Assembly (NCBI GenBank): GCA_947503035.1 | Contig: CANNCD010000001.1 | Location: 930,001 to 994,000, forward strand | DNA length: 64,000 nt | DNA from: an uncultured Halocynthiibacter sp. | Lineage (GTDB): Bacteria; Pseudomonadota; Alphaproteobacteria; Rhodobacterales; Rhodobacteraceae | Direction of reading: 5' to 3' | Part shown: in pieces, positions 1-64,000 of the stretch | How positions within the stretch are numbered: position 1 is the stretch's first letter | Layout: the number at the start of each line of letters is the position of its first letter | Translations under genes and position numbers: made by a program | Notes under the pieces: generated by a model | The model's input: the letters and a program-made list of their open reading frames with translations, nothing else | What the model was told of the DNA's origin: nothing | Database searches by the model: none

Positions 1-313
1 AAAGGCCGTGATCGCGGAATCCTTTGAACGGATTCACCGTTCGAACCTTGTGGGGATGGGCGTCATTCCGTTTGAATTCACCGGTGGGGACACACGCAAA
101 TCGCTGGGTCTGACGGGGGATGAGACTGTGTCGATCTCCGGATTGGCGGGGGATTTGCGGCCACTTTCCGATGTACCCTGCGCGATCACCATGGCCGACG
201 GAACGGTGAAAAACATCACCCTCAAATGTCGGATCGATACCGAAATTGAGATCGAATATATCGAAAATGGTGGCGTTCTTCACTATGTTCTGCGGGATCT
301 CGCGAAACAGTAA
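1..313 (+). CDS. acnA: Aconitate hydratase, C-terminal end (partial)
   Basis: This is the last ~103 codons of aconitase A, the TCA-cycle enzyme that interconverts citrate and isocitrate in the cytoplasm. The frame is open to the left window edge (AAG GCC GTG reads K-A-V), so the gene starts outside. The visible swivel-domain segment carries AESFERIHRSNLVGMGVIP, followed by the usual end of the AcnA/IRP1 family. The iron-sulfur cysteines lie upstream and cannot be checked. The stop (311-313) is four bases from the stop of the convergent ccmG. Identity is secure from this conserved tail. Confidence 0.95.
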   Translation, partial: KAVIAESFERIHRSNLVGMGVIPFEFTGGDTRKSLGLTGDETVSISGLAGDLRPLSDVPCAITMADGTVKNITLKCRIDTEIEIEYIENGGVLHYVLRDLAKQ

Positions 314-323
314 CCAGTTACTG
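308..323. other. 16-bp palindrome holding both convergent stop codons
   Basis: Arms 308-314 (CAGTAAC) and 317-323 (GTTACTG) are exact inverted copies around a CA centre. The TAA of acnA and the TAA of ccmG both lie inside it. It has no GC-rich stem or T-run, so it is not a convincing intrinsic terminator. Confidence 0.5.
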
Positions 324-845
324 CGCGCCCAACAGGGGGCGCAGATCGGCCTCGATGCTGCGTTGGGTCAAGGGCCCTGCAAAGCGGTGCAAAACCACCC
401 CGTCCCCATCAATCAGATAGGTTTCAGGGACGCCATAAACGCCCCAATGGATCGCATTGCGCCCCGCCGTATCCGCGCCAATTCCGGTATACGGATTGCC
501 CAGCTCGGCCAAAAACGCCAGCGCCTGATCGGGCTTGTCCTTGTAATTAATGCCATAAATCGCAAGACCTTCGTCCGCCAGCATCTCAAGATTTGGGTGT
601 TCCGCGCGGCACGGTGCGCACCAGCTGGCCCAGAAATTCACCAACTTCATCTCGCCATCCGCCAGATCATCGGCGGTGAAGATCGGCAGATCAGAAAGCG
701 GTTCAAGCACCAGTTCCGGCGCAACCTTGCCCGTCCGCGTCGACGGAAGGCTGTCGTCACCGTCCTGCATTCCGACGAAAAACATCGCCGCCATCGCCCC
801 AAAGGCCACCGGCGGGATCAACATAAAGGGCGAAATCCTAGGCAT
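318..845 (-). CDS. ccmG: Thiol:disulfide interchange protein CcmG/DsbE
   Basis: This is a membrane-anchored periplasmic thioredoxin that reduces apocytochrome c cysteines before heme attachment (system I). The 175-residue protein has an N-terminal membrane anchor (about residues 5-26), then a thioredoxin domain with WCAPC (active cysteines C76 and C79), the FWASW context typical of CcmG, and the cis-proline loop GVPET at 138-142. Length is normal for the family. Its ATG overlaps the end of ccmD by 8 bases, indicating translational coupling. It is the last gene of the ccm run; its stop is four bases from the convergent acnA stop. Confidence 0.95.
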   Translation of the reverse strand: MPRISPFMLIPPVAFGAMAAMFFVGMQDGDDSLPSTRTGKVAPELVLEPLSDLPIFTADDLADGEMKLVNFWASWCAPCRAEHPNLEMLADEGLAIYGINYKDKPDQALAFLAELGNPYTGIGADTAGRNAIHWGVYGVPETYLIDGDGVVLHRFAGPLTQRSIEADLRPLLGAQ

Positions 846-984
846 CGTCGCGCTCCAATTCGGCCAGTTCGCTTTTGATGCGACGGGCGCGCGCGATGCT
901 CGCCACGATCACCCCCGCCAACAACACGAATGTCACCCCATAGGCCAGCAAAACCGGCCCCGCATATGCGCCCAAATCAACCAT
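838..984 (-). CDS. ccmD: Heme exporter accessory protein CcmD
   Basis: This small ORF encodes 48 residues, starting MVDLGAYAGPVLLAYG and followed by one hydrophobic helix (about residues 10-30) and a charged cytoplasmic tail ending LERDDA. CcmD is a single-span protein that helps release holo-CcmE from the CcmABC heme-handling complex. It is recognised from size, the MxxLGxYAxxV-type start, and position: it overlaps the 3' end of ccmC by 8 bases and the start of ccmG by 8 bases, the classical ccmC-D-G order. Confidence 0.9.
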   Translation of the reverse strand: MVDLGAYAGPVLLAYGVTFVLLAGVIVASIARARRIKSELAELERDDA

Positions 985-1711
985 TTTTCATTCTCTCCCG
1001 CGTCAAAATCGCGCTGATCCTACGGGCCCGAATTTCGGTCCGCGTGCGCAGCAAAACAAGCGCGATGAACAGAAAAACAAACCCCACAAGGCAAAGCAAA
1101 AGCGGGTGGTAAAACACGTCCGCCACGTTCTCTTCCTTATCAAGGGACAATGACGCCCCTTGGTGCAAGCCTTGGTTCCAGAAATTCGCGGCATAGCGTG
1201 ACAGCACCGCAAAAACCGAGCCGACCATGCACAAAACGGCGGTCAAATCGGCGACGGTGTCTTGGTCTTCGATCGCGGACCAAAGCGCGATATAGCCGAG
1301 ATAAAACAGCGCCAGCACCAAAAACGACGTTAGGCGCGGGTCCCATTCCCACCATGTGCCCCACATCGGCTGGCCCCAAACCGCACCCGTCGCCAGCGCA
1401 ATCAGGGTCATGGTCAGACCCACGGGTGCCGCGGCCTTGGCGGCCAGGGCGGACACGTGATGGCGGCGGATGAACCAGATCAGGGACGCCACCAACATCA
1501 TCACCCATGCGTTGATCGCCATCATCGCGCTTGGCACGTGGATGTATAGGATTTTGACGGTCGATCCTTGGCGATAATCGTCCGGCGTAAAAAAGAAACC
1601 CCAGATCAATCCGGTCACCAAACACAGGGCTGCGATGCCCGCCGTCCATGGCAAAACTGCGCCCGAAAGCGCCATGAATTTCCGTGGATTTGCATATTCC
1701 CAAAGTGACAT
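977..1711 (-). CDS. ccmC: Heme exporter protein CcmC
   Basis: This is an integral membrane heme-handling protein that presents heme to CcmE during cytochrome c maturation. The 244 residues form about six membrane helices. The tryptophan-rich WGTWWEWD motif at 117-124 binds periplasmic heme, and candidate axial histidines are H58 (IHVP) and H183 (GLHQG). Length matches the family. It lies between ccmB (25-base gap) and ccmD (8-base overlap) and should be cotranscribed with them. Confidence 0.97.
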   Translation of the reverse strand: MSLWEYANPRKFMALSGAVLPWTAGIAALCLVTGLIWGFFFTPDDYRQGSTVKILYIHVPSAMMAINAWVMMLVASLIWFIRRHHVSALAAKAAAPVGLTMTLIALATGAVWGQPMWGTWWEWDPRLTSFLVLALFYLGYIALWSAIEDQDTVADLTAVLCMVGSVFAVLSRYAANFWNQGLHQGASLSLDKEENVADVFYHPLLLCLVGFVFLFIALVLLRTRTEIRARRISAILTRERMKNG

Positions 1712-1736
1712 ATCGGACCTTTTTCGGGGTTAGGTG

Positions 1737-2393
1737 TTAACGCAGATTAATACGCAGAGCCGCCGCCGAGGCAAAGGGCAAAAGCGCGACACACAGGGCT
1801 GTGATCCCAGCAAGCAGGAACAGGGGTGCCCCCGCCGCGCCGTTCTGTGCGCCGCGCGCAAGGGCCTCGGCGCCGAACAACAAGGTGGGCATATAGAGTG
1901 GCAGGACGATGATCGACAGCAGCAACCCGCCGCGTTTCACCGCGACGGTCAGGGATGCGCCAAAGGCCCCGATGAACGACAGGGCCGGTGTGCCAATTCC
2001 AAGGGTCAGGACCAGCCAGATGAACGCATCCGCGGGCAGGTTCAACAGCACCCCGAACACGGGCGCGGCAAGTGTGAGCGGAAGGCCCGTGGTCACCCAG
2101 TGGGCCATGGCCTTGGACGCGACGACGCCCTCCATCGGGATGGGTGCGGTCGCCAAAAGGTCAAGCGTGCCGTCTTCGAAATCAAGTTGGAACAGGCGAT
2201 CTAGTGTTAATAAACAAGCCAGTAGCGCACCGACCCACAAGACACCGGGGGCGATGCGGGACAAGAGTTCCGTCTCGGGGCCGACGCCAAAGGGCACCAG
2301 CACGACGACAATCAAAAAGAACGCAAGCGCAAGGCCAAAGCCCCCACCAGAGCGCAGCGCAAGCCTCAGGTCACGAAGAAACAACGCAATCAT
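1737..2393 (-). CDS. ccmB: Heme exporter protein CcmB
   Basis: This is the six-helix membrane subunit of the CcmAB transporter, which powers release of heme-loaded CcmE. The 218-residue protein starts [18 protein letters not shown], a short cytoplasmic helix typical of CcmB, followed by strongly hydrophobic segments. Its start overlaps the end of ccmA by four bases, so the two subunits are probably translated in a coupled way. Confidence 0.95.
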
Positions 2394-3010
2394 AGAAACG
2401 CCTCGTCAAAGCCATCAGAGGTCGGGGCATAGGTCGCGCGATATGGGGTCAGATCGATGATGTCTGCGTCAACGCCAAGGTCGATATGGGTGGCCATGAT
2501 GGCCGCGCCACCCGCACCCACATGGGCCAAAACCGCCGCGCCAAACAGGGCCACAGATGCCGTATCAAGCGACACGGTGGGCTCGTCCAATATCCAGATT
2601 TTGCGGCCTGTGACCAAAAGACGCGCGAGGCCGAGACGACGTTTTTGCCCTGCCGACAAGGTCCCCGCCAGTCGATTTCGTAAATCCCAAAGGTTAAAAT
2701 CGCGAAGCGCCGCATCAATGTCGGATGTTCCAAAAACAGACGCCCAAAACCGAAGGTTCTCGGCCACGGTCAGGGTCGGTTTGATCCCATCCGCATGCCC
2801 GCCATAGGCCACCGTATCAGGGTCACAGGTCACCTGCCCCGCAACTGGGTTTTGCAACCCCGCAAGGGTGCGAAGAACTGTGGTTTTGCCGATGCCATTG
2901 GGGCCGCGCAGCACGCGCACCTGCCCCGCCATGACGTCGAACGACAGCCCATCGATCACCGTCACCCCGCCCCGCGCGCAGGCCAAATTTTCAACCCGAA
3001 GCAGCGCCAC
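2390..3010 (-). CDS. ccmA: Heme exporter ATP-binding protein CcmA
   Basis: This is the ATPase of the CcmAB complex of cytochrome c maturation system I. The 206-residue protein is one ABC domain: Walker [10 protein letters not shown] at 36-44, signature LSAGQ at 118-122, and Walker B WILDEP at 139-144. It is shorter than most ABC ATPases, as is usual for CcmA. The start is 2 bases from the end of the preceding Mth938-like gene, placing ccm genes in the same run as secDF. Confidence 0.96.
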
Positions 3011-3012
3011 CG

Positions 3013-3366
3013 TTAAACCGGCAACAGGGCCGCCGCGACGCGACGCCCTTCGGGGAGCATGATGTTATAAGTGCGGCAGGCCATGGGTGTGGCCATCAAT
3101 TCGTATGGGACCTCGGCGGCGTCGAGCGCATCGCGAAACGGGCGCGGCAGTGGTGCCATGGTTTCGCCTGTGCCCAGAAACAGAACGTCGGTCTTCTTGG
3201 CCAGCGCGATCAATGGCGCAGGGTCGTCATAGCCCGCCCAATCCATCCGGTCGTTCATCTGAATGACCTGCGGGCCGCGATAAATCACCCCGCCCACGCG
3301 GAAAAATCCGGGGCCATAGCTATCGATGGGGAGAACGTCTTCGAAGTTGATTTCATTTAGATCCAT
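3013..3366 (-). CDS. Mth938-like domain protein (DUF498/DUF598)
   Basis: This 117-residue soluble protein belongs to the Mth938-like family, whose members include NDUFAF3-type factors; the bacterial function is unsettled. Support comes from the ordered motifs [24 protein letters not shown] and the C-terminal segment around [14 protein letters not shown]. Genes of this family often follow secDF in alphaproteobacteria, as here. It sits tightly between the TauE-type exporter (9-base gap) and ccmA (2-base gap). The family call is firm; no function is inferred. Confidence 0.85.
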
Positions 3367-3375
3367 GATCCGACC

Positions 3376-4122
3376 CTAGTCCCAAAGAGGTAGCCCCGCA
3401 ACCACCGCAAACCCGATGATCACATAGGCAATCGCGCGATATATACGGTCGTATTGTGGCGAAAACAACGCCTGCCCGATCCATGTGGCGATCATATAGG
3501 CCGGCGTCAGGATGAGCGCCATGCCGACGGGGAAATCGGTGATGCCGATCCATGTGCCGATGGCCAGACCGACACCCAACACGGTGAGGAAAACGATGAT
3601 GTTGGCGCGGGTGACCTCGGCGGCGACACCACGGCCAAGATAGAACAGGATCACCACGACGCCGGTTAGGCCCGTGAGGCCGCCGATGATGCCGCTGGCC
3701 GCGCCGGTGCCCGCCAACATCAAACCGTTCACCGCGCCGCGATACCGCCAGCCGGTCAAAAGCGCCGCAAGGGCCACCGCCCCCACCACACAGGTCGCCC
3801 ACCGCACGGGTGTTGCGTCAATCGCATGAAGCCCCCAAAGCCCAACCGGAAGCGTCACAACCGCCACCGCCAACACGGGGCCGATTTCGCGCAAATTCGC
3901 CGTACGGACCGCGCGCGGAAACACCGTCACCACGCAGGCGATATCAAACAGCGCAAGCAAAAAAACCGCCTCGGGGGGCGGCATGAAAATGGATGCAAGG
4001 GGGATGAAAATAAGGGCGGAGCCAAAGCCTGCGAAACCGAAAACGGTGCCCGCTACGACCGTGATCGCCAAAAGAGGCCATAGCGCAGGGTCCGCCCACG
4101 CTATGGCCAAATGATTAAGCAT
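3376..4122 (-). CDS. TauE/SafE-family membrane exporter
   Basis: This is a predicted eight-helix inner-membrane protein of 248 residues from the sulfite exporter TauE/SafE family. Glycine-rich hydrophobic repeats near the N-terminus (VFGFAGFGSALIFIPLAS) and in the second half (GASGIIGGLTGLTGVVVILF) are the two family halves. Family members move small anions such as sulfite or sulfoacetate, but the substrate cannot be read from sequence. The start overlaps the end of secF by 8 bases, so it belongs to the secDF transcript. Confidence 0.85.
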   Translation of the reverse strand: MLNHLAIAWADPALWPLLAITVVAGTVFGFAGFGSALIFIPLASIFMPPPEAVFLLALFDIACVVTVFPRAVRTANLREIGPVLAVAVVTLPVGLWGLHAIDATPVRWATCVVGAVALAALLTGWRYRGAVNGLMLAGTGAASGIIGGLTGLTGVVVILFYLGRGVAAEVTRANIIVFLTVLGVGLAIGTWIGITDFPVGMALILTPAYMIATWIGQALFSPQYDRIYRAIAYVIIGFAVVAGLPLWD

Positions 4123-5080
4123 CGATGCCTGCGAATTGGTTGCCTTCGTTGGCGTCCTTCTTGGACCAGTCGCGTTTCACGCCAAGGCGCAACAACACGG
4201 CGGATGCCACGAAGATCGATGAATAGGTCCCGATCACAACACCAAGGATCATCGCGAACACAAACCCGCGGATCACGTCACCGCCCAGCACATACAATGA
4301 GATCAGCGCCAACAAAGTGGTCACAGAGGTCATCACCGTACGGGACATGGTTTCGTTGATCGAGTCGTTCAACACGCCCACCAATGGCTTGGATTTAAAG
4401 CGACGCAGGTTTTCGCGCACGCGGTCAAACACAACCACGGTATCGTTCAACGAATAGCCCACGATGGTCAGCAATGCCGCGATGATCGCAAGGTCGAATT
4501 TGATCTGAAGCACCGCAAAGGCACCAATCGTGATCACGATATCATGAACAAGCGCCGCAACGGCCCCGACGGAAAACTGCCATTCGAACCGCAGCCAGAT
4601 ATAGAACAGAACCACGGCCATCGCCGCCACAACCGCATAGATCGCCGATGTCACAAGTTCGCCGGATACTTTGGGGCCGACGGATGTGACCTCGGGAAAG
4701 GTCATGGAGGGGTCGACGGTCAACAAAGCGGCCTCAACCGCAGTGATCATATCGACGGTCACGGATTGGTCGCCCTCTTGGGCCTCAATCCGAATTTGCG
4801 AGACGTTCTGGTCGGGCTTGAGTGGATCAAACACCTCGGTGATGGAAATATCGCCAAGGTTCAACGGCGCCAGCGCGTCGCGATACGCCGCCACATCAAC
4901 CGTCTGTTCGGCATCCGTGCGGATCGTTGTACCGCCACGGAAATCGATACCAAAGTTCAGCCCCATCGCGAAAAACGCCACGATGGACCCGATCATCAGG
5001 ATCGAAGACAGACCAACAGTGACCGCAGACAGGCCAAAGAAATTCCAATTTGTCGTTTCAGGAACAAGTCTTAGACGCAT
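4115..5080 (-). CDS. secF: Protein translocase subunit SecF
   Basis: This is a membrane subunit of SecDF-YajC, which uses the proton gradient to pull secreted proteins out of the SecYEG channel. The 321 residues show the N-terminal helix, the MGLNFGIDFRGGT family signature, a periplasmic P4 domain, and five further helices with the GYSLNDTVVVFDRVREN motif. It follows secD with a 2-base gap. The C-terminal tail after the last helix is short and polar. Confidence 0.97.
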   Translation of the reverse strand: MRLRLVPETTNWNFFGLSAVTVGLSSILMIGSIVAFFAMGLNFGIDFRGGTTIRTDAEQTVDVAAYRDALAPLNLGDISITEVFDPLKPDQNVSQIRIEAQEGDQSVTVDMITAVEAALLTVDPSMTFPEVTSVGPKVSGELVTSAIYAVVAAMAVVLFYIWLRFEWQFSVGAVAALVHDIVITIGAFAVLQIKFDLAIIAALLTIVGYSLNDTVVVFDRVRENLRRFKSKPLVGVLNDSINETMSRTVMTSVTTLLALISLYVLGGDVIRGFVFAMILGVVIGTYSSIFVASAVLLRLGVKRDWSKKDANEGNQFAGIDA

Positions 5081-5082
5081 GA

Positions 5083-6747
5083 TTATACCTCAATCGTTTT
5101 GGGGCGACGGCGTTCAAACCAGATCACCACGAACAGGCGCGTCACAAAGATCGCCGTGAATACAGATGTCAAAATCCCAACCGCCAAGGTGACCGCAAAG
5201 CCGCGCACCGGACCCGCGCCCATGATGAACAGGATCGCCGCCGTCAAGAAGGTTGTGATATTGGCGTCGATGATGGCCGACAGGGCCTTTTCATAGCCAA
5301 GCTCAATCGCGCGGGCTGGCCCTTTGGAGGTTTTCAATTCCTCGCGGATTCGTTCAAAGATCAACACGTTCGCATCCACCGCCATACCGATGGTCAACAC
5401 GATACCCGCAATCCCAGGAAGGGTCAGCGTCGCGCCCATCATGGACAGGATCGCAAAGATCATCCCAACGTTCAGGATCAACGCCACATTGGCGAACATC
5501 CCAAACAGACCATAGGACAGGCCCATAAAGATCAGAACCGCGATAAAGGCGACGATACAGGCGATGCGGCCCGCGTCGATGCTATCTTGGCCAAGCTCTG
5601 GCCCGATTGTGCGTTCTTCAAGGAAGGTCAATTCCGCAGGAAGCGCACCGGCACGCAGGAGAACCGCGAGGTTGGTGCTTTCTTCGATGCCAAAGTTACC
5701 GGTGATGATGCCTTGGCCACCGGGGATGTGGGATTGGATGGTTGGGGCCGAGATGACCTCGTTATCCAGAACAATCGCAAAGGGTGAACCGATGTTGTTT
5801 TGCGTGTAATCGCCAAAGATGCGCGCGCCCGACGTGTTGAACGTGAACGACACCGCAGGGGCACCGTTTTGGTCAAAGCTTGGCTGCGCGTCGGTCAGGT
5901 CTTCGCCAGCCACAATCGCGGATTGTTCGATGATGTAATAGACGCCCTCTTGGTCCAGCGACGGCACAACGATGTTGCGCGCACCGGGGTTGGCGTCTGG
6001 GTCAGAGGTCCGTCCCACAACCGCGTGGAAACCCAATTTCGCGGTGGTCCCAAGCAGGTCTTTCAATTCAGCAGCCGATCCAAGACCGGGCACTTGGATC
6101 AACACGCGATCCGCCCCTTGGCGTTGGATGGTGGGTTCGCGGGTACCGGCGGCATCCACACGACGGCGCACGATTTCAAGCGTCTGACGCAGGGTCCGTT
6201 CGTCCGTCGCCAATTTTTCAGCCTCGGACAGGGTGACAACCAAAACGTCGCCATCCGCGTTTACTTCGATATCGGTGCTCCCTGCACCGGTCAGCGACGT
6301 CACCGGCTGGGCCAGATCACGGATCACCTCGATGGCGCGCGCCATGCCCTCGGGCTTGGAAATACGCACGCGCAATTCATCCGGCGCGCCGTCTTGGGCG
6401 CGGATCGTGCCAACCGTGTCGCGTTCGGCGCGCAACTCATCGCGCACCGTGCCCCACATGCCCTGCACGCGGGTTTCATACACATCCTCGAGCTTCACCT
6501 CAGCCAGCAAATGCGCCCCGCCCCGAAGGTCGAGACCCAAATTCACCAAGCCATTCGGAAGCCACGTGGGCCACGCGTCATATGCCTCTTCTGTTTCCGC
6601 ATCCATCACCCCGCTCTCGGCAAGGACCTTGGCGGCGTCGTTATGGCCTTCTACCCGCGGGTAAAAACCGTTCGGCATCGCAAGAAGGAGACCCAATAAA
6701 CAGGCCCCCAAAATCGCGATCCGCTTCCACATGGAAATCTGAAGCAT
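5083..6747 (-). CDS. secD: Protein translocase subunit SecD
   Basis: This 554-residue partner of SecF has an N-terminal anchor (WKRIAILGACLLGLLLAM), the LGLDLRGGAHLLAEV motif, a large periplasmic P1 domain, and a six-helix C-terminal block carrying GMAVDANVLIFERIREEL. Length is typical of alphaproteobacterial SecD. A downstream ATG at residue 6 (MWKRIA) is a possible alternative start; the ATG at 6747 has a GGGA-like sequence at a workable distance upstream. Confidence 0.97.
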   Translation of the reverse strand: MLQISMWKRIAILGACLLGLLLAMPNGFYPRVEGHNDAAKVLAESGVMDAETEEAYDAWPTWLPNGLVNLGLDLRGGAHLLAEVKLEDVYETRVQGMWGTVRDELRAERDTVGTIRAQDGAPDELRVRISKPEGMARAIEVIRDLAQPVTSLTGAGSTDIEVNADGDVLVVTLSEAEKLATDERTLRQTLEIVRRRVDAAGTREPTIQRQGADRVLIQVPGLGSAAELKDLLGTTAKLGFHAVVGRTSDPDANPGARNIVVPSLDQEGVYYIIEQSAIVAGEDLTDAQPSFDQNGAPAVSFTFNTSGARIFGDYTQNNIGSPFAIVLDNEVISAPTIQSHIPGGQGIITGNFGIEESTNLAVLLRAGALPAELTFLEERTIGPELGQDSIDAGRIACIVAFIAVLIFMGLSYGLFGMFANVALILNVGMIFAILSMMGATLTLPGIAGIVLTIGMAVDANVLIFERIREELKTSKGPARAIELGYEKALSAIIDANITTFLTAAILFIMGAGPVRGFAVTLAVGILTSVFTAIFVTRLFVVIWFERRRPKTIEV

Positions 6748-6770
6748 AAGTCACGTGTCCCTTTCGGGGA

Positions 6771-7100
6771 TTATTTTGCAGGTTCGGTTTTTGTAAGAAC
6801 GGTCGAAAGCGTCGCTTGCTTGATGCGCACAACAGTGTCTGTCGCGATCTCAACTTCGATCTCATTGTCATCAAGAACCTTGGTCACTTTGCCAACGATA
6901 CCACCGGCCGTCACAACCTTGTCACCGCGACGCACGGCGGCAACCATCGCCTGATGCTCTTTCATCTTTTTCTGCTGTGGGCGGATCATGAGGAAATACA
7001 TGATGGCAAAGATCAAAACCAACGGCAAAAGAGACATAACACCACCAGCAGCACCACCGGCGGCCTGCGCATATGCGGGAGTAGCGAACATATTATTCAT
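6771..7100 (-). CDS. yajC: Preprotein translocase subunit YajC
   Basis: This 109-residue single-span membrane protein is associated with SecDF. It has an alanine-rich N-terminus, one helix (LLPLVLIFAIMYFLMI), the conserved RPQQKKMKEH motif and a small cytoplasmic domain with GDKVVTAGGIVGKV, all diagnostic. It is the first gene of the minus-strand run, so the operon promoter should lie in 7101-7272, a region shared with the divergent pentapeptide-repeat gene. Confidence 0.96.
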   Translation of the reverse strand: MNNMFATPAYAQAAGGAAGGVMSLLPLVLIFAIMYFLMIRPQQKKMKEHQAMVAAVRRGDKVVTAGGIVGKVTKVLDDNEIEVEIATDTVVRIKQATLSTVLTKTEPAK

Positions 7101-7272
7101 CCTATCTGTGCGGGAACGCGGCGCGCCCCTTGTTAAGCTGGCGAGACCCTACAGAGCTGTTCACAGAATCGCAAGCAACCCCGTGATTTCACCGTCACAT
7201 GTCAAATAAGCACGCCGTTGCGCGATAAGAACCCCACTGCTAGGGTTTGCACAGATTTTTTGAGGATATTTT

Positions 7273-8472
7273 ATGAACCGTAACCGAGTATCACTTCACC
7301 ATTGGCTTGGATTTAAGAATCCTCTGGCTAAGAATGACTGTCCAACCGCGGGTCGTATCTTTGGGAACATCCTTGCGGTTGTTGGGCTAGGTCTATTGTG
7401 CTTCATCTTATGGCTATTTTTAGTTGTTGTCGAAAATTTAGTGCAGCCGGAAGGAGAAATCGAAACCGCGCGCACCGCGAGCTATTTGCTAATTGGGAGT
7501 ATAGGCCTCCCCTTTCTGGCTTGGCGAAATTATGTAGCTCAACGACAAGCCAATGTTGCAGAACAAGGCCTAGCCACCGAGCGGATCACAAAAGCAGTTG
7601 AACAGCTTGGCGCATACAAAGTTGTCAAAACACGCGCGCCGACGCAGCAAACCGACATTAATCGCGAACCGATCATGGGCGACAGCTTCGAGGAAACAGT
7701 TCCAAATGTTGAGCTGCACATCGGTGGACTGTTTGAACTTGAACGCATTAAAAATGACAACTTGGCTGATCATATCCGAATTATGGAGATGATATGTGCG
7801 TACATTAGAGAAAACTCAAAGTACTCGCAGCCCTCTGTATTTATGCCAGATGAATATTCAGGGCAAGGTGCGACGAGCCTCATTCAAATCGCTATAGACA
7901 TCCTTTCAAGGCGCAGCAAAGAACAAATCGATTTCGAAGTATCAGAGCGATTTCGAATGAACCTTTCTGGCGCTAATCTACAGGGGATTGACTTCAAGCG
8001 AGGGGACTTCTCCGCCGCAATGTTCATCAAATGTAACCTAAGACATACCAACTTAGTATTTTGTCGCCTCCGTGGCACCCTCTTCCAACATTCCAATCTG
8101 GAATACGCGAGTTTCCATCAAAACGATCTAACTGGCGCACAATTCGACTATGCAACAATAAACCACAAACGGGAAACATGGCGTGGCTATTTCGAAGTTA
8201 GCAGCATTCTCCGAGGAACATCGTTTGTTGCTGTGAACATGCCCGGAGTTTCTATCGCGGGAAGCGAAAACCGCTTTGCCGAGAGCTTTGGTACAAAAGA
8301 CAGCATTTTTGCGTCAGATGATGATATCGACCTAGGAGACGATAGTGAAAAGGAGAAAACACCAAGATTTGAAAACTGGTCTCGGTGGTCTTCAAATGAC
8401 ATGGCGACAAATTTCCTGAAAAAAGAACTCCTTGAGAAACTCGGATTAATTGATTGGCCCTATATTGGCTAA
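7273..8472 (+). CDS. Membrane-anchored pentapeptide-repeat protein
   Basis: This 399-residue protein has two predicted membrane helices (about residues 33-60 and 75-85), a polar linker, and at about 225-300 a run of A(D/N)LXX-type five-residue repeats (SGANLQGIDFKRGDF, IKCNLRHTNLVF, HSNLEYASF) that should form a right-handed quadrilateral helix. An acidic tail follows. TGAGGAT upstream of the ATG acts as ribosome site. Function is not predictable. The gene is visibly A+T-richer than serS next to it and uses rarer codons, which suggests recent acquisition. Some pentapeptide-repeat proteins act in stress or topoisomerase protection, but nothing here shows that. Confidence 0.8.
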   Translation: MNRNRVSLHHWLGFKNPLAKNDCPTAGRIFGNILAVVGLGLLCFILWLFLVVVENLVQPEGEIETARTASYLLIGSIGLPFLAWRNYVAQRQANVAEQGLATERITKAVEQLGAYKVVKTRAPTQQTDINREPIMGDSFEETVPNVELHIGGLFELERIKNDNLADHIRIMEMICAYIRENSKYSQPSVFMPDEYSGQGATSLIQIAIDILSRRSKEQIDFEVSERFRMNLSGANLQGIDFKRGDFSAAMFIKCNLRHTNLVFCRLRGTLFQHSNLEYASFHQNDLTGAQFDYATINHKRETWRGYFEVSSILRGTSFVAVNMPGVSIAGSENRFAESFGTKDSIFASDDDIDLGDDSEKEKTPRFENWSRWSSNDMATNFLKKELLEKLGLIDWPYIG

Positions 8473-8553
8473 CGGCACACTTTCGCATCTTTGAAAAACA
8501 AGCCATAAGACCAGTTCATGAAGCAATGAATCACCAACTAAGGACACACCCAC

Positions 8554-9846
8554 ATGCACGATATCCGTTTGATCCGCGAAAACCCCGAGGGCTTTGATGC
8601 CGCTATGGCGCGCCGTGGGCTTTCTGGTGTGTCCTCCGCCGCCCTTGCCATTGACGAAAAACGTCGCGCGAAAATCTTGGCCGCTGAAACCGCCAAGGCC
8701 GACGCAAACGCCGCCGCAAAACAGGTTGGCGCCGCCAAGGCCAAAGGCGACGAAGAGGAATTCCAACGTCTACGCGCCCTTGTTGGCGACAAGAAAAAGG
8801 AAACCGCCGCCCTTGATGCCGAGGCCAAAGAGGTCGAGGCCGAGCTGCGCGATTACCTTATGACGCTGCCCAATGTCATGGCCGATGACGTGCCCGATGG
8901 GGCCGATGAAAACGACAATGTCGAGATCAAAAAATGGGGCACCCCTGCCACATATGACTTTGATCCCAAAGAACATTTCGAATTGGCATCCACCGCGGCG
9001 AACATGGATTTCACCACCGGCGCGAAACTCTCTGGCTCTCGCTTTGTGGTGCTGAAGGGCGCCGTGGCCCGCGTGCACCGTGCGCTTGCGCAGTTCATGC
9101 TGGACACCCACATCGACGAACACGGCCTGACCGAGGTGAACACCCCCGTCATGGTGCGCGAAGAGATGATGTACGGCACCGGCCAGCTGCCGAAATTCGG
9201 CGAGGACAGCTATAAAACCACCGAGGACATGTGGTTGATCCCGACGTCCGAAGTGACGCTGACCAACACCGTGAACGGGTTGACCGTGGACGAGGCTGAC
9301 CTGCCGATCCGCATGGCGGCGCATTCTTTGTGCTTCCGGTCCGAGGCGGGCTCTGCCGGTCGCGACACATCTGGCATGCTGCGCCAGCACCAGTTCGAAA
9401 AGGTCGAGATGGTGTCGGTGACCCACCCCGACAATTCCGAGGACGAGCAACAGCGCATGCTGGGCTGTGCCGAGGCGATCTTGGAGAAACTGAACCTGCC
9501 GTATCGCACCGTGAAATTGTGTTCCGGCGACCAAGGTTTCGGGATGCTGCGCACCTTTGACATGGAGGTCTGGCTTCCTGGTCAAAACCAATACCGCGAG
9601 ATTTCGTCCGTTTCCACCGCCGGTGCCTTTCAGGCCCGCCGCATGAACGCACGGTTCAAACCGACCGAAGGCGGCAAGCCACAGTTCGTACACACATTGA
9701 ACGGCTCTGGCCTTGCGGTTGGGCGTTGCCTGATTGCGGTGCTGGAAAACGGCCAGAACGCCGACGGTTCCGTGACCCTGCCCGAGGCGCTTCATGCATA
9801 CCTTGGCGGCAAGACCACCATCGCCGCAGACGGCACCCTATCATAA
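8554..9846 (+). CDS. serS: Serine--tRNA ligase
   Basis: This class II aminoacyl-tRNA synthetase charges tRNA-Ser (and tRNA-Sec where present). The 430 residues start [18 protein letters not shown], then the long N-terminal coiled-coil arm (about 30-100) and the catalytic core with motif 2 ([20 protein letters not shown]) and motif 3 ([15 protein letters not shown]). Length is normal for bacteria. AAGGAC lies upstream of the ATG, and an intrinsic terminator follows directly. Confidence 0.98.
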
Positions 9847-9855
9847 ACAAACACT

Positions 9856-9883
9856 GGCCCGCGCATCCCACGCGGGCCTTTTT
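9856..9883 (+). terminator. Intrinsic terminator after serS
   Basis: An 8-bp perfect GC-rich stem (GGCCCGCG at 9856-9863, CGCGGGCC at 9871-9878) with a 7-base loop is followed by five T residues. It lies 10 bases after the serS stop. Confidence 0.88.
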
Positions 9884-9932
9884 GTATCCAACGCGCCCTT
9901 CCCCGAATTCACACAAAGGTGTTGCGGCTTAT

Positions 9933-9955
9933 GGCTTGACCATATGGTCTAAGCC
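9933..9955. promoter_or_regulatory. Inverted repeat ahead of purU (possible operator)
   Basis: A perfect 12-bp palindrome, GACCATATGGTC (9938-9949), is extended by GGCTT on the left and AAGCC on the right with one extra base. It lies about 50 bases before the purU start. Its symmetry suggests a dimeric repressor site, possibly GntR-type, but the regulator is unknown. Confidence 0.35.
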
Positions 9956-10001
9956 ATTGAATATCCGGCGACTGATACATTGATTGAACGGATCCGAATC
10001 C

Positions 10002-10886
10002 ATGACGAAATACTGTCTTACTGTGACCTGCGAAACTTCGCGCGGGATTGTTGCGGCCATTGCGACGTTTCTGGCGAACCACGACTGTAACATTTCGGAC
10101 AGCTCGCAATACGACGACATGGAAACCGGCCAGTTCTTTATGCGCATCAGCTTTGACGCCCAAGGCACATTCGGCCAGCCCGAGCTGGAGGCCGCCTTTG
10201 CCAAGGTCGCCGAGACATTCGGGATGACATTCGCCTTTCATGACGAAAGCAAAAAGATGAAAGTCGTGATCATGGTGTCCCGTTTTGGGCATTGTCTGAA
10301 TGATCTGTTGTACCGCGTGAAAATCGGCGCCCTGCCCGTTGAAATCGTCGGTGTTGTGTCAAATCACATGGATTATCAAAAGGTTGTCGTGAACAACGAC
10401 ATCCCGTTCCACTGCATCAAAGTGACCAAGGAAAACAAGCCCGAGGCCGAAGCCGCCATCATGCGGGTGGTTGAAGACGCCGGTGCCGAGCTGATCGTTT
10501 TGGCGCGCTACATGCAGATCCTATCGGATGAGATGTGCCAGAAAATGTCCGGCCGCATCATCAACATCCACCATTCGTTCCTGCCCTCATTTAAGGGCGC
10601 GAACCCGTATAAACAGGCCTATGAGCGCGGCGTGAAATTGATCGGGGCGACGTCGCATTACGTGACCGCCGACCTCGACGAGGGGCCGATCATCGAGCAG
10701 GACATCGTGCGCATCACCCACGCCCAATCCGCGTCGGACTACGTGTCATTGGGCCGTGATGTAGAGAGCCAAGTTCTGTCCCGCGCGATCCACGCCCACG
10801 CCAACCACCGCGTGTTCGTGAACGGCAATAAAACCGTTGTGTTCTCGGCCTCCCCAGGGAGCTATTCGAGCGAACGCATGGGCTAA
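10002..10886 (+). CDS. purU: Formyltetrahydrofolate deformylase PurU
   Basis: PurU hydrolyses 10-formyl-THF to formate and THF, balancing one-carbon pools. The 294-residue protein has an N-terminal ACT domain (about 1-85) and a formyltransferase-like domain with the PurN/PurU catalytic set N188, H190 and D226 (INIHHSFLP, LDEGP). A TTG 18 bases upstream is in frame, but the ATG at 10002 gives the standard family start MTKYCLTVTC. In roseobacters purU often accompanies sarcosine or glycine-betaine demethylation, which also generates one-carbon units; here the sox operon is about 18 kb away. Confidence 0.96.
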   Translation: MTKYCLTVTCETSRGIVAAIATFLANHDCNISDSSQYDDMETGQFFMRISFDAQGTFGQPELEAAFAKVAETFGMTFAFHDESKKMKVVIMVSRFGHCLNDLLYRVKIGALPVEIVGVVSNHMDYQKVVVNNDIPFHCIKVTKENKPEAEAAIMRVVEDAGAELIVLARYMQILSDEMCQKMSGRIINIHHSFLPSFKGANPYKQAYERGVKLIGATSHYVTADLDEGPIIEQDIVRITHAQSASDYVSLGRDVESQVLSRAIHAHANHRVFVNGNKTVVFSASPGSYSSERMG

Positions 10887-10889
10887 GCC

Positions 10890-11261
10890 CTAGACGTCAT
10901 TGATCTTTTCATAGGCGTCAAACAAATCGGACACCAAAACGCCGTTGATCCGCATCCCGATCAGATTGGCGTTTTGGATCTCGGCATTCTCGAGCGTCAC
11001 GCCGTCGATCACCAACCCCGACATGTTGGCGTTGGTCACGGTCACCTCGCCCATATTGACGTTGTTGAACCGCGCCTTGCCCAAGTTCACATCGTCGAAA
11101 TCGGCCTCGGCCAAATTGGTATCGCTGAACCGCGCACCGGTCATCACCGCAAAGAACCGCGCCCCACCCAGATGCACCCCGTCGAAATTGGCGTTTTGCA
11201 TATTGGCGCGCTGATAATGGATGTTGCGAAAATCGGGGCCGTTAAATGGGTTATCTGTCAC
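10890..11261 (-). CDS. Small pentapeptide-repeat protein
   Basis: This 123-residue protein is built almost wholly of A(D/N)xxx repeats (YQRANMQNANFDGVHLGGARF, NLAEADFDDVNLGKARF), forming about 17 coils of a pentapeptide beta-helix. It has no signal peptide or membrane span. It is convergent with purU, three bases from its stop. Base composition matches the surrounding core genome, unlike the larger pentapeptide-repeat gene at 7273. Function unknown. Confidence 0.8.
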   Translation of the reverse strand: MTDNPFNGPDFRNIHYQRANMQNANFDGVHLGGARFFAVMTGARFSDTNLAEADFDDVNLGKARFNNVNMGEVTVTNANMSGLVIDGVTLENAEIQNANLIGMRINGVLVSDLFDAYEKINDV

Positions 11262-11424
11262 GCGTGTTCTCCTTGGTTCCCCGTAACAGTCGCCGATCTG
11301 CGCCGCCCGTGCAAGCGCCGCGTTAAATCATCACAGGGCGCGTTCATGGGGGTGGACCTGCCCTGCTGCTCTGCTATCTTTCGGGCGGGGACCACCCCGC
11401 ATTTGGCCACAGAAAGACACCGAC

Positions 11425-11874
11425 ATGACCACCGCAAAACGCATCGTTATCTCAAGCGACCACGCCGATATTGAGCTTCGTAAATCCATCGCCAAACACG
11501 CCGCTGGCATGGGCTTTGACGTCACCGACATCGGCCCCATGACAAGCGAAAGCACCCACTACCCGAAGCACGGCGAAGCCGCCGCCAATGTGGTTGCCGC
11601 CGGTGACGCGGATCTGGGCATTCTGTTGTGTGGCACGGGCCAAGGCATCATGATGGCCGCGAATAAGGTCAAAGGCATCCGTTGCGGCGTCTGTTCCGAC
11701 ACGTTTTCCGCGCGCATGATCCGCGAACATAATGACGCGAATATGCTATCCATCGGGGCGCGCGTGATCGGTGATGCCTTGGCGATTGAAATCGTCGAAG
11801 CGTTTCTGAACGCCGAATTTGAGGGCGGCCGTCACGCCACCCGCGTCGACATGATCAAAGACATCGAGGCCTAG
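11425..11874 (+). CDS. rpiB: Ribose-5-phosphate isomerase B family protein
   Basis: This 149-residue RpiB/LacAB-family sugar-phosphate isomerase would interconvert ribulose-5-P and ribose-5-P. Visible features are the N-terminal SSDHADIELR (D12, H13), the nucleophile-bearing loop LLCGTGQG (C69) and the conserved RCGVCSDTFSARMIREHNDANML segment. Length fits RpiB. In some alphaproteobacteria the family acts on erythrulose phosphates; no partner genes here suggest that alternative. Confidence 0.9.
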   Translation: MTTAKRIVISSDHADIELRKSIAKHAAGMGFDVTDIGPMTSESTHYPKHGEAAANVVAAGDADLGILLCGTGQGIMMAANKVKGIRCGVCSDTFSARMIREHNDANMLSIGARVIGDALAIEIVEAFLNAEFEGGRHATRVDMIKDIEA

Positions 11875-11883
11875 CGCCCAAAA

Positions 11884-11905
11884 GGGCCGCGACACACTGC
11901 GGCCC
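11884..11905 (+). terminator. Probable terminator after rpiB
   Basis: A 7-bp stem, GGGCCGC (11884-11890) and GCGGCCC (11899-11905), has an 8-base loop and only TTC after it. It lies 9 bases past the rpiB stop. The weak T-run lowers certainty. Confidence 0.55.
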
Positions 11906-11977
11906 TTCGCCATAATTGCCCCACGTTGCCCCGATATTCTGTCTGTATATTTCAACGGAACATTTTTCGGACACGAT

Positions 11978-12586
11978 ATGCGACACCTTACATACCTCTT
12001 GCCGGCGCTGTTTTTCGCCAACGCCGCAACCGCCGAGACCCGCCTTCAGGCCGGCCAAGACCTTTTCCAATCCAAATGCATCGACACCCTATCGCGCGAA
12101 GCGCAGTTTGACGCAACCGGATTGCGCCCCGTAACAGTTGAAGATGTCGTGCAACTGAACAAGACGATGGCCAGAGTGTCGCGGCTGCTCAACAACCACA
12201 GACCAATTTACTATGTCCGCGTCACCTTTACCCATCAAGTCCACCCAGTCCTCTTGCAGGTTGAACCGAAATACCCCCCAACGACCTGCAGTATCGCAAT
12301 GTTCGATCAAACACATAGCGACATCATCGCACTATGGAGCGAGCTAAGCGCAGATGGCCGCAGTGCCAAGAAACCTGAGCAGTTTTCAGATTATCGGTCG
12401 CACACCTACATATTTCGCAATAGCGCAAAGGCCCTAGTGCACCTGCATGACAAGGTCTTTCTTGAGCTTAGTCTGAGCTTTGGCGGAATGGGCGATGATA
12501 TGAACCTCACCCATCTCCATGCCAAGCGCGTTGGGACCACCCCTGTTGCCTGTGATCTCTTCCCCGAAATTTGTGACCAGCCATAA
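11978..12586 (+). CDS. Secreted hypothetical protein
   Basis: This 202-residue protein has a clear signal peptide (MRHLTYLLPALFFANAATA, cleavage near residue 19-20). The mature part carries several cysteines (in SKCIDTL, TTCSIAMF and ACDLFPEICDQP) that could form disulfides in the periplasm. I recognise no family. It stands alone between rpiB and the convergent der gene. Upstream of the start there is only a weak AACGGAAC-like ribosome site. Some A+T-rich stretches differ from the neighbours. Confidence 0.65.
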   Translation: MRHLTYLLPALFFANAATAETRLQAGQDLFQSKCIDTLSREAQFDATGLRPVTVEDVVQLNKTMARVSRLLNNHRPIYYVRVTFTHQVHPVLLQVEPKYPPTTCSIAMFDQTHSDIIALWSELSADGRSAKKPEQFSDYRSHTYIFRNSAKALVHLHDKVFLELSLSFGGMGDDMNLTHLHAKRVGTTPVACDLFPEICDQP

Positions 12587-12614
12587 AAAAAGCCCGCCGG
12601 ATGTCCGACGGGCC
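12585..12614 (-). terminator. Terminator at the end of der
   Basis: Read on the minus strand, a GC stem (12592-12600 with 12605-12613, one mismatch) is followed by seven T residues (A at 12585-12591 on the plus strand). It serves der and may also stop the convergent gene. Confidence 0.8.
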
Positions 12615-12619
12615 TTTGG

Positions 12620-14128
12620 TTACTTCTTGCCTTTGCCGCGGTTGGCATAGGGGTTCTTGACGTCGGCGGGTGCCTTGCCAAGGTGTTTGCGAAGCCGCGA
12701 CGGCGTTGATTTCGTTTTGTTTTTATACGGGTTGTCCGCAGATTGGCTTCGCATCCAAAGACGGATCGGCGTGCCGGGCATGCGGAAATCTTCACGCAGA
12801 CCGTTGACCAAATACCGCGAATAAGACGCAGGCAATTTGTCAGGGTGGCTACACATCACAACGAACCCCGGTGGACGGGATTTCGCCTGTGTCATGTAAC
12901 GCAGACGAATGCGGCGACCACCTGGTGCGGGCGGCGGGTGCGCCTCGGTCATTTCAATGAGCCAGCGGTTCAACGCAGATGTCGGCACGCGGCGGTTCCA
13001 GACCTCATAAGACCACAGGATCGCGTCGCGTAGACGGTCCATACCACGGCCCGTTTTGGCGGATACGGTCACCAATGCGGCACCGCGAAGCTGTGGCAAA
13101 AGCCGTTCGAACTGTTCTTTCAGTTCCTTGAGCTTCTCTTGTTTTTCGTCCTCAACATCCCATTTGTTGACCGCGATGACGACGGCGCGCCCTTCGCGTT
13201 CGGCCAAATCGGCGATGCGCAAATCCTGTTGTTCAAACGGGATGGCGGCGTCGAGCAAAACCACGACAACCTCGGCGAATTTCACCGCACGCAGACCATC
13301 GGAAACCGAGAGTTTCTCAAGCTTTTCCTGAACCTTCGCCTTTTTGCGGATACCGGCGGTATCCCAAATACGAACAGGCGTGTCGTCCCAATCCAAACGC
13401 AATGAAATCGCGTCACGGGTGATGCCCGCTTCGGGACCTGTCAATAGACGATCTTCGCCCAGCAACTGGTTGATAAGTGTGGATTTACCGGCGTTCGGAC
13501 GACCAATAACGGCCACCTGCAACGGCTTTTCGCGGGTCGGTGTTGGGACCACATAGTCTTCGTCGTCGGGGTCGAACCCTTCGGGAAGTTCCACGTCGGT
13601 CTCGGGGTTATCCGCGGCGTATTTCTCTTCGAATTCCTGTGCAATCGGACGAAGCATATAGGCCAGATCGTCCAAGCCCTGCCCGTGTTCACCGGACAAT
13701 TCAATAGGCTCACCCAGACCAAGGTTCCATGCCTCAAGCGCACCGGCCTCACCGGCTTTGCCCTCGGCCTTGTTCGCGGCCAAGATCACGTTGGCGTTCT
13801 TTTTGCGCAGGATATCGGCGAACACCTCGTCGGCGGGCAGAACCCCGTCGCGCGCGTCGATCATGAACAAACAGACATCGGCCATTTCAACCGCGCGTTC
13901 GGTCAAACGACGCATACGGCCCTGAAGGCTTTCGTCGGTGGCTTCTTCCAGACCGGCGGTGTCGATGATCGTGAACCGAAGCTCGGCCAGACGGGCATCG
14001 CCTTCGCGCAGGTCGCGCGTGACGCCAGGCTGGTCATCGACCAAGGCCAGTTTTTTGCCAACGAGGCGGTTAAATAGCGTGGATTTGCCCACATTCGGGC
14101 GGCCCACAATAGCGAGGGTAAAGCTCAT
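12620..14128 (-). CDS. der: Ribosome-assembly GTPase Der (EngA)
   Basis: This essential double GTPase assists maturation of the 50S subunit. The 502-residue protein has two tandem G domains, each with a P-loop ([10 protein letters not shown] near residue 8, [10 protein letters not shown] near 210), G3 motifs ([15 protein letters not shown]), NKAE and NKWD G4 motifs, then a KH-like domain. A basic lysine-rich tail ends the protein. It follows bamB and a YfgM-like gene on the same strand, the same order as yfgM-bamB-der in enterobacteria. Confidence 0.97.
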
Positions 14129-14177
14129 GACTTGGTTCCAGACATAGGTGTAGCCGCCGCCCTACATGATTTTTTGA

Positions 14178-15479
14178 TCAACGGAAAGCGTGGAGTTGCC
14201 CATTCGAGGACATAATATACAAAGCATTGCCCATAACCACCGGATTTGACGCGGCACCGTCGGGAATTTCGACGCTATGACGCAGCGCGCCCGAGGTTGG
14301 GTCAAAGAAACGGACCATGCCATCCGAAGACGCAACGATCAGCTGGCCACCGGCCAAGACGGGGCCGTAATGGGCGTAAAACGCGTCACGTTTGCGGACT
14401 TTTTCCTCGGGGAACTGCGGCAATGGGGTGCCCCAGATGCGTTCGCCGGTGTTTTCGTCCAGACGCACCAGTTCGGAGTCGTCAGACACGACAAAGATGC
14501 TATTGCCGGCGGGCCAAACGGGGCTTGTTGCGCCTTCATTCGCGGTCCAGATACGGCGGCCCGATCCGATGTCAAATGCGATGGTACGACCCGAAGCATT
14601 GGCCGCATAGACGCGGTTGCCAACCACAACGGGGTCGCCAGAAATATCGGTGATACCGGCATATGCTTTGCCGTCACGCGCACCCGATACGGTGGCGTTC
14701 CACAGCTCAAACCCGCCCTTCGGGAAGGTCGCGATGAGTTCGCCAGACGAGAACGGGAAGATCGCATAGGCGTCGGTGATCGCGGGGCCTGCGCCGCCAA
14801 CAATCGCGGTGGTGGATGGCGTGCCGGACAATTGCCAGCGCACACGGCCCGTGTCGATTTCAATGGCCCATGCGCGGTTGTCACGGCCAATGGCGTAAAC
14901 GACGTTATTGTGGATGGTGGGCGCAGATGTGACCGGCGCCTCAAGCTTTTGTTCCCAAAGGGTTTCGCCGGTTGTCACGTCAAGCGCGGCAAGATGGCCA
15001 AAGCCGGTTGTGACGATCAACACGTCGCCCGAGACGGCCAAACCACCGCCTGCGGCGTCGGCAGCCTTATCACTGGAAGGAACAAGAGAACGGGTCCACA
15101 GAACCGCGCCATCGGTGCCGACGGCGGTCACACGGGACATGGCGTCCATCGCGAAAATGCGTCCATTCGCGCCAACAGGATCGGCGGTAATACGGTGACG
15201 ACGGGTTTCTTTTTCGCCGATCTCGGCGGCCCATGCCAAAGCAGGGGACGATGACAACGCGGGGTGTGCGATCCGGTGCGACGGCGACCCGTTGCGGTGG
15301 GTCCATGCGGCGTTCGTTACGGTTTGACCAAGGTTAATCGCCGGGGCGCGGTTTTCCACGACCTCGGGTGTGGTGCCATCAATGGACAGACGCTCGCCTT
15401 CGAGAATGATCTCTTTTTCGCCACAGCCCGCCACCACAGCGACAGAAACCCACAGCGCAGCACATCCTGTTTTGAACAT
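14178..15479 (-). CDS. bamB: BamB-like beta-propeller outer-membrane assembly lipoprotein
   Basis: This 433-residue PQQ-like beta-propeller lipoprotein probably belongs to the BAM machine that inserts outer-membrane proteins. The start at 15479 (MFKTGCAALW) was chosen over an in-frame ATG 18 codons upstream because it yields a lipoprotein signal with lipobox VAGC near residue 18. Repeated W-type propeller blades follow (ALDVTTGETLWEQKL, DIGSGRRIWTANEG, RLDENTGERIWGTPL). It lies between the YfgM-like gene and der, the canonical bamB position. BamB function is inferred from fold and synteny. Confidence 0.88.
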   Translation of the reverse strand: MFKTGCAALWVSVAVVAGCGEKEIILEGERLSIDGTTPEVVENRAPAINLGQTVTNAAWTHRNGSPSHRIAHPALSSSPALAWAAEIGEKETRRHRITADPVGANGRIFAMDAMSRVTAVGTDGAVLWTRSLVPSSDKAADAAGGGLAVSGDVLIVTTGFGHLAALDVTTGETLWEQKLEAPVTSAPTIHNNVVYAIGRDNRAWAIEIDTGRVRWQLSGTPSTTAIVGGAGPAITDAYAIFPFSSGELIATFPKGGFELWNATVSGARDGKAYAGITDISGDPVVVGNRVYAANASGRTIAFDIGSGRRIWTANEGATSPVWPAGNSIFVVSDDSELVRLDENTGERIWGTPLPQFPEEKVRKRDAFYAHYGPVLAGGQLIVASSDGMVRFFDPTSGALRHSVEIPDGAASNPVVMGNALYIMSSNGQLHAFR

Positions 15480-15545
15480 CGTCTTCTTCACACCACCGAC
15501 CCTTATGTCTGATGACGGAGGTGCCCCCGCCATCGTGTCTTTGTA

Positions 15546-16205
15546 TTATTGTGCGAACGTCTCGTTGATTTCAACAGGCGTCCCACCCAGCGCGACAATC
15601 AACTGTCCCACACGGCGGCGCAAGCCCGCAGTCGCCTCGGCGTCCTCAAGAACGGCATTCAGGCGGGAAATTGCCGTTTCAGCATCGCCAGATTGCGCAA
15701 TCAAAAGCGCGATCTGTTCTTCGGCCAAAAGACGAAGCGCATTGCCCGGCACCAACAGCGTTTCAAACGCCGCCTGTTTCGCGCCCGCATCCGTTTCCAA
15801 CAACGCCTTCTTAAAGGTCGCGATATCACGATAGATCTGATCCACGTCACCGGTGATCACGGTATCAAGCGCCGCCTTAGCCGCAGTAAGATCACCCGCG
15901 TTCTGCGCCTCGGTGCCCTTCAGCAGACCAAGAACAGCCAAGTTATCCTCGGTCACTTCAATGGCATTAAGTCCGCTCAGACGGGCCTCTGCACCTTCGG
16001 TTTCGAGAATGGCCAAAATCGCGTCACCGGATGCCTCGGCAGCGGCGCGTTTTTTCGCCGTCGAATATTCGTTGAACGCCGCGCCACCGACGATGGCAAC
16101 CACGCCCACAACACCGATCCAGCCGTATTTACGTAGCGCCAAGAACAACTTGTCGCGGCGGACCTCTTCGGTCACTTCTTCGATGAAACTCTCAGTATCG
16201 CTCAT
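15546..16205 (-). CDS. YfgM-like tetratricopeptide membrane protein
   Basis: This 219-residue inner-membrane protein has a cytoplasmic N-terminus (MSDTESFIEEVTEEVRRDKL), one helix (about 26-44) and an alpha-helical periplasmic TPR-like domain. It matches the Ancillary SecYEG translocon subunit/YfgM family (DUF2133), thought to pass substrates from SecYEG to periplasmic chaperones. The start at 16205 (GAGGCAAAAA upstream) is preferred to the ATG 34 codons earlier, which would add an atypical extension. Its place immediately before bamB supports the call. Confidence 0.85.
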   Translation of the reverse strand: MSDTESFIEEVTEEVRRDKLFLALRKYGWIGVVGVVAIVGGAAFNEYSTAKKRAAAEASGDAILAILETEGAEARLSGLNAIEVTEDNLAVLGLLKGTEAQNAGDLTAAKAALDTVITGDVDQIYRDIATFKKALLETDAGAKQAAFETLLVPGNALRLLAEEQIALLIAQSGDAETAISRLNAVLEDAEATAGLRRRVGQLIVALGGTPVEINETFAQ

Positions 16206-16488
16206 TTTTTGCCTCCGTCCCCTGTTTGTCGGGGGCCCAATCCATAGGGTTTTCCTCTCATACCCCAGCCACCCCGCCATGCCAAGACCCCGCAACGGGC
16301 CAACCACGGGGGCGCCACCGATCGTCTGGGCCGCACTGATGGCGATTTCATCAAATCCGTGAACAGTTCTTGCGGAATATCGGGATTATTGCGGCAAAGT
16401 TACACCTTTTTACATTAACCCCCTTCACGTATATAAATAACGTACCTATCTATTTCTTGAATGACAGTATTACAGGACTCGGACCGCT
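16206..16488. promoter_or_regulatory. Divergent promoter region of the YfgM-like and RND genes
   Basis: This 283-base gap separates divergent genes. The part next to the RND adaptor (about 16400-16450) is strongly A+T-rich (tacacctttttacattaacc, then tatataaataacg), as expected for a promoter. No operator repeat or regulator gene was seen, and exact -35/-10 boxes are not assigned. Confidence 0.4.
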
Positions 16489-17742
16489 ATGCGCGTTACC
16501 TCAATTTTGATTGCCGCCGTTGTGGCAGGTGTACTTTACCTTTTGGTTCAAGAACGGGACCGTCTGTTTGGCTTTGCCCAAAGTGACGCGGAGACCCCCG
16601 TCGTGGCCCAAGTAACGACAGATGCACCCGACACCCCCATCGAGGCCCCCGCCGAAGTCGCCACGGAAATCGCCATTGCCGTATCGGCGATTGATTCCGT
16701 GGCCCAGCCCATCGAAAACGCGGTTCTGTTGCGTGGTCAGACCGAGGCCGCCCGTCAGGTCGAACTGCGCGCCGAGGTCAACGGTCAGGTGACCTCGACA
16801 CCCCTTCGCAAGGGGGTGTTCGTCGAAGAAGGCCAATTGATGTGCGAGGTTGACCCCGGCACCAGCGGCGCGTCACTGGCCGAGGCCAAAGCCCGTCTTG
16901 CATCCGCCCAAGCCGCCGGTCCCGAAACCGCTGCCCGCGTGATCGAAGCCCAAGCCCGCCTGACCGAGGCCCAGATTAACTTTAACGCCGCCTCCCAACT
17001 GTCCAACAACGGGTTCGCGTCGGACACACAGGTCGCCAACACCGAAGCCGGCGTAGAAGCCGCCAAAGCCAGCCTTGAGGCCGCCAAATCCGGTATCCTC
17101 TCGGTCGAGGCCAACATCCAATCCGCCGAGGCCGCCGTCGCCGCCGCCGAAAACCAGATCAACAAACTGCGCATGACCGCGCCGTTCTCGGGGCTTTTGG
17201 AAACCGACACCGCCGAGATCGGCTCTTTCCTTCAACCTGGTGCGCTTTGCGGCACGATCATTCAACTGGACCCCATCAAATTGGTGGGTTTCGCCCCCGA
17301 GGCCGAGATCGACAAACTGGCCGTGGGTGCCCGCGCCGGTGCGCGTCTGGCCTCTGGTCGCGAGGTGATCGGAACCGTGTCCTTCCTGTCGCGCAGCGCC
17401 GATCAAACCACCCGCACCTTCCGCGTTGAGGTCGAAGTGCCAAACGCCGATCTGTCGATCCGCGACGGTCAAACCGCCGAGATCATCGTGGCCAGCGACG
17501 ACACCCGCGCACATCTGTTGCCGCAGTCGTCCCTGACCCTGAATGATCTGGGTGACCTTGGCGTGCGTATTGTAAACGAAGACAGCCGCGTTGATTTCGT
17601 CAATGTCGCCCTTATTCGCGACACCATCGACGGGGTTTGGGTGTCTGGCCTGCCCGAAACCGTGCGCGTTATCGTGTCAGGACAAGAATACGTCACAACC
17701 AACGTCCTTGTGGACGTCACACTTCAGGAGTCTGAACAGTGA
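16489..17742 (+). CDS. RND efflux periplasmic adaptor (HlyD/MFP family)
   Basis: This 417-residue membrane-fusion protein links an RND pump to an outer-membrane channel. It has an N-terminal anchor (SILIAAVVAGVLYLLV), a lipoyl half-motif (VELRAEVNGQVTSTPLRKG), a long helical hairpin rich in Ala and Glu (about 125-225), then the second lipoyl half (MTAPFSGLLETDTAEIGSF) and beta-barrel domains. Its stop overlaps the pump start by four bases (GTGA), so the two are coupled. Substrate is unknown, and no outer-membrane channel gene is adjacent. Confidence 0.92.
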   Translation: MRVTSILIAAVVAGVLYLLVQERDRLFGFAQSDAETPVVAQVTTDAPDTPIEAPAEVATEIAIAVSAIDSVAQPIENAVLLRGQTEAARQVELRAEVNGQVTSTPLRKGVFVEEGQLMCEVDPGTSGASLAEAKARLASAQAAGPETAARVIEAQARLTEAQINFNAASQLSNNGFASDTQVANTEAGVEAAKASLEAAKSGILSVEANIQSAEAAVAAAENQINKLRMTAPFSGLLETDTAEIGSFLQPGALCGTIIQLDPIKLVGFAPEAEIDKLAVGARAGARLASGREVIGTVSFLSRSADQTTRTFRVEVEVPNADLSIRDGQTAEIIVASDDTRAHLLPQSSLTLNDLGDLGVRIVNEDSRVDFVNVALIRDTIDGVWVSGLPETVRVIVSGQEYVTTNVLVDVTLQESEQ

Positions 17743-20700
17743 CCGGTATAATTGATTGGGCGGCAGAACGCGCCCGTATGATTTTGGCCTTTGTGGCCAT
17801 GACCATCATCGTAGGCATCACCGCCTATGTGTCCCTGCCCAAAGAGGGTGAACCGGATATCGAAATTCCGGCCCTGTTTGTGTCCGTCCCCTTCCCCGGT
17901 ATTTCCGCGGCTGACGCCGAAACGCTTTTGGTGAAACCGATGGAAACCGAACTGTCGGACATCGATGGCATCAAAACCATGTCATCCACCGCCGCCGAAG
18001 GATACGCCGGTGTTGCGCTTGAATTTGAATTCGGTTGGGACAAGGCCGAAGTCATCGCCGATGTGCGCGACAAAATGAACACCGTCGAGGCCCAGTTCCC
18101 CGAGGGCGCCGACAAATATTCGATCAACGAGATCAACTTTTCCGAATTTCCGATCATCATTGTGAACCTGTCTGGCGCTGTGCCGGAACGCACCTTGGTG
18201 CAGCTGGCCAAGGATTTGCAGGATCGGATCGAAGGCATCGACGCCGTCCTTGAGGCCGGTTTGGCCGGTCAACGCGACGAGATGGTCGAGGTCCTGATCG
18301 ATCCGCTTCGTCTTGAGGCCTATAACGTCACCGCGATTGAATTGATCGAAGTGGTGCAGAACAACAACCAACTGATTGCCGCCGGTGAAATCGAAACGCC
18401 GAACGGTACATTTGCGGTGAAAATCCCGTCGTCGTTTGACGAACCACAGGACATTTATAACCTGCCGGTGAAAACCAATGGCGACCGCGTTGTGACCCTT
18501 GGCGATCTGGCGGAAATCCGTCTGACGTTTGAGGATCGCGTCGGCACCGCACGGTTCAACGGTGAAAAAACCGTCGCCATTCAGGTGGTGAAACGCAAAG
18601 GGTTCAACGTCATCGACACCGCCGACGCGGTGCGCGAAGCCGTCGCCGCAGAACGCGCCACATGGCCGCAATCCATCCAAGACGCGGTGAATGTGGGCAC
18701 GTCGAACGACCAATCCCGCGAAGTGAAATCCATGGTGCAACAGTTGCAGGGCTCGGTCCTTACGGCGGTTGCGCTTGTGTTTATCGTGGTGCTTGCCGCG
18801 CTTGGCACACGGTCCGCCCTGTTGGTGGGCTTTGCCATTCCGACGTCTTTTCTCCTCGCGTTCATCATGCTTGGTCTTATGGGGGTCAGCATCTCGAACA
18901 TCGTGATGTTCGGTCTGATCTTGGCCGTGGGGATGTTGGTGGACGGCGCGATCGTTGTGGTCGAATATGCCGACCGCCGCATATCCGAGGGCGTCGGCCC
19001 CATGCACGCCTTTACCGAGGCCGCGAAACGCATGTTCTGGCCAATCATCAGTTCCACCGCCACCACGCTCTGTGCCTTCATGCCGATGCTGTTCTGGCCC
19101 GGTGTGGCGGGTCAATTCATGGGCATGTTGCCGGTTACATTGATCTTTGTTCTGTCGGCATCCTTGGTCGTCGCGCTGGTTTACCTGCCGGTTGTGGGCG
19201 GTGTATTTGGCCGTGGGTCGCGCACCATCGAACAGGCCTCTGCGAAACTTAAACCACTCCCTTGGTTGATCCGCGCAGCCCTTGTTCCCGTGACGCTTTA
19301 CATCGTGTTCCTTGCGGGGATGCAGCTCTTGAACCCTGAATATCTGCTTGGCGAAGGCACCAGCAACACGGCTGGCATCATCTTTGGTTTGGTCCTGTTC
19401 ATGATCGGTGCGCTTGCGTCATCCGTGACCCTTGGCGCGGCCAAAATTGAGGGCCGAGAAAAACCGATTAAGGCCGGTTATCGTCGCTCTCCCTTTGGCT
19501 GGTTCATCTATGGCATCGCGGGCAACCCCATCATGCCATTGGTGACGGTGGGCGTTGTTGCGACCTTTGTCGTCATGACATTCGGCATCTATGGCAAGAA
19601 CAACTATGGCGTTGAATTCTTTGTCGAAAGCGAACCTGAACAGGCGATCATCTATGTGCGCCAACGGGGCAACCTGTCGCTTGCAGAAAAGGACGAAGCC
19701 GTCAAAAAGGCCGAGGCCGCGATCTTGGGCACCAAGGGCGTGCAGTCCGCCTTTGCCTTTGCGGGCGAAGGGGGGCTCGACTCCAACACCGGTGGTGCAG
19801 AAGGCCCCGCCGACACCATCGGTCAAATTCAGCTTGAACTGATCCCATGGGAGGACCGCGGAAGCGACCCCGAATTGGACGGCAATGCCATTCTGGAACG
19901 GATCAGCGAACGCATTTCCAACATCCCCGGTGTGCGCGCCGAGATCACCGAATTGGTCGGTGGCCCCGCCGCAGGCAAACCCGTGCACCTGCGTCTGTTT
20001 GGCGATGATTGGGCCGAATTGGAAGAGGCCGTAAACATCACCCGCGCCAAGTTCGAAGAGACCCAGGCCGTGGTGGATATCGAAGACACCCTGCCCCTTC
20101 CGGGGATTGATTGGCAGATCGACGTGGACGTCGAAAAGGCCGGTCGTTACGGCGCCAATGTGGCGGCTGTGGGTGGCATGGTGCAGTTGGTCACGCGTGG
20201 TATTTTGCTTGATACCATGCGCGTCGATACATCGGACGAGGAAATTGAAATCCGCGTCCGTCTGCCCGAAGAACACCGCGTCTTGTCCACCTTGGACAGC
20301 CTGCGCGTGCGCACCGTCGGTGGTCTGGTACCGCTGTCGAATTTCATCACCCGCCAACCGGTGCAAAAGCTGGGCGAGATCAATCGTGTTGACCAAAAAC
20401 GTGTCTATGACGTTAAGGCGGGCGTGGCGGCGGATACCGTGACCCTGTCGGACGGCGACGGCGAAACCGTGGCCTTTGTGCGCACCGCCGAAACCGAAGA
20501 AGGCGGCGCATGGGTGGATCGCATCGCCGAGGACGGCCTGACCGTCACGCCGATCAACGCCAACGAACGCATCGCGGTTCTGACCGAGTGGCTCGAGACC
20601 AACCCATTACCCGCGAGCATCGATTGGGAATGGACCGGCGACCAACAGGATCAGGCGGAAACCGGCGCCTTTCTTGGCAAGGCGTTTGGCGCAGCACTTG

Positions 20701-21446
20701 CGATGATGTTCGTGATCCTGTTGGCCCAGTTCAACAGCTTCTATAACTCGGCTCTGGTTCTTGTGGCGGTGGTCATGTCCACGGCGGGTGTGTTGATCGG
20801 GATGTTGGTGTTGAAACAGCCCTTCTCGATGATCATGACCGGCACGGGCGTTGTGGCGCTTGCGGGGATCGTGGTGAACAACAACATCGTGTTGATCGAC
20901 ACCTATCAGGAATACGCACGCTATATGCCGCGGATCGAGGCGATCGTGCGCTCGGCCCAGAACCGTATTCGTCCGGTTCTGTTGACGACAATCACCACAA
21001 TGGCCGGTCTTGCGCCGATGATGTTGGGTCTGTCGCTCGACTTCTTGGGCGGTGGCTATACGGTCAATTCCCCCGCCGCGCTTTGGTGGATCCAATTGGC
21101 GACGGCGGTGGTGTTTGGTCTTGGGATCGCGACGGTTCTGACGCTTGTCTTTACGCCCGCGATGCTGGCGCTTCGGGTCTGGTTGGTGGTGTATCTGCGG
21201 TTCATGGGCCGTCTGGTTGCGCGCATTACAACCGGCAGCCGCAGCACAGCGGCGATGGATTGGAGCCTGAATTCCAAGGCCCGCAAAATCCGTCACCCCG
21301 AACTGATCTGGGACGAACCTGTGGCCGAGACACCCGTTGAAGACGCGGTGGAGACGCCGGTCGCGCCCCCAAGCCCCGAGGTCGTCGACCACACCCCCGA
21401 TGACGAAACCCCGTCCAAGGTGTCCCCCATCAAGGCGGCGGAATAA
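17739..21446 (+). CDS. RND-family efflux pump permease
   Basis: This 1235-residue proton-driven RND exporter starts with GTG. It has a first helix, a periplasmic porter domain starting at VSLPKEGEPDIEIP, a first transmembrane block with GMLVDGAIVVVEYADRR, and a second with VVNNNIVLIDTYQEY. It is about 190 residues longer than typical RND pumps. The excess is an extra hydrophobic segment around residues 500-590 (after FGRGSRTIEQ) and a charged, proline-rich C-terminal tail (about 75 residues) in the cytoplasm. It is coupled to the adaptor upstream. A drug or hydrophobic-compound role is inferred from family only. Confidence 0.92.
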   Translation: MTGIIDWAAERARMILAFVAMTIIVGITAYVSLPKEGEPDIEIPALFVSVPFPGISAADAETLLVKPMETELSDIDGIKTMSSTAAEGYAGVALEFEFGWDKAEVIADVRDKMNTVEAQFPEGADKYSINEINFSEFPIIIVNLSGAVPERTLVQLAKDLQDRIEGIDAVLEAGLAGQRDEMVEVLIDPLRLEAYNVTAIELIEVVQNNNQLIAAGEIETPNGTFAVKIPSSFDEPQDIYNLPVKTNGDRVVTLGDLAEIRLTFEDRVGTARFNGEKTVAIQVVKRKGFNVIDTADAVREAVAAERATWPQSIQDAVNVGTSNDQSREVKSMVQQLQGSVLTAVALVFIVVLAALGTRSALLVGFAIPTSFLLAFIMLGLMGVSISNIVMFGLILAVGMLVDGAIVVVEYADRRISEGVGPMHAFTEAAKRMFWPIISSTATTLCAFMPMLFWPGVAGQFMGMLPVTLIFVLSASLVVALVYLPVVGGVFGRGSRTIEQASAKLKPLPWLIRAALVPVTLYIVFLAGMQLLNPEYLLGEGTSNTAGIIFGLVLFMIGALASSVTLGAAKIEGREKPIKAGYRRSPFGWFIYGIAGNPIMPLVTVGVVATFVVMTFGIYGKNNYGVEFFVESEPEQAIIYVRQRGNLSLAEKDEAVKKAEAAILGTKGVQSAFAFAGEGGLDSNTGGAEGPADTIGQIQLELIPWEDRGSDPELDGNAILERISERISNIPGVRAEITELVGGPAAGKPVHLRLFGDDWAELEEAVNITRAKFEETQAVVDIEDTLPLPGIDWQIDVDVEKAGRYGANVAAVGGMVQLVTRGILLDTMRVDTSDEEIEIRVRLPEEHRVLSTLDSLRVRTVGGLVPLSNFITRQPVQKLGEINRVDQKRVYDVKAGVAADTVTLSDGDGETVAFVRTAETEEGGAWVDRIAEDGLTVTPINANERIAVLTEWLETNPLPASIDWEWTGDQQDQAETGAFLGKAFGAALAMMFVILLAQFNSFYNSALVLVAVVMSTAGVLIGMLVLKQPFSMIMTGTGVVALAGIVVNNNIVLIDTYQEYARYMPRIEAIVRSAQNRIRPVLLTTITTMAGLAPMMLGLSLDFLGGGYTVNSPAALWWIQLATAVVFGLGIATVLTLVFTPAMLALRVWLVVYLRFMGRLVARITTGSRSTAAMDWSLNSKARKIRHPELIWDEPVAETPVEDAVETPVAPPSPEVVDHTPDDETPSKVSPIKAAE

Positions 21447-21458
21447 GCCAAACAAAAA

Positions 21459-21489
21459 GGGCCGGTGGATCAAACCACCGGCCCTTTTT
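21459..21489. terminator. Bidirectional terminator between RND pump and ABC exporter
   Basis: A perfect 10-bp stem (GGGCCGGTGG at 21459-21468, CCACCGGCCC at 21475-21484) with a 6-base loop has TTTTT on the right and AAAAA on the left. It can terminate both convergent genes. Confidence 0.92.
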
Positions 21490-21509
21490 CTGTCTGCGAT
21501 CTCAATGCC

Positions 21510-23333
21510 CTAGGCGGCGTCTTCGCTTTGCTGGCGTTGCCACATGGACGCATATCGTCCGTTTCGGTCAAGCAGTTCCGCGTGGGTTCCCTGTTCGGCG
21601 ATCACCCCGTTTTCCAGCACCACAATCAGGTCCGCATCCACAACCGTTGACAGACGGTGCGCGATGGTGATCACGCTGCGCCCCTGCCCCATATCGCGCA
21701 GGCTGTCCTGAATGTCGCGCTCGGTTTCGCTATCAAGCGCGGATGTCGCCTCGTCCAAGAGGATAATCGGCGGGTTCTTAAGAAGGGTGCGCGCGATGCC
21801 CACCCGTTGTTTTTCACCGCCCGACAATTTCAGCCCACGCTCCCCAACGGTCGTATTGTACCCGTCCGGCAACCCGATGATGAAATCGTGGATTTTCGCG
21901 GCTTTGGCGGCCTCTTCGATCTCGGCGCGGGTCGCAGCAGGACGGCCATAGGCCACGTTATAAAGGATCGTGTCGTTGAACAGCACCGTGTCCTGCGGCA
22001 CCACACCGATCTGATCATGGAGGCTCGCTTGGGTCACGCTGCGCAGGTCTTGGCCGTCAATGGACAGGGCCCCGCCGTTCACATCGTAGAACCGGAACAA
22101 CAGCCGCCCGATGGTCGACTTGCCCGACCCGCTTGGCCCGACAATCGCCACGGTTTTCCCCGCCTCAACCGTCAGGCTGACCCCCTTCAGGATTGGCCGC
22201 GCGGGCTCATAGCCGAAATGCACATCATCCAGCGTCACGGTGCCGCCAGACACCTTGATCGCGGGCGCGTCCTTGGCGTCGACCACCTCGGGGGGCTGTT
22301 CTAACAAATCGAACATTTCGCCCATATCGACAAGCGCCTGCCGGATCTCGCGGTACACCGAACCAAGGAAGTTCAGCGGCATGGTGATCTGGATCATATA
22401 AGCGTTGACCATCACGAAATCGCCCACGGTCAAATCGCCCCGATCCACCCCCATCGCCGCCAGAACCATCACGGCCACAAGGCCCGAGGTGATGAAAAAC
22501 GATTGGCCAAAATTCAGGAACGACAGCGAGTACGCCGTCTTGAGCGCAAATTTCTGATAAGCCGCCATGGATTCATCGTACCGCTCCGCCTCACGTTTTT
22601 CGGCGCCAAAGTATTTCACCGTCTCGAAATTCAACAGGCTGTCGATGGCCTTTTGGTTGGCATCGGTGTCCTGTTCATTCATCTTGCGACGCAGGCGCAC
22701 GCGCCATTCCGTCACCGTGAATGTGAACGCGATATAGGCCAAAATCGTCAGAACAACGGCGGCCAAGTACCAGACATCAAACACAAAAAACAGAACCACA
22801 CAGGTCATAATAAGTTGCAAAAACAACGGGCCGATGGAAAAGATCAGGAACCGAAGCAGGAACTCCACACCTTTGACACCGCGCTCAATAATCCGGCTCA
22901 GACCGCCGGTTTTGCGCGTGATATGATAGCGCATCGAAAGCGCATGCATATGCGTGAACGTTTCAATCGCAAGAGACCGAAGCGCGCGCTGCCCGACGGG
23001 CGCGAACACCGTATCCCGAAGCTGTTGGAACCCAACCTCCATCAGGCGTGACAGCCCATAGACAACCGTCAGGCCCACCGCCCCAATGGCCAAGAGCCAG
23101 CCCGCCGAGGCATCGTCCCCCGCCAAAACATCCACCGCCGCCTTGTAAAAGAACGGGGTGATCATGGTGATGACTTTGGACAAAATCAACAATGTCATGG
23201 CGATGCAGACACGCCGTTTGACCCAGCCAACGCCATCGGGCCATACATAGGGGAGCACCTTTTTCAGGACCCGTTTGGCCTGTCCTTTGGGTTGGTTTTC
23301 GAAATTGGCAGCGGTGATTGTATTGCGGCGCAT
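21510..23333 (-). CDS. Atm1-type ABC exporter (fused permease-ATPase)
   Basis: This 607-residue half-transporter has six membrane helices (about 45-330) and a C-terminal ABC domain with Walker A GPSGSGKST, signature LSGGEKQRVGIAR and Walker B IILLDEATSALD. The N-terminal segment (KVLPYVWPDG), the helix region with LNFGQSFFITSGL and the SLLNFETVKYFGAE motif resemble Atm1/HMT1-type transporters, which export glutathione-linked sulfur or metal compounds. It is therefore closer to Atm1 than to MsbA. It is a single gene, convergent with the RND operon. Confidence 0.9.
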   Translation of the reverse strand: MRRNTITAANFENQPKGQAKRVLKKVLPYVWPDGVGWVKRRVCIAMTLLILSKVITMITPFFYKAAVDVLAGDDASAGWLLAIGAVGLTVVYGLSRLMEVGFQQLRDTVFAPVGQRALRSLAIETFTHMHALSMRYHITRKTGGLSRIIERGVKGVEFLLRFLIFSIGPLFLQLIMTCVVLFFVFDVWYLAAVVLTILAYIAFTFTVTEWRVRLRRKMNEQDTDANQKAIDSLLNFETVKYFGAEKREAERYDESMAAYQKFALKTAYSLSFLNFGQSFFITSGLVAVMVLAAMGVDRGDLTVGDFVMVNAYMIQITMPLNFLGSVYREIRQALVDMGEMFDLLEQPPEVVDAKDAPAIKVSGGTVTLDDVHFGYEPARPILKGVSLTVEAGKTVAIVGPSGSGKSTIGRLLFRFYDVNGGALSIDGQDLRSVTQASLHDQIGVVPQDTVLFNDTILYNVAYGRPAATRAEIEEAAKAAKIHDFIIGLPDGYNTTVGERGLKLSGGEKQRVGIARTLLKNPPIILLDEATSALDSETERDIQDSLRDMGQGRSVITIAHRLSTVVDADLIVVLENGVIAEQGTHAELLDRNGRYASMWQRQQSEDAA

Positions 23334-23417
23334 TGATCTCTCCGGCTTTGCGAATATCGCATGGCGTTTGGGCCACGCTATCGCGCGCAGCCCAAAGTTA
23401 CCAGAAGACCGACGGGT

Positions 23418-24824
23418 TTATTGTGCCGAAACGTTCGGAACCTCGAACACCTGCCCTGGATAGATCAGATCGGGGTTTTTGATGGCGTCTTTGTTGGCGT
23501 CAAAGACCTGCACATAGAGGTCGCCCTGCCCATAGGCATCTTTGGCGATTTTCCACAGGGTAAATCCGGGTTGAACGGTCACCGCCGTCACCCGTGGTGC
23601 GGGGGCCGCGGGCGCTGTGGTTTCGGTGACGGCTTCGGCCACGGTTTCGGTGGGCGCAGGCGTTGGGGGCGTATCAACGACCGGCGTTGGGGTCTCGACC
23701 TCTTCTTTGATCGACGCGGGTTCGGGGGCCGCAGCGGCGGCAACCAGAACGGGGTCCTCGCGTTTGAACGGGGTCTCGAAGCGCGATGTGACTGCGCCGG
23801 TGCCGTCGATTTGATCGACCCGAAGCGTATAGATCCCCGCCGCAACATCCGTCAGCGCAAGCGACCAGTCGCCCGAGGCATCAACCGCGGTTTCGCCGGT
23901 GATGGCATTGTTCAGATACACACGTGCGACGGCATCTGCATCCCCGCGACCGGTCAGGTTCGCGTCGCCATTGTCGCCATAGCTGATGGCATCAATGGTG
24001 ATGTCGCGTGTTGGGGTGGCATCGGCACCTTGAACGATGCGAACACCGTCCGTGTCTGCAATAAGAACGGTTGGGGCGGCAACCGGCGCGGGTGCTGATG
24101 CTTCGACCTCGACTTCGGTTGGGGTTTCGCGTGGTGCGGTTTCTGCGACAACCACTGGTGCGTCATCCGCAGGAACCTCGGCTGGGGTTGGTGTCTCAGA
24201 GACACCTGTTTCTGGTTCGGCTTCGGCCACAGGACCGACATCCGTCGTCACGACCGGTGCGGGTACTTCTTCGTCGGCTGCGGGGGCATCTTCGGCCACC
24301 GCGACCGGTTGTGGTGCGATGATCACTGTTGCATCGGACGGCGTGTCGACACCATCCGCGCGCATCACAAGGGACACGACTTGAGGCGCGGCGCTTGGGG
24401 CGATGGTCGCAAGGGCGACAAAGTTTCCGGTGTTGTCCGCGTCGGTTTTCGCGATCTCATCTTGACCGAGATAGACAAACACCTCTGCGCGAGCCGCAGC
24501 AAGCCCCGCGATAATCGCGCTTCCGTCGGCTTCGACGCGCACCACATCAAATGTGGGCGGGATCGGCGCGGCTGGGGTGACCTCAACCGGCGCGGTTGCG
24601 GTTTCTTCGGGCGGGGTGATTTCCGGTGCTGGCGCGGGGGCAGCTTCGACGACCGTGGGCGCGCTCGGCTGCTCGGCTGGGGCCGCAACAACGGCTGGCG
24701 TTTCGGGTGTGACCACGGGTTCCTGCTGTGAGGTGACATAGACATAGCCCCCGACTGCGACGCCAGCGGCGACCACCCCAGCTGCGATATACGTGCCGGT
24801 TGACCCTGCTCCGAATGTAGACAT
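23418..24824 (-). CDS. LysM-domain envelope protein with long Pro/Ala/Thr-rich region
   Basis: This 468-residue protein has an N-terminal membrane segment (YIAAGVVAAGVAVGGYVYV), a low-complexity stretch rich in Pro, Ala, Val, Glu and Thr, an Ig-like middle (about 275-350) and a C-terminal LysM domain (TLWKIAKDAYGQGDLYVQVFD) that should bind peptidoglycan. GGAAGAG upstream favours the ATG at 24824 over one 9 codons earlier. The family is common in roseobacters. The role is inferred to be envelope tethering; no enzymatic motif is visible. Confidence 0.85.
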   Translation of the reverse strand: MSTFGAGSTGTYIAAGVVAAGVAVGGYVYVTSQQEPVVTPETPAVVAAPAEQPSAPTVVEAAPAPAPEITPPEETATAPVEVTPAAPIPPTFDVVRVEADGSAIIAGLAAARAEVFVYLGQDEIAKTDADNTGNFVALATIAPSAAPQVVSLVMRADGVDTPSDATVIIAPQPVAVAEDAPAADEEVPAPVVTTDVGPVAEAEPETGVSETPTPAEVPADDAPVVVAETAPRETPTEVEVEASAPAPVAAPTVLIADTDGVRIVQGADATPTRDITIDAISYGDNGDANLTGRGDADAVARVYLNNAITGETAVDASGDWSLALTDVAAGIYTLRVDQIDGTGAVTSRFETPFKREDPVLVAAAAAPEPASIKEEVETPTPVVDTPPTPAPTETVAEAVTETTAPAAPAPRVTAVTVQPGFTLWKIAKDAYGQGDLYVQVFDANKDAIKNPDLIYPGQVFEVPNVSAQ

Positions 24825-24932
24825 ATGTCTCTTCCTTTTCCCCAATTTCACGCCGCTTCCCCACGGCGCGCTTGATCGACAATAACAACCTGATTAACAC
24901 GGGTCAAAGAAGCTCTTTTAGAAAGCAACCTT

Positions 24933-25490
24933 ATGACGTCTTATTCTGCATCAATCTGTGTTTTTTGTGGCTCTCGGTCGGGTGCGCGCCCCGAATATGA
25001 GGCAGCCGCCGTGCAAACGGGCGAAATGATTGCCAAAAACGGCTGGCGTTTGGTGTATGGCGCGGGCGACGTCGGGTTGATGGGCACCGTTGCGAATGCA
25101 GCCCAAGACGCGGGCGCGCCGACCTTTGGCGTCATCCCGACGCATCTGTTGGACTGGGAGGTCGGCAAACGCGATCTGACCAATTTCATCATCACCGAGA
25201 ACATGCACGAACGCAAAAAGGTGATGTATATGAACTGTGACGCGATTGTCGTCATGGCCGGTGGCATCGGGTCGCTGGACGAATTTTTCGAGGTTCTCAC
25301 ATGGCGCCAACTGGGCCTGCACACCAAACCGATCTATCTGCTCAATACCAATGGGTACTGGGACAAATTGCAGGGGCTGCTCGACCATATCATCGACGAA
25401 GGGTTCGCCGGGGAAAACATCAAAACCTTCTATGATGTGGTGGATGACGCCGAGGCACTGGCCGCCCGTTTGCGCGCCGATCTGTCCTGA
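24933..25490 (+). CDS. LOG-family protein (TIGR00730)
   Basis: This 185-residue Rossmann-fold protein belongs to the LOG family, members of which release free cytokinin-type bases from nucleotide monophosphates; bacterial homologues also act as nucleotide phosphoribohydrolases. Seen are VFCGSRSGARPEY near the start, the nucleotide loop LVYGAGDVGLMG and the catalytic-region segment AGGIGSLDEFFEVLTWRQLG. That segment departs from the common PGGxGTxxE by A for P and S for T; the Glu is kept. Its 3' end overlaps the convergent rarD gene by 61 bases. Confidence 0.88.
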   Translation: MTSYSASICVFCGSRSGARPEYEAAAVQTGEMIAKNGWRLVYGAGDVGLMGTVANAAQDAGAPTFGVIPTHLLDWEVGKRDLTNFIITENMHERKKVMYMNCDAIVVMAGGIGSLDEFFEVLTWRQLGLHTKPIYLLNTNGYWDKLQGLLDHIIDEGFAGENIKTFYDVVDDAEALAARLRADLS

Positions 25491-26368
25491 CGGATCACCG
25501 CGACGCAATACAAGGCCACCGCGCCCCAGATCATCGGGAATGCGATGGCTTGGACGATGCCGAACGGTTCGCCAAACAGCCAGACGGCGATGAAAAATTG
25601 AATGGTGGGGTTGATGTAAAACGTCACGCCCATCGTCGACATGGACACCCGTTTTGCGCCATATCCGAACAACAATAACGGCACGGATGTCATCGGCCCT
25701 GCCCCGATCAACAGCAACGTGTCACGCCAGTTGGTGCCGAACACCGCCTGTGTTTCGCCGTCGCCAAACACGGTCCAGCCGCCCCAATGCACCCCAATGA
25801 GCCAGCCAATCGCCAGCGGCACCACGATCACAACCTCGGCGGCGACAGTAAGAACGGGACCCGCGGGGATTTGCTTTTTGATCAAGCCATAGATCGCGAA
25901 ACTGACCGCCAGAAACAACGCCAAATAGGGTGCGGTGCCGATCCCGACAGTCATCACAACCACGCCCGCCCCCGCCAGCGCGACGGACAACCATTTGAGC
26001 GGCGACAGCACCTCGCCCAATGCGAACCGGCCCAAAAGGATCGTCAGAATGGGATAGATGTAATAGCCGATGCTGCTCTCGGTGCCTTTGCCGATTTGGG
26101 CGGCAACGATAAAGCCAAGCCAGTTTGAGCTGACCAAAATCGCGGCGACGACAACCATCCAGCGGTGATCACGGATCAGGGCGAACATCTCGCCGACGCG
26201 CCGCTGTCCGCCCAAGACAATCGCGAAAAACACAAAGGACCAGAGCGCGCGGTGGGACAGAACCTCCAAAGGCGGCACATGGGACAACACCTTGTAATAC
26301 ATCAAAGAACTGCCCCAGATCACACAGGTCAGGATGACGATCAAGACGCCTTTGGTGGATTCGGACAT
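25430..26368 (-). CDS. rarD: RarD-type EamA permease
   Basis: This 312-residue protein with ten predicted helices belongs to the drug/metabolite (EamA) superfamily and its RarD subgroup, recognised by the start GVLIVILTCVIWGSSLMYYKVL and the tail motif VTFYINPTIQFFIAVWLFGEP. The historical name chloramphenicol-sensitive protein is not evidence of resistance; transported substrate is unknown. The start at 26368 (GAAGG upstream) is preferred to an ATG 19 codons earlier. The last 61 bases are antisense to the LOG gene. Confidence 0.88.
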   Translation of the reverse strand: MSESTKGVLIVILTCVIWGSSLMYYKVLSHVPPLEVLSHRALWSFVFFAIVLGGQRRVGEMFALIRDHRWMVVVAAILVSSNWLGFIVAAQIGKGTESSIGYYIYPILTILLGRFALGEVLSPLKWLSVALAGAGVVVMTVGIGTAPYLALFLAVSFAIYGLIKKQIPAGPVLTVAAEVVIVVPLAIGWLIGVHWGGWTVFGDGETQAVFGTNWRDTLLLIGAGPMTSVPLLLFGYGAKRVSMSTMGVTFYINPTIQFFIAVWLFGEPFGIVQAIAFPMIWGAVALYCVAVIRQDRSARKRAASASASSTTS

Positions 26369-26480
26369 AGCAGGACCTTCTTTTTTGCCAGACTTTGACG
26401 CCATGTATGGCAGACTGCAAATCAATAGTTGTGATGCGATGAATCACAACAGGTTTTCATGCGCCACGATGATCCGCCAT

Positions 26481-26510
26481 ACAAAAAGGGCGCCTCGATG
26501 GGCGCCCTTT
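26481..26510 (-). terminator. Terminator of sodB
   Basis: A perfect 10-bp stem (26485-26494 with 26501-26510, core GGCGCC) has a 6-base loop. On the minus strand it is followed by TTTTTGT. It lies 25 bases after the sodB stop. Confidence 0.9.
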
Positions 26511-26534
26511 GGATTAGCAATATAAGACCGCGTC

Positions 26535-27137
26535 TTAGCCAAGACGGGATGCAACATTTTCCCAGTCAACAAGGTTGTCGAGGAAGTTTGTAAGGTAAAC
26601 AGGACGCTTGTTGCGGAAATCGATGTAGTAGGAGTGCTCCCAAACATCACAACCAAGAAGCGCAGTCTGACCAAAGCAAAGTGGGTTCACACCGTTTTCG
26701 GTCTTGGTGACTTTAAGGCCACCGTCGGTGTCTTTGACAAGCCATGCCCAACCGGAACCGAACTGGCCCGCGCCTGCTGCTGCGAATTGTTTTTTGAATT
26801 CGTCAACGGAACCGAATGATTCAACGATTGCATTTTCAAGCTCGCCTGGCATTGCGGTCTTGTTTGGGCCCATCATCTTCCAGAATTCGTTGTGGTTCCA
26901 CAGCTGGGAGATGTTGTTGAAGATGCCGTTTTGCGCAACAGAAGTCGCGTCATAGGTGCCAACAATGATCTCTTCGAGGGTCTTGCCGTCCCATTCTGTG
27001 CCTTTGATCAGCGCATTGCCGTTTGTCACATATGCGTTGTGGTGCAGGTCGTGGTGGAATTCCAATGTTTCCGCAGACATGCCGTGTGCCGCAAGCGCGT
27101 CGTGTGCATATGGTAGATCAGGAAGTTCAAAAGCCAT
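26535..27137 (-). CDS. sodB: Iron superoxide dismutase
   Basis: This 200-residue Fe/Mn-family superoxide dismutase converts superoxide to peroxide in the cytoplasm. Metal ligands are visible in order: the His of LEFHHDLHHNAY, the His of SQLWNHNEFWK, and Asp and His of CDVWEHSYY. GAGQFGSGWAWLV and the overall pattern favour iron over manganese. A clean ribosome site lies upstream of MAFELPDLPYAHDAL. It is monocistronic with its own terminator. Confidence 0.97.
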   Translation of the reverse strand: MAFELPDLPYAHDALAAHGMSAETLEFHHDLHHNAYVTNGNALIKGTEWDGKTLEEIIVGTYDATSVAQNGIFNNISQLWNHNEFWKMMGPNKTAMPGELENAIVESFGSVDEFKKQFAAAGAGQFGSGWAWLVKDTDGGLKVTKTENGVNPLCFGQTALLGCDVWEHSYYIDFRNKRPVYLTNFLDNLVDWENVASRLG

Positions 27138-27283
27138 GGTAAGGCCCCCTATTGTTGATTAATTGAGTTGGGATATACATGCGCACCCACCCCTCGAAGG
27201 TCAAGAGAAATGGGTGATTTTTCGGTCAATTCGGTTGTGAAACTCTGTCGCTGGTGGTTTATTGGCCCCAAGCGCGGTCGCGA

Positions 27284-27625
27284 CTAGACGGCGAAATAGA
27301 AAATATAGATCCGTTCCACCAACACCTTGGCGCCCACGGCCAGAACCGCGCCCAGAAACGCCATACCAACCCAGCCAAGCCATTTATAGGTGGTGTTGGA
27401 TTGGATCGACCGCCAATACGGAAACACCAAAAGCGCGGTCAGCAACAAGGTCCCGCCCAGCAAAACGGTGTTAAACAACGGGATATCAAGACCGGCTAAC
27501 ATGCCCTTGCTGCGCAGTGTGTTCACGTTCCAAAGAACAACCGCCCCCGCCAGCTGTGGCACAAGCCACGCCGCGATGAACATGATGGCAGGATGCAGAT
27601 TGCCCGAAAGGTATTTGTTGAACAT
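27284..27625 (-). CDS. Small membrane protein, unknown
   Basis: This 113-residue protein has three or four hydrophobic segments (IMFIAAWLVPQLAGAVVLW, TVLLGGTLLLTALLVFPYW, WVGMAFLGAVLAVGAKVLV). I recognise no domain. A GAGGACC ribosome site lies upstream of the ATG. It shares strand and membrane character with the 27693-28067 gene, 67 bases upstream, so they may form a pair. The rest of the space before sodB (27138-27283) shows nothing. Confidence 0.65.
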   Translation of the reverse strand: MFNKYLSGNLHPAIMFIAAWLVPQLAGAVVLWNVNTLRSKGMLAGLDIPLFNTVLLGGTLLLTALLVFPYWRSIQSNTTYKWLGWVGMAFLGAVLAVGAKVLVERIYIFYFAV

Positions 27626-27692
27626 GGTCGGTCCTCGTTTTTCCGCGCAGCATATCGCCGCCCCGCCCGACCAGCAAGCGTATGTTCAGACC

Positions 27693-28067
27693 TCAGGTCA
27701 CGATCGCTAAAAACATTAAGGCCGCATAGACGACCAAAACCGCGTTGATCACAAAGACAATCCCCATCGTGCCGAGGCCCAAGATGGTAAACACCGCCTC
27801 GGTTTGACGCCTCCGCGTTGCGCGCCAAAATGCCCGTATCAGCAGGGTAAGCCATGCAACGTTGACCGCTGGCACCAGCACAAAGAGACAGGCAAGCGCG
27901 GTTGCTTGCCACATCGTGTCAAATCCCGGATAGGCGTACCATGCCCCCACATAGACCGGGACAATCCCAAACATCAAAAACCCAGCCGCGATTTCGACCG
28001 GTGCAAACCAGACGAAATACAAGCGGCCGGGTGATTTTTGGCCCAGTTGGACGTGGTGTATCATCAT
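27693..28067 (-). CDS. Small membrane protein, unknown
   Basis: This 124-residue protein has three predicted helices (APVEIAAGFLMFGIVPVYVGAW split around 28-47, ATALACLFVLVPAVNVAWLTLLI, TMGIVFVINAVLVVYAALMF) and a short basic loop RATRRRQTE. The start may be either of two adjacent ATGs; GGGGACCCCA precedes them. No family recognised. It lies 50 bases after the sarcosine oxidase gamma gene on the same strand but nothing ties it to that pathway. Confidence 0.65.
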   Translation of the reverse strand: MMIHHVQLGQKSPGRLYFVWFAPVEIAAGFLMFGIVPVYVGAWYAYPGFDTMWQATALACLFVLVPAVNVAWLTLLIRAFWRATRRRQTEAVFTILGLGTMGIVFVINAVLVVYAALMFLAIVT

Positions 28068-28117
28068 TGGGGTCCCCTTTGGGCAACAGGGTTGCAGCCC
28101 GTCAGGAAACCCTCAAG

Positions 28118-28684
28118 TCAGTGAAACCCAACCTCGCTGCCTTGGGCAACGGCTTTGGACAGGACATCGAACACGTATTGCGCCACGCTTCGAAAGGCGA
28201 CGATGGTGATCGTGTCGGGGGCCGACATCCAGAACGCGGCGGGCACTTGGGCAAGACGGCTGCGGCGGATGTCGTTGATGTCAAAGGCGTCCGTCGCGAA
28301 ATCCACGGGGGCCAGTTTCGCCGCCACATCGCGCGCGCCGTCCCCCGACAGGGTGAACACGCCGCGTGCGTCGGATACATTCACGACCAACACGTGCTGG
28401 CCCGATAGGCCTTCGGTCAGGGTCGCGACCATGGCGTCGGCGGCGTCATGGGGCAACATGATCAACAGTTCATCGGGTGACATCCACGCCACCGCATGGT
28501 CACCGGACGTGGTCACCCGCCGTTGTGCGGGCACGTCCGCACCGGTTGCGGATGTGATCACCTTGGCCAGTTTGGCGTCGGCCAAATCTCCGCGCAATGT
28601 GATCATGCCACACAATCCCATTTCGGTGACGGTTGCAAAACCAACATTCGATACGCCATTCAATGCGCTGACAGCACTATACAT
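28118..28684 (-). CDS. soxG: Sarcosine oxidase gamma subunit
   Basis: This 188-residue GcvT-like small subunit belongs to heterotetrameric sarcosine oxidase, which demethylates sarcosine to glycine with O2 and THF. The start at 28684 (MYSAVSALNGVSNVGF) overlaps the soxA stop by 8 bases; longer in-frame starts would run into soxA. Segments such as SPDELLIMLP and VNVSDARGVFTLSGDGARDV match the gamma family. It is last in the sox operon. Confidence 0.92.
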   Translation of the reverse strand: MYSAVSALNGVSNVGFATVTEMGLCGMITLRGDLADAKLAKVITSATGADVPAQRRVTTSGDHAVAWMSPDELLIMLPHDAADAMVATLTEGLSGQHVLVVNVSDARGVFTLSGDGARDVAAKLAPVDFATDAFDINDIRRSRLAQVPAAFWMSAPDTITIVAFRSVAQYVFDVLSKAVAQGSEVGFH

Positions 28685-31664
28685 TCTGCTTCTCCCCGTC
28701 TTTATCATACTGCACAACATCCACCACACGTGCGGCAATCACGCCGCCGTCGATGTCGCCAAATTCGACCACCTCGCCCATGCGATCCGGCCCGTTATGC
28801 AGCAACCCCATCGCGATCCCACGGCCAAGCGTGGGCGAATGATAGGTCGAGGTCACGCGCCCTTGGGTGTTGGTTTGCCCATTGGCGTTTTTGCCGGCCG
28901 CCAGTACAAGCGCGCCGTCAGGGATCACCGATCCGTCAAGGGTTTCAAACCCGACCAATTGCCAGCGATCAGTGTTCGCCATGAATGACCGTTCCTGTGC
29001 GCGCTTGCCGATAAAGTCGGTCTTTTTCTTGGAAATCGCCCAGTGCAGACCAAGGTCCTGTGGGATGATTGTGCCGTCGGTTTCATCGCCAATCATGATG
29101 AACCCCTTTTCGGCCCGCATGATGTGCAATGCCTCGGTGCCATAGGGCATCATGCCATGTTCGGCCCCTGCGGCCAGCAACGCATCCCAGAACGCGCGGC
29201 CCTGCGATGCAGGCACGGCGATTTCGTATGATAGTTCACCCGAGAACGAAATCCGAAAGGCGCGCGCGTCGAATTCGCCGATCTTGCCCTCGGCGAAGGC
29301 CATGAACGGCAGAGCCTCGGCGGAGACATCCATGCCACCAAGCGTTTCCAGAACCTTCCGCGCCTTGGGGCCGACAACCGCGATTTGCGCGTATTGTTCG
29401 GTCAGGTTGGCGGTGAAGACCTTCCAATCCCACCACTCGGTCTGGAGCCATTCCTCCATGTGGGCGTGAATGCGATCCGCGCCGCCGGATGTGGTGTGAC
29501 AGAGCCACGTGTCGTCATCCAAACGCGCCACAACGCCGTCATCGGACAGGAACCCGTTTTCCGAACACATCAACCCGTACCGACAACGCCCGATTTTAAG
29601 GGTGCTCATCATGTTGGTGTACATCATGTCCATGAATTTGCCCGCATCGGGGCCTTTGACGATGATCTTGCCCAACGTCGACGCATCCAACAGGCCGACA
29701 TTGGTGCGGGTGTTCAGAACCTCGCGGTGAACCGCCTGTTCGGTGGTTTCGCCCGCGCGCAGGAATGTGTACGGGCGGCGCCAGTATCCGACGGGTTCGA
29801 AATCGGCGCCATTGTCCACGTGCCAGCCATGGATCGGTGTACGGCGGAGCGGTTGGAACACGTCGCCCGCTGCCTCGCCCGCGATGGCCCCCATGGAAAT
29901 CGGGGTATAGGGCGGACGGAACGTCGTCGTGCCCACATCGGGGATGGATTTACCGAGCTTTTCGGCAAGGGTGGCAAGGCCATTGATATTCGACAGCTTG
30001 CCCTGATCGGTCGCCATGCCAAGGGTGGTATAGCGTTTGGTATGTTCGACGCTTTCGTAGCCCTCTTGGGCCGCTTGGCGAACGTCGGACACTTTGACGT
30101 CGTTTTGGAAATCAAGCCATGCCTTGGACTGCAATTTATAGGGCGCATTGGCGGGCATCATCCAACAGGGGTCGACGGGTTCTTCTGTTACCGTGTCACC
30201 CGCTACGGCCTTACCGCCCAGCGCACCGGCGGCGTCATGCAATACGTCGGCGGTGGTCAGGTGGCCATTGGCAGACCCGACGGCAATCACATTGGCCAAA
30301 CCATCGGCCCCCGTCGGGGCGCGGGTTGCATCGGGGCGGAACATCACGGCATCCTCGTCCCATGTCAGTTTCCCACCACAGTGCGACCACAGGTGAACAA
30401 CGGGGGACCAGCCGCCCGACATCGCCACACAGTCGCAGGGAATGGTGGCGGTCACATCACCGGTACCGGATTGATCACACACATGCACCGCCGACACACG
30501 TTTGCCCCCATCCACACCGGCAAGCCCCGAGCCAGCCAGAACCGTAAGGCCCAGCGCGCGGGCTTGGTTCGGTAAATCCCCTTGGGGGTTCAGACGGGTG
30601 TCGACAATGGCGGGGACCTTTTGTCCAGCGTTGTGCAGTGCAATGGCGGTGCGATAGGCATCATCGTTATTGGTAACAACAACCGTGCGCCCCCCAACAA
30701 CAACACCATAGTTCACCAGATAGTCCCGCACAGCACCGGCAAGCATAACCCCCGGCACGTCGTTCTGGGCAAAGGGGATGGGCCGTTCAATGGCACCCGT
30801 GGCGGTGATGATCCGCCCCGCACGAATACGCCAGAGCCGATGGCGAGGGCCTTTGGCCTCTGGGGCATGGTCACTGCATTGCTCATAGCCCAGCGCATAG
30901 CCGTGATCATAGATACCGCTTCCCTGTGTACGCGTACGGATCGTCACATTGGGCATATCATTCAGGGTGGCAACAGTGGCATTGATCCAGTCATCCGCCT
31001 CCATCCCATCGATAACAGCACCATCCACGACATGATCAACAGCGGCACGTCCCCCCATATGCGCAGTCTGTTCCAGTAGGATCACCTTATCCCCCGCCTT
31101 ACCAGCCGTAAGAGCCGCCATAAGACCGGCAATACCGCCCCCCACAATCAACACATCACAAAAGGCATAGAAATGCTCATAGGTGTCGGTGTCCCTCTCT
31201 ACTGGGGCCTTCCCCAGCCCAGCGCTTTGGCGGATCACAGGTTCGAACAGATGTTTCCATGCGAACCGCGGATTGATGAAGGTCTTGTAATAGAACCCCG
31301 CCCCAAGGAATTTCGACAGTTTATCGTTTACCGCCCCTATGTCATGGTCAAGACTGGGCCAGTGGTTTTGGCTATGAACCATCATCCCATTGTAGAGCGC
31401 AGTGGTGGTCGCCCGTTGGTTGGGTTCAAACGCCCCCCCCTTACCGGTGCCCATCAATGCGTTGGGTTCTTCCCCCCCGCTGGCAACAACACCACGGGGT
31501 CTGTGATATTTGAATGACCGCCCCATAAGCATCTGGTCATTGGCCAACAGCGCACTGGCAAGCGTGTCCCCCTCTACCCCATGCATATCTGTCCCGTTAA
31601 AGGTAAACCGCGTCTTGGTCCCCCGATTGATCAGGCGTCCACCGGTCTCTAGGCGCATGCTCAT
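28677..31664 (-). CDS. soxA: Sarcosine oxidase alpha subunit
   Basis: This 995-residue subunit has an N-terminal ferredoxin-like segment (about 10-90, ending FKYHRPRGVV), an NAD-binding flavoprotein domain with VLIVGGGIAGLMAAL, and a C-terminal aminomethyltransferase (GcvT-like) domain from about 580 that passes the one-carbon unit to THF. The start at 31664 has GGGGGA seven bases upstream and forms an ATGA overlap with soxD. Length is typical (about 1000). Substrate is sarcosine by family; dimethylglycine-type relatives are less likely because all four subunits are present. Confidence 0.96.
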   Translation of the reverse strand: MSMRLETGGRLINRGTKTRFTFNGTDMHGVEGDTLASALLANDQMLMGRSFKYHRPRGVVASGGEEPNALMGTGKGGAFEPNQRATTTALYNGMMVHSQNHWPSLDHDIGAVNDKLSKFLGAGFYYKTFINPRFAWKHLFEPVIRQSAGLGKAPVERDTDTYEHFYAFCDVLIVGGGIAGLMAALTAGKAGDKVILLEQTAHMGGRAAVDHVVDGAVIDGMEADDWINATVATLNDMPNVTIRTRTQGSGIYDHGYALGYEQCSDHAPEAKGPRHRLWRIRAGRIITATGAIERPIPFAQNDVPGVMLAGAVRDYLVNYGVVVGGRTVVVTNNDDAYRTAIALHNAGQKVPAIVDTRLNPQGDLPNQARALGLTVLAGSGLAGVDGGKRVSAVHVCDQSGTGDVTATIPCDCVAMSGGWSPVVHLWSHCGGKLTWDEDAVMFRPDATRAPTGADGLANVIAVGSANGHLTTADVLHDAAGALGGKAVAGDTVTEEPVDPCWMMPANAPYKLQSKAWLDFQNDVKVSDVRQAAQEGYESVEHTKRYTTLGMATDQGKLSNINGLATLAEKLGKSIPDVGTTTFRPPYTPISMGAIAGEAAGDVFQPLRRTPIHGWHVDNGADFEPVGYWRRPYTFLRAGETTEQAVHREVLNTRTNVGLLDASTLGKIIVKGPDAGKFMDMMYTNMMSTLKIGRCRYGLMCSENGFLSDDGVVARLDDDTWLCHTTSGGADRIHAHMEEWLQTEWWDWKVFTANLTEQYAQIAVVGPKARKVLETLGGMDVSAEALPFMAFAEGKIGEFDARAFRISFSGELSYEIAVPASQGRAFWDALLAAGAEHGMMPYGTEALHIMRAEKGFIMIGDETDGTIIPQDLGLHWAISKKKTDFIGKRAQERSFMANTDRWQLVGFETLDGSVIPDGALVLAAGKNANGQTNTQGRVTSTYHSPTLGRGIAMGLLHNGPDRMGEVVEFGDIDGGVIAARVVDVVQYDKDGEKQNV

Positions 31665-32014
31665 ACCGCGTCCCCCTTCCCTGTGCCCATCCAGTCGGAC
31701 AATGCCCAATCGGGACGACGGGCCTTAATGCTGTCTATGATCTCTTGGGGCGGCTCGGATGTCTGGGCGCTATAGGTGCCGAACACCTCTAACGTCATGG
31801 TGCAACGCGCAGCATGAAACCACTTCCCACAGCCATTGGCATGACGCCACCGTTCAAAATGCACCCCACGTGGGTTTTTGCGCATGAACAGATAGGCTTC
31901 AAACGCCGCGTCATCATCCCCCACAGTGGCCAGCGTCAAATGCGCCTCGCCCCCTGCGGTCAGTTCGGTTTCGTCGGCTGATACCCCGCAATACGGGCAA
32001 TTTAGGATGAGCAT
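31661..32014 (-). CDS. soxD: Sarcosine oxidase delta subunit
   Basis: This is the 117-residue zinc-binding delta subunit. It begins MLILNCPYCGVS with the CPYC metal motif, and has HFERWRHANGCGKWFHAARC, where further Cys/His ligands sit. Delta subunits run about 90-100 residues, so this is slightly long at the C-terminus. It overlaps soxA by four bases and is overlapped by 13 bases at its own start by an unknown membrane-protein gene. Confidence 0.95.
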   Translation of the reverse strand: MLILNCPYCGVSADETELTAGGEAHLTLATVGDDDAAFEAYLFMRKNPRGVHFERWRHANGCGKWFHAARCTMTLEVFGTYSAQTSEPPQEIIDSIKARRPDWALSDWMGTGKGDAV

Positions 32015-32466
32015 GATAGGGCTCCGCAGTGAATAAAGTTAATAATCCAGTCGCCAAAGCCCCATTGAAGGGTCGACGCGAATAAAACGGTCTTTTCGAC
32101 AAGGCTGTTTTGGGATTTGGCACGGACAACATCATCATTGTGACAACGGGCAATGTCGCGCACATCATCAAGGATGGATGCGACATCCTCTTGCGAATAT
32201 CGAAGCTCGACCCCGCGGGCCTTGGCAATCGCCTGTTGATTGGACATCGCGGCGTCTTCGACAAAATCCAACCGTTCCAAAATAATTTCGGGCACGATGT
32301 TCTGATCGGCATCGGACAAAAAGAACAAAACGCACAGGGCCACGCCAAATGATCCAAGCCGCGCAAACAGGTCCTCGGCCCCTATGGCACCCGCCGCCAC
32401 GGACACCACAGCCCAAGAAGCAAAGCCAATCGTAAACAGGCGACGTTTTATGAGTGGGGCTAGCAT
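32002..32466 (-). CDS. Unknown membrane protein inside the sox operon
   Basis: This 154-residue protein has two N-terminal helices (about 12-28 and 38-50), a soluble middle (DADQNIVPEIILERLDFVED; VASILDDVRDIARCHNDD) and a third hydrophobic stretch near the end. AAGGGA precedes the ATG at good spacing, and the gene overlaps the soxD start by 13 bases, so it is probably expressed with the operon. I recognise no family. soxB and soxD are normally adjacent, so this is an insertion in the standard order. Confidence 0.65.
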   Translation of the reverse strand: MLAPLIKRRLFTIGFASWAVVSVAAGAIGAEDLFARLGSFGVALCVLFFLSDADQNIVPEIILERLDFVEDAAMSNQQAIAKARGVELRYSQEDVASILDDVRDIARCHNDDVVRAKSQNSLVEKTVLFASTLQWGFGDWIINFIHCGALSCSS

Positions 32467-32539
32467 GCTGATCCCTTTGTTCTATAGCGGCACGACTGTA
32501 CCACAGGATCGGATGTACCGCGTTGGGCAAATCGTTCCA

Positions 32540-33787
32540 TCAATGCGCCACCCCCGCCGCTACGCTTTCGTCGATGAAGCGGCCCTCTTTGAAACGTTCC
32601 AATCCGAACGCCTCGGTCAATGGGGCCGGCTCGCCCGTCGCGATCAGTTCTGCCATGGCGTAACCAGACCCCGGTGTCGCCTTAAAGCCCCCCGTGCCCC
32701 AGCCGCAGTTGATAAAACAGTTGCCAAGCGGTGTTTTCGACAGGATCGGGGAACGATCGCCCGTCATGTCGACGATCCCCCCCCATTGGCGCAGCATCTT
32801 TAGGCGGCTCAGCATGGGGAATGTTTCGATCAGGGCGCGCACGGTTTCCTCGATGTGGTGGAATGATCCGCGCTGGGTGTAATTGTTGAACCCGTCGGTG
32901 CCGCCGCCGATGACCATCTCGCCCTTATCGGATTGGGACAGGTAACCGTGTACCGTATTGGCCATCACCACGATATCCATACAGGGTTTGATCGGCTCGG
33001 ACACAAGCGCCTGAAGCGCGAGGCTCTCAATCGGCAGACGGAAGCCCGCCATATCGGCAAGTGCGCCGGAATGGCCCGCCACAACGATGCCCATCTTATC
33101 ACAGGCAATATCGCCCTTGGTGGTGCGTACACCGGTCACGACGCCATTCGCACGATCCACGCCTGTAACCTCACAGTTCTGGATCACGTCCATCCCCATA
33201 TCGGAACAGGCCCGCGCAAAGCCCCAAGCCACAGCGTCATGGCGCGCCGTCCCCCCGCGCGCCTGCCATTGACCGCCCAGCACGGGATAGCGCGGCCCGT
33301 TGATGTTCATGATGGGGCACAATTCTTTGACCCGCTCGGGGCCGATGAAATCTGTTTCGACCCCCTGAAGCTTGTTCGCCATGACGGTGCGCTTGTATCC
33401 ACGGACCTCGGCCTCGGTCTGGGCCAACATCAACACGCCGCGCGGGCTGAACATGACGTTCATGTTCAAATCTTGGGATAGGGTCTCAAACAGATCGCGG
33501 GATTTCTCGAACAAGGCCGCAGATGGGTCCTGAAGGTAGTTCGAGCGGATGATTGTCGTGTTGCGACCCGTATTGCCGCCCCCGATCCACCCCTTTTCAA
33601 GGATCGCAACATTGGTGATCCCGAAATTCTTGCCCAGATAATACGCCGTGGCCAATCCGTGGCCCCCGCCCCCCACGATGACAACGTCGTAGCGGGACTT
33701 GGGTTGGGCGTTGCGCCACGCGCGTTTCCAACCTGTGTTGTTCTGAAAGGCCTGTCGGGCGATGGCAAAGGCGGAATATTTGGACAT
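32540..33787 (-). CDS. soxB: Sarcosine oxidase beta subunit
   Basis: This 415-residue FAD/FMN-binding catalytic subunit has the dinucleotide motif VVIVGGGGHGLATAYYL near residue 37, the KGWIGGGNTGRNTTIIRSNYL region around the covalent flavin histidine, and a C-terminal CGWGTGGFKATPGSG motif. It is the first gene of the operon; the promoter should lie in 33788-33994, shared with divergent ccmI. Together with soxD, soxA and soxG it forms the complete enzyme. Confidence 0.96.
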   Translation of the reverse strand: MSKYSAFAIARQAFQNNTGWKRAWRNAQPKSRYDVVIVGGGGHGLATAYYLGKNFGITNVAILEKGWIGGGNTGRNTTIIRSNYLQDPSAALFEKSRDLFETLSQDLNMNVMFSPRGVLMLAQTEAEVRGYKRTVMANKLQGVETDFIGPERVKELCPIMNINGPRYPVLGGQWQARGGTARHDAVAWGFARACSDMGMDVIQNCEVTGVDRANGVVTGVRTTKGDIACDKMGIVVAGHSGALADMAGFRLPIESLALQALVSEPIKPCMDIVVMANTVHGYLSQSDKGEMVIGGGTDGFNNYTQRGSFHHIEETVRALIETFPMLSRLKMLRQWGGIVDMTGDRSPILSKTPLGNCFINCGWGTGGFKATPGSGYAMAELIATGEPAPLTEAFGLERFKEGRFIDESVAAGVAH

Positions 33788-33994
33788 GGGGACTCATCTT
33801 CGAATTCGGGTGCCGGTCCCATCAGTTTTCTGTGATATCGCGCCGCTGGCAATGGTCATTCGCGGCGTTCGCATGCAAGTTTCCGACATATCCCCCGATA
33901 CGCGTCATTTTCACGCGCGGCTTGGGGCGTGACGGGGGCTTTTGTGTGGCTTCGTTTCGCGCTACACGGGGGGATACGCCCAAAGGAGCCCGCA

Positions 33995-35197
33995 ATGTTA
34001 TTCTGGATACTCGCTGCTGTGATCACGCTTGCCTCTGTTGGCTGGATCTTGGTCGCCATCCCGCGCGGCTCCGACGCACAGGCGCCGGAAACGGACATCG
34101 CCGTCTACCGCGCCCAGCTGGCCGATGTGGACCGCGACATTGAACGCGGCGTGATGTCCAAGGACGAGGCCGAGGCCAGCCGGATCGAAATATCCCGCCG
34201 TATCCTTGCCGCGGATAAGGCCGCACAGGCCCGCCGCGATGAAACCCGTGGGCCGCAAACCATGATTTTGGGTGCGGTTGTGGCCGTGGTGTTGGTTGTC
34301 GGGGCCGGTGTGATGTATCTGAACACGGGCGCAATTGGATACCCTGACATTCCCCATGCCGCACGGATTGCCGCCGCCGATGATGCGCGCGCCAACCGCC
34401 CCGACCAGATCACAATGGAGGCCTCCGCCAACCTGACGCCGCCCACCGCGACCGCGGAACATATCAACCTTGTCAATCAGTTACGCGACGCGGTTGCCGT
34501 CAACCCGACGGACACGCGCGGGCTTGAATTGCTGGTGCGTCATGAACGCGCCCTTGGGAATTACCGCGCCGCCTATCTGGCCAAGGACCGATTGAACGCC
34601 ATTCTTGGGGATGCGATCACCGGCGATGACCACGTCGAGGTCGCCGACCTGATGATCCTTGCCGCCAATGGCACTGTTTCGCCTGAGGCCGAAGCCGCAT
34701 TGCTTCGTGGGCTTGAGATCGATCCGCAAAACGGCACCGCGATCTATTACTCGGGCCTGTTGTTCGCCCAGATCGGCCGCCCCGACATGGCCTTTCGCGC
34801 ATGGGACAACCTTGAAAAGAACAGCCCCGCCGACGCCCCATGGTTGCCACCCATTCGCGCACAAATCCGGAGGGTCGCCGATATGGCGGGCGAAACCTAT
34901 ACCCCACCCGCAGGCACCCGTGGCCCATCGTCGGATGATATCGCCAATGCCGCGGACCTGAGCGACGAAGACCGCGCCGCGATGATCGAGGGCATGGTCA
35001 ACACCCTCTCGAACCGCATCGCAACCGAGGGCGGCACCCCCACCGAATGGGCGCAATTGATCACCGCCCATTCCGTGCGAAACGATATGGCCAGCGCCAT
35101 CGAAACGTGGCAAAACGCCAAAACCGTCTTTTCGGACGCCCCCAACGCATTGGCCATCATCAAAGATGCCGCCGTAAACGCAGGACTGACACCATGA
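33995..35197 (+). CDS. ccmI: Cytochrome c maturation protein CcmI
   Basis: This 400-residue protein chaperones apocytochrome c to the heme ligation complex. It has a first helix ([21 protein letters not shown]), a leucine-zipper-like cytoplasmic loop ([18 protein letters not shown]), a second helix ([21 protein letters not shown]) and a periplasmic TPR domain. AAAGGAG upstream fixes the start at 33995 rather than an ATG 22 codons earlier. It is about 31 kb from the other ccm genes, as in other rhodobacters where ccmI is separate. It ends in an ATGA overlap with ruvX. Confidence 0.93.
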
Positions 35198-35664
35198 TCT
35201 ATGAAACCATCGAAGAGTTCGCGGAAACCCTGCGCCCGATGACGCCGCTTGCGGGGCTTGATCTGGGGACGAAAACCATTGGCGTTGCGGTGTCCGACCG
35301 TCTGCGCAATTCCGCGACGCCGCTTGAAACGGTGAAACGGACGAAGTTCACCAATGACGCCAACCGGTTGCTTGCCATTGCGAAGGAACGGGAACTGGGC
35401 GGGTTTATCCTTGGACTACCGCGCAATATGGACGGGACCGAGGGCGCGCGATGTCAATCGACCCGCGCCTTTGCCCGTAATCTGGAACGTCTCACCGACC
35501 TGCCCATCGGGTTCTGGGACGAACGTCTGTCCACCGTCGCCGCCGAACGTGTGCTGATCGAGGCCGACACAAGCCGCGCCAAACGCGCCGAGGTCATCGA
35601 CCACGTGGCGGCGGGCTATATTCTTCAGGGGGTCTTGGACCGCCTTGGGCATTTGGGGGTCTGA
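35194..35664 (+). CDS. ruvX: Putative Holliday-junction resolvase / pre-16S rRNA nuclease YqgF
   Basis: This 156-residue RNase H-fold protein acts in 16S rRNA 5' end processing and is also named RuvX. Motifs are [15 protein letters not shown] (catalytic Asp), [27 protein letters not shown] (catalytic Glu) and [11 protein letters not shown] (final Asp). The start at 35194 overlaps the ccmI stop as ATGA and matches the family length. It overlaps the next gene by one base (TGATG). Confidence 0.95.
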
Positions 35665-35909
35665 TGCGCAACGACGAGACCGACAAAATCTGGAAACGCG
35701 ACGCGGTGAAATCACCCTGTGTGAACATCTGTGTGATCGAACCAAAGTCCGGCCTTTGCACCGGTTGCCTGCGCAGCCTCGATGAAATCGGGGCGTGGGG
35801 CATGATGGACAATGACGCCCGCGCCGAGGTGATGGACGCCCTGCCCGCGCGCAAATCCCTGCTGACCAAACGTCGTGGTGGCCGCAAAGGGCGTCTTAAC
35901 CGGTCGTAA
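35664..35909 (+). CDS. DUF1289 small Cys-rich protein
   Basis: This 81-residue protein has the DUF1289 signature: SPCVNICVIEPKSGLCTGCLRS followed by IGAWGMM and a basic tail. Four cysteines (in CVNIC and CTGC) are placed to bind a metal or iron-sulfur cluster. Function is unknown. It is translationally joined to ruvX (TGATG) and its last 14 bases overlap the convergent dusA gene. Confidence 0.88.
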   Translation: MRNDETDKIWKRDAVKSPCVNICVIEPKSGLCTGCLRSLDEIGAWGMMDNDARAEVMDALPARKSLLTKRRGGRKGRLNRS

Positions 35910-36915
35910 CCGGCGCCAATGCCTCACGTAGCAACGGCAGACCCGCGTCGGCTTTGCCTGTGCCTTCGGACAGAATACGGCGCCATGCCCGTGCACCGGG
36001 GCGTCCCGCAAACAGACCCAACATATGGCGCGTCACCTGATGCATCCGTCCGCCAGTGGCCATGTGATCGGCGATATAGGGCATCATTTCCTCGACGATA
36101 TCCTCGGCCCGTTTGACCACACCGCCACCGTAAATCCGCGCATCCGCATCCAGCAAAATATCCGACGGCGTGTGATAGGCCGCGCGCCCGATCATCACCC
36201 CATCAAGACCCGCGTCCAAGAATTCGGTGGCCTGATCCAAGGTCGTGATGCCGCCGTTGATGGAAATATGAAGCTCCGGATAGGCGCGTTTCATCGCCAA
36301 AACCAGATCATAATCAAGCGGCGGAATGTCGCGATTTTCCTTTGGGGACAATCCCTTAAGCCACGCTTTTCGTGCGTGGATTTGCAAACGTTTCACACCC
36401 GCGTCGCGCATCTTTTCGATGAACGCAGGGAGGACCGCGTGCGGGTCCTGATCATCAACACCAATACGACATTTGACGGTCACCTCGGTATCACCCGCCG
36501 CCGCGATCATCTGGGACACACAGTCCGCAACCAGATCGGGCTTGGTCATCAAAATCGCGCCAAACATTCCCGATTGCACACGGTCCGAGGGGCAGCCCAC
36601 ATTCAGGTTCACCTCATGATAGCCGCGATCCACACAGATTTTCGTCGCCTCGGCCAGCTCGGTCGCGTCTGATCCGCCCAATTGCACCGCAACCGGATGT
36701 TCCTCGGGCGAGTAATCCAAAAGCTGCACCGCCCCACCCCGCACAAGCGCGGGCGCCGTCACCATTTCTGTATACAAAAGCGTGTGCTTGGACATCAAAC
36801 GATGCAAATACCGACAATGCCGATCCGTCCAATCCATCATCGGCGCAACGGAGAGGCGGGCGGCCCCTTGAACACGGGAAAGACCTGATTTCTTTGGTTT
36901 TTCACAATCAACCAT
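35896..36915 (-). CDS. dusA: tRNA-dihydrouridine synthase A (5' end rebuilt by mobile element)
   Basis: DusA is an FMN enzyme that reduces uridines 20/20a in the tRNA D-loop. The 339-residue TIM-barrel protein has SVAPMMDWTDRHCRYLHR, the NLNVGCPSDRVQSG loop with the catalytic Cys, and GVMIGRAAYHTP. The first ~19 codons (MVDCEKPKKSGLSRVQG) come from the integrated element: the 29-bp att copy lies at codons ~19-28, and the original-type start fragment is stranded at 54741-54809. The protein appears intact, so integration rebuilt rather than broke the gene. Confidence 0.95.
   Translation of the reverse strand: MVDCEKPKKSGLSRVQGAARLSVAPMMDWTDRHCRYLHRLMSKHTLLYTEMVTAPALVRGGAVQLLDYSPEEHPVAVQLGGSDATELAEATKICVDRGYHEVNLNVGCPSDRVQSGMFGAILMTKPDLVADCVSQMIAAAGDTEVTVKCRIGVDDQDPHAVLPAFIEKMRDAGVKRLQIHARKAWLKGLSPKENRDIPPLDYDLVLAMKRAYPELHISINGGITTLDQATEFLDAGLDGVMIGRAAYHTPSDILLDADARIYGGGVVKRAEDIVEEMMPYIADHMATGGRMHQVTRHMLGLFAGRPGARAWRRILSEGTGKADAGLPLLREALAPVTTG
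36832..36860. repeat. Left attachment site (29-bp direct repeat in dusA)
   Basis: Identical to 54741-54769. It starts atccatcatcggcg and codes (minus strand) for the conserved SVAPMMD segment of DusA. Known dusA-specific integrases use this part of the gene as their target. Confidence 0.9.
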
Positions 36916-36965
36916 TTTTCATATTTTCCCCGTTTCGGCCCCGTTTTGCCCCATTTTTGAATGAG

Positions 36966-37003
36966 GTGCTACGGGATGTAGCATTTTCTCAGTCATGTAG
37001 CAC
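36966..37003. promoter_or_regulatory. Left arm-type box cluster near integrase 1
   Basis: Three copies of a TGTAGCA(C) box sit between dusA and the integrase: an inverted GTGCTAC at 36966-36972, ATGTAGCA at 36976-36983 and ATGTAGCA at 36995-37002. The same box recurs inverted near the right end at 54663 and 54675. They are probably arm sites for the integrase, or an operator in its promoter. The rest of 36916-37187 shows no gene. Confidence 0.5.
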
Positions 37004-37187
37004 TATTCACAAACCAAGTTCCACCACTCGCTATCAGAGTGACATCGGCACCTCAACAGCGTGCTTCCTTCGACCCTATTTCCCTCAATCTCCTCCGATT
37101 TTTCAAAAAAAATCAAAATTCTATTTCCGCAAATTTCAAACGAACCGATGTCCAGAAAACCACAGCAAAACTTATACGGGAAACACC

Positions 37188-38333
37188 ATGGGAACCATCA
37201 TCGAACGCAAAAAGAAAAATGGAAAATCAAGCTTTACAGCCCAAATCCGAAAGAAGAAGAAAGGCGTGGTTATCCTAAACGTCGTCGAAACATTCTCGAC
37301 GCATTCGGCTGCTAAGAGTTGGCTGGCGAGGATGGAACGTAATATCGGAAAGAAGGATGGGTTGGAGCGCGCCATGCGTGCGAAGACGCGTAAATCCGTG
37401 TCACGGTGCATCGAAGACTACTCAGCCGCCTCTCCAATTGACTTTGGTAAGTCCAAGGCGCAAATGCTCAGCACGCTGAGCCGGCTCGAATTCGGCTCAA
37501 AAGCAATCGACAATTTGACTGCGCCCGACTTTCTCGATCTGGCAAAGGATCTACTGTCAGGGATTCAGGCTCCTCCGATCGACCCAAAGCGTGACACGCC
37601 AGAGCACTATACCCTGAAACCTCGGAAGCCTCAGACCGTCAATGGATATATGGTAACCTTGGGCACCCTCATTCGCTACGGTGGCCCAATCTCCCGAGTT
37701 ACAATGCCGATTGCAGAGTTTGAAGAAGCCATGCGCACCCTTAAACATCAACGGATGGTGACAAAATCTGACACGCGTTCGCGTCGCCCTTCAATGGAAG
37801 AACTCGATAAGCTGTTGGAGTATTTTTATTCCAGACATCAAGCTAACCCGCGTATCGTTCCAATGCACAAGATCATCGCAGCCGCCATTTTTGAAACACA
37901 TCGGCAAGGGGCGATCCTTTCTCAAACATGGTCAGACTACGACGAATCCAACGACCAAATCATGATCAGAAACATGAAGCACCCTATGCAAACAGTCGGG
38001 AATGACATGTTGCTGGATATTCGAAAGGAGGCACAATCGATCATCAATAGTATGCCTCGGGTCGATGACCGGATTTTTCCTTACAATCGAGATGTCATCA
38101 GCCGGCACTTCACGGATGCGTGCAAGATTCTCGAAATTGAAGACCTACACTTTCATGACCTCCGGCATGAAGGGATTTCCCGCCTCTTCGAGATGGGGTT
38201 AACAATCCCTCAGGTCGCTCAAGTATCAGGGCATCGGTCATGGCAAAGCCTTCAACGCTACACACAGATCAAGCACAGCGGCGACAAGTATGCGAATTGG
38301 AAATGGTGGCCTTTGATTGCCGCCTCGTCATGA
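37188..38333 (+). CDS. Tyrosine integrase of the dusA-specific family
   Basis: This 381-residue site-specific recombinase would integrate and excise the element at dusA. The start at 37188 (MGTIIERKKKNG) is chosen: upstream codons in the same frame run through the dusA promoter and read as low-complexity sequence. The N-terminal part is a DNA-arm-binding domain; the catalytic part shows the box I arginine in ETHRQGAIL, HDLRHEG (HxxR) and SGHRSWQSLQRYTQ (H/R and nucleophile Tyr). It is closely similar to the broken integrase at 54921-55956. All catalytic residues are present, so it is probably active. Confidence 0.92.
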   Translation: MGTIIERKKKNGKSSFTAQIRKKKKGVVILNVVETFSTHSAAKSWLARMERNIGKKDGLERAMRAKTRKSVSRCIEDYSAASPIDFGKSKAQMLSTLSRLEFGSKAIDNLTAPDFLDLAKDLLSGIQAPPIDPKRDTPEHYTLKPRKPQTVNGYMVTLGTLIRYGGPISRVTMPIAEFEEAMRTLKHQRMVTKSDTRSRRPSMEELDKLLEYFYSRHQANPRIVPMHKIIAAAIFETHRQGAILSQTWSDYDESNDQIMIRNMKHPMQTVGNDMLLDIRKEAQSIINSMPRVDDRIFPYNRDVISRHFTDACKILEIEDLHFHDLRHEGISRLFEMGLTIPQVAQVSGHRSWQSLQRYTQIKHSGDKYANWKWWPLIAASS

Positions 38334-38338
38334 ACATG

Positions 38339-38370
38339 GTTGTGGCGGGCCGAGTGAGGCCCGCCACAAC
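38339..38370. terminator. Strong hairpin between convergent integrase and OLD-like gene
   Basis: A perfect 13-bp stem (38339-38351 with 38358-38370, core GGCGGGCC) has a 6-base loop. There is no T-run on either side, so termination may be factor-assisted. Confidence 0.6.
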
Positions 38371-38393
38371 TACGAAATATCTCACGAGCAAAA

Positions 38394-40118
38394 TCAAAGC
38401 AGTGCTTCGAGCGTTTCTCGCAATTCATCAACTAAAACCTGATCCAAATCAGGAGGCACAGACTTGCCAAAACTGCTCGCGCGAGAAAGCCCTTTATCTT
38501 GTGCGGATTTACGGATTGCACTTACCAAGTCCTTTCCCAAAACTTTGTGCTGATCACCGTGCTCTGTTGCTGCCGCTTCCACCTCAACATCTCCAAATTG
38601 AGGGAGTTGGCCTTTTTTTGCCCCAGGAATCTTCAGACTTGCATCGTTTCTCTTCGTTCGACGTTTCTTCAAAGCCTTATTTTCAGCACAGGCCGCATTC
38701 ACAGCTTCGATCAAGATATCAGCCGCGGCTTCTCCACTCACCCCAAAATGAGCTTCGATAATACTTTGTTCCCCCCAATAGGCCTCCATATCCGAGCATT
38801 TCGTCACCCAGAAATGAAACCCCTTGTCCTGATATGGAGTTGCGAGCGCGACCACTTCTTCGGGCATCATGAAGTCCCGGTCTCTGTGGATAACAATCTC
38901 AATAGAATCTCCAAATAAGCCCTTGAGTCCATTTATCGTTTCAGGCGTAGGAAGCTTTCCAGTTCCATGAAAAGGCCAAATTGCTGTCGTTCTTTCTAAG
39001 TCTGGCCATTGAGAGAGTATCGATTGAAGCATCGCAGATCCGGTGTCTTCGGTCATCAATAGGATTCGCTTGTCGAGCAATCCCCAGCCCATCAGATTGC
39101 GAGCAGCCACATCGCCATTAGGTTGAACCGCACCATCTTTCATCCAAATGACCTTTGTATCCGCAGGCAAGGAACGCACAACAGAAGGGCTATGCGTGGC
39201 GAGAACGACTTGCGTGCCGAAGTCGCGAGCCGCTTCGGACAGCACAGAAATGAGTTTTTCCTGTGCTGTCGGATGGAGATGAGAGTCAGGCTCATCTACC
39301 AACAACAAAACAGGTCGAAAATAAACCAGATATGAAAAGATCTGAATGACTTGAAGAAAGCCAATTCCTGCGAGTTCAAGCGGCTTAAACCTCCTTGGGT
39401 CCGCCACCGCCATTTCAGCAGTTTGGAACTGCGCCAGAATTCTTGAATGCTGGTCTTCGTCGAAATCTACTTTGAGGGTAAGCTTGCCCATCACGCGTGA
39501 AACATAATCTTGCACTGTTTCGAGACCAGTCTTCCCGTCGGTTTCTTTCGCTTTTAGAAGATCCAGAACATTCCGAAGAACAGTATTGGCGTCCCCAGCC
39601 GCAGCCAATCGTTCTACTATGAGTTTGGTTCTCTTTTCTTCCAGCAAGGGAATCCCTGCCAAACCCGGGATGTATGCACTAATCTCTCTCCGCCGATCGC
39701 GTATCACGTTCGTTAAGGCATTTCCTGAAGGGATATGAACGCTAATACCTTCATTTCGTGCAGACTTTATCCAAAGGTCTGCAGATATGGAAACTCCCTC
39801 TGTGTCCTTCGCTTCAACTTTCAAATCAAGCTTTGGGGAATTCTGAAAGTTTCCATATTCAGCGCCGTTTCCGGAATTTCTATATTCGGGTGAAGGCATG
39901 TAAGTAGCGTCGTTTTCCGAGAGCGTGGCACCCTCCGTGCTCTTCCTGTTTGCGGATACGCTGCGATTGCGCCCAGATTGGAAAACCCAATGCATCGCTT
40001 GCAAAACTGAGCTTTTTCCGGAACCATTTGCCCCAACAAGCACGTTGAAATCCGCAAGTTCAAGGGTCGCACTATCAATTGCTTTGAAGTTTTGAACAGT
40101 TATTTTTGAAATTTTCAT
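38394..40118 (-). CDS. OLD-like AAA ATPase with TOPRIM-type C-terminal half
   Basis: This 574-residue protein has an SMC/RecF-type ATPase N-terminus (FKAIDSATLELADFNVLVGANGSGKSS, Walker A at 29-37), a Walker B with LLLVDEPDSHLHP, the ATHSP switch motif, then a likely TOPRIM nuclease part (RILLMTEDTGSAM; the acidic VIHRDRDFM). This order is that of OLD-family nucleases, which act in phage exclusion systems. It is last in a four-gene operon, separated from the GIY-YIG gene by 57 bases. The ATPase is certain; nuclease activity is inferred. Confidence 0.78.
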   Translation of the reverse strand: MKISKITVQNFKAIDSATLELADFNVLVGANGSGKSSVLQAMHWVFQSGRNRSVSANRKSTEGATLSENDATYMPSPEYRNSGNGAEYGNFQNSPKLDLKVEAKDTEGVSISADLWIKSARNEGISVHIPSGNALTNVIRDRRREISAYIPGLAGIPLLEEKRTKLIVERLAAAGDANTVLRNVLDLLKAKETDGKTGLETVQDYVSRVMGKLTLKVDFDEDQHSRILAQFQTAEMAVADPRRFKPLELAGIGFLQVIQIFSYLVYFRPVLLLVDEPDSHLHPTAQEKLISVLSEAARDFGTQVVLATHSPSVVRSLPADTKVIWMKDGAVQPNGDVAARNLMGWGLLDKRILLMTEDTGSAMLQSILSQWPDLERTTAIWPFHGTGKLPTPETINGLKGLFGDSIEIVIHRDRDFMMPEEVVALATPYQDKGFHFWVTKCSDMEAYWGEQSIIEAHFGVSGEAAADILIEAVNAACAENKALKKRRTKRNDASLKIPGAKKGQLPQFGDVEVEAAATEHGDQHKVLGKDLVSAIRKSAQDKGLSRASSFGKSVPPDLDQVLVDELRETLEALL

Positions 40119-40175
40119 TAGAACAGCTCACAATCGTTTTTGTTTTCAATCTCAGATGTGGGAGATTTCTTTTTT

Positions 40176-41375
40176 TCACCGCCGCTCAATGACTTGCGCC
40201 TTCACGTTGTATCTAAACAAATGAAGCTCCTGTTTCTGTAATAATGTGGCAGCTTGGCTCACATGCTCCGGAAGCACGTAGAACCACTCTTTTGGACGCA
40301 CCTTTTTGCCAAAACGGTCCAAAATGAAGAGTTCAGAAGGTCTGGCGCTCTCGAAGAATCTGTGAAGAAGTTGCTCTACCTTTTCCCGCGGGAGATTTTC
40401 CAGCTCAAAGGTGGCGACGACCTCAACCGGGGCCAAGAGAAACGTTGGATCGTTTCGCGCATCTGCAACGCGCCTCCTGACATCTTGGCTGGTTACCCCA
40501 ATTTTGTGCAGGATGTTTTTTTGGTCTTTGATCGCGGGATCCTCAGACAAGGATCGAGCAACATAGATCGTGCCTGAGACACCAACCCGATCAGCTTCCC
40601 ATTCAGCGTCCAACGGCCCGAGGCCAACTTTTTCGATTAACCTTGAGGCTTTGTCATCGTTCAACGACTTGCGGAAAGAAGACATGAGAGGGTCGCTTTC
40701 CGTGCCATTTGAAAAGATCACTCGCAGCCGGTGATCTCGAGACCCACCACGTGCTGTCATCTCCGATTTCTCTGCGATCATCGCCAGCAAACCATTACGA
40801 ATGAAAAAGTCGCCTTCAACTGGCTCAATCACAGCCCATTTCTTCACAGGTCTCGCCTTGCGCTCACCCGCTTCCAAAGCAGACTGCACCTCTTCGAACT
40901 TGTCAGCATATCTGTCGAAATCTGTGCACGGAACGAATTCCGCGCGATGATCGGGCAAGTGGCGCTCGGCAGATGGCGTTACATGGCGAAGCGCCACTGT
41001 ATCTTCGTCGAGCTCCAACGCATCATCGTCAAAAATGTCATCGAGACTGTCCGGAATCTGTTCTCCCAGAGGTTCTGCTCGCCAATTCGTGTGCGGAACA
41101 TCCTGTGCCACAAGCAATCCCAGGCGATCAGAGGCCAACATCTCATCCGTTGGGTTCTGTTTTAGCTTCTCCCATATCGTGCCCAAACGCATTTCTTCAT
41201 GATCCGCGGCATCTGGGTGAGGCAGATGGCCGGTTCGTTCAAAGAACGCGCTCACTTCGCCCAATACGGAAAGGCCGCGATCCAAGTTCTGTGATCCAGC
41301 GATGCGCGTCTTCACCACAAGCAATCCAAATTCGTCCGGTTCCGAAAAGATGTCGTCAAGCGTGGGGCGTGGCAT
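40176..41375 (-). CDS. GIY-YIG-like (T5orf172/MUG113 type) protein
   Basis: This 399-residue protein has a C-terminal ~100 residues that read as a GIY-YIG nuclease-like fold: GTIYVARSL for the GIY strand, ILHKIGVTSQDVRRRVADA for the YIG strand and following arginine, and a candidate catalytic Glu in REKVEQLLHRFF. The N-terminal 280 residues are charged and unrecognised. It overlaps the helicase stop by one base and so is translated with it. A nuclease or DNA-reading role within the defence-like operon is inferred. Confidence 0.72.
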   Translation of the reverse strand: MPRPTLDDIFSEPDEFGLLVVKTRIAGSQNLDRGLSVLGEVSAFFERTGHLPHPDAADHEEMRLGTIWEKLKQNPTDEMLASDRLGLLVAQDVPHTNWRAEPLGEQIPDSLDDIFDDDALELDEDTVALRHVTPSAERHLPDHRAEFVPCTDFDRYADKFEEVQSALEAGERKARPVKKWAVIEPVEGDFFIRNGLLAMIAEKSEMTARGGSRDHRLRVIFSNGTESDPLMSSFRKSLNDDKASRLIEKVGLGPLDAEWEADRVGVSGTIYVARSLSEDPAIKDQKNILHKIGVTSQDVRRRVADARNDPTFLLAPVEVVATFELENLPREKVEQLLHRFFESARPSELFILDRFGKKVRPKEWFYVLPEHVSQAATLLQKQELHLFRYNVKAQVIERR

Positions 41376-43450
41376 TACAGGATTCCCTCACGCATACGCT
41401 TGGCCTTCTGCGCCTTCAGCCATGACAGCGCTTCCGCCATTCGTTTTTCGAGAGCATCAGGCGAATTGGGATTGGGCTCTCTTCCCTCGGAAGCTCTAAA
41501 CGCTTTGATACGCGGCCAAAGCGTTCGAGCCTCATCTTCGGACATGTCGACTCGCATAGCGACCATTGCGGATTGCACATGTGCCAGAAGCTTGGAGTCC
41601 AACGATTTGGAGGCAACTTCAAACCGCTCTTGGAAGGCATTCACACTGTCAATCAGCTCAACGTCGATGTCACGCACGTTGATGAATTTCTTAACCATTT
41701 GCAGAAGGGTATTCGGCGCGTTGGGAAGATCGTCACCCTCATCGCTGTCATCAGCATGCATGGATTTGCCTTCAAAGGCGGATCCAGGTTCTGCCATGCC
41801 CTTTTGTTGTTCATCTCGGGCCAACGTCAGAATGTTCATATGCGCCGCCAAGTGCTGTCGAACGCTCTCGGCCTCTTCTTCATCGAGCGTCTCATACCTT
41901 TTCTCGATGATGTCGGTCAAAATCATCTGGGTTGCGACTTCAGGTGCCGTCTCAGGTGACAAAACCCGTTTGTCCATCGCCTGACAGGCCGCCGCCATCA
42001 GGTCATGCATATCTTGCTCACAGATGTCCTTGGAACGCTCCGTCGGCGGCTCAACGAGCCCCTTGATGCCGATCATGACGTTCCCCTGCCCGTCCACGGC
42101 CACAGGCTCCCGAATGTCTCCGTCCTCACGGCGATAAAATTTGAAGTTGGGTGCCAGAACTTGCTCCATCAACAGAGATCCCGAAATCGCTTTGAGCATG
42201 TCATTCACTGCGTCTGTAACAACACCTGTTTCAACGCCGGGCTCAGCCACGAGATTGGTAAATACGGCACGAGGCTTGCCTGGAGCATCGCGGGTTGCGC
42301 GGCCGATGATCTGCACGATCTCCGTCAGAGAAGACCGGTAGCCGATGGTCAGTGCGTGCTCACACCACACCCAATCGAACCCCTCCTTGGCCATCCCAAG
42401 CGCAATGATGATATCAACCTTGGCGTAATCAGCCGCATCATCCCGCTTTCCGTCTGGCCCTTTGATTTCACGAGATAGCGCTGCCTTAACGACATCCCGT
42501 CCGGGTCCATCATCGACCAGATCCGCAACTCTAATAAGACGCCCATCTGCGGTCTCGAGTAAGTCAAAGCCGGTGACTTCATCACGTCCTTTATGGGTGC
42601 CGATCAGGTCCATTATTTTACCGACTTCATTGTGTTTGTCGTCGAACGCTTCTGACGAACCACGATGAGGGATATGAATAATCGTCTTCTTCGACACATC
42701 CAGAACATCAACTAAACCATTGATATACTGTCCTTTATAGAATTGATAGTTCACCCCAAGCGCCTTGAGATGCTCATAGCCTTCCAGCTGCTCGTAGTAG
42801 CTGTATTTGATCGTTGAAAACTTTGCTTCGTCTTCGGCTCGAAGCACAGGGTCGGCGTCGCCTCGGAAATAACTCCCCGTCATCGCCATCAAATGACATT
42901 TCTCGCGCGCCACCAATGACCGCAAGATTACGCCCAAGCGATTGTGGTCAGATGCAGAGACATGATGAAATTCATCAATTGCAATAAAACAATCGTCAAA
43001 CGCCCCAGCCCCCTGATCCTCCACCACCTTGTCATAGGCAAACCGAAACGTCGCGTGTGTGCACACCAACACATCGGCATCCGACGCCATGAATTCCACG
43101 AACGCCTTAACCTTTTGGTCCGACGCATCCTCGCCCGTCAGACAAAGGTTCCATTTGTCATCGACCTCCCAATCGGCCTCAAACCCATAGGACGTCAGAT
43201 CGGTTGAGCGAAATGATCCACCAATGGATGTTTCAGGCACACAAACGATAACCTTTTCCCGCGCCTGATGGCGCAGCTTGTCCAATGCGATAAACATCAA
43301 CGCGCGGCTCTTACCCGCAGCAGGCGGCGCCTTCAAAAGCAGGAATTGCGCCGCGCGTGCGGCATAGGCCCGCTCCTGCATTTCGCGCATGCCCATTGGG
43401 TTGGTTGCGGATTTCTTGTGCCCGTATTGGACGTTCAACATCTGAGCCAT
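41375..43450 (-). CDS. SF2 (DEAD/DEAH-type) helicase
   Basis: This 691-residue ATPase has Walker A APPAAGKS (41-48), the DEFH box at 159-162, motif III TGS at 191-193 and motif VI QIIGRATR at 380-387, all as in HsdR/Res-type translocases. No nuclease motif is visible in the C-terminal 250 residues, which are helical and acidic. It starts one base after the methyltransferase stop and ends one base into the GIY-YIG gene, so the three are a coupled unit. Restriction-type DNA translocation is inferred. Confidence 0.88.
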   Translation of the reverse strand: MAQMLNVQYGHKKSATNPMGMREMQERAYAARAAQFLLLKAPPAAGKSRALMFIALDKLRHQAREKVIVCVPETSIGGSFRSTDLTSYGFEADWEVDDKWNLCLTGEDASDQKVKAFVEFMASDADVLVCTHATFRFAYDKVVEDQGAGAFDDCFIAIDEFHHVSASDHNRLGVILRSLVAREKCHLMAMTGSYFRGDADPVLRAEDEAKFSTIKYSYYEQLEGYEHLKALGVNYQFYKGQYINGLVDVLDVSKKTIIHIPHRGSSEAFDDKHNEVGKIMDLIGTHKGRDEVTGFDLLETADGRLIRVADLVDDGPGRDVVKAALSREIKGPDGKRDDAADYAKVDIIIALGMAKEGFDWVWCEHALTIGYRSSLTEIVQIIGRATRDAPGKPRAVFTNLVAEPGVETGVVTDAVNDMLKAISGSLLMEQVLAPNFKFYRREDGDIREPVAVDGQGNVMIGIKGLVEPPTERSKDICEQDMHDLMAAACQAMDKRVLSPETAPEVATQMILTDIIEKRYETLDEEEAESVRQHLAAHMNILTLARDEQQKGMAEPGSAFEGKSMHADDSDEGDDLPNAPNTLLQMVKKFINVRDIDVELIDSVNAFQERFEVASKSLDSKLLAHVQSAMVAMRVDMSEDEARTLWPRIKAFRASEGREPNPNSPDALEKRMAEALSWLKAQKAKRMREGIL

Positions 43451-46159
43451 CTATTTGCCCTTCTTGCTGCGTTTTGGTTTGGCAGCTTGCTTTTCAATTT
43501 GTTTAATTTTGGCGGCATAGAGCTTAAAGAGATGCTCCAACCGTTCGGTATCGTTGCGGAATGGTCGACCAATATACATGGTCTCAAGCAGCTCATCATT
43601 TTCCCGATGCACGGCGCGCAGGTCGTCGGGCATTTTGTCGGGGTCATAGAGCTCTGCTATGGTGGCGGGATAATGGCTATAGCGGGTCTTGAGGATCTTG
43701 CGCGCCGAGGCATTGAGCGCCTCAAGCTGATCGGATGAGAATTTCGGCACTGGGAAAGTGTTCCAACCGAGATCTTTTGAATACCGGACTCGCGACTCAA
43801 GTTGCCCGCAAACAGCCAATATCCAAACCTTGTGTAACAGGGAGCCAACTATTGAAAGGCACCAATCAGGTGCGTCATATAGCACTTGCGTCAGATTTGA
43901 AGCGATGCTCTCGTCACTAATGCGGTCTACTGGAAGATACATGCGCCTTTCAGATGTGACCGCAGGCACAAGGATCATATGGCTTTCCGCTGTTTTCTGC
44001 TCCCTAAAAGCATGTGGCCGCTCGGCAAGTGCTTTGCCGGATGCATCTTTCATATTAAGACGATTTACTTTGGTCTGTCCGATCCGCTCTTCAATAAAGG
44101 GAATAGACAGCGCTTCTTCCAGTTTGTCATCTTCAACCCAGATGCAAAACCTCTCCAGCCCTTTAACGACCTCTTGAGAGCCATAAATACGACGAATAAA
44201 TTTGCCAACTCTCGCATCAACCGAAATCGCATTTTTACTTGCTTCTGGAGAGAGGAGTAGAGCTCCTTCGTCATAAGGCATATTACCGAAAGACATTTCA
44301 GGTAAGCCATTGATATTTTTACGCGAAGGCCTAACCGCTGGCAACGATGAGTCAATCAAGTAGCCGTTGATCTTTGTGGCATTGAAGCGGATGCCATCCT
44401 CAAAAATATATTTCTCACCAGAAGATTTTTGCGCCAAACCCGCAACGATACAAGAAACAGCGGCATTCTTTGAGGCGTTGTTTCTCCATTTAAACGGTCG
44501 AACCGCAAACCGAATTTCCACGCCACTAATTAAAAGATGTGGCCAAAGCGTTGGAACTGACGCTCCTTGACATAACGAACTCGTAGAAACGAGTGCTGCC
44601 GATCCTCCATTTGAACGCACAAACTGTGCAGCTTTGAAATACCAAGGCGTAACGTAGTCCAAAGACCTGTAACTCTTCAGGTGCCCTTCATAGACAAAAT
44701 CCATATCAGCTTTCTGGCTTTTGTCTTGCTTTGCCTTCCCCCGAAATGGCGGGTTGCCAGTAATAAACACCTCTTCGCCCTCACCGGGTGACGGACAGAC
44801 TTCCTCCCAATCCACCCGCAGGGCATTGTCACACACGATATGCGCGCTTTCACGCAGTGGCAGGCTTGCTGGGCCTTGGCCGAAAACATCACGGAACACC
44901 GCGTTGGCCTGATACTCGGCGATGAACAACGCAAGCTTGGCCGTTTCCGCTGCAAAATCTGTAATCTCGATACCGTGGAAATGCGCGATTTTCACGGCAG
45001 AAAACATCACATTCTGCGGATTGTGGTCCAATTCATCCAACCGTTTCAGGACCCGCATTTCGCGTTCCCGCAGCTGACGGTATGAAACAACCAAAAAGTT
45101 GCCCGACCCACAGGCGGGATCAAACACACGGATGCCCTCAAGACGTGTCAGCACCCGTTTGAGCGCAGGGAGCTTATCCCACGCGGCATCGATCTCAGCA
45201 TCAAGATCATCCAAGAACAGCGGCCCGATCACCTTCATGATGTTCGGAACAGAGGTATAATGCATCCCCAATTCCGAACGTTGTTTTGGGTCTGCTACGG
45301 ATTGGATCATAGACCCAAAGATATCTGGGTTGATCTCGCGCCAGTTCAGATCACAGGCATCGCGCAGATAGCGATAGGACGACACGTCGAAGGTTGGCGC
45401 ATCGATTGTTCCAGCGAAAAGTCCGCCATTCACATATTCGAGCGGCCCTGCCCACCCAGGAAGATCGTCACGCTGATCCTTGGGGCGGTTCATCGCCGTG
45501 AATGCGTCGATGATGACCTCGCGCGCTTCCTCGCCCTTATTGCCGGAATGGCTAAACAGGATTTGACTGAATTGATTGTCGGGGAAAATGCCAACGTCTT
45601 CTGCAAACATGCAGAAAATCAGTCGCATCATCAATTGGTTCATTTCGTGGCGACGCTCATCTGTCGCCCACTCGGGATTGGCACGGGTCAGAGAGTCGTA
45701 AAGTTTGGCCAACTTTCCGGTGGCTTTGACATCAACAGGGTTTTCTTGAACCGCGTCATACCGTTCCTTTCCGGCGGCAGGCAGAAAGAAACCGAAATTG
45801 TCACCAATTTCATCAAAGCGGCAATGAAGCGTTTCGCCGCTAACTCGCTGCTCTGCGGCAATCATGTCGCCGTCCGTAGAAATCAGAACAGCAGGTTTAG
45901 CTGTCAATGTCCTTTTTGAACTGCGCAACGCCTCGAGGGTGACATCGACCATGCCGTCCATTGCAGGCGCATAGTGAAACTTCTTGTTCACCAAGACACC
46001 ACTGGGCTGGTCGGACTTGTTGGTCGTGCCATTGCGCAACTTAGCGATCGCAGCTTGGGCCACATCTGTTGCCTCTGCAAAGGCAAATGGAAATTCGATC
46101 GGGTCGAAAGGCTCAGACGAGATTTTCTCCAGGGCTTCAAAAATCTCTGTCGGGTTCAT
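43451..46159 (-). CDS. MmeI/Eco57I-like adenine DNA methyltransferase
   Basis: This ~902-residue protein has an N-terminal helical domain, LGMHYTS, the AdoMet motif I FDPACGSGNFL (near 346-356) and the catalytic NPPF (near 469-472) of N6-adenine methyltransferases, followed by a target-recognition-like region. This order resembles type IIG/BREX-type methylases, but no PD-(D/E)xK motif is evident at the N-terminus, so cutting would need a partner. The ATG at 46159 is preferred; a TTG at 46186 is in frame. It is first in the four-gene operon and probably gives self-recognition. Confidence 0.85.
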   Translation of the reverse strand: MNPTEIFEALEKISSEPFDPIEFPFAFAEATDVAQAAIAKLRNGTTNKSDQPSGVLVNKKFHYAPAMDGMVDVTLEALRSSKRTLTAKPAVLISTDGDMIAAEQRVSGETLHCRFDEIGDNFGFFLPAAGKERYDAVQENPVDVKATGKLAKLYDSLTRANPEWATDERRHEMNQLMMRLIFCMFAEDVGIFPDNQFSQILFSHSGNKGEEAREVIIDAFTAMNRPKDQRDDLPGWAGPLEYVNGGLFAGTIDAPTFDVSSYRYLRDACDLNWREINPDIFGSMIQSVADPKQRSELGMHYTSVPNIMKVIGPLFLDDLDAEIDAAWDKLPALKRVLTRLEGIRVFDPACGSGNFLVVSYRQLREREMRVLKRLDELDHNPQNVMFSAVKIAHFHGIEITDFAAETAKLALFIAEYQANAVFRDVFGQGPASLPLRESAHIVCDNALRVDWEEVCPSPGEGEEVFITGNPPFRGKAKQDKSQKADMDFVYEGHLKSYRSLDYVTPWYFKAAQFVRSNGGSAALVSTSSLCQGASVPTLWPHLLISGVEIRFAVRPFKWRNNASKNAAVSCIVAGLAQKSSGEKYIFEDGIRFNATKINGYLIDSSLPAVRPSRKNINGLPEMSFGNMPYDEGALLLSPEASKNAISVDARVGKFIRRIYGSQEVVKGLERFCIWVEDDKLEEALSIPFIEERIGQTKVNRLNMKDASGKALAERPHAFREQKTAESHMILVPAVTSERRMYLPVDRISDESIASNLTQVLYDAPDWCLSIVGSLLHKVWILAVCGQLESRVRYSKDLGWNTFPVPKFSSDQLEALNASARKILKTRYSHYPATIAELYDPDKMPDDLRAVHRENDELLETMYIGRPFRNDTERLEHLFKLYAAKIKQIEKQAAKPKRSKKGK

Positions 46160-46316
46160 CAATGGATCCAATAAGTTACAAATCAAAAAGGTGCAGCATA
46201 TGAAATGCTCTGAATATTTGTATTGGCAGCCTGCATACCGTGCAACCTAAAGATGCCGTTCACAGCTTTGATTGTTTTCGGAACTTGAAACTAACCCACC
46301 ACCATATTTCGGTGAC

Positions 46317-46356
46317 GGGCTGAAACAACAAAGAGATCACTTTTTTATTTCAGCCC
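46317..46356. repeat. Inverted repeat upstream of the defence-like operon
   Basis: GGGCTGAAA at 46317-46325 pairs exactly with TTTCAGCCC at 46348-46356 around a 22-base A+T-rich centre. It lies in the divergent control region (46160-46546) of the methyltransferase operon and the PemK-like gene, and could be an operator. Confidence 0.4.
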
Positions 46357-46400
46357 CTTGACGTCTCTCAGAATAATTCCATCTAAGGCTTTAGCCTTCT

Positions 46401-46480
46401 TAACTCCCTTAAGAGTTTAGTGAATCCAGAGCTTTCGTCATGACGCTCTGGCATTCACCTAAACTCGAAGGGAGTAGTTA
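46401..46480 (+). ncRNA. 80-nt near-perfect hairpin upstream of the PemK-like gene
   Basis: Arms 46401-46432 and 46445-46480 pair almost throughout: TAAC...TCCCTT, GAGTTTAG, TGAAT and CCAGAGC recur inverted, with only a few bulges, around a loop of about 12 bases (TTTCGTCATGAC). A second small hairpin (CCCTTG/CAAGGG, 46484-46499) follows, and the PemK-like gene begins at 46547. Strand is assigned with the gene it leads. It may be a structured leader or small RNA, or a miniature inverted-repeat element; no family recognised. Confidence 0.45.
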
Positions 46481-46546
46481 CATCCCTTGAGAGCAAGGGG
46501 TGTAACCCAAGGGCGTCGATTTCCTTCCTCAAAATCGGAGCCCATC

Positions 46547-47065
46547 ATGATGGCACTTGTGCCGGACGCTCAGCGTTCGATCACCGTCGGTGACGTTGTC
46601 ACCTTTAAATTTCCTTACAGGAACAACGGAGTATTGAAGAACAGACCTTGCATTGTTCTTCATGAAGATCACGAAACGGATGAAGTCGTGATTGCTTACG
46701 GGACAAGCAGCTTTGTTCCAGAAGAAACCAACAACCACGAGCTGACGGCATGTCGCCCAGAGATGCTATCACAATTTAATCTGGATAAGCCGACCCGTTT
46801 CATCTTCGAACGCAGGATCCGCGTTCGAAAAGATGATCCTCGGTTTTGCATTAAAGCAAGTTTAGGAACATCTCGGATTGGCGGGTTTCCTAACTATGCC
46901 GCTCCGATCATCAGCAAGAGCTACAAAGCACTTCCGTTTCGAGAAAAACGGAAAGAACGATTGGGCATCCATCCAGCCAAGCGGGAGGTGCCAAAGAGCA
47001 TTCTGAAGACGTGCCGGCTATTTGGTCGCCGACGAGGAAGACCGATGGCAGTTCAAGCTGCCTAA
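46547..47065 (+). CDS. PemK/MazF-like protein with C-terminal extension
   Basis: This 172-residue protein has an N-terminus with a PemK/MazF-like barrel start: ITVGDVVTFKFPYRNNGVLKNRPCIVLHEDHETDEVVIAYGTSS. The C-terminal third is basic (KSYKALPFREKRKERLG; GRRRGRP). CGGAG at 46536-46540 places the start at 46547. No antitoxin gene is adjacent; the upstream sequence is instead a long hairpin. A toxin role is only a suggestion; many single PemK-like proteins are uncharacterised. Confidence 0.55.
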   Translation: MMALVPDAQRSITVGDVVTFKFPYRNNGVLKNRPCIVLHEDHETDEVVIAYGTSSFVPEETNNHELTACRPEMLSQFNLDKPTRFIFERRIRVRKDDPRFCIKASLGTSRIGGFPNYAAPIISKSYKALPFREKRKERLGIHPAKREVPKSILKTCRLFGRRRGRPMAVQAA

Positions 47066-47095
47066 GGGTCTCGCTCCCCGTCCAAATACTAATTT

Positions 47096-47125
47096 GCAGC
47101 GCCCGCCTGAATGGTTGGGCGCTGC
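47096..47125 (+). terminator. Hairpin after the PemK-like gene
   Basis: GCAGCGCCC (47096-47104) pairs with GGGCGCTGC (47117-47125), 9 bp with a 12-base loop, followed by a C-rich stretch rather than T. It could be a terminator or leader structure of the next gene. Confidence 0.45.
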
Positions 47126-47157
47126 CCCCTCCCCCAAGTTTTCAGGAAAATTTCGAC

Positions 47158-47619
47158 ATGACAGAAACAAGCACAATTCGTCACCATAATATCATCGCAG
47201 TCGGCGTTTATCTGGCCGCCTCGTTACGGGTTAGCACTCAAAAGCAAGGTATCCCCTGCCTTGAGGACTTCCTTATTGGCTTAATCGCAGGCGCAGAAAT
47301 GATTTTCAGCGCATTCGATGGGCCTGAAAATTTAGCCGGCAGCTTCTTAGTCGAACAGGTCCACCTGCGAAGTATCCTATCGTCACGCACTTTTCATGAA
47401 GTGCGAGATCAGATTAGTGAACATCGAATTGGGCAAATGATCGGTGATAAAGAAGTGCAACACAACGATGTAGCTGCATCGGTTGTTCTCGTCGTTCCCG
47501 AAATAGCGCATGAGATTGGGGCGACGCCCCATGAGGTATTAAAAATACTTGTGATTGCCATCATGGCCACCGCAACAATCACTTTTTCAGCTTCGGAGTT
47601 GATAAGGCGCAGGAAATGA
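47158..47619 (+). CDS. Hypothetical protein
   Basis: This 153-residue protein starts at 47158 (CAGGAAAA upstream). It has a moderately hydrophobic N-terminal stretch (HNIIAVGVYLAASLRV), a middle with FLIGLIAGAEMIFSAFDG, and a hydrophobic C-terminal segment (ILVIAIMATATITFSA) ending RRRK. Soluble helical or weakly membrane-bound are both possible. I recognise no family. It lies between the PemK-like gene and the mobilisation genes of the element. Confidence 0.5.
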   Translation: MTETSTIRHHNIIAVGVYLAASLRVSTQKQGIPCLEDFLIGLIAGAEMIFSAFDGPENLAGSFLVEQVHLRSILSSRTFHEVRDQISEHRIGQMIGDKEVQHNDVAASVVLVVPEIAHEIGATPHEVLKILVIAIMATATITFSASELIRRRK

Positions 47620-47742
47620 CATTGGATTTGATTCACAAGATGGGCTCGAACTTTAGATCAAAGACTGGAGGAAATTAGTTCAATAAACCTGACCTTCAGC
47701 GCGACAGGTTTGTTGCACTGTGCCCCCCTATTCGCGGGAAAT

Positions 47743-47979
47743 TCATTTCTTTGGAAGCCCCAAAAAATCACGATCTGAAGGTCGAGTGATTTTTGCCTGT
47801 AATCTTTTGACGAAGCGATCAGCTTGATCGCCCTCAAGTTCTTTCGTTAAGACAAGCACTGCGGCTCCGTAGATGATCTTGCGCCGCGTATCATCGCGAC
47901 GCTTTTGTTTGTGCGCTTTTGCTTGCAGGCCTCGCAGCCGTTGGCGGGCTTGTTCAATTTGCGTATCCAGGTCAGCCAT
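47743..47979 (-). CDS. Small mobilisation accessory protein (TraD/MobC-like)
   Basis: This 78-residue, highly charged helical protein (IEQARQRLRGLQAKAHKQKRR; RKIIYGAAVLVL) resembles the small TraD/MobC-type relaxosome proteins encoded opposite relaxases on alphaproteobacterial plasmids. GGGAG fixes the start at 47979; the frame extends 23 codons further upstream without support. It is divergent from the MobA/MobL gene with a candidate oriT between them, which supports the role. Confidence 0.6.
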   Translation of the reverse strand: MADLDTQIEQARQRLRGLQAKAHKQKRRDDTRRKIIYGAAVLVLTKELEGDQADRFVKRLQAKITRPSDRDFLGLPKK

Positions 47980-48109
47980 TTTGATCTCCCATTTCTCACT
48001 TGCTCGAACAGGAAATGGTGCCCTCGTTTCGTTTTCGCGCCTCTTCATGATAAAGGTGTTCCACAGGGCCGCAGGTAGCGTGGCCCTCGCACGCCTTAGA
48101 AAGGTGATG

Positions 48110-48160
48110 CGCGCAGTTACGCAAACTGAAGTTTGCCTGCGCGCCTGACCGGCGGGGCTG
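48110..48160. other. Candidate origin of transfer
   Basis: A perfect inverted repeat, GCAAACT (48121-48127) and AGTTTGC (48130-48136), is followed directly by CTGCGCGCC. This is the layout of MOBQ/RSF1010-type nick regions (inverted repeat, then a TGCGCCC-like sequence). It lies between the divergent TraD/MobC-like and relaxase genes, the usual oriT position. Confidence 0.5.
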
Positions 48161-48197
48161 GGGAGCGGATGTCTGGTTCGGGACTGACATCCAAGGG

Positions 48198-49415
48198 ATG
48201 ATACATCCAGCCTCCCGACTTGAAGTCGTTGTCCATTCCCGCGCTGATGGCCGCAGCGCCGTCAAATCCGCCGCCTATACCGCCCGCACCTCCTACCGGG
48301 ATGCGCGGCTGGGGCGGCGGTTTCGGGCGGGCAAACGAGGCGGGCTTCTGTCCCATGAGCTCATCAACTGGTCAGGAACCGCCCAAGACCTGTGGAATGC
48401 CGCCGAAAGCGCTGAGACGCGAGGCAATGCCCGGATCATCCGGGAACTGCGCCCCTCACTGCCAGCCGAGCTACCGCTTGCCGAGCAGGTGCGGCTTGTT
48501 CGAGGATTTGGCCTTTGGCTACGGGATGAATACGGGGTTGCTGTTCAAGCCGATATCCACGCGCCCCGGTTCCTCGACCGCAACACGGAAAAGCTGCACG
48601 CCTCCGGCAAGCTTGAACTTAGGAAGGAAAGCTATCAGTCGGCGCTGTTTGATCCCGATCTCACCAATCGGAATTTCCACGCCCATATCCTGATGACGAC
48701 GCGCGCGGTCTGTCCGCAGACGGGCGCATTCAGTGCAAAGACCAGAATTCTCGATGACAAGAAAACGGGACCGGAGGAAATCCTGCGGATCAGGCAGGAA
48801 TGGGAGAAACGCACCAACGCAGCGCTGAAGCGGATCGGGTCGTCGGCGCGGGTCGATCTGCGCTCCTACGAGACGATGGCGAAAGCAGGCGATGCGCCTG
48901 AGGGGCTGGTTGCCCAAGACCACTTAGGCCCTCGCCGAGCCGAGCGGTCGCGCCATCTCGAAGAGCAGGGAAAAGACACCAGCTCGGCAGGCAAGCGGCG
49001 TGGGGCGATCAAACAGCGCAACCAAGACGTCTGGAAATCTTGGCTGGAGCTGCGCGCTCTGGAGCGTGAGAAAGGCCGCCAGCCGGCAGAAGCGCTGGCT
49101 CGAGAGCGGGAAGCCGCGCGCAAGAAAAAAGCCGATGCTGAAAAGCACCGGCTTCGAATGGCCCAAACGGTAGAGCAAGCTGAGGCAGCGCTGTCAGATG
49201 CGACGCAGCTCGACAGCCTCAAGACGGGGCCTGATCTTGCTTCGGCTCTGGCTTGGGCTTTAAGCGAAGAGGACGACTCACCTTGCGCGGCGCCAGAGTT
49301 CTCCTCACCGGTCGACTTGGAAACTTACGAGCCGCCCCCCGAGCGCCCTCAGCCGGAGCCGGTTTTGTCGCCACAGGTTCAACTGGTTCGACGGCGGGGC
49401 CCTCGGTCTCGCTGA
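48198..49415 (+). CDS. MobA/MobL-family relaxase
   Basis: This 405-residue relaxase would nick the element at oriT to start transfer. The N-terminal ~220 residues are the MobA/MobL domain: KSAAYTARTSYRDARLGR near the start, and the metal-binding HxH in NRNFHAHILMTTR (~155). The region after 230 is a charged coiled coil (ALEREKGRQPAEALAREREAARKKK) and a proline-rich tail. Some family relaxases carry helicase or primase domains; here a primase is encoded separately at 50169. The last 197 bases are antisense to the KfrA-like gene. Confidence 0.88.
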   Translation: MIHPASRLEVVVHSRADGRSAVKSAAYTARTSYRDARLGRRFRAGKRGGLLSHELINWSGTAQDLWNAAESAETRGNARIIRELRPSLPAELPLAEQVRLVRGFGLWLRDEYGVAVQADIHAPRFLDRNTEKLHASGKLELRKESYQSALFDPDLTNRNFHAHILMTTRAVCPQTGAFSAKTRILDDKKTGPEEILRIRQEWEKRTNAALKRIGSSARVDLRSYETMAKAGDAPEGLVAQDHLGPRRAERSRHLEEQGKDTSSAGKRRGAIKQRNQDVWKSWLELRALEREKGRQPAEALAREREAARKKKADAEKHRLRMAQTVEQAEAALSDATQLDSLKTGPDLASALAWALSEEDDSPCAAPEFSSPVDLETYEPPPERPQPEPVLSPQVQLVRRRGPRSR

Positions 49416-49848
49416 TCCCAGATTCGGCCGACAGATCATCAAGACATTGCGTCAGGTCCGCGATTTGCCTGTTCAACCTCTTCACCGTGTTCGCATGCTC
49501 GGCCTCGAGCATGGCGAAGTCACGTTCACGCAAGGCGAGATGGCGGAGGTTCTGGTCCGTGAGGCGCGCGATCTCACCGCGCAGCATCGCCTCCATGCTC
49601 TGCTCCAGTGCCGCAATGGCGGTCTGGATCAGAGCATGGGTGCTGTCTGGCAGAGGGACTTCGTTAAGTTGCTGCTCTTCCTCTTGGCTTGCCATGTGCT
49701 CTTCCCAGATATCGCGAACACGCGAGAACTTCCCCTTGTTGCCGAGCGCCTTGAACAGATCAGTGGCCGAAATCTCCCGGCCGAGCTGCGCCGTCAGGGT
49801 GGTGCCTTTTGCGATGATATCTTCGTCGGAATGAATAGGTGTGCGCAT
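49219..49848 (-). CDS. KfrA-like plasmid DNA-binding protein
   Basis: This 209-residue protein has an N-terminal KfrA-type DNA-binding domain (LTAQLGREISATDLFKALGNKGKFSRVRDIWEEHM), a long coiled coil (about 65-140) and a basic, proline-rich tail. KfrA proteins bind their own promoter and support plasmid maintenance. GGAG near 49857 supports the start at 49848. The 3' 197 bases overlap the convergent relaxase gene, encoding the low-complexity tails of both. Confidence 0.82.
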   Translation of the reverse strand: MRTPIHSDEDIIAKGTTLTAQLGREISATDLFKALGNKGKFSRVRDIWEEHMASQEEEQQLNEVPLPDSTHALIQTAIAALEQSMEAMLRGEIARLTDQNLRHLALRERDFAMLEAEHANTVKRLNRQIADLTQCLDDLSAESGISETEGPAVEPVEPVATKPAPAEGARGAARKFPSRPVRRTLAPRKVSRPLRLKPKPEPKQDQAPS

Positions 49849-50168
49849 CGATGTAGCTCCTTGTTGTGCGATTGCAGGAGGGACGTGGGATCGATGGCGG
49901 AACAGGAAAAACAAACTTCCAAAGTTTTTTTGCGCGCATGAGGAAAAGTTCTGAATGTCAGTATGTTGGTAAGTCCAAAGGTCGAGTGTTTGTAGGAAAG
50001 TAGGTCAGTTTGTTGGTGTGTAAGTAAGTCGGTAAGTTTGTCGGGTTGATAAGTCCGAACGACTTTGATTCACGCCCGGCGCGCCTCTTTTTAGCACCGC
50101 AACTTCACCTCTAAATCAATTCATCCGATTTTTTAATGTGATGGCCGCCCGGGAACCATCTCCCTGGG
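49849..50168. repeat. Iteron-like T/G-rich repeats (possible origin or KfrA operator)
   Basis: This 320-base gene-free space separates the divergent KfrA-like and primase genes. Between 49965 and 50056 it carries GTTGGTAAGTCC (49965-49976) and GTTGATAAGTCC (50045-50056), 11 of 12 identical, with further GTAAGT, TAAGTC and GTTGGT variants between them. Such degenerate repeats beside a replication-type gene suggest iterons or a partition/operator site. The left part (49849-49940) is A-rich leader; the right part (50060-50140) shows nothing specific. Confidence 0.5.
50148..50168 (+). promoter_or_regulatory. Hairpin abutting the primase start codon
   Basis: CCCGGGA (50148-50154) can pair with TCCCTGGG (50161-50168, one bulged T); the ATG follows at once. 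No clear Shine-Dalgarno sequence is free, so translation of the primase may be restrained by this fold. Confidence 0.35.
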
Positions 50169-51461
50169 ATGAAACACACCAGTCCCAGCGAATTCGCCCC
50201 GATCCTCGACCTCACTGCCGAGGAATACTTCCACCTGTTGCATCCCGAAGGATCGCGCGGGAAAGCCGCAGTTCTGTGCAAGCTCGGGGCAGATGACGTT
50301 CAAACGTATAGTTTGGAGCGCGTGCCCCTGCTTATGCAGATGCCTCAACTGGTTGACCGGACCAGCTTCCTGTCACTGAACCGATTTTGGTCTGGGCGCA
50401 AATTGAAGTCGCTTGCCGCGCTCAACGCGCTCTATGTCGATCTCGACTATTTCCACATGCCCCAATGGCAGGGAAAATCGCCGGCCGAGGTTCAAGGTGC
50501 CTTCGTCGCCCATCTGCAGATCTTAGGCATGCCGCAGCCGTCCGTGTTCCTGCAAACCGGGCGCGGTCTTGCCGCCATCTGGTTGATCCAGCCGATTCCC
50601 GTATCGGCGCTGCGGCGCTGGCAGGGAGCGATGGGCGCACTGATCGACCTGACGGGCGCCTTCGGGGCAGACAAGGTCTGCAAAGATGCCACCCGCGTCT
50701 TCCGCATCCCAGGCACCCTTAATGAAAAGTCGCGAAAGGAAGTTCGGGTCAGCGGCGGATGTCGAGAAAGGTATCAATTCGACGATCTGGCAGATCAGAT
50801 TTACCGGGCCGCAGGCAGGCCGACCCGCGCCGAGCTGCAAGAACGAAAGACGCGCAAGGCTAAGAAGCACAAGGCGAACACCACAATGCCACGTGGGCTG
50901 ACGCAAGCCGAGCGGTTCAGGTTGATCCACAATGATCTGGCGGTCTTTCGGGATGCCCATGGCGGTCTAATCCCGATAGGGATTCGAAACACATGGCTGC
51001 ACTTCTACGCGACAAGCCTGACCCATTTGCCAGATGTCACAAATTTGGAAGCTGAAATCCTGAGGGCCGCGCAGAGCGCGACGCCGGGGCTGGACCGGAA
51101 CGAAGTGACTGCGATCATCAGGCAGGCCACTGAGAAGGCAAAGCTGCGCACCAGCGCGACTTCATGGGCTGATGGTCGCTATCATTATAAGGGCGCAACG
51201 ATGGCCGAACACTTGGGCATCACGCCGACACTCGCCCGCGCTCTTGGTCTGAAGCAGGTGATCCCCGAAGAGGAAAGAAAACGTCGCAAGGCGGAGGCCG
51301 AACGGCAACGCCGTGCCGATAATGGCGCTATGTCCCGCAACGAATATCTGGCGGCCAACAGCGCCTCGCGCACCAAGCCTTGGCTCGCACTCGAGATCAG
51401 TCGGACTAAGTATTACGAGCTTAAACGCGCAGGAATGCTGCCTGAACCAGTGACGGCGTGA
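50169..51461 (+). CDS. Plasmid-type primase / replication protein
   Basis: This 430-residue protein looks like an archaeo-eukaryotic-type primase (PrimPol/RepB' class) used by plasmids and mobile elements: the acidic pair in YVDLDYFH (near 96-103), a QTGRGLAAIWLI segment, and KDATRVFRIPGTLNEKS. The middle is a basic linker (RTRKAKKHK-like), and the C-terminal part (NEYLAANSASRTKPWLALEISRTKYYELKR, split) looks like a helix-turn-helix. It would prime replication of the excised or transferred element. The primase motif pattern is clear; the exact class is not assigned. Confidence 0.72.
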   Translation: MKHTSPSEFAPILDLTAEEYFHLLHPEGSRGKAAVLCKLGADDVQTYSLERVPLLMQMPQLVDRTSFLSLNRFWSGRKLKSLAALNALYVDLDYFHMPQWQGKSPAEVQGAFVAHLQILGMPQPSVFLQTGRGLAAIWLIQPIPVSALRRWQGAMGALIDLTGAFGADKVCKDATRVFRIPGTLNEKSRKEVRVSGGCRERYQFDDLADQIYRAAGRPTRAELQERKTRKAKKHKANTTMPRGLTQAERFRLIHNDLAVFRDAHGGLIPIGIRNTWLHFYATSLTHLPDVTNLEAEILRAAQSATPGLDRNEVTAIIRQATEKAKLRTSATSWADGRYHYKGATMAEHLGITPTLARALGLKQVIPEEERKRRKAEAERQRRADNGAMSRNEYLAANSASRTKPWLALEISRTKYYELKRAGMLPEPVTA

Positions 51462-51910
51462 TCGCGGACAGGTCCGTGCCCGCTACAGGGGCATAGCCCG
51501 CCCGCCTGGCCCCAGGCAGGGGGTAGAATGGCCACCACAGTGCCCCCACAGACGCACTTGGAACCCGCCGAACAGCCCTGCGACCAAGGCGCAGACACCG
51601 ATCGGTCCGCCGGGCAGCAAAGCGATGCGCGAAGAAAGGAGAAGGTTGCCGAGACGCTTTCCGTTTCGATCACGCCCCTCATGGTGAGGGCGCGACCGGA
51701 AACGCAAGCCCCTCGGGGACCAGCGCACACTGGTTCCAGTGTTCATGAGTGAGAGTTCCCGGGCCGGAGTTGAGTGGCCGGCTCGGAAAACGCTCGTCTC
51801 AGTCGGCGTGGCTCCCGTCGTCTGAACGCACCCGCTGGCAGCGAACTCCGCCTGTCTGCGGCTTGAGGCGATCACATGACGTGATCCCAAAAAACGGAGG
51901 ATCCAAAACA
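51462..51910. other. Gene-free, hairpin-rich GC region
   Basis: These 449 bases have no supported ORF. They hold several short perfect hairpins: GCCTGG/CCAGGC at 51504-51517, and GATCAC/GTGATC with a 5-base loop at 51870-51886, just ahead of the ribosome site ACGGAGG (51894-51900) of the next gene. The latter looks like a protein operator. The rest could be structured RNA or part of an origin; I see no known family. Confidence 0.4.
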
Positions 51911-52324
51911 GTGGATGAAAGAACCGAACGCGAGCTGCACGAATTGACACTTAATGTCATTACCCACGGCCGCATGCTTGCGCAGGAGTGGAGAGAAACA
52001 GGGCTTGTGCCACGCGGTAGCACAAAACAGCTGACTCTGGAGTTGTTGCAGAAGCTGTCCGACCGCTGTGGACTACGGGACATCGATGACGAGCGTATTG
52101 ATCTGCTCGGCAATCATATCCGTCGGTTTGCCAACGCATACCGCGAGGGCCTCGGCGATCGCGCACTGGAGACGGACATCGACACAGAGAACGTCCATGA
52201 TACGAAGGTCATTGACCTCATCAATCTCACATATCGGTGGCGACAGCTTCGCCTGGCTCACAGAAAACTCGAAGACAAGAGCGCAGCGATCTGGGAAACC
52301 AAAAGGCTATTGGCAGGTATGTGA
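51911..52324 (+). CDS. Hypothetical protein of the element
   Basis: This 137-residue soluble helical protein starts at GTG 51911, ten bases after ACGGAGG; the in-frame ATG 54 codons earlier lacks a ribosome site and would add a low-complexity leader. Segments include ERTERELHELTLNVITHGRM and YREGLGDRALETDIDTENVHD. Unknown function. It lies between the primase and the PrtN-type regulators. Confidence 0.5.
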   Translation: MDERTERELHELTLNVITHGRMLAQEWRETGLVPRGSTKQLTLELLQKLSDRCGLRDIDDERIDLLGNHIRRFANAYREGLGDRALETDIDTENVHDTKVIDLINLTYRWRQLRLAHRKLEDKSAAIWETKRLLAGM

Positions 52325-52421
52325 TACCCTCCCCCTAATACTTGGAACGCGTCTGGGTTTTAAGGGTATCGAATGTTTCGGAAAAAGAATTTTCGCATTT
52401 TTGCAAACGATCCATCTCCTC

Positions 52422-52449
52422 AAAACCGGCACCATGACTTGTCGGTTTT
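52422..52449 (+). promoter_or_regulatory. Inverted repeat upstream of the PrtN-type genes
   Basis: AAAACCG (52422-52428) pairs with CGGTTTT (52443-52449) around 14 bases, 50 bases before the first PrtN-type start. It could be an operator or a weak terminator of the gene before. Confidence 0.35.
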
Positions 52450-52500
52450 CACAACAAGACCGGCCATCTCTCGGGTGCGGTCACATACGAGGAAGACCTT

Positions 52501-52761
52501 ATGAAAACAGCGATCATGATGATGACAATGTATAACGCGCAGGCAATCATAGACTCCGAAACAGTTGCACGGGATTGGTTCAACCTTTCCGTAGGAAAAT
52601 TTCACGAGAAAATTCGAGCTGGTGAAATTCGTCTCCCGCTTGTGCTCATGGAGGAAGGGAGCCAAAAGTGCGCCAAGGGTGTTCATTTGGCCGATTTGGC
52701 AGACTATATCGACATACGTCGCGCCGCCGCCGAGAAAGATATGAAGCTGGTCAGGATCTAA
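52501..52761 (+). CDS. PrtN-family regulator 1
   Basis: This 86-residue protein matches the pyocin activator PrtN family: a short start (TAIMMMTMYNAQAIIDSETVARDWF), a central helix-turn-helix-like stretch (LSVGKFHEKIRAGEIRLPLVLMEEG) and the typical end HLADLADYIDIRRAAAEKD. PrtN activates bacteriocin genes in Pseudomonas; in other mobile elements homologues are often near integrases. GAGGAAG precedes the ATG. It is 7 bases ahead of a second, divergent copy and likely cotranscribed with it. Confidence 0.75.
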   Translation: MKTAIMMMTMYNAQAIIDSETVARDWFNLSVGKFHEKIRAGEIRLPLVLMEEGSQKCAKGVHLADLADYIDIRRAAAEKDMKLVRI

Positions 52762-52768
52762 TACGAGT

Positions 52769-53041
52769 ATGACTACATTGATGCTACTGTTAGCCCGCCA
52801 TGATGGGCAGGAAGAGATTCCATTTCAGATTGTGGCCAGAGATTACTTTGGCCTTGAACCCGAGGCGCTTGAACGAAAGATCAAGAAGGGAGCAATTCAA
52901 CTCGACCTCCCAGACGCGCATGCGAAAACAATTCGATTTTGCAGCGTCCCCCTGACTTGTCTCGCTCAATACATTCAACGGAGGCGTTTGGTTGCGACAG
53001 AAACGTTGAAAAAATACCAGCGACGAAGTCCTGCTAAGTAA
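52769..53041 (+). CDS. PrtN-family regulator 2
   Basis: This 90-residue paralogue of the preceding gene shares its plan: TLMLLLARHDGQEEIPFQIVARDYFGLEPEALERKIKKGAIQLDLP (in pieces), then LTCLAQYIQRRRLVATETL. Identity to copy 1 is modest, so they diverged long ago or came separately. The pair may form a heterodimer. Their targets are unknown; the element's integrase or operon promoters are possible. Confidence 0.72.
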   Translation: MTTLMLLLARHDGQEEIPFQIVARDYFGLEPEALERKIKKGAIQLDLPDAHAKTIRFCSVPLTCLAQYIQRRRLVATETLKKYQRRSPAK

Positions 53042-53128
53042 GAACTTTATACGCAACATGTTCTGGTTCGGCACGTTGGGGAGAACCTGTGCCGACAAGC
53101 AGAATAATTCTAAGCTTAGCTATGAAAG

Positions 53129-53156
53129 TCGCGCCCTTGCAACTGCGAGGGCGCGA
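53129..53156. terminator. Hairpin downstream of the PrtN-type genes
   Basis: A 9-bp perfect stem, TCGCGCCCT (53129-53137) and AGGGCGCGA (53148-53156), has a 10-base loop and no T-run. It lies between convergent genes. Confidence 0.5.
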
Positions 53157-53199
53157 TACTCTAAATTACACTTACAATCGATAAAGGCTATCCGACTAA

Positions 53200-54174
53200 T
53201 CAGGAATCCTGGAATCCCATCATATGAAATTCCGCGCCGCACTGGGCAACATTTAGACCATCATAAGTGAGTAGTAGCGAATTGCTTTCGAGATTGAACG
53301 CGCCCGAAGCTCGGCAGGAGGCGCTGCTCATTCCTCCATGCCGGAAATCTTTAAGCTCTGAGTATTCCAGAACTGCTTCTCCTGGATTCCGATGCGTTCG
53401 AATGATGAACGGCGCTTCGTAGAACTGCTCATTGCCCAACTCTGCGCTGAATACTCCCTCAGCGTGATTTGAATACGTTGTTTCGATTGAAAAGACAGTT
53501 CTCACTCGCCGACCTCGATGGCTAATTTCTCCGTCAAAAGTTGTTCCTTCTGAAAACACAGATTGAAGAGCCTCTTTGGCTTGACCCTGCCTGTGGATCA
53601 GTGCGGCTTGAATTCTCTCAGCCGCGATCAGCTCCACCTCCGCGCGCTCACTTTGCAGTTTGATCCGCTCAAGCTCAATTTCGTGAGCTACGGCCAAAGC
53701 CTCCTTGCGTAGGCGAACAAACTCATCGGCGTCGCCAGTCCCTGCAATGAAGACAACTCTTCCGTCAGAGATAAACGCGGACATCGGCTTGCCACCGTGA
53801 GAATGAACATCTTTCACATTTAACTCTACAGACCACTCTCCACTCTGATAAAAGCCAAGCGCATTTCCATATACCGGCAGAGTGTCTTCAATCCCGAACA
53901 CTTCCTGAATTATGACATAATCGTCTTGAATATCGACGGCGTCGAAGAAGGGCATGTTCCAGCCGAGATGAGCAACAAATTCAGAGTAGTAGTGAGCCTG
54001 ATTGCCCTCTCGTCTTAGATCCTCATTCGACAATTCGATCTTGGAGATTTCGACATCCCGGCCAAAATACTTTTTTAGTTGCTCGTCTATTCCCGGAGCT
54101 TGGTTCGGGTTGGCAAAAGCGCCACTTGTCGAAACTACCAGAACCGCCAAAAGGGAACTAAATACAGTTTTCAT
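53200..54174 (-). CDS. Exported hypothetical protein
   Basis: This 324-residue protein has a signal peptide (KTVFSSLLAVLVVSTSGAFA, cleavage near 21). The mature protein has an N-terminal part with YFGRDVEISKIELSNEDLR, a central charged coiled coil (about 165-210: ELERIKLQSERAEVELIAAERIQ split) and a beta-rich C-terminus with two cysteines (SSASCRASG, NVAQCGAEF). I recognise no family. It is the second-last gene of the element and convergent with the PrtN pair. Confidence 0.6.
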   Translation of the reverse strand: MKTVFSSLLAVLVVSTSGAFANPNQAPGIDEQLKKYFGRDVEISKIELSNEDLRREGNQAHYYSEFVAHLGWNMPFFDAVDIQDDYVIIQEVFGIEDTLPVYGNALGFYQSGEWSVELNVKDVHSHGGKPMSAFISDGRVVFIAGTGDADEFVRLRKEALAVAHEIELERIKLQSERAEVELIAAERIQAALIHRQGQAKEALQSVFSEGTTFDGEISHRGRRVRTVFSIETTYSNHAEGVFSAELGNEQFYEAPFIIRTHRNPGEAVLEYSELKDFRHGGMSSASCRASGAFNLESNSLLLTYDGLNVAQCGAEFHMMGFQDS

Positions 54175-54223
54175 TTTTTTTTCCTGTTTTCAGTTTTGTG
54201 GATAGATGATTGGATTGGGCGCT

Positions 54224-54457
54224 CTAAGCAATCTTCCGATACCATTTGACTTTTTGGCCTTCAAAGACGGCCCACACACCAAACACGCAAAGTAGTGCGG
54301 GGAAAATGACCCAACCCACACCAAATAAGGCCAAGCCAATCACGCCAAAAATCGTGCCAGCTACAGACTGGCCAACGTTGGCGCGGCGATTTGCTCCGCA
54401 CCCTTTACAGACGATGAAACCCTCCGCTACTTCGTCACTACAAAATGGACAAATCAA
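54224..54457 (-). CDS. Zinc-ribbon membrane protein
   Basis: This ~77-residue protein has a two-CxxC zinc ribbon (ICPFCSDEV; VCKGCGANRR) and then hydrophobic segments (VAGTIFGVIGLALFGVGWVIF; ALLCVFGVWAVFEG) ending KVKWYRKIA. The TTG at 54457 is preceded by GGGGGAG at 8-base spacing and starts directly at the ribbon; an ATG 28 codons earlier adds unrelated sequence. Function unknown. Confidence 0.5.
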   Translation of the reverse strand: MICPFCSDEVAEGFIVCKGCGANRRANVGQSVAGTIFGVIGLALFGVGWVIFPALLCVFGVWAVFEGQKVKWYRKIA

Positions 54458-54662
54458 TTCGCTTACTCCCCCGTATGGTGTTTTCAAAAATAAAATACAC
54501 GCAAAGCGAAATCTCCCGCAAGATCGAAGTCCCGCGACCACTCATATTTTTTCATTGATTTGAGAATGTTAGTTTGTTTGTTTCTTGCAGAACACTCATA
54601 GTGAGCAAAGCGAGCCACATCCACCTATCCGTAGGACGCCAAGTTCAATCCGAAGAGAAGGT

Positions 54663-54681
54663 TGCTACATTCAGTGCTACA
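54663..54681. promoter_or_regulatory. Right arm-type box pair of the element
   Basis: TGCTACAT (54663-54670) and TGCTACA (54675-54681) are inverted copies of the TGTAGCA boxes next to integrase 1 at the left end. They lie 60 bases inside the right att site, as expected for integrase or excisionase arm sites. Confidence 0.5.
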
Positions 54682-54740
54682 AACATCCAAGGCGCCCCAA
54701 AGTTTGAGCAAAACAATCGCTTTCAGCAAGCCTCGCGCCC

Positions 54741-54769
54741 ATCCATCATCGGCGCAACGGAGAGGCGGG
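54741..54769. repeat. Right attachment site (29-bp direct repeat)
   Basis: Identical to 36832-36860 in dusA. Beyond it the dusA frame continues to an alternative start, so this copy joins the element to the older dusA 5' end. Confidence 0.9.
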
Positions 54770-54809
54770 AATTCCAGTAAATACCTGAATTTACGTCGTT
54801 ATTTTCCAT
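54741..54809 (-). pseudogene. dusA: Stranded 5' fragment of dusA
   Basis: Read on the minus strand from ATG 54809, MENNDVNSGIYWNSRLSVAPMMD gives a plausible DusA N-terminus that breaks off at the repeat. Excision of the element would rejoin it to the dusA body at 36831. It was itself probably supplied by a second element, whose integrase remnant begins 110 bases to the right. Confidence 0.75.
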
Positions 54810-54876
54810 TTCAGCCCTCACATTTCTAGCCGATATTAGGTCCATTTGGGCGTGTTTTTGCCCCATATTCCGTACT

Positions 54877-54918
54877 TGGACAACAAAAGTTGTCCATTTA
54901 ACGAGATTTAGTTGTCCA
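54877..54918. promoter_or_regulatory. GTTGTCCA box cluster near integrase 2
   Basis: TGGACAAC (54877-54884) and GTTGTCCA (54889-54896) form a perfect palindrome around AAAA, and a third GTTGTCCA follows at 54911-54918, two bases before the integrase-2 start. One inverted plus two direct boxes is the same plan as the TGTAGCA boxes before integrase 1. Confidence 0.5.
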
Positions 54919-54920
54919 GC

Positions 54921-55956
54921 ATGGCCCAAATCCAAATTCGTCACCGCAAAGACGGTTCAATAGCATATGTCGCCAAGATTGCCATTCGAAAAAATGGCGT
55001 CTGGGCCCATCGCAAAGCGCGCGGGTTTGCTACGAAATCCACCGCCGCGCATTGCACCGTGTCCCGTTCATAAATAGGCTACAAATCATCCAACACAGGA
55101 AAATGATATGGATATCCCTAAATTCAATCTTGAGCTTGTTCCCCTTTCCGACGAGGCCGAAAAGGTCATGGGATTTCAATGGGCGGACCCTGATGTGGGC
55201 TCCAGATCCAAGCTCGGCGGGCAACCCGAGGGGATCAGCGCCGAAGACGCACCCGTTTGTCCATCTTGCGCTGAGACGATGACATTCCTCTGCCAGATTG
55301 ACTCGGTCGGAGATGACCTTGTCTTTGCCGATGTCGGCATTGTGTATGTCTATATCTGCTTTGGCTGTTTCGAGGCCAAAGCGTTCGTAAACAGCGGATA
55401 AAGCTTGAGCGGCTGGCATAGCGCATTCCCGTTCATGCGCAGGCCATGAAGGACGCGTTTATGGTGTGGAGTCGACTTGGCATCGCCGGCAAATCAAAGA
55501 AACGCGATCGGCGCCCAACATTAGAGGAATTGAACGCCCTTACCGGCCTGTTCAAAGGCAAGCATCGCGCGCGCCCGCGGTCGGCGCCCATGCACTTGAT
55601 TGTCGGGTTCGCGTTGTTTTCCACCCGACGCCAAGAAGAAATCACACGGATCACATGGGACGGGCTAGATCAAGCCCATAGCCGCGTGTTCATCGCCGAT
55701 ATGAAGCATCCCGGCGACAAGGCCGGCAATGACGTCTGGTGCGACCTACACCACAGAAACCTTCAGCGCATCGTTCACCCGCGCCTGCAAGGTTCTAGAA
55801 ATCGAAGATTTAAGGTTCCACGACCTACGCCACAAAGGCGTGACGCGCCTGTTTGAGATGGGCAACACGATCCCACAAGTCGCGGCCGTATCCGGTCACA
55901 GATCCTGGTCATCGCTTCAACGATATAGCCATATCAGGCAATCGGGCGACAAGTAA
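54921..55956 (+). pseudogene. Broken dusA-type integrase (second element)
   Basis: Three pieces match integrase 1 in order. The N-terminal piece (54921-55073, MAQIQIRHRKDGSIAYVAK to KSTAAH) then diverges and stops. A middle piece (about 55417-55740) has RRPTLEELNAL and STRRQEEITRITWDGL. The C-terminal piece in another frame (about 55753-55956) has LRFHDLRHKGVTRLFEMG and SGHRSWSSLQRYSHI. About 140 codons between pieces 1 and 2 are replaced by a small ORF, and about 25 codons plus the frame are lost between 2 and 3. It cannot make a working enzyme. Confidence 0.85.
55108..55401 (+). CDS. Small Cys-motif protein inserted in the integrase remnant
   Basis: This 97-residue protein has an AGGAAA ribosome site before its ATG. 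It contains GSRSKLGGQPEGIS, reminiscent of the KxGGxPxW segment of DUF1963/YwqG-like proteins, and two CxxC pairs (CPSC, CFGC) that may bind zinc. The end (FADVGIVYVYICFGCFEAKAF) also fits that group. It is short for the family, so it may be a stand-alone mini-domain or a fragment. It sits exactly where the integrase middle is missing. Confidence 0.5.
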   Translation: MDIPKFNLELVPLSDEAEKVMGFQWADPDVGSRSKLGGQPEGISAEDAPVCPSCAETMTFLCQIDSVGDDLVFADVGIVYVYICFGCFEAKAFVNSG

Positions 55957-56425
55957 GAAAACTGGACATCGCTAGACGAATTCTGACAGACTAACGGCCC
56001 AAAGCTGCCGTTGTCGTGAACAAAATACTGCGACCGCATCCCGCATAGCGGCCGTTAGCTGCGGCTGCGAGGTAAAAGAGTCATTGAAGGACTGCAACCC
56101 GACCTTGGATTTTCGGTCTTCTCCAACCCAAAATTTACGCGCCTCTGCTGCTGAGGCCTCGCTGCGCCACGGCCAATATCGTCGAAGCAGTCATCGAAAA
56201 CGGCGATTGGACCCCGATCCGAAACCGTATTTTCGCCCCAGACTGTGCCAAGCCGAAGGATGCGGACGAAGCTGCAGTTCATCAATGCACCGAATAGCTT
56301 GGAACATCCGACAGCGTTGCGGTAGTTCCTAGTCTCCTACGAAACAGAGTTTAAAAACGTGCGAGGCCATATTGCCCGAATGATCTGGGCCCGATCAAGT
56401 TCGCCGGACCCAGTGATATCATTCC
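55957..56425. other. Gene-poor gap after the integrase remnant
   Basis: No supported gene in 469 bases. A short open stretch ending near 56296 (reading IVEAVIENGDWTPIRNRIFA) could be the tail of a decayed gene; I cannot assign it. A 19-base sequence shared with 62259-62277 lies at 55994-56012. Confidence 0.4.
55994..56012 (+). repeat. 19-base motif, copy 1
   Basis: acggcccaaagctgccgtt matches 62259-62277 at 18 of 19 positions. Both copies lie just downstream of a decayed integrase. Confidence 0.5.
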
Positions 56426-56593
56426 TTAGCGAAAGATTGCCCAGCACGCCGTCGCCGCCGTGGCCAGCACCAGTCCGGTTGTCGCCATTACCGTACCAGC
56501 CTCAAAACCGTGGACGTGAAGCTGTGCATCAGCGTGCGCAAAAGCAGGACTTGCGAGGAATGAGGCAAGCAATGTCATTGTTGAAGTTTTCAT
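56426..56593 (-). CDS. Tiny exported/membrane protein of the guanidine operon
   Basis: This 55-residue protein has a signal-like start (MKTSTMTLLASFLASPAFAHA), then HADAQLHVHG and a hydrophobic helix (TVMATTGLVLATAATACWAIF). His residues cluster just after the predicted cleavage point. It overlaps the His-rich gene by four bases (ATGA), so it is coupled to it and to gdmH. Similar tiny proteins are seen with other roseobacter operons, but the function is unknown; periplasmic metal capture is a guess. Confidence 0.6.
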   Translation of the reverse strand: MKTSTMTLLASFLASPAFAHADAQLHVHGFEAGTVMATTGLVLATAATACWAIFR

Positions 56594-57042
56594 TGGTCGA
56601 GTTCTTTCTTTTTTGTGAGGAGGAAATCGCGCAGGTCCAAGACTGACTTTTCGTCCATGGAGACATAGATCAGCGACATGTTTGTGCGCTCGCTGATCAT
56701 TTCGCCGGGAAACGGCAAGTAGCTGAGTTCCCGTGAGCCAAAGGACGGAGACGCCGTGCCAACCTGCCATTCTGTCTTTAGCTCTACGTCGATCAGTTTA
56801 AGCGCCTTGGCCCCGCCCTTGGACGGGCGCTCAAAGGGAACGCCTGCCAGTTTCAGGTAGCTTGATTTGTCTTTGGCTTGTACGAACCCATCGATGAACT
56901 GCGCGGCCAGAACCTGTAGATCAGCCGCTTCGTCTTCATTATGCACATGCGAATGAAGGTGATCCGCGTGATCGTGGTTGTGTCCAGCCCCATACGAAGC
57001 GTGGTGGTGGTCGTGTGTATGGTCGTGATCATGTGGCATCAT
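56590..57042 (-). CDS. Histidine-rich protein, candidate nickel handler
   Basis: This 150-residue soluble protein starts MMPHDHDHTHDHHHAS and has 14 His among its first ~35 residues, an obvious metal-binding tail. The remaining ~110 residues form a compact domain (LAAQFIDGFVQAKDKSSYLKL; RELSYLPFPGEMISERTNMSLIYVSMDEKS in pieces) that I do not recognise. It overlaps gdmH by ATGA. GdmH-type enzymes need nickel and are known to use HypA/HypB-like chaperones; none is present here, so this protein may do that job. Function is inferred from context. Confidence 0.7.
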   Translation of the reverse strand: MMPHDHDHTHDHHHASYGAGHNHDHADHLHSHVHNEDEAADLQVLAAQFIDGFVQAKDKSSYLKLAGVPFERPSKGGAKALKLIDVELKTEWQVGTASPSFGSRELSYLPFPGEMISERTNMSLIYVSMDEKSVLDLRDFLLTKKKELDQ

Positions 57043-58310
57043 TCACCTACCTTATGCGGGGCGTCGTTGGACCAACGCTTGCCCTCGTATTCGCCGTGCG
57101 GCAGGGAAACCGGCTTGTCGATATGACGCTTATGCGCGCCAAGCTTGCCGTTCGCCACCATCGCGCCAAGGACATCCACGATCACGCGGGTCCCCAAAAG
57201 AGCTGTGATATCAGATGTGTCGTATGGCGGAGAAACCTCCACCAATTCCATCCCACAGATCCCTTCTGCGGCAATACCAGAGGCCAGCGCCAAGGCTTCG
57301 CGCGGCAGGAAGCCACCCGGCTCGGGCCAGCCGGTGCCTGGAACGAAACCACAGTCGATGCTGTCGATGTCAAAGGACAGATAGACCATGTCGACGTCTT
57401 TCCACGCCATTTCCAACGCCATCTCAATGGTCTTGTCGATGCCCATTTTCTCAACATCGCCCATGGTGATGATGTTTGTGTTGCGTTCACGGGCAACTTT
57501 GACGGCCTCTCGTGGGACCTGCCATCCGCCGATCCCGATTTGGACAAGGTTCGTCGCGGGCACATTCGGCAGGTTCGTTGAATGGAACCACGGCGTTGTG
57601 TGCATCCGTTCATCCAGATCTTTTTCCTGAATGTCGGCGTGACGATCAAAGTGAACGATACCAATTTTCTTGGACGTGCATTCAGCGATGCCGCGCACAC
57701 AGGGGAACCCGATAGAGTGATCGCCGCCAATCATGATCGGCAAGGACCCAGATGAAAACACATGGCTGACACCGCGGCTGATCTGATCAAACGATTTCTC
57801 GATGTTGGCCGGAATGGTAAATACGTCCCCCGCATCACATAGTGTCATCTGTTCGCGCAGATCGACACCGAGTTCATAGTTGTAAGGCGTGTAGAGCGCG
57901 GAGATTTTGCGCAGACCTTGGGGCCCAAAGCGCGTGCCCGGGCGATAGGTCGTCCCACCATCAAACGGGATGCCCAGCACGGTGGCGTCATAATTTGCCA
58001 CTTCTAGTACGTCCTCAACATACGGGGCTTTGAGGAAGGTGTTAATGCCCGCGAAATGCGGCAGCTCGCCGCGCGCAAAGGTAGGGATGGATTTGTCTTC
58101 AATCGTGTCCGCGCCGGTCAGACCCATGCGCAGGGCCCAGCGACGTTCTTCGTCATGGCGGCCCGTCGGCAAATCGGCTTCTTTTTGCATGGCTTTCCAG
58201 CCTGCAAGTTTGGTCAGATCAGGATGGTGATTGCGCTTTTGGGTCGCATTGATGCGCTCTGCCAAATCGCGTGGATGGTGTGACCGTGTTTCTCTCAAAT
58301 TCGAAAACAT
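57039..58310 (-). CDS. gdmH: Guanidine hydrolase (GdmH-type ureohydrolase)
   Basis: This 423-residue member of the arginase/agmatinase superfamily has the GdmH pattern: a long N-terminal extension (about 95 residues before the core), FDRHADIQEKDLDERMHTTPWFH instead of the agmatinase SFDAHxD context, and metal ligands H198, D222, H224, D226, D314 and D316 (GGDHS, FDRHAD, SFDIDSID). GdmH splits guanidine to urea and ammonia with nickel. The guanidine-I riboswitch and transporter upstream strongly support this over agmatinase. No urease genes are in view, so the fate of the urea is not shown here. Confidence 0.88.
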   Translation of the reverse strand: MFSNLRETRSHHPRDLAERINATQKRNHHPDLTKLAGWKAMQKEADLPTGRHDEERRWALRMGLTGADTIEDKSIPTFARGELPHFAGINTFLKAPYVEDVLEVANYDATVLGIPFDGGTTYRPGTRFGPQGLRKISALYTPYNYELGVDLREQMTLCDAGDVFTIPANIEKSFDQISRGVSHVFSSGSLPIMIGGDHSIGFPCVRGIAECTSKKIGIVHFDRHADIQEKDLDERMHTTPWFHSTNLPNVPATNLVQIGIGGWQVPREAVKVARERNTNIITMGDVEKMGIDKTIEMALEMAWKDVDMVYLSFDIDSIDCGFVPGTGWPEPGGFLPREALALASGIAAEGICGMELVEVSPPYDTSDITALLGTRVIVDVLGAMVANGKLGAHKRHIDKPVSLPHGEYEGKRWSNDAPHKVGE

Positions 58311-58402
58311 TTAATGTCTCCTTAGGTATTGCCTCAAACGAGGATAAATTCCGGGCCTTGATGACGTCTGCATAGGGAGCCCGGCGGCCCATACAGTGTT
58401 TG

Positions 58403-59188
58403 TTATTCCGCAGCCAATTGCGTTTGTTCTGCCAAAGAAGGGTAGCGATCTAAGATGTCTTGAAACGGAATTCCGTTGGTGCTTGCATCGAAATCATAGG
58501 TGATAGTCGCGCCATAAAGCCCTGGATCATGGGGGTCCCAACGCGGCTTATCAAAGACCAGAACGCGGTTCCCCAACTTAAATCCTTCATCAAGATCATG
58601 GGTGACCATGAAAACCGTCATGTTGGTCTCATCGCGCAATTCCAACAGGAAATCATGCATTTGCAGTCGCGTTCCGGGATCCAATGCACCAAAGGGCTCG
58701 TCCAAAAGCAGCACGCGCGGTTTGGCTGCCATGGCTTGACCAATCGCAAGGCGCTGCTGCATCCCGCCCGACAAAGATGCAGGGTATTGATCGGCCACGT
58801 GGTTTAGACCGATGCGTTCAAGCATCTCATCGGCAGCTTCGCGCGCCTTGCGACGGGCGGAGCCCGTAAGATATCCGAACCGAGTGGCAAAGCCTGTTCC
58901 CGCGATGATGTTTTCGCGAACGGATAGATGCGGAAAGACGGAGTACTTTTGAAACACAACACCGCGTTCTTGGTTCGGCTCGACCGCAGGTGCCCCGCCG
59001 TCGATGGTAATCTTGCCGCGCGTAGGACGTTCTTGCGCCAACAGCAACCGCAAAAATGTGGACTTGCCACAACCCGATGCACCTACGATGGAAATAAACT
59101 CTCCTTCGTCGAAGGTCACATTCACCCGTTCAATAATCGAACGATCACCATAGGCCTGCCAGATGTCTTCAACTTCTACAAAACTCAT
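58403..59188 (-). CDS. ABC transporter ATPase, NitT/TauT type (guanidine uptake)
   Basis: This 261-residue ABC ATPase has Walker A GASGCGKST, signature LSGGMQQRLAIGQAMA and Walker B VLLLDEPFGALDP, typical of nitrate/taurine-type importers. GGAGG supports the start at 59188, which overlaps the permease stop as ATGA. It lies 92 bases before gdmH on the same transcript. Under guanidine-I riboswitches, this importer type is thought to take up guanidine or related compounds. Confidence 0.92.
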   Translation of the reverse strand: MSFVEVEDIWQAYGDRSIIERVNVTFDEGEFISIVGASGCGKSTFLRLLLAQERPTRGKITIDGGAPAVEPNQERGVVFQKYSVFPHLSVRENIIAGTGFATRFGYLTGSARRKAREAADEMLERIGLNHVADQYPASLSGGMQQRLAIGQAMAAKPRVLLLDEPFGALDPGTRLQMHDFLLELRDETNMTVFMVTHDLDEGFKLGNRVLVFDKPRWDPHDPGLYGATITYDFDASTNGIPFQDILDRYPSLAEQTQLAAE

Positions 59189-59997
59189 AGTCCTGCCTCC
59201 ATCCAAGGAAATGCTTTGCGGGAAATGGTTTTAAGCACCCAGTCCACGGCAAAGGCCAAAACGGTGATCCAGATCACATATGTTAGGATGACATCCATCG
59301 CGAGATATCGGCGCACCAGAAAGATGCGATATCCAAGCCCAACGTTAGATGCGACGGCCTCGGCTGCGATCAAAAACAACCATGCCGAACCTAATGAAAG
59401 GCGCACATTGGCAATCAGGCGCGGCAGGATTTGCGGCAAGGCGACGCGCAACGCGATCACCAATGACGACGCGCCGATGGTTTGCGCTTTGATCAGTTGT
59501 TCCGTCGGGATGTCGAGCACGCGCTGGGACAAATCACGGGTCATAAAGGGAGTGATGCCGATGATGATCAGCACAACTTTTGACAGCTCGCCGAGGCCGA
59601 AGATGATGAACAGGATCGGCAAAAGCGCCAGCGGTGGAACCATCGACAGGATAGACACGAAACTCGAAAGGCTAGACCGCGCGATCGGGAGCAGGCCGAT
59701 GACCATGCCCAAAATCAATGAGATCAGCGCGGAAATGCCAACCCCCATCGATAGTCGGATCAGTGAGGCAAAGGTGTCTTTCCAAAGTAGAATTTCATTT
59801 GAACGCCTGTCGGGTTCAAAGAACAAACGTTGTGCGGTGCTGCCAATGGTGTTGAGCGCGGGCAGAAGTTTGTCCTGCGGATTGGCGGCAAGTCGAATTT
59901 CAGAGCCGACGACATAGGCAATCAATAACAGAAAAAATGGAATCGTCGCGAGCATTATAGCGCTCGGGCGTGACGGGATTTGGTTGATAAGTCTCAT
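59185..59997 (-). CDS. ABC transporter permease, NitT/TauT type (guanidine uptake)
   Basis: This 270-residue membrane subunit has five or six helices and the EAA-type coupling loop around IKAQTIGASSLVIALRVALPQILP. It follows the binding-protein gene after 98 bases and overlaps the ATPase by four bases. Family assignment is firm; substrate comes from the riboswitch and gdmH context. Confidence 0.92.
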   Translation of the reverse strand: MRLINQIPSRPSAIMLATIPFFLLLIAYVVGSEIRLAANPQDKLLPALNTIGSTAQRLFFEPDRRSNEILLWKDTFASLIRLSMGVGISALISLILGMVIGLLPIARSSLSSFVSILSMVPPLALLPILFIIFGLGELSKVVLIIIGITPFMTRDLSQRVLDIPTEQLIKAQTIGASSLVIALRVALPQILPRLIANVRLSLGSAWLFLIAAEAVASNVGLGYRIFLVRRYLAMDVILTYVIWITVLAFAVDWVLKTISRKAFPWMEAGL

Positions 59998-60095
59998 TGG
60001 GCGTCTCCAGTTTGGCGTCAGAAGGGCCGTAATTTTGATGAAATGGTGTGGCGCACCAGAACTGGCGCGCCACGGGTGCTGATAAGAGCGGACAG

Positions 60096-61163
60096 TTACA
60101 AAGCGCCGTCTGCCGCCATTTGCATATAGGTTGCGTCAAAGCGCAGTTTGACGTTGCCCGCCTCACCGGTGATTGTGCCATCAGGATATTCGATGCCAAT
60201 GAAGTCCGCGCTCGGGGCGCCTTCGCCAAGGATACCCTTGTCGTACAGGAATTCGGCGATTGTGGTCATTGTCGTCGGCAACTCGGGCGAAGACGCCTGT
60301 GCCACTGCGGCGGCAGGATCGAAGAACATCTCGGTCGCAGCCAGTTGGGCTTTAAAACCTTCCAGATCAGTGCCAGACGCCTCGGCCATTGCGGTCAAAA
60401 CATCTTCGTCACCTGCTGCCATCAAAGACATAACCTCATACCACGCACCAGCCACGGCCTTGCCAAATGCGGGATTGTCGGCCAGCGTTTCGGTGTTCAC
60501 CACCATAAGATCAAGGATTTCACCCGGGATCATCGAACTGTCGAACAGAACATTCGCATCCGGATTGTTCGTCACGATTTCTGATACGAGCGGGTTCCAA
60601 GTGACCAAGGCTTCCACGTCGTTTGTGGCGTATGCGGCAATCATATCCGCATCCGACGTATTGACCACACCGTCCAAGTCAGGCTCGGACAACCCGACAG
60701 AATCAAGCCCGCGTGCCAGCAGGTAGTGGGAAACGGAAAGTTCAACGAGGTTAACAGATTTGCCTGCGAGGTCCTCAAGGGTTCCCTCACCTTTTAGAAT
60801 GACGGCGTCATTGCCGTTGGAATAGTCACCGACGATCAATGCGGTAGTGTCTACGCCGCTGCCCGATGGAATAGACAGTGTGTCCATGTTGGTCGCAGAC
60901 ACGCCATCAAATGCGCCGGCGGTGTATTGGTTGATAGACTCAACGTAGTCGTTGAACTGCACTATTTCGACGGTGATCCCGTATTCATCGGCCCATTTGT
61001 CCATGATGCCGCTTTCGCCAAGATACCCCCATGGCATCCAGCCAACATAGATAGACCATGCAATTTGGAAATCGGTTTTCTCTTCTGCGGCTGCTGGCAT
61101 TGCTATTGATGCTGCAAGCCCAGCACTGAGCACTGCGGCGGATAGAATGTTCTTATACGTCAT
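60096..61163 (-). CDS. ABC substrate-binding protein, NitT/TauT type (guanidine uptake)
   Basis: This 355-residue periplasmic protein has a signal peptide ending AMPAAAEE (cleavage near 26). The mature start TDFQIAWSIYVGWMPWGYLGESGIMDKWADEYG (in pieces) is characteristic of binding proteins linked to ykkC riboswitches, with several tryptophans likely to form the cation-binding pocket. GGGGAAAG lies before the ATG. It is the first gene after the riboswitch, about 97 bases from it. Confidence 0.92.
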   Translation of the reverse strand: MTYKNILSAAVLSAGLAASIAMPAAAEEKTDFQIAWSIYVGWMPWGYLGESGIMDKWADEYGITVEIVQFNDYVESINQYTAGAFDGVSATNMDTLSIPSGSGVDTTALIVGDYSNGNDAVILKGEGTLEDLAGKSVNLVELSVSHYLLARGLDSVGLSEPDLDGVVNTSDADMIAAYATNDVEALVTWNPLVSEIVTNNPDANVLFDSSMIPGEILDLMVVNTETLADNPAFGKAVAGAWYEVMSLMAAGDEDVLTAMAEASGTDLEGFKAQLAATEMFFDPAAAVAQASSPELPTTMTTIAEFLYDKGILGEGAPSADFIGIEYPDGTITGEAGNVKLRFDATYMQMAADGAL

Positions 61164-61259
61164 GACTTTCCCCGTGGAGCGTCCCGCCTGAGTTATGAAT
61201 TGGTTTTCTCAAGCTGGCGGAACGAAACATAGAGGGCGCTGACAAAACCAAAGCAGTAA

Positions 61260-61363
61260 CCTCCCGGGCTTTTGCCCCGCCGTGTGCCGTAGCGGAATTT
61301 GCCGCCTTGGTGGTACTTCTTGGACCAGACATCGCAGTATTTGCGACCGGAACCCTAAGCACC
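61260..61363 (-). ncRNA. Guanidine-I (ykkC) riboswitch
   Basis: Read on the minus strand from about 61363: CUUAGGGUUCCGGUCGC, then GCGAUGUCUGGUCCAAGA, and at the 3' end the conserved GGCGGGGCAAAAGCCCGGGAGG. These are the P1 start, the ligand-pocket segment and the terminal hairpin of the guanidine-I class. It lies directly before the transporter and gdmH genes, which guanidine binding should switch on. A possible expression platform follows: GTTCCGCC can pair with GGCGGGAC about 40 bases further down, close to the ribosome site. Confidence 0.9.
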
Positions 61364-61826
61364 CTGCACCTCAAGCTGACACTTTACCTCCGACTCGTGG
61401 CAATCAATCCCAATACAATCGCGCCAGAAAAGCTCAAAATTGCAATAAATAGAGGCAATCACCCTCGAAAAGTACGATATTTTAGCAATTTCTTTATAGT
61501 TTTGGCCAAGAGTTGATCTTCTGCGTTTGTCGGTGGCTCACCTCACCATTGCGAAAAGTGACGTCGGCCCGGTCATGGACACATGTCGGTGGCTACGGCG
61601 ATCAAGCACGACAACTGAGGTACCGAAGAGAACTTAAAGCCTTATCCGGCCCAATACGAGGTCTGCCCAAATGTCGGCTCTGGGCCCAAATCCGACCTTG
61701 GGTGCGGCGCGGCATTTTGTGGTATAGTTCAGCGTCAACGTTGGTATGGCGTTGTTGGGGGCGTGGAGGACAGGAGAAACTGTCACGCAAACACCAAACT
61801 TACCGGCAATTCGCGCGCGTCGCCCT
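61364..61826. promoter_or_regulatory. Gap holding the guanidine operon promoter
   Basis: There is no supported gene in ~460 bases. The part next to the riboswitch (61364-61510) is A+T-rich and should contain the minus-strand promoter. The remainder has only spurious frames, probably decayed mobile DNA leading into the integrase remnant. Confidence 0.4.
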
Positions 61827-62236
61827 GTGTGGGACAAGGGGCGCATCGTAGGGCAAAAACGGCCACTGAAGCCCAAAGACCGGTGCGGCTCGAGATTTCT
61901 GAAGGCACCCGCACCTAGGTCTATAAGCGGATGGGAAATCCGTTGATGGTTGGACCCGAATATCTCTCGCCAGGGCGCTTTCACGAACGGCTTCACATCT
62001 CGACGCGCCAGTATGCTCGCATTGTGCGGGATTGGGTTTCGTCCATCGGTTTGGAAGTGACCGCATTTGGCACCCATTCGATGCGGCGCACGAAGGTGAC
62101 CCAAATCTATAAGAAAACGGGCAACTTTCGTGCCGTCCAGCTGCTGTTGGGGCATACGAAGTTGGATAGCACAGTTCGCTATTTGGGTGTTGAACTTGAA
62201 GATGCGCTCGCAATCGCAGAAGCGATCGAAATGTGA
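61827..62236 (+). pseudogene. Decayed tyrosine integrase (different family)
   Basis: An N-terminal piece (VWDKGRIVGQKRPLKPKD, from 61827) is joined after a large deletion to RPVRLEISEGTRT in another frame, then an in-frame break, then a C-terminal piece from ~61931 with LHISTRQYARIVRDWV, THSMRRTKVTQIYKKTGN and LLLGHTKLDSTVRYLG. The last holds the HxxR-like and nucleophile Tyr boxes of a common alphaproteobacterial recombinase, unlike the dusA integrases. Box I arginine is missing. Confidence 0.8.
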
Positions 62237-62258
62237 GTATCTGGGCCGATCGTCACTC

Positions 62259-62277
62259 ACGGCCCAGAGCTGCCGTT
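62259..62277 (+). repeat. 19-base motif, copy 2
   Basis: acggcccagagctgccgtt differs from 55994-56012 by one base. It follows the integrase remnant by 22 bases. Confidence 0.5.
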
Positions 62278-62411
62278 CGCTACGGACCACAATGCCGGAG
62301 GGCAGCTGGCTGACCTCGTTGACATTGGTTATTTGTTTCAATTGGAGAATTCCAAAGTATGACAGTGAGCGGTCTAAAGAATTAAACGCTGAACCGAATA
62401 ACAGCCCATAT

Positions 62412-62891
62412 TCAAAACACGATCACAGGCCTGACAGTCATTAGCCATAGTAGCACAACAATAGCCAAGAATGCTGGAACACCACATGCAAACCATATGC
62501 GATAAAGCCGCATGTAGCGTGGTGTGAGTGGCGTTCCTGATTGCGATGATATGCGAGCTTCATCTCGCATCTTAGCTTGGATAAACACGACGGGGAGCCA
62601 AAATAGACCAATAAAAACATACAGCGCGAGCGACACAGCAATCCAGCCGTTCAAAATGGGCCATCCAATACTGCGCGCTAAAATGATGCCTGTGATAGGC
62701 TGCGCGATAGCAGCCGTTGCCGTGAACAGCATGTCTGCGATGACAACAATTGCTGCGGTATGCGCGATTGTGGTAGGGTCCTTGGTCCGATGGGCCATGA
62801 CCATGAAAAACGCGATCCCAGCTCCGGTGCCAATTAAAACACATGCACCAAGGACATGCAGTAAGCGGACAACATCAATCCAATCGATCAT
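62412..62891 (-). CDS. DUF2269-family membrane protein
   Basis: This 159-residue protein with four hydrophobic helices begins VVRLLHVLGACVLIGTGAGIAFFMV, matching DUF2269 (predicted integral membrane proteins). A conserved His in the first helix and AIAQPITGIILA in the middle are typical. Function unknown. Its start overlaps the stop of the upstream SDR/DoxX-like gene by ATGA, so the two are coupled. Confidence 0.8.
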   Translation of the reverse strand: MIDWIDVVRLLHVLGACVLIGTGAGIAFFMVMAHRTKDPTTIAHTAAIVVIADMLFTATAAIAQPITGIILARSIGWPILNGWIAVSLALYVFIGLFWLPVVFIQAKMRDEARISSQSGTPLTPRYMRLYRIWFACGVPAFLAIVVLLWLMTVRPVIVF

Positions 62892-64000
62892 CGGGTCTCC
62901 AATGCAATGCGTGCGACCAAGGCTAAAGCAATACTCGGCAGCACTTTGACCATTGGTCCGAGCGGATCAAGCCAAAGGTTCGGTACGAAAAACGTCGAGG
63001 CCGCCAAATAAAAGAGACTGACAGCAATTGCGCTCCAGCACATCATTTTTGAATAGGGGCGATAGGCAAGTCCGACTGCTAACGCGATATCAATCGTTGC
63101 CCAAAAGAGAACACTACTGACCGCGAACGCGTGTGGCCATCCGACGTCCTCGAGAACACGCGCTGCTTCGTGCACGCTGATAAAACCAATGACACCAGAT
63201 AAGAACCAAAACACAATCAGCGTGGCGATGATAATAGGGGTCAGCAGTGCCATACGCGCAAACAGACGATCCTCGGCGCGTGCAGGCATGCAGGCCAATG
63301 TCTGCGACAGTGAGCGGACAGGAGGCATCCCAAACGCCGAAATGTTTGCCTGAACTCCAGTCACACCATCGGCCAGCACCTTAATGGCAGTGCTCCTTAG
63401 TGGTGACCTCCACCCCAACTTGCCCAATCCATCCGCGACTATTGACATTACTTGTACCAAAAACAACGGAATTACGACTTCACATCTGGCGGGTGAAAAC
63501 CCCAACCATTGCCGCATGGATGCCACAACTTCTCGCAAAGAATGCGTTTCGCTTTCAACCAAATCTCCGACGAAAAAATTGGGGATAGTACCGGAGAGTG
63601 CTGCGCTCACGGCTTTTGCAACATCGTCCAACGCGACAGTTTGGATTTTGGCATCAGGGATCGCGATGGGTTGTACCAAAGGAAAGGCTGCCAGCATGCG
63701 CAACATAGTCGTGCCACCATAGCTATGTCGGGCCAAGACAAGTCCAGGCCTGAAAATATGATAGTTTACGCCTGAGGACTCGATAGCAGTATCGCCGCGT
63801 GCCTTTGACGCAAGAAATGGAGTCGTCGCATTTTCTTGTGCACCCGCAGCTGAAATTTGAACAAGCTTCACATTTGCGGATGCGCAAGCTTGGGCCAAGG
63901 CCGCCACTGCAAAATGATGGACTATCTCAAGGTCATCCTCGGGCCCATCCTGCAGGGCGCCTGAACAATTCACAACCGCGTCGACCCCTTTCAAAAAAGG
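62888..64000 (-). CDS. SDR/NmrA-type protein fused to DoxX-like membrane domain (partial)
   Basis: The frame is open to the right window edge (P-F-L-K-G-V-D-A), so the N-terminal nucleotide-binding loop is outside. The visible ~370 residues begin with an atypical short-chain reductase part (VVNCSGALQDG; KLVQISAAGAQEN; YHIFRPGLVLARHSYGG), then from about residue 245 four membrane helices of DoxX-like type (LTPIIIATLIVFWFLSG; WATIDIALAVGLAYRPY). Such fusions with DUF2269 partners occur in proteobacteria; the substrate is unknown. Confidence 0.82.
   Translation of the reverse strand, partial: PFLKGVDAVVNCSGALQDGPEDDLEIVHHFAVAALAQACASANVKLVQISAAGAQENATTPFLASKARGDTAIESSGVNYHIFRPGLVLARHSYGGTTMLRMLAAFPLVQPIAIPDAKIQTVALDDVAKAVSAALSGTIPNFFVGDLVESETHSLREVVASMRQWLGFSPARCEVVIPLFLVQVMSIVADGLGKLGWRSPLRSTAIKVLADGVTGVQANISAFGMPPVRSLSQTLACMPARAEDRLFARMALLTPIIIATLIVFWFLSGVIGFISVHEAARVLEDVGWPHAFAVSSVLFWATIDIALAVGLAYRPYSKMMCWSAIAVSLFYLAASTFFVPNLWLDPLGPMVKVLPSIALALVARIALETR

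Follow-up and report, generated by a model that had tools for sequence, protein, structure and literature searches.

A DnmA-YeeB-YeeC-type methyltransferase, helicase and GIY-YIG triad next to an OLD-like ATPase gene on a mobilizable element of an uncultured Halocynthiibacter sp.

Described relatives and the layout of the locus

The genes dnmA, yeeB and yeeC form a conserved cluster (PMC9973331), which in Bacillus subtilis encodes a homologue of MmeI without REase motif, together with a helicase and a T5orf172 protein (PMC7261158, PMC9973331). DnmA of B. subtilis forms m6A at GACGAG (PMC9973331, PMC7261158), and the cluster as a whole has been proposed as a possible Type I-like restriction-modification (R-M) system, with DnmA itself being reported to have no endonuclease activity (PMC7261158). 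No phage phenotype was found for the cluster in B. subtilis (PMC9973331), and deletion mutants of the homologues in Vibrio crassostreae are reported to have a raised phage sensitivity (PMC9973331).

In the window (i.e. the whole analysed stretch of DNA, 64 kb long), four long ORFs were called that are all intact and lie head-to-tail on the minus strand:

43451..46159, minus strand: methyltransferase with ATG start; MmeI family, gamma-class (NPPF), N6-adenine-type; DnmA-like
41375..43450, minus strand: SF2 helicase/translocase; YeeB-like
40176..41375, minus strand: GIY-YIG (T5orf172/MUG113) putative nuclease; YeeC-like
38394..40118, minus strand: OLD-like ATPase with TOPRIM-like C-terminal motif; probable passenger gene outside the conserved triad

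The junctions are tight, with 0 bp between methyltransferase stop and helicase start, a 1-bp overlap of helicase and GIY-YIG gene, and a gap of 57 bp from the latter to the ATPase gene, so that the four genes, their coordinates and their close coupling as given by the initial annotation were all confirmed. The methyltransferase frame extends further upstream to a TTG at 46186, but since most relatives align from approximately residue 8-10 of this longer frame, the ATG at 46159 is probably the start. Divergent from the methyltransferase gene lies a small plus-strand ORF (46487-47065), which by eye resembles a protein of the PemK/MazF type and has no Pfam or NCBIfam match.

The first three genes are of the same three types, and stand in the same order, as dnmA-yeeB-yeeC in B. 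subtilis and V. crassostreae, i.e. an MmeI-family methyltransferase without REase motif, with a helicase as the first and a T5orf172/GIY-YIG protein as the second gene downstream. By gene set and order, on which this likeness is based, the triad corresponds to a DnmA-YeeB-YeeC-type cluster, which is a known (albeit poorly understood) kind of system, and the earlier proposal that the operon represents an undescribed one is therefore not borne out. The triad of the window differs from the described clusters in that it is alphaproteobacterial, is carried by a dusA-integrated mobilizable element, and has an OLD-like ATPase gene next to it.

Type I and Type ISP (LlaBIII) enzymes likewise combine a gamma-methyltransferase and target-recognition domain (TRD) with an SF2 motor and a nuclease, whereas the triad consists of three separate polypeptides, has no HsdS, and contains GIY-YIG instead of PD-(D/E)xK. 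A Type I R-M system does not fit, as the profile searches found neither an HsdR with PD-(D/E)xK and motor nor separate HsdS domains, the recognition domain being fused to the methyltransferase. Hma (PADLOC), which is composed of the HmaA helicase, the HmaB m5C methyltransferase and the HmaC ATPase (PMC8565338), has a parts list that is alike by name, but its methylase is of the m5C type and its definition contains no GIY-YIG gene; it was rejected on methylase type, and no Hma model is among the PADLOC matches listed. BREX, DISARM and MADS were rejected because their hallmark genes (PglZ and BrxC; DrmA and DrmB; the MAD set) are missing, the only matches being to shared methyltransferase or ATPase folds, with NCBIfam scores that, among those listed, are all below the cut-off. 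A paper on BREX diversity (PMC12839542) does not mention the triad, and the GIY-YIG gene mentioned in PMC12409345 belongs to PD-T4-3, not to this triad.

Membership of the conserved unit

Baiting with the helicase yielded 80 loci from named genomes, 76 of which contain the methyltransferase, helicase and GIY-YIG genes in this order and on the same strand, while two of the four exceptions are explained by contig ends (L049, L068). The gap between methyltransferase and helicase is at most 100 bp in 57 of these 76 loci, and that between helicase and nuclease in 68. When the GIY-YIG protein was used as bait, a relative was found in 24 of 398 genomes of the phylum (this genome included), and in each of the 23 others the helicase gene directly adjoins it. 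The triad is also present on plasmids of Staphylococcus, Lactiplantibacillus, Rhodococcus and Synechococcus and is thus widespread, the helicase of the window being 43-44% identical to those of the Bacillota plasmid triads.

In none of the 80 loci was a relative of the ATPase detected around the triad (threshold E<=1e-5), and 67 of the 76 triad loci extend for 2.5 kb or more past the nuclease gene. When the ATPase served as bait, relatives turned up in 12 genomes (counting this one) out of 296 of the family and on 9 plasmids, and no triad genes were found near them in the 8 genome and 4 plasmid contexts that were read (one of these contigs spans just 6.4 kb, and the very shortest fragments were left out). 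Since the three genes co-occur under the helicase bait, the helicase adjoins the nuclease under the GIY-YIG bait, and the ATPase was near the triad in none of the loci obtained, the conserved unit is, judging from gene neighbourhood, that of methyltransferase, helicase and GIY-YIG protein, which settles its membership at three genes instead of four.

The initial annotation had regarded the four genes as one system and had suggested their co-occurrence across genomes as a check; they do not stay together, and hence its four-gene reading fails. Were the four genes one system, the effector would be the OLD-like ATPase-TOPRIM protein, with the triad only sensing and marking. The ATPase gene is indeed intact, on the same strand and only 57 bp away, and OLD-family ATPases are nuclease effectors in other systems. 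However, its relatives are absent from the flanks of all 80 triad loci and, in the contexts read, sit elsewhere without a triad, and two near relatives, L002 and L059, have one and the same GmrSD-like gene in its place. In L002, the helicase of which is 85% identical to that of the window, the same type of integrase (60% identical) adjoins the triad and a dusA-like gene. A four-gene system is thus very improbable.

The three proteins and their proposed action

All five Pfam domains of MmeI are present in the methyltransferase, and its alignment to the MmeI structure 5hr4 (E=1.6e-142) begins only at residue 126; DPACGSGNF and GNPP are kept across its relatives. With MmeI and Type IIL (IIG) enzymes it has the methyltransferase, helical spacer, TRD and C-terminal domains in common, but it differs from them in being without PD-ExK and in travelling with separate helicase and nuclease genes. 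A pattern search for PD-ExK, the nuclease motif of the N-terminal domain, found it in 0 of 70 triad methyltransferases, compared to 4 of 4 positive controls, which were MmeI-family proteins of related genomes (L084-L087, e.g. DLFIPGKLVIEQK).

The PADLOC model PDLC03598 (REase_MTase_IIG), which also matches in B. subtilis, matches the methyltransferase over its full length (E=1.8e-257). Together with the full MmeI domain set, this would fit a stand-alone Type IIG enzyme with unrelated neighbours, but such an enzyme is hardly conceivable here, given the lack of PD-ExK throughout the triad methyltransferases, the nearly constant adjacency of helicase and nuclease, and the reported inactivity of DnmA as an endonuclease (PMC7261158). 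A Type IIG identity was rejected on the missing motif. Judging from its domains and motifs, the methyltransferase is an MmeI-family protein with its own target-recognition domain and not a complete Type IIG enzyme, and because PD-ExK is absent, the 'Type IIG' label misleads, which matters since it is a widely used defence database that names the protein a complete Type IIG in spite of the absent nuclease motif. A second MmeI-family frame (1062 aa) is present in the same genome outside the window (G000:C1:145974-147539).

The helicase contains DEAD/ResIII domains (Pfam), with SF2 motifs that are invariant across relatives (Walker A PPAxGKS, DEFHH and QIIGRATRD (QIIGRxTRDA)), and a domain search for a nuclease domain found none in it. 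Its predicted model, with a pLDDT of 64.7, is of modest confidence; the fold matches that it gave were to SF2 helicases, Type ISP LlaBIII being among the weak ones. In phage genomes, the helicase was found in only two partial Acinetobacter records. Many triad helicases are publicly annotated as 'pseudomurein-binding repeat-containing protein' (plasmid records, e.g. L131), a name that is probably an annotation artefact.

The third protein has T5orf172/MUG113 domains of the GIY-YIG superfamily (Pfam), with GtxYV and KIGVT motifs conserved across relatives and G268, Y271, K291-I-G, R302, E334 and EWF being invariant, and also has an N-terminal region of ~260 residues. A fold search with its model (pLDDT 76.5, pTM 0.38) gave nothing below E=0.001, the middle region having only weak matches to SH3/Tudor-like barrels, and a PDB sequence search with the helicase and GIY-YIG profiles gave zero matches. 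Overall, Pfam domains and conserved motifs support the parts list originally put forward, i.e. a self-marking methylase, an SF2 motor, and GIY-YIG instead of PD-(D/E)xK, and the likely defence role proposed with it is supported as well.

It seems likely that the first three genes constitute an intact DnmA-YeeB-YeeC-type R-M system, in which cutting by the GIY-YIG protein is directed by the methyltransferase and driven by the helicase, and of which the ATPase is an independent passenger. The methyltransferase would bind an asymmetric site via its own recognition domain and methylate adenine on one strand, thereby marking self DNA. At an unmethylated site, it would recruit (or be in complex with) the SF2 helicase, which would translocate with ATP and deliver the GIY-YIG nuclease, upon which the DNA would be cut. 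Of this scheme, we infer the complex formation, the translocation, the GIY-YIG cutting, the target motif and the activity in this host.

When only one strand is modified, replication gives rise to one daughter duplex that carries no modification, a problem that is known from MmeI-type enzymes, for which a need to compare opposed sites has been argued (PMC3874165). For such a comparison a translocating helicase would be a natural means, and by moving between sites that lie far apart the system could distinguish incoming unmodified DNA from host DNA that is half-modified just after replication. A comparison of distant sites, as envisaged for the triad, is common to Type III and ISP enzymes and, as proposed, to MmeI.

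The triad could also be a decayed relic whose methyltransferase alone is still functional, acting as an orphan epigenetic regulator. This has been suggested for B. subtilis, where phage and transformation tests were negative (PMC9973331, PMC7261158). However, none of the three genes of the window is truncated and all have conserved motifs, the helicase and nuclease genes have stayed together in each of 23 independent loci, and among the triad proteins it is the helicase that is most strongly conserved across relatives, the reverse of decay, making a relic rather unlikely. The chances are about even that three-polypeptide triads of one-strand-modifying MmeI-type recognition, separate SF2 translocase and GIY-YIG nuclease represent a distinct, unnamed class of ATP-dependent restriction in several phyla, masked by the 'Type IIG' database label and recurrently having accessory defence genes between or behind their genes. 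Whether phage is restricted by DnmA-YeeB-YeeC is disputed, the answer having been negative in B. subtilis and reportedly positive in V. crassostreae, and the many intact alphaproteobacterial copies are well suited to this question.

Accessory genes and the mobile element

The passenger ATPase has AAA_15/AAA_21 domains (Pfam) and a TOPRIM-like ED...HRDxDFM pattern that is kept among its relatives, although a Pfam search gave no match to OLD-like_TOPRIM. It has the AAA_15/OLD-like ATPase fold in common with Gabija, Septu, PARIS/AriA and OLD ATPases, but it scores far below the true members of these (its GajA match is partial and weak, with 4.5e-22 versus 1.3e-263 for L072), and it is accompanied neither by a partner of the GajB or PtuB kind nor by an adjoining UvrD-type gene. 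Membership of Gabija was rejected, there being neither a full-length GajA match nor a GajB partner.

The gene behind the triad differs between genomes and is often a defence gene (Zorya, Gabija, DRT3, Lamassu, SIR2 or GmrSD-like), with genome G503 having a Gabija A+B pair in this position. Of 20 genes that follow the triad immediately and on its strand, 9 (a raw count) have a match to a known defence protein at E<=1e-30, namely ZorA (twice), GajA, a GajB-like UvrD helicase, Drt3a (twice), LmuA, SIR2 and PD-Lambda-2_B. Because this slot is variable and often holds another defence gene, the OLD-like ATPase is, going by genomic context, probably one more passenger in it. The changing defence genes make the triad a useful marker for defence cargo; around dnmA homologues, 1.8 defence-family genes have been counted, compared to 0.56 in random regions (PMC9973331).

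Genes have also been inserted inside the triad, between methyltransferase and helicase. These include an Abi_2-like gene with similarity to PD-T4-5, RhuM, a Schlafen/AlbA_2 protein, DarT-like together with GmrSD and PDDEXK_4, and an addiction-module/RelE-ParE pair. The Abi_2-like (PD-T4-5-like) insert, of ~275 aa, is recurrent (L008, L010, L012, L013, L016, L024, L043, L049, L052 and L062), and in 7 of these ten loci a second, unnamed gene of ~260 aa is present as well.

The operon is carried by a mobilizable element of 17.9 kb that is integrated at dusA (a name given by reading of the sequence) and has a G+C content of 51.9%, versus 57.9% in the left flank:

36829..36860, plus strand: left attachment repeat, inside the 5' end of the dusA-like gene
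36894..38333, plus strand: tyrosine integrase, dusA type (Phage_integrase, 3.4e-11)
48198..49415, plus strand: MobA/MobL (MobQ-type) relaxase (domain and NCBIfam-type profile searches)
50169..51461, plus strand: RepB-type primase/replication protein (RepB_primase, 3.8e-7)
54738..54769, plus strand: right attachment repeat, identical to the left one at 31 of 32 positions

The tyrosine integrase, the MobQ-type relaxase and the 31/32-bp direct repeat at the dusA-like gene bear out the view of the initial annotation that the operon is cargo of a mobile element. Past the right repeat (54738-55956), a short remnant resembling the start of dusA was seen by eye, together with fragments of a further, disrupted tyrosine integrase, which suggests that this site had already received a tandem insertion earlier.
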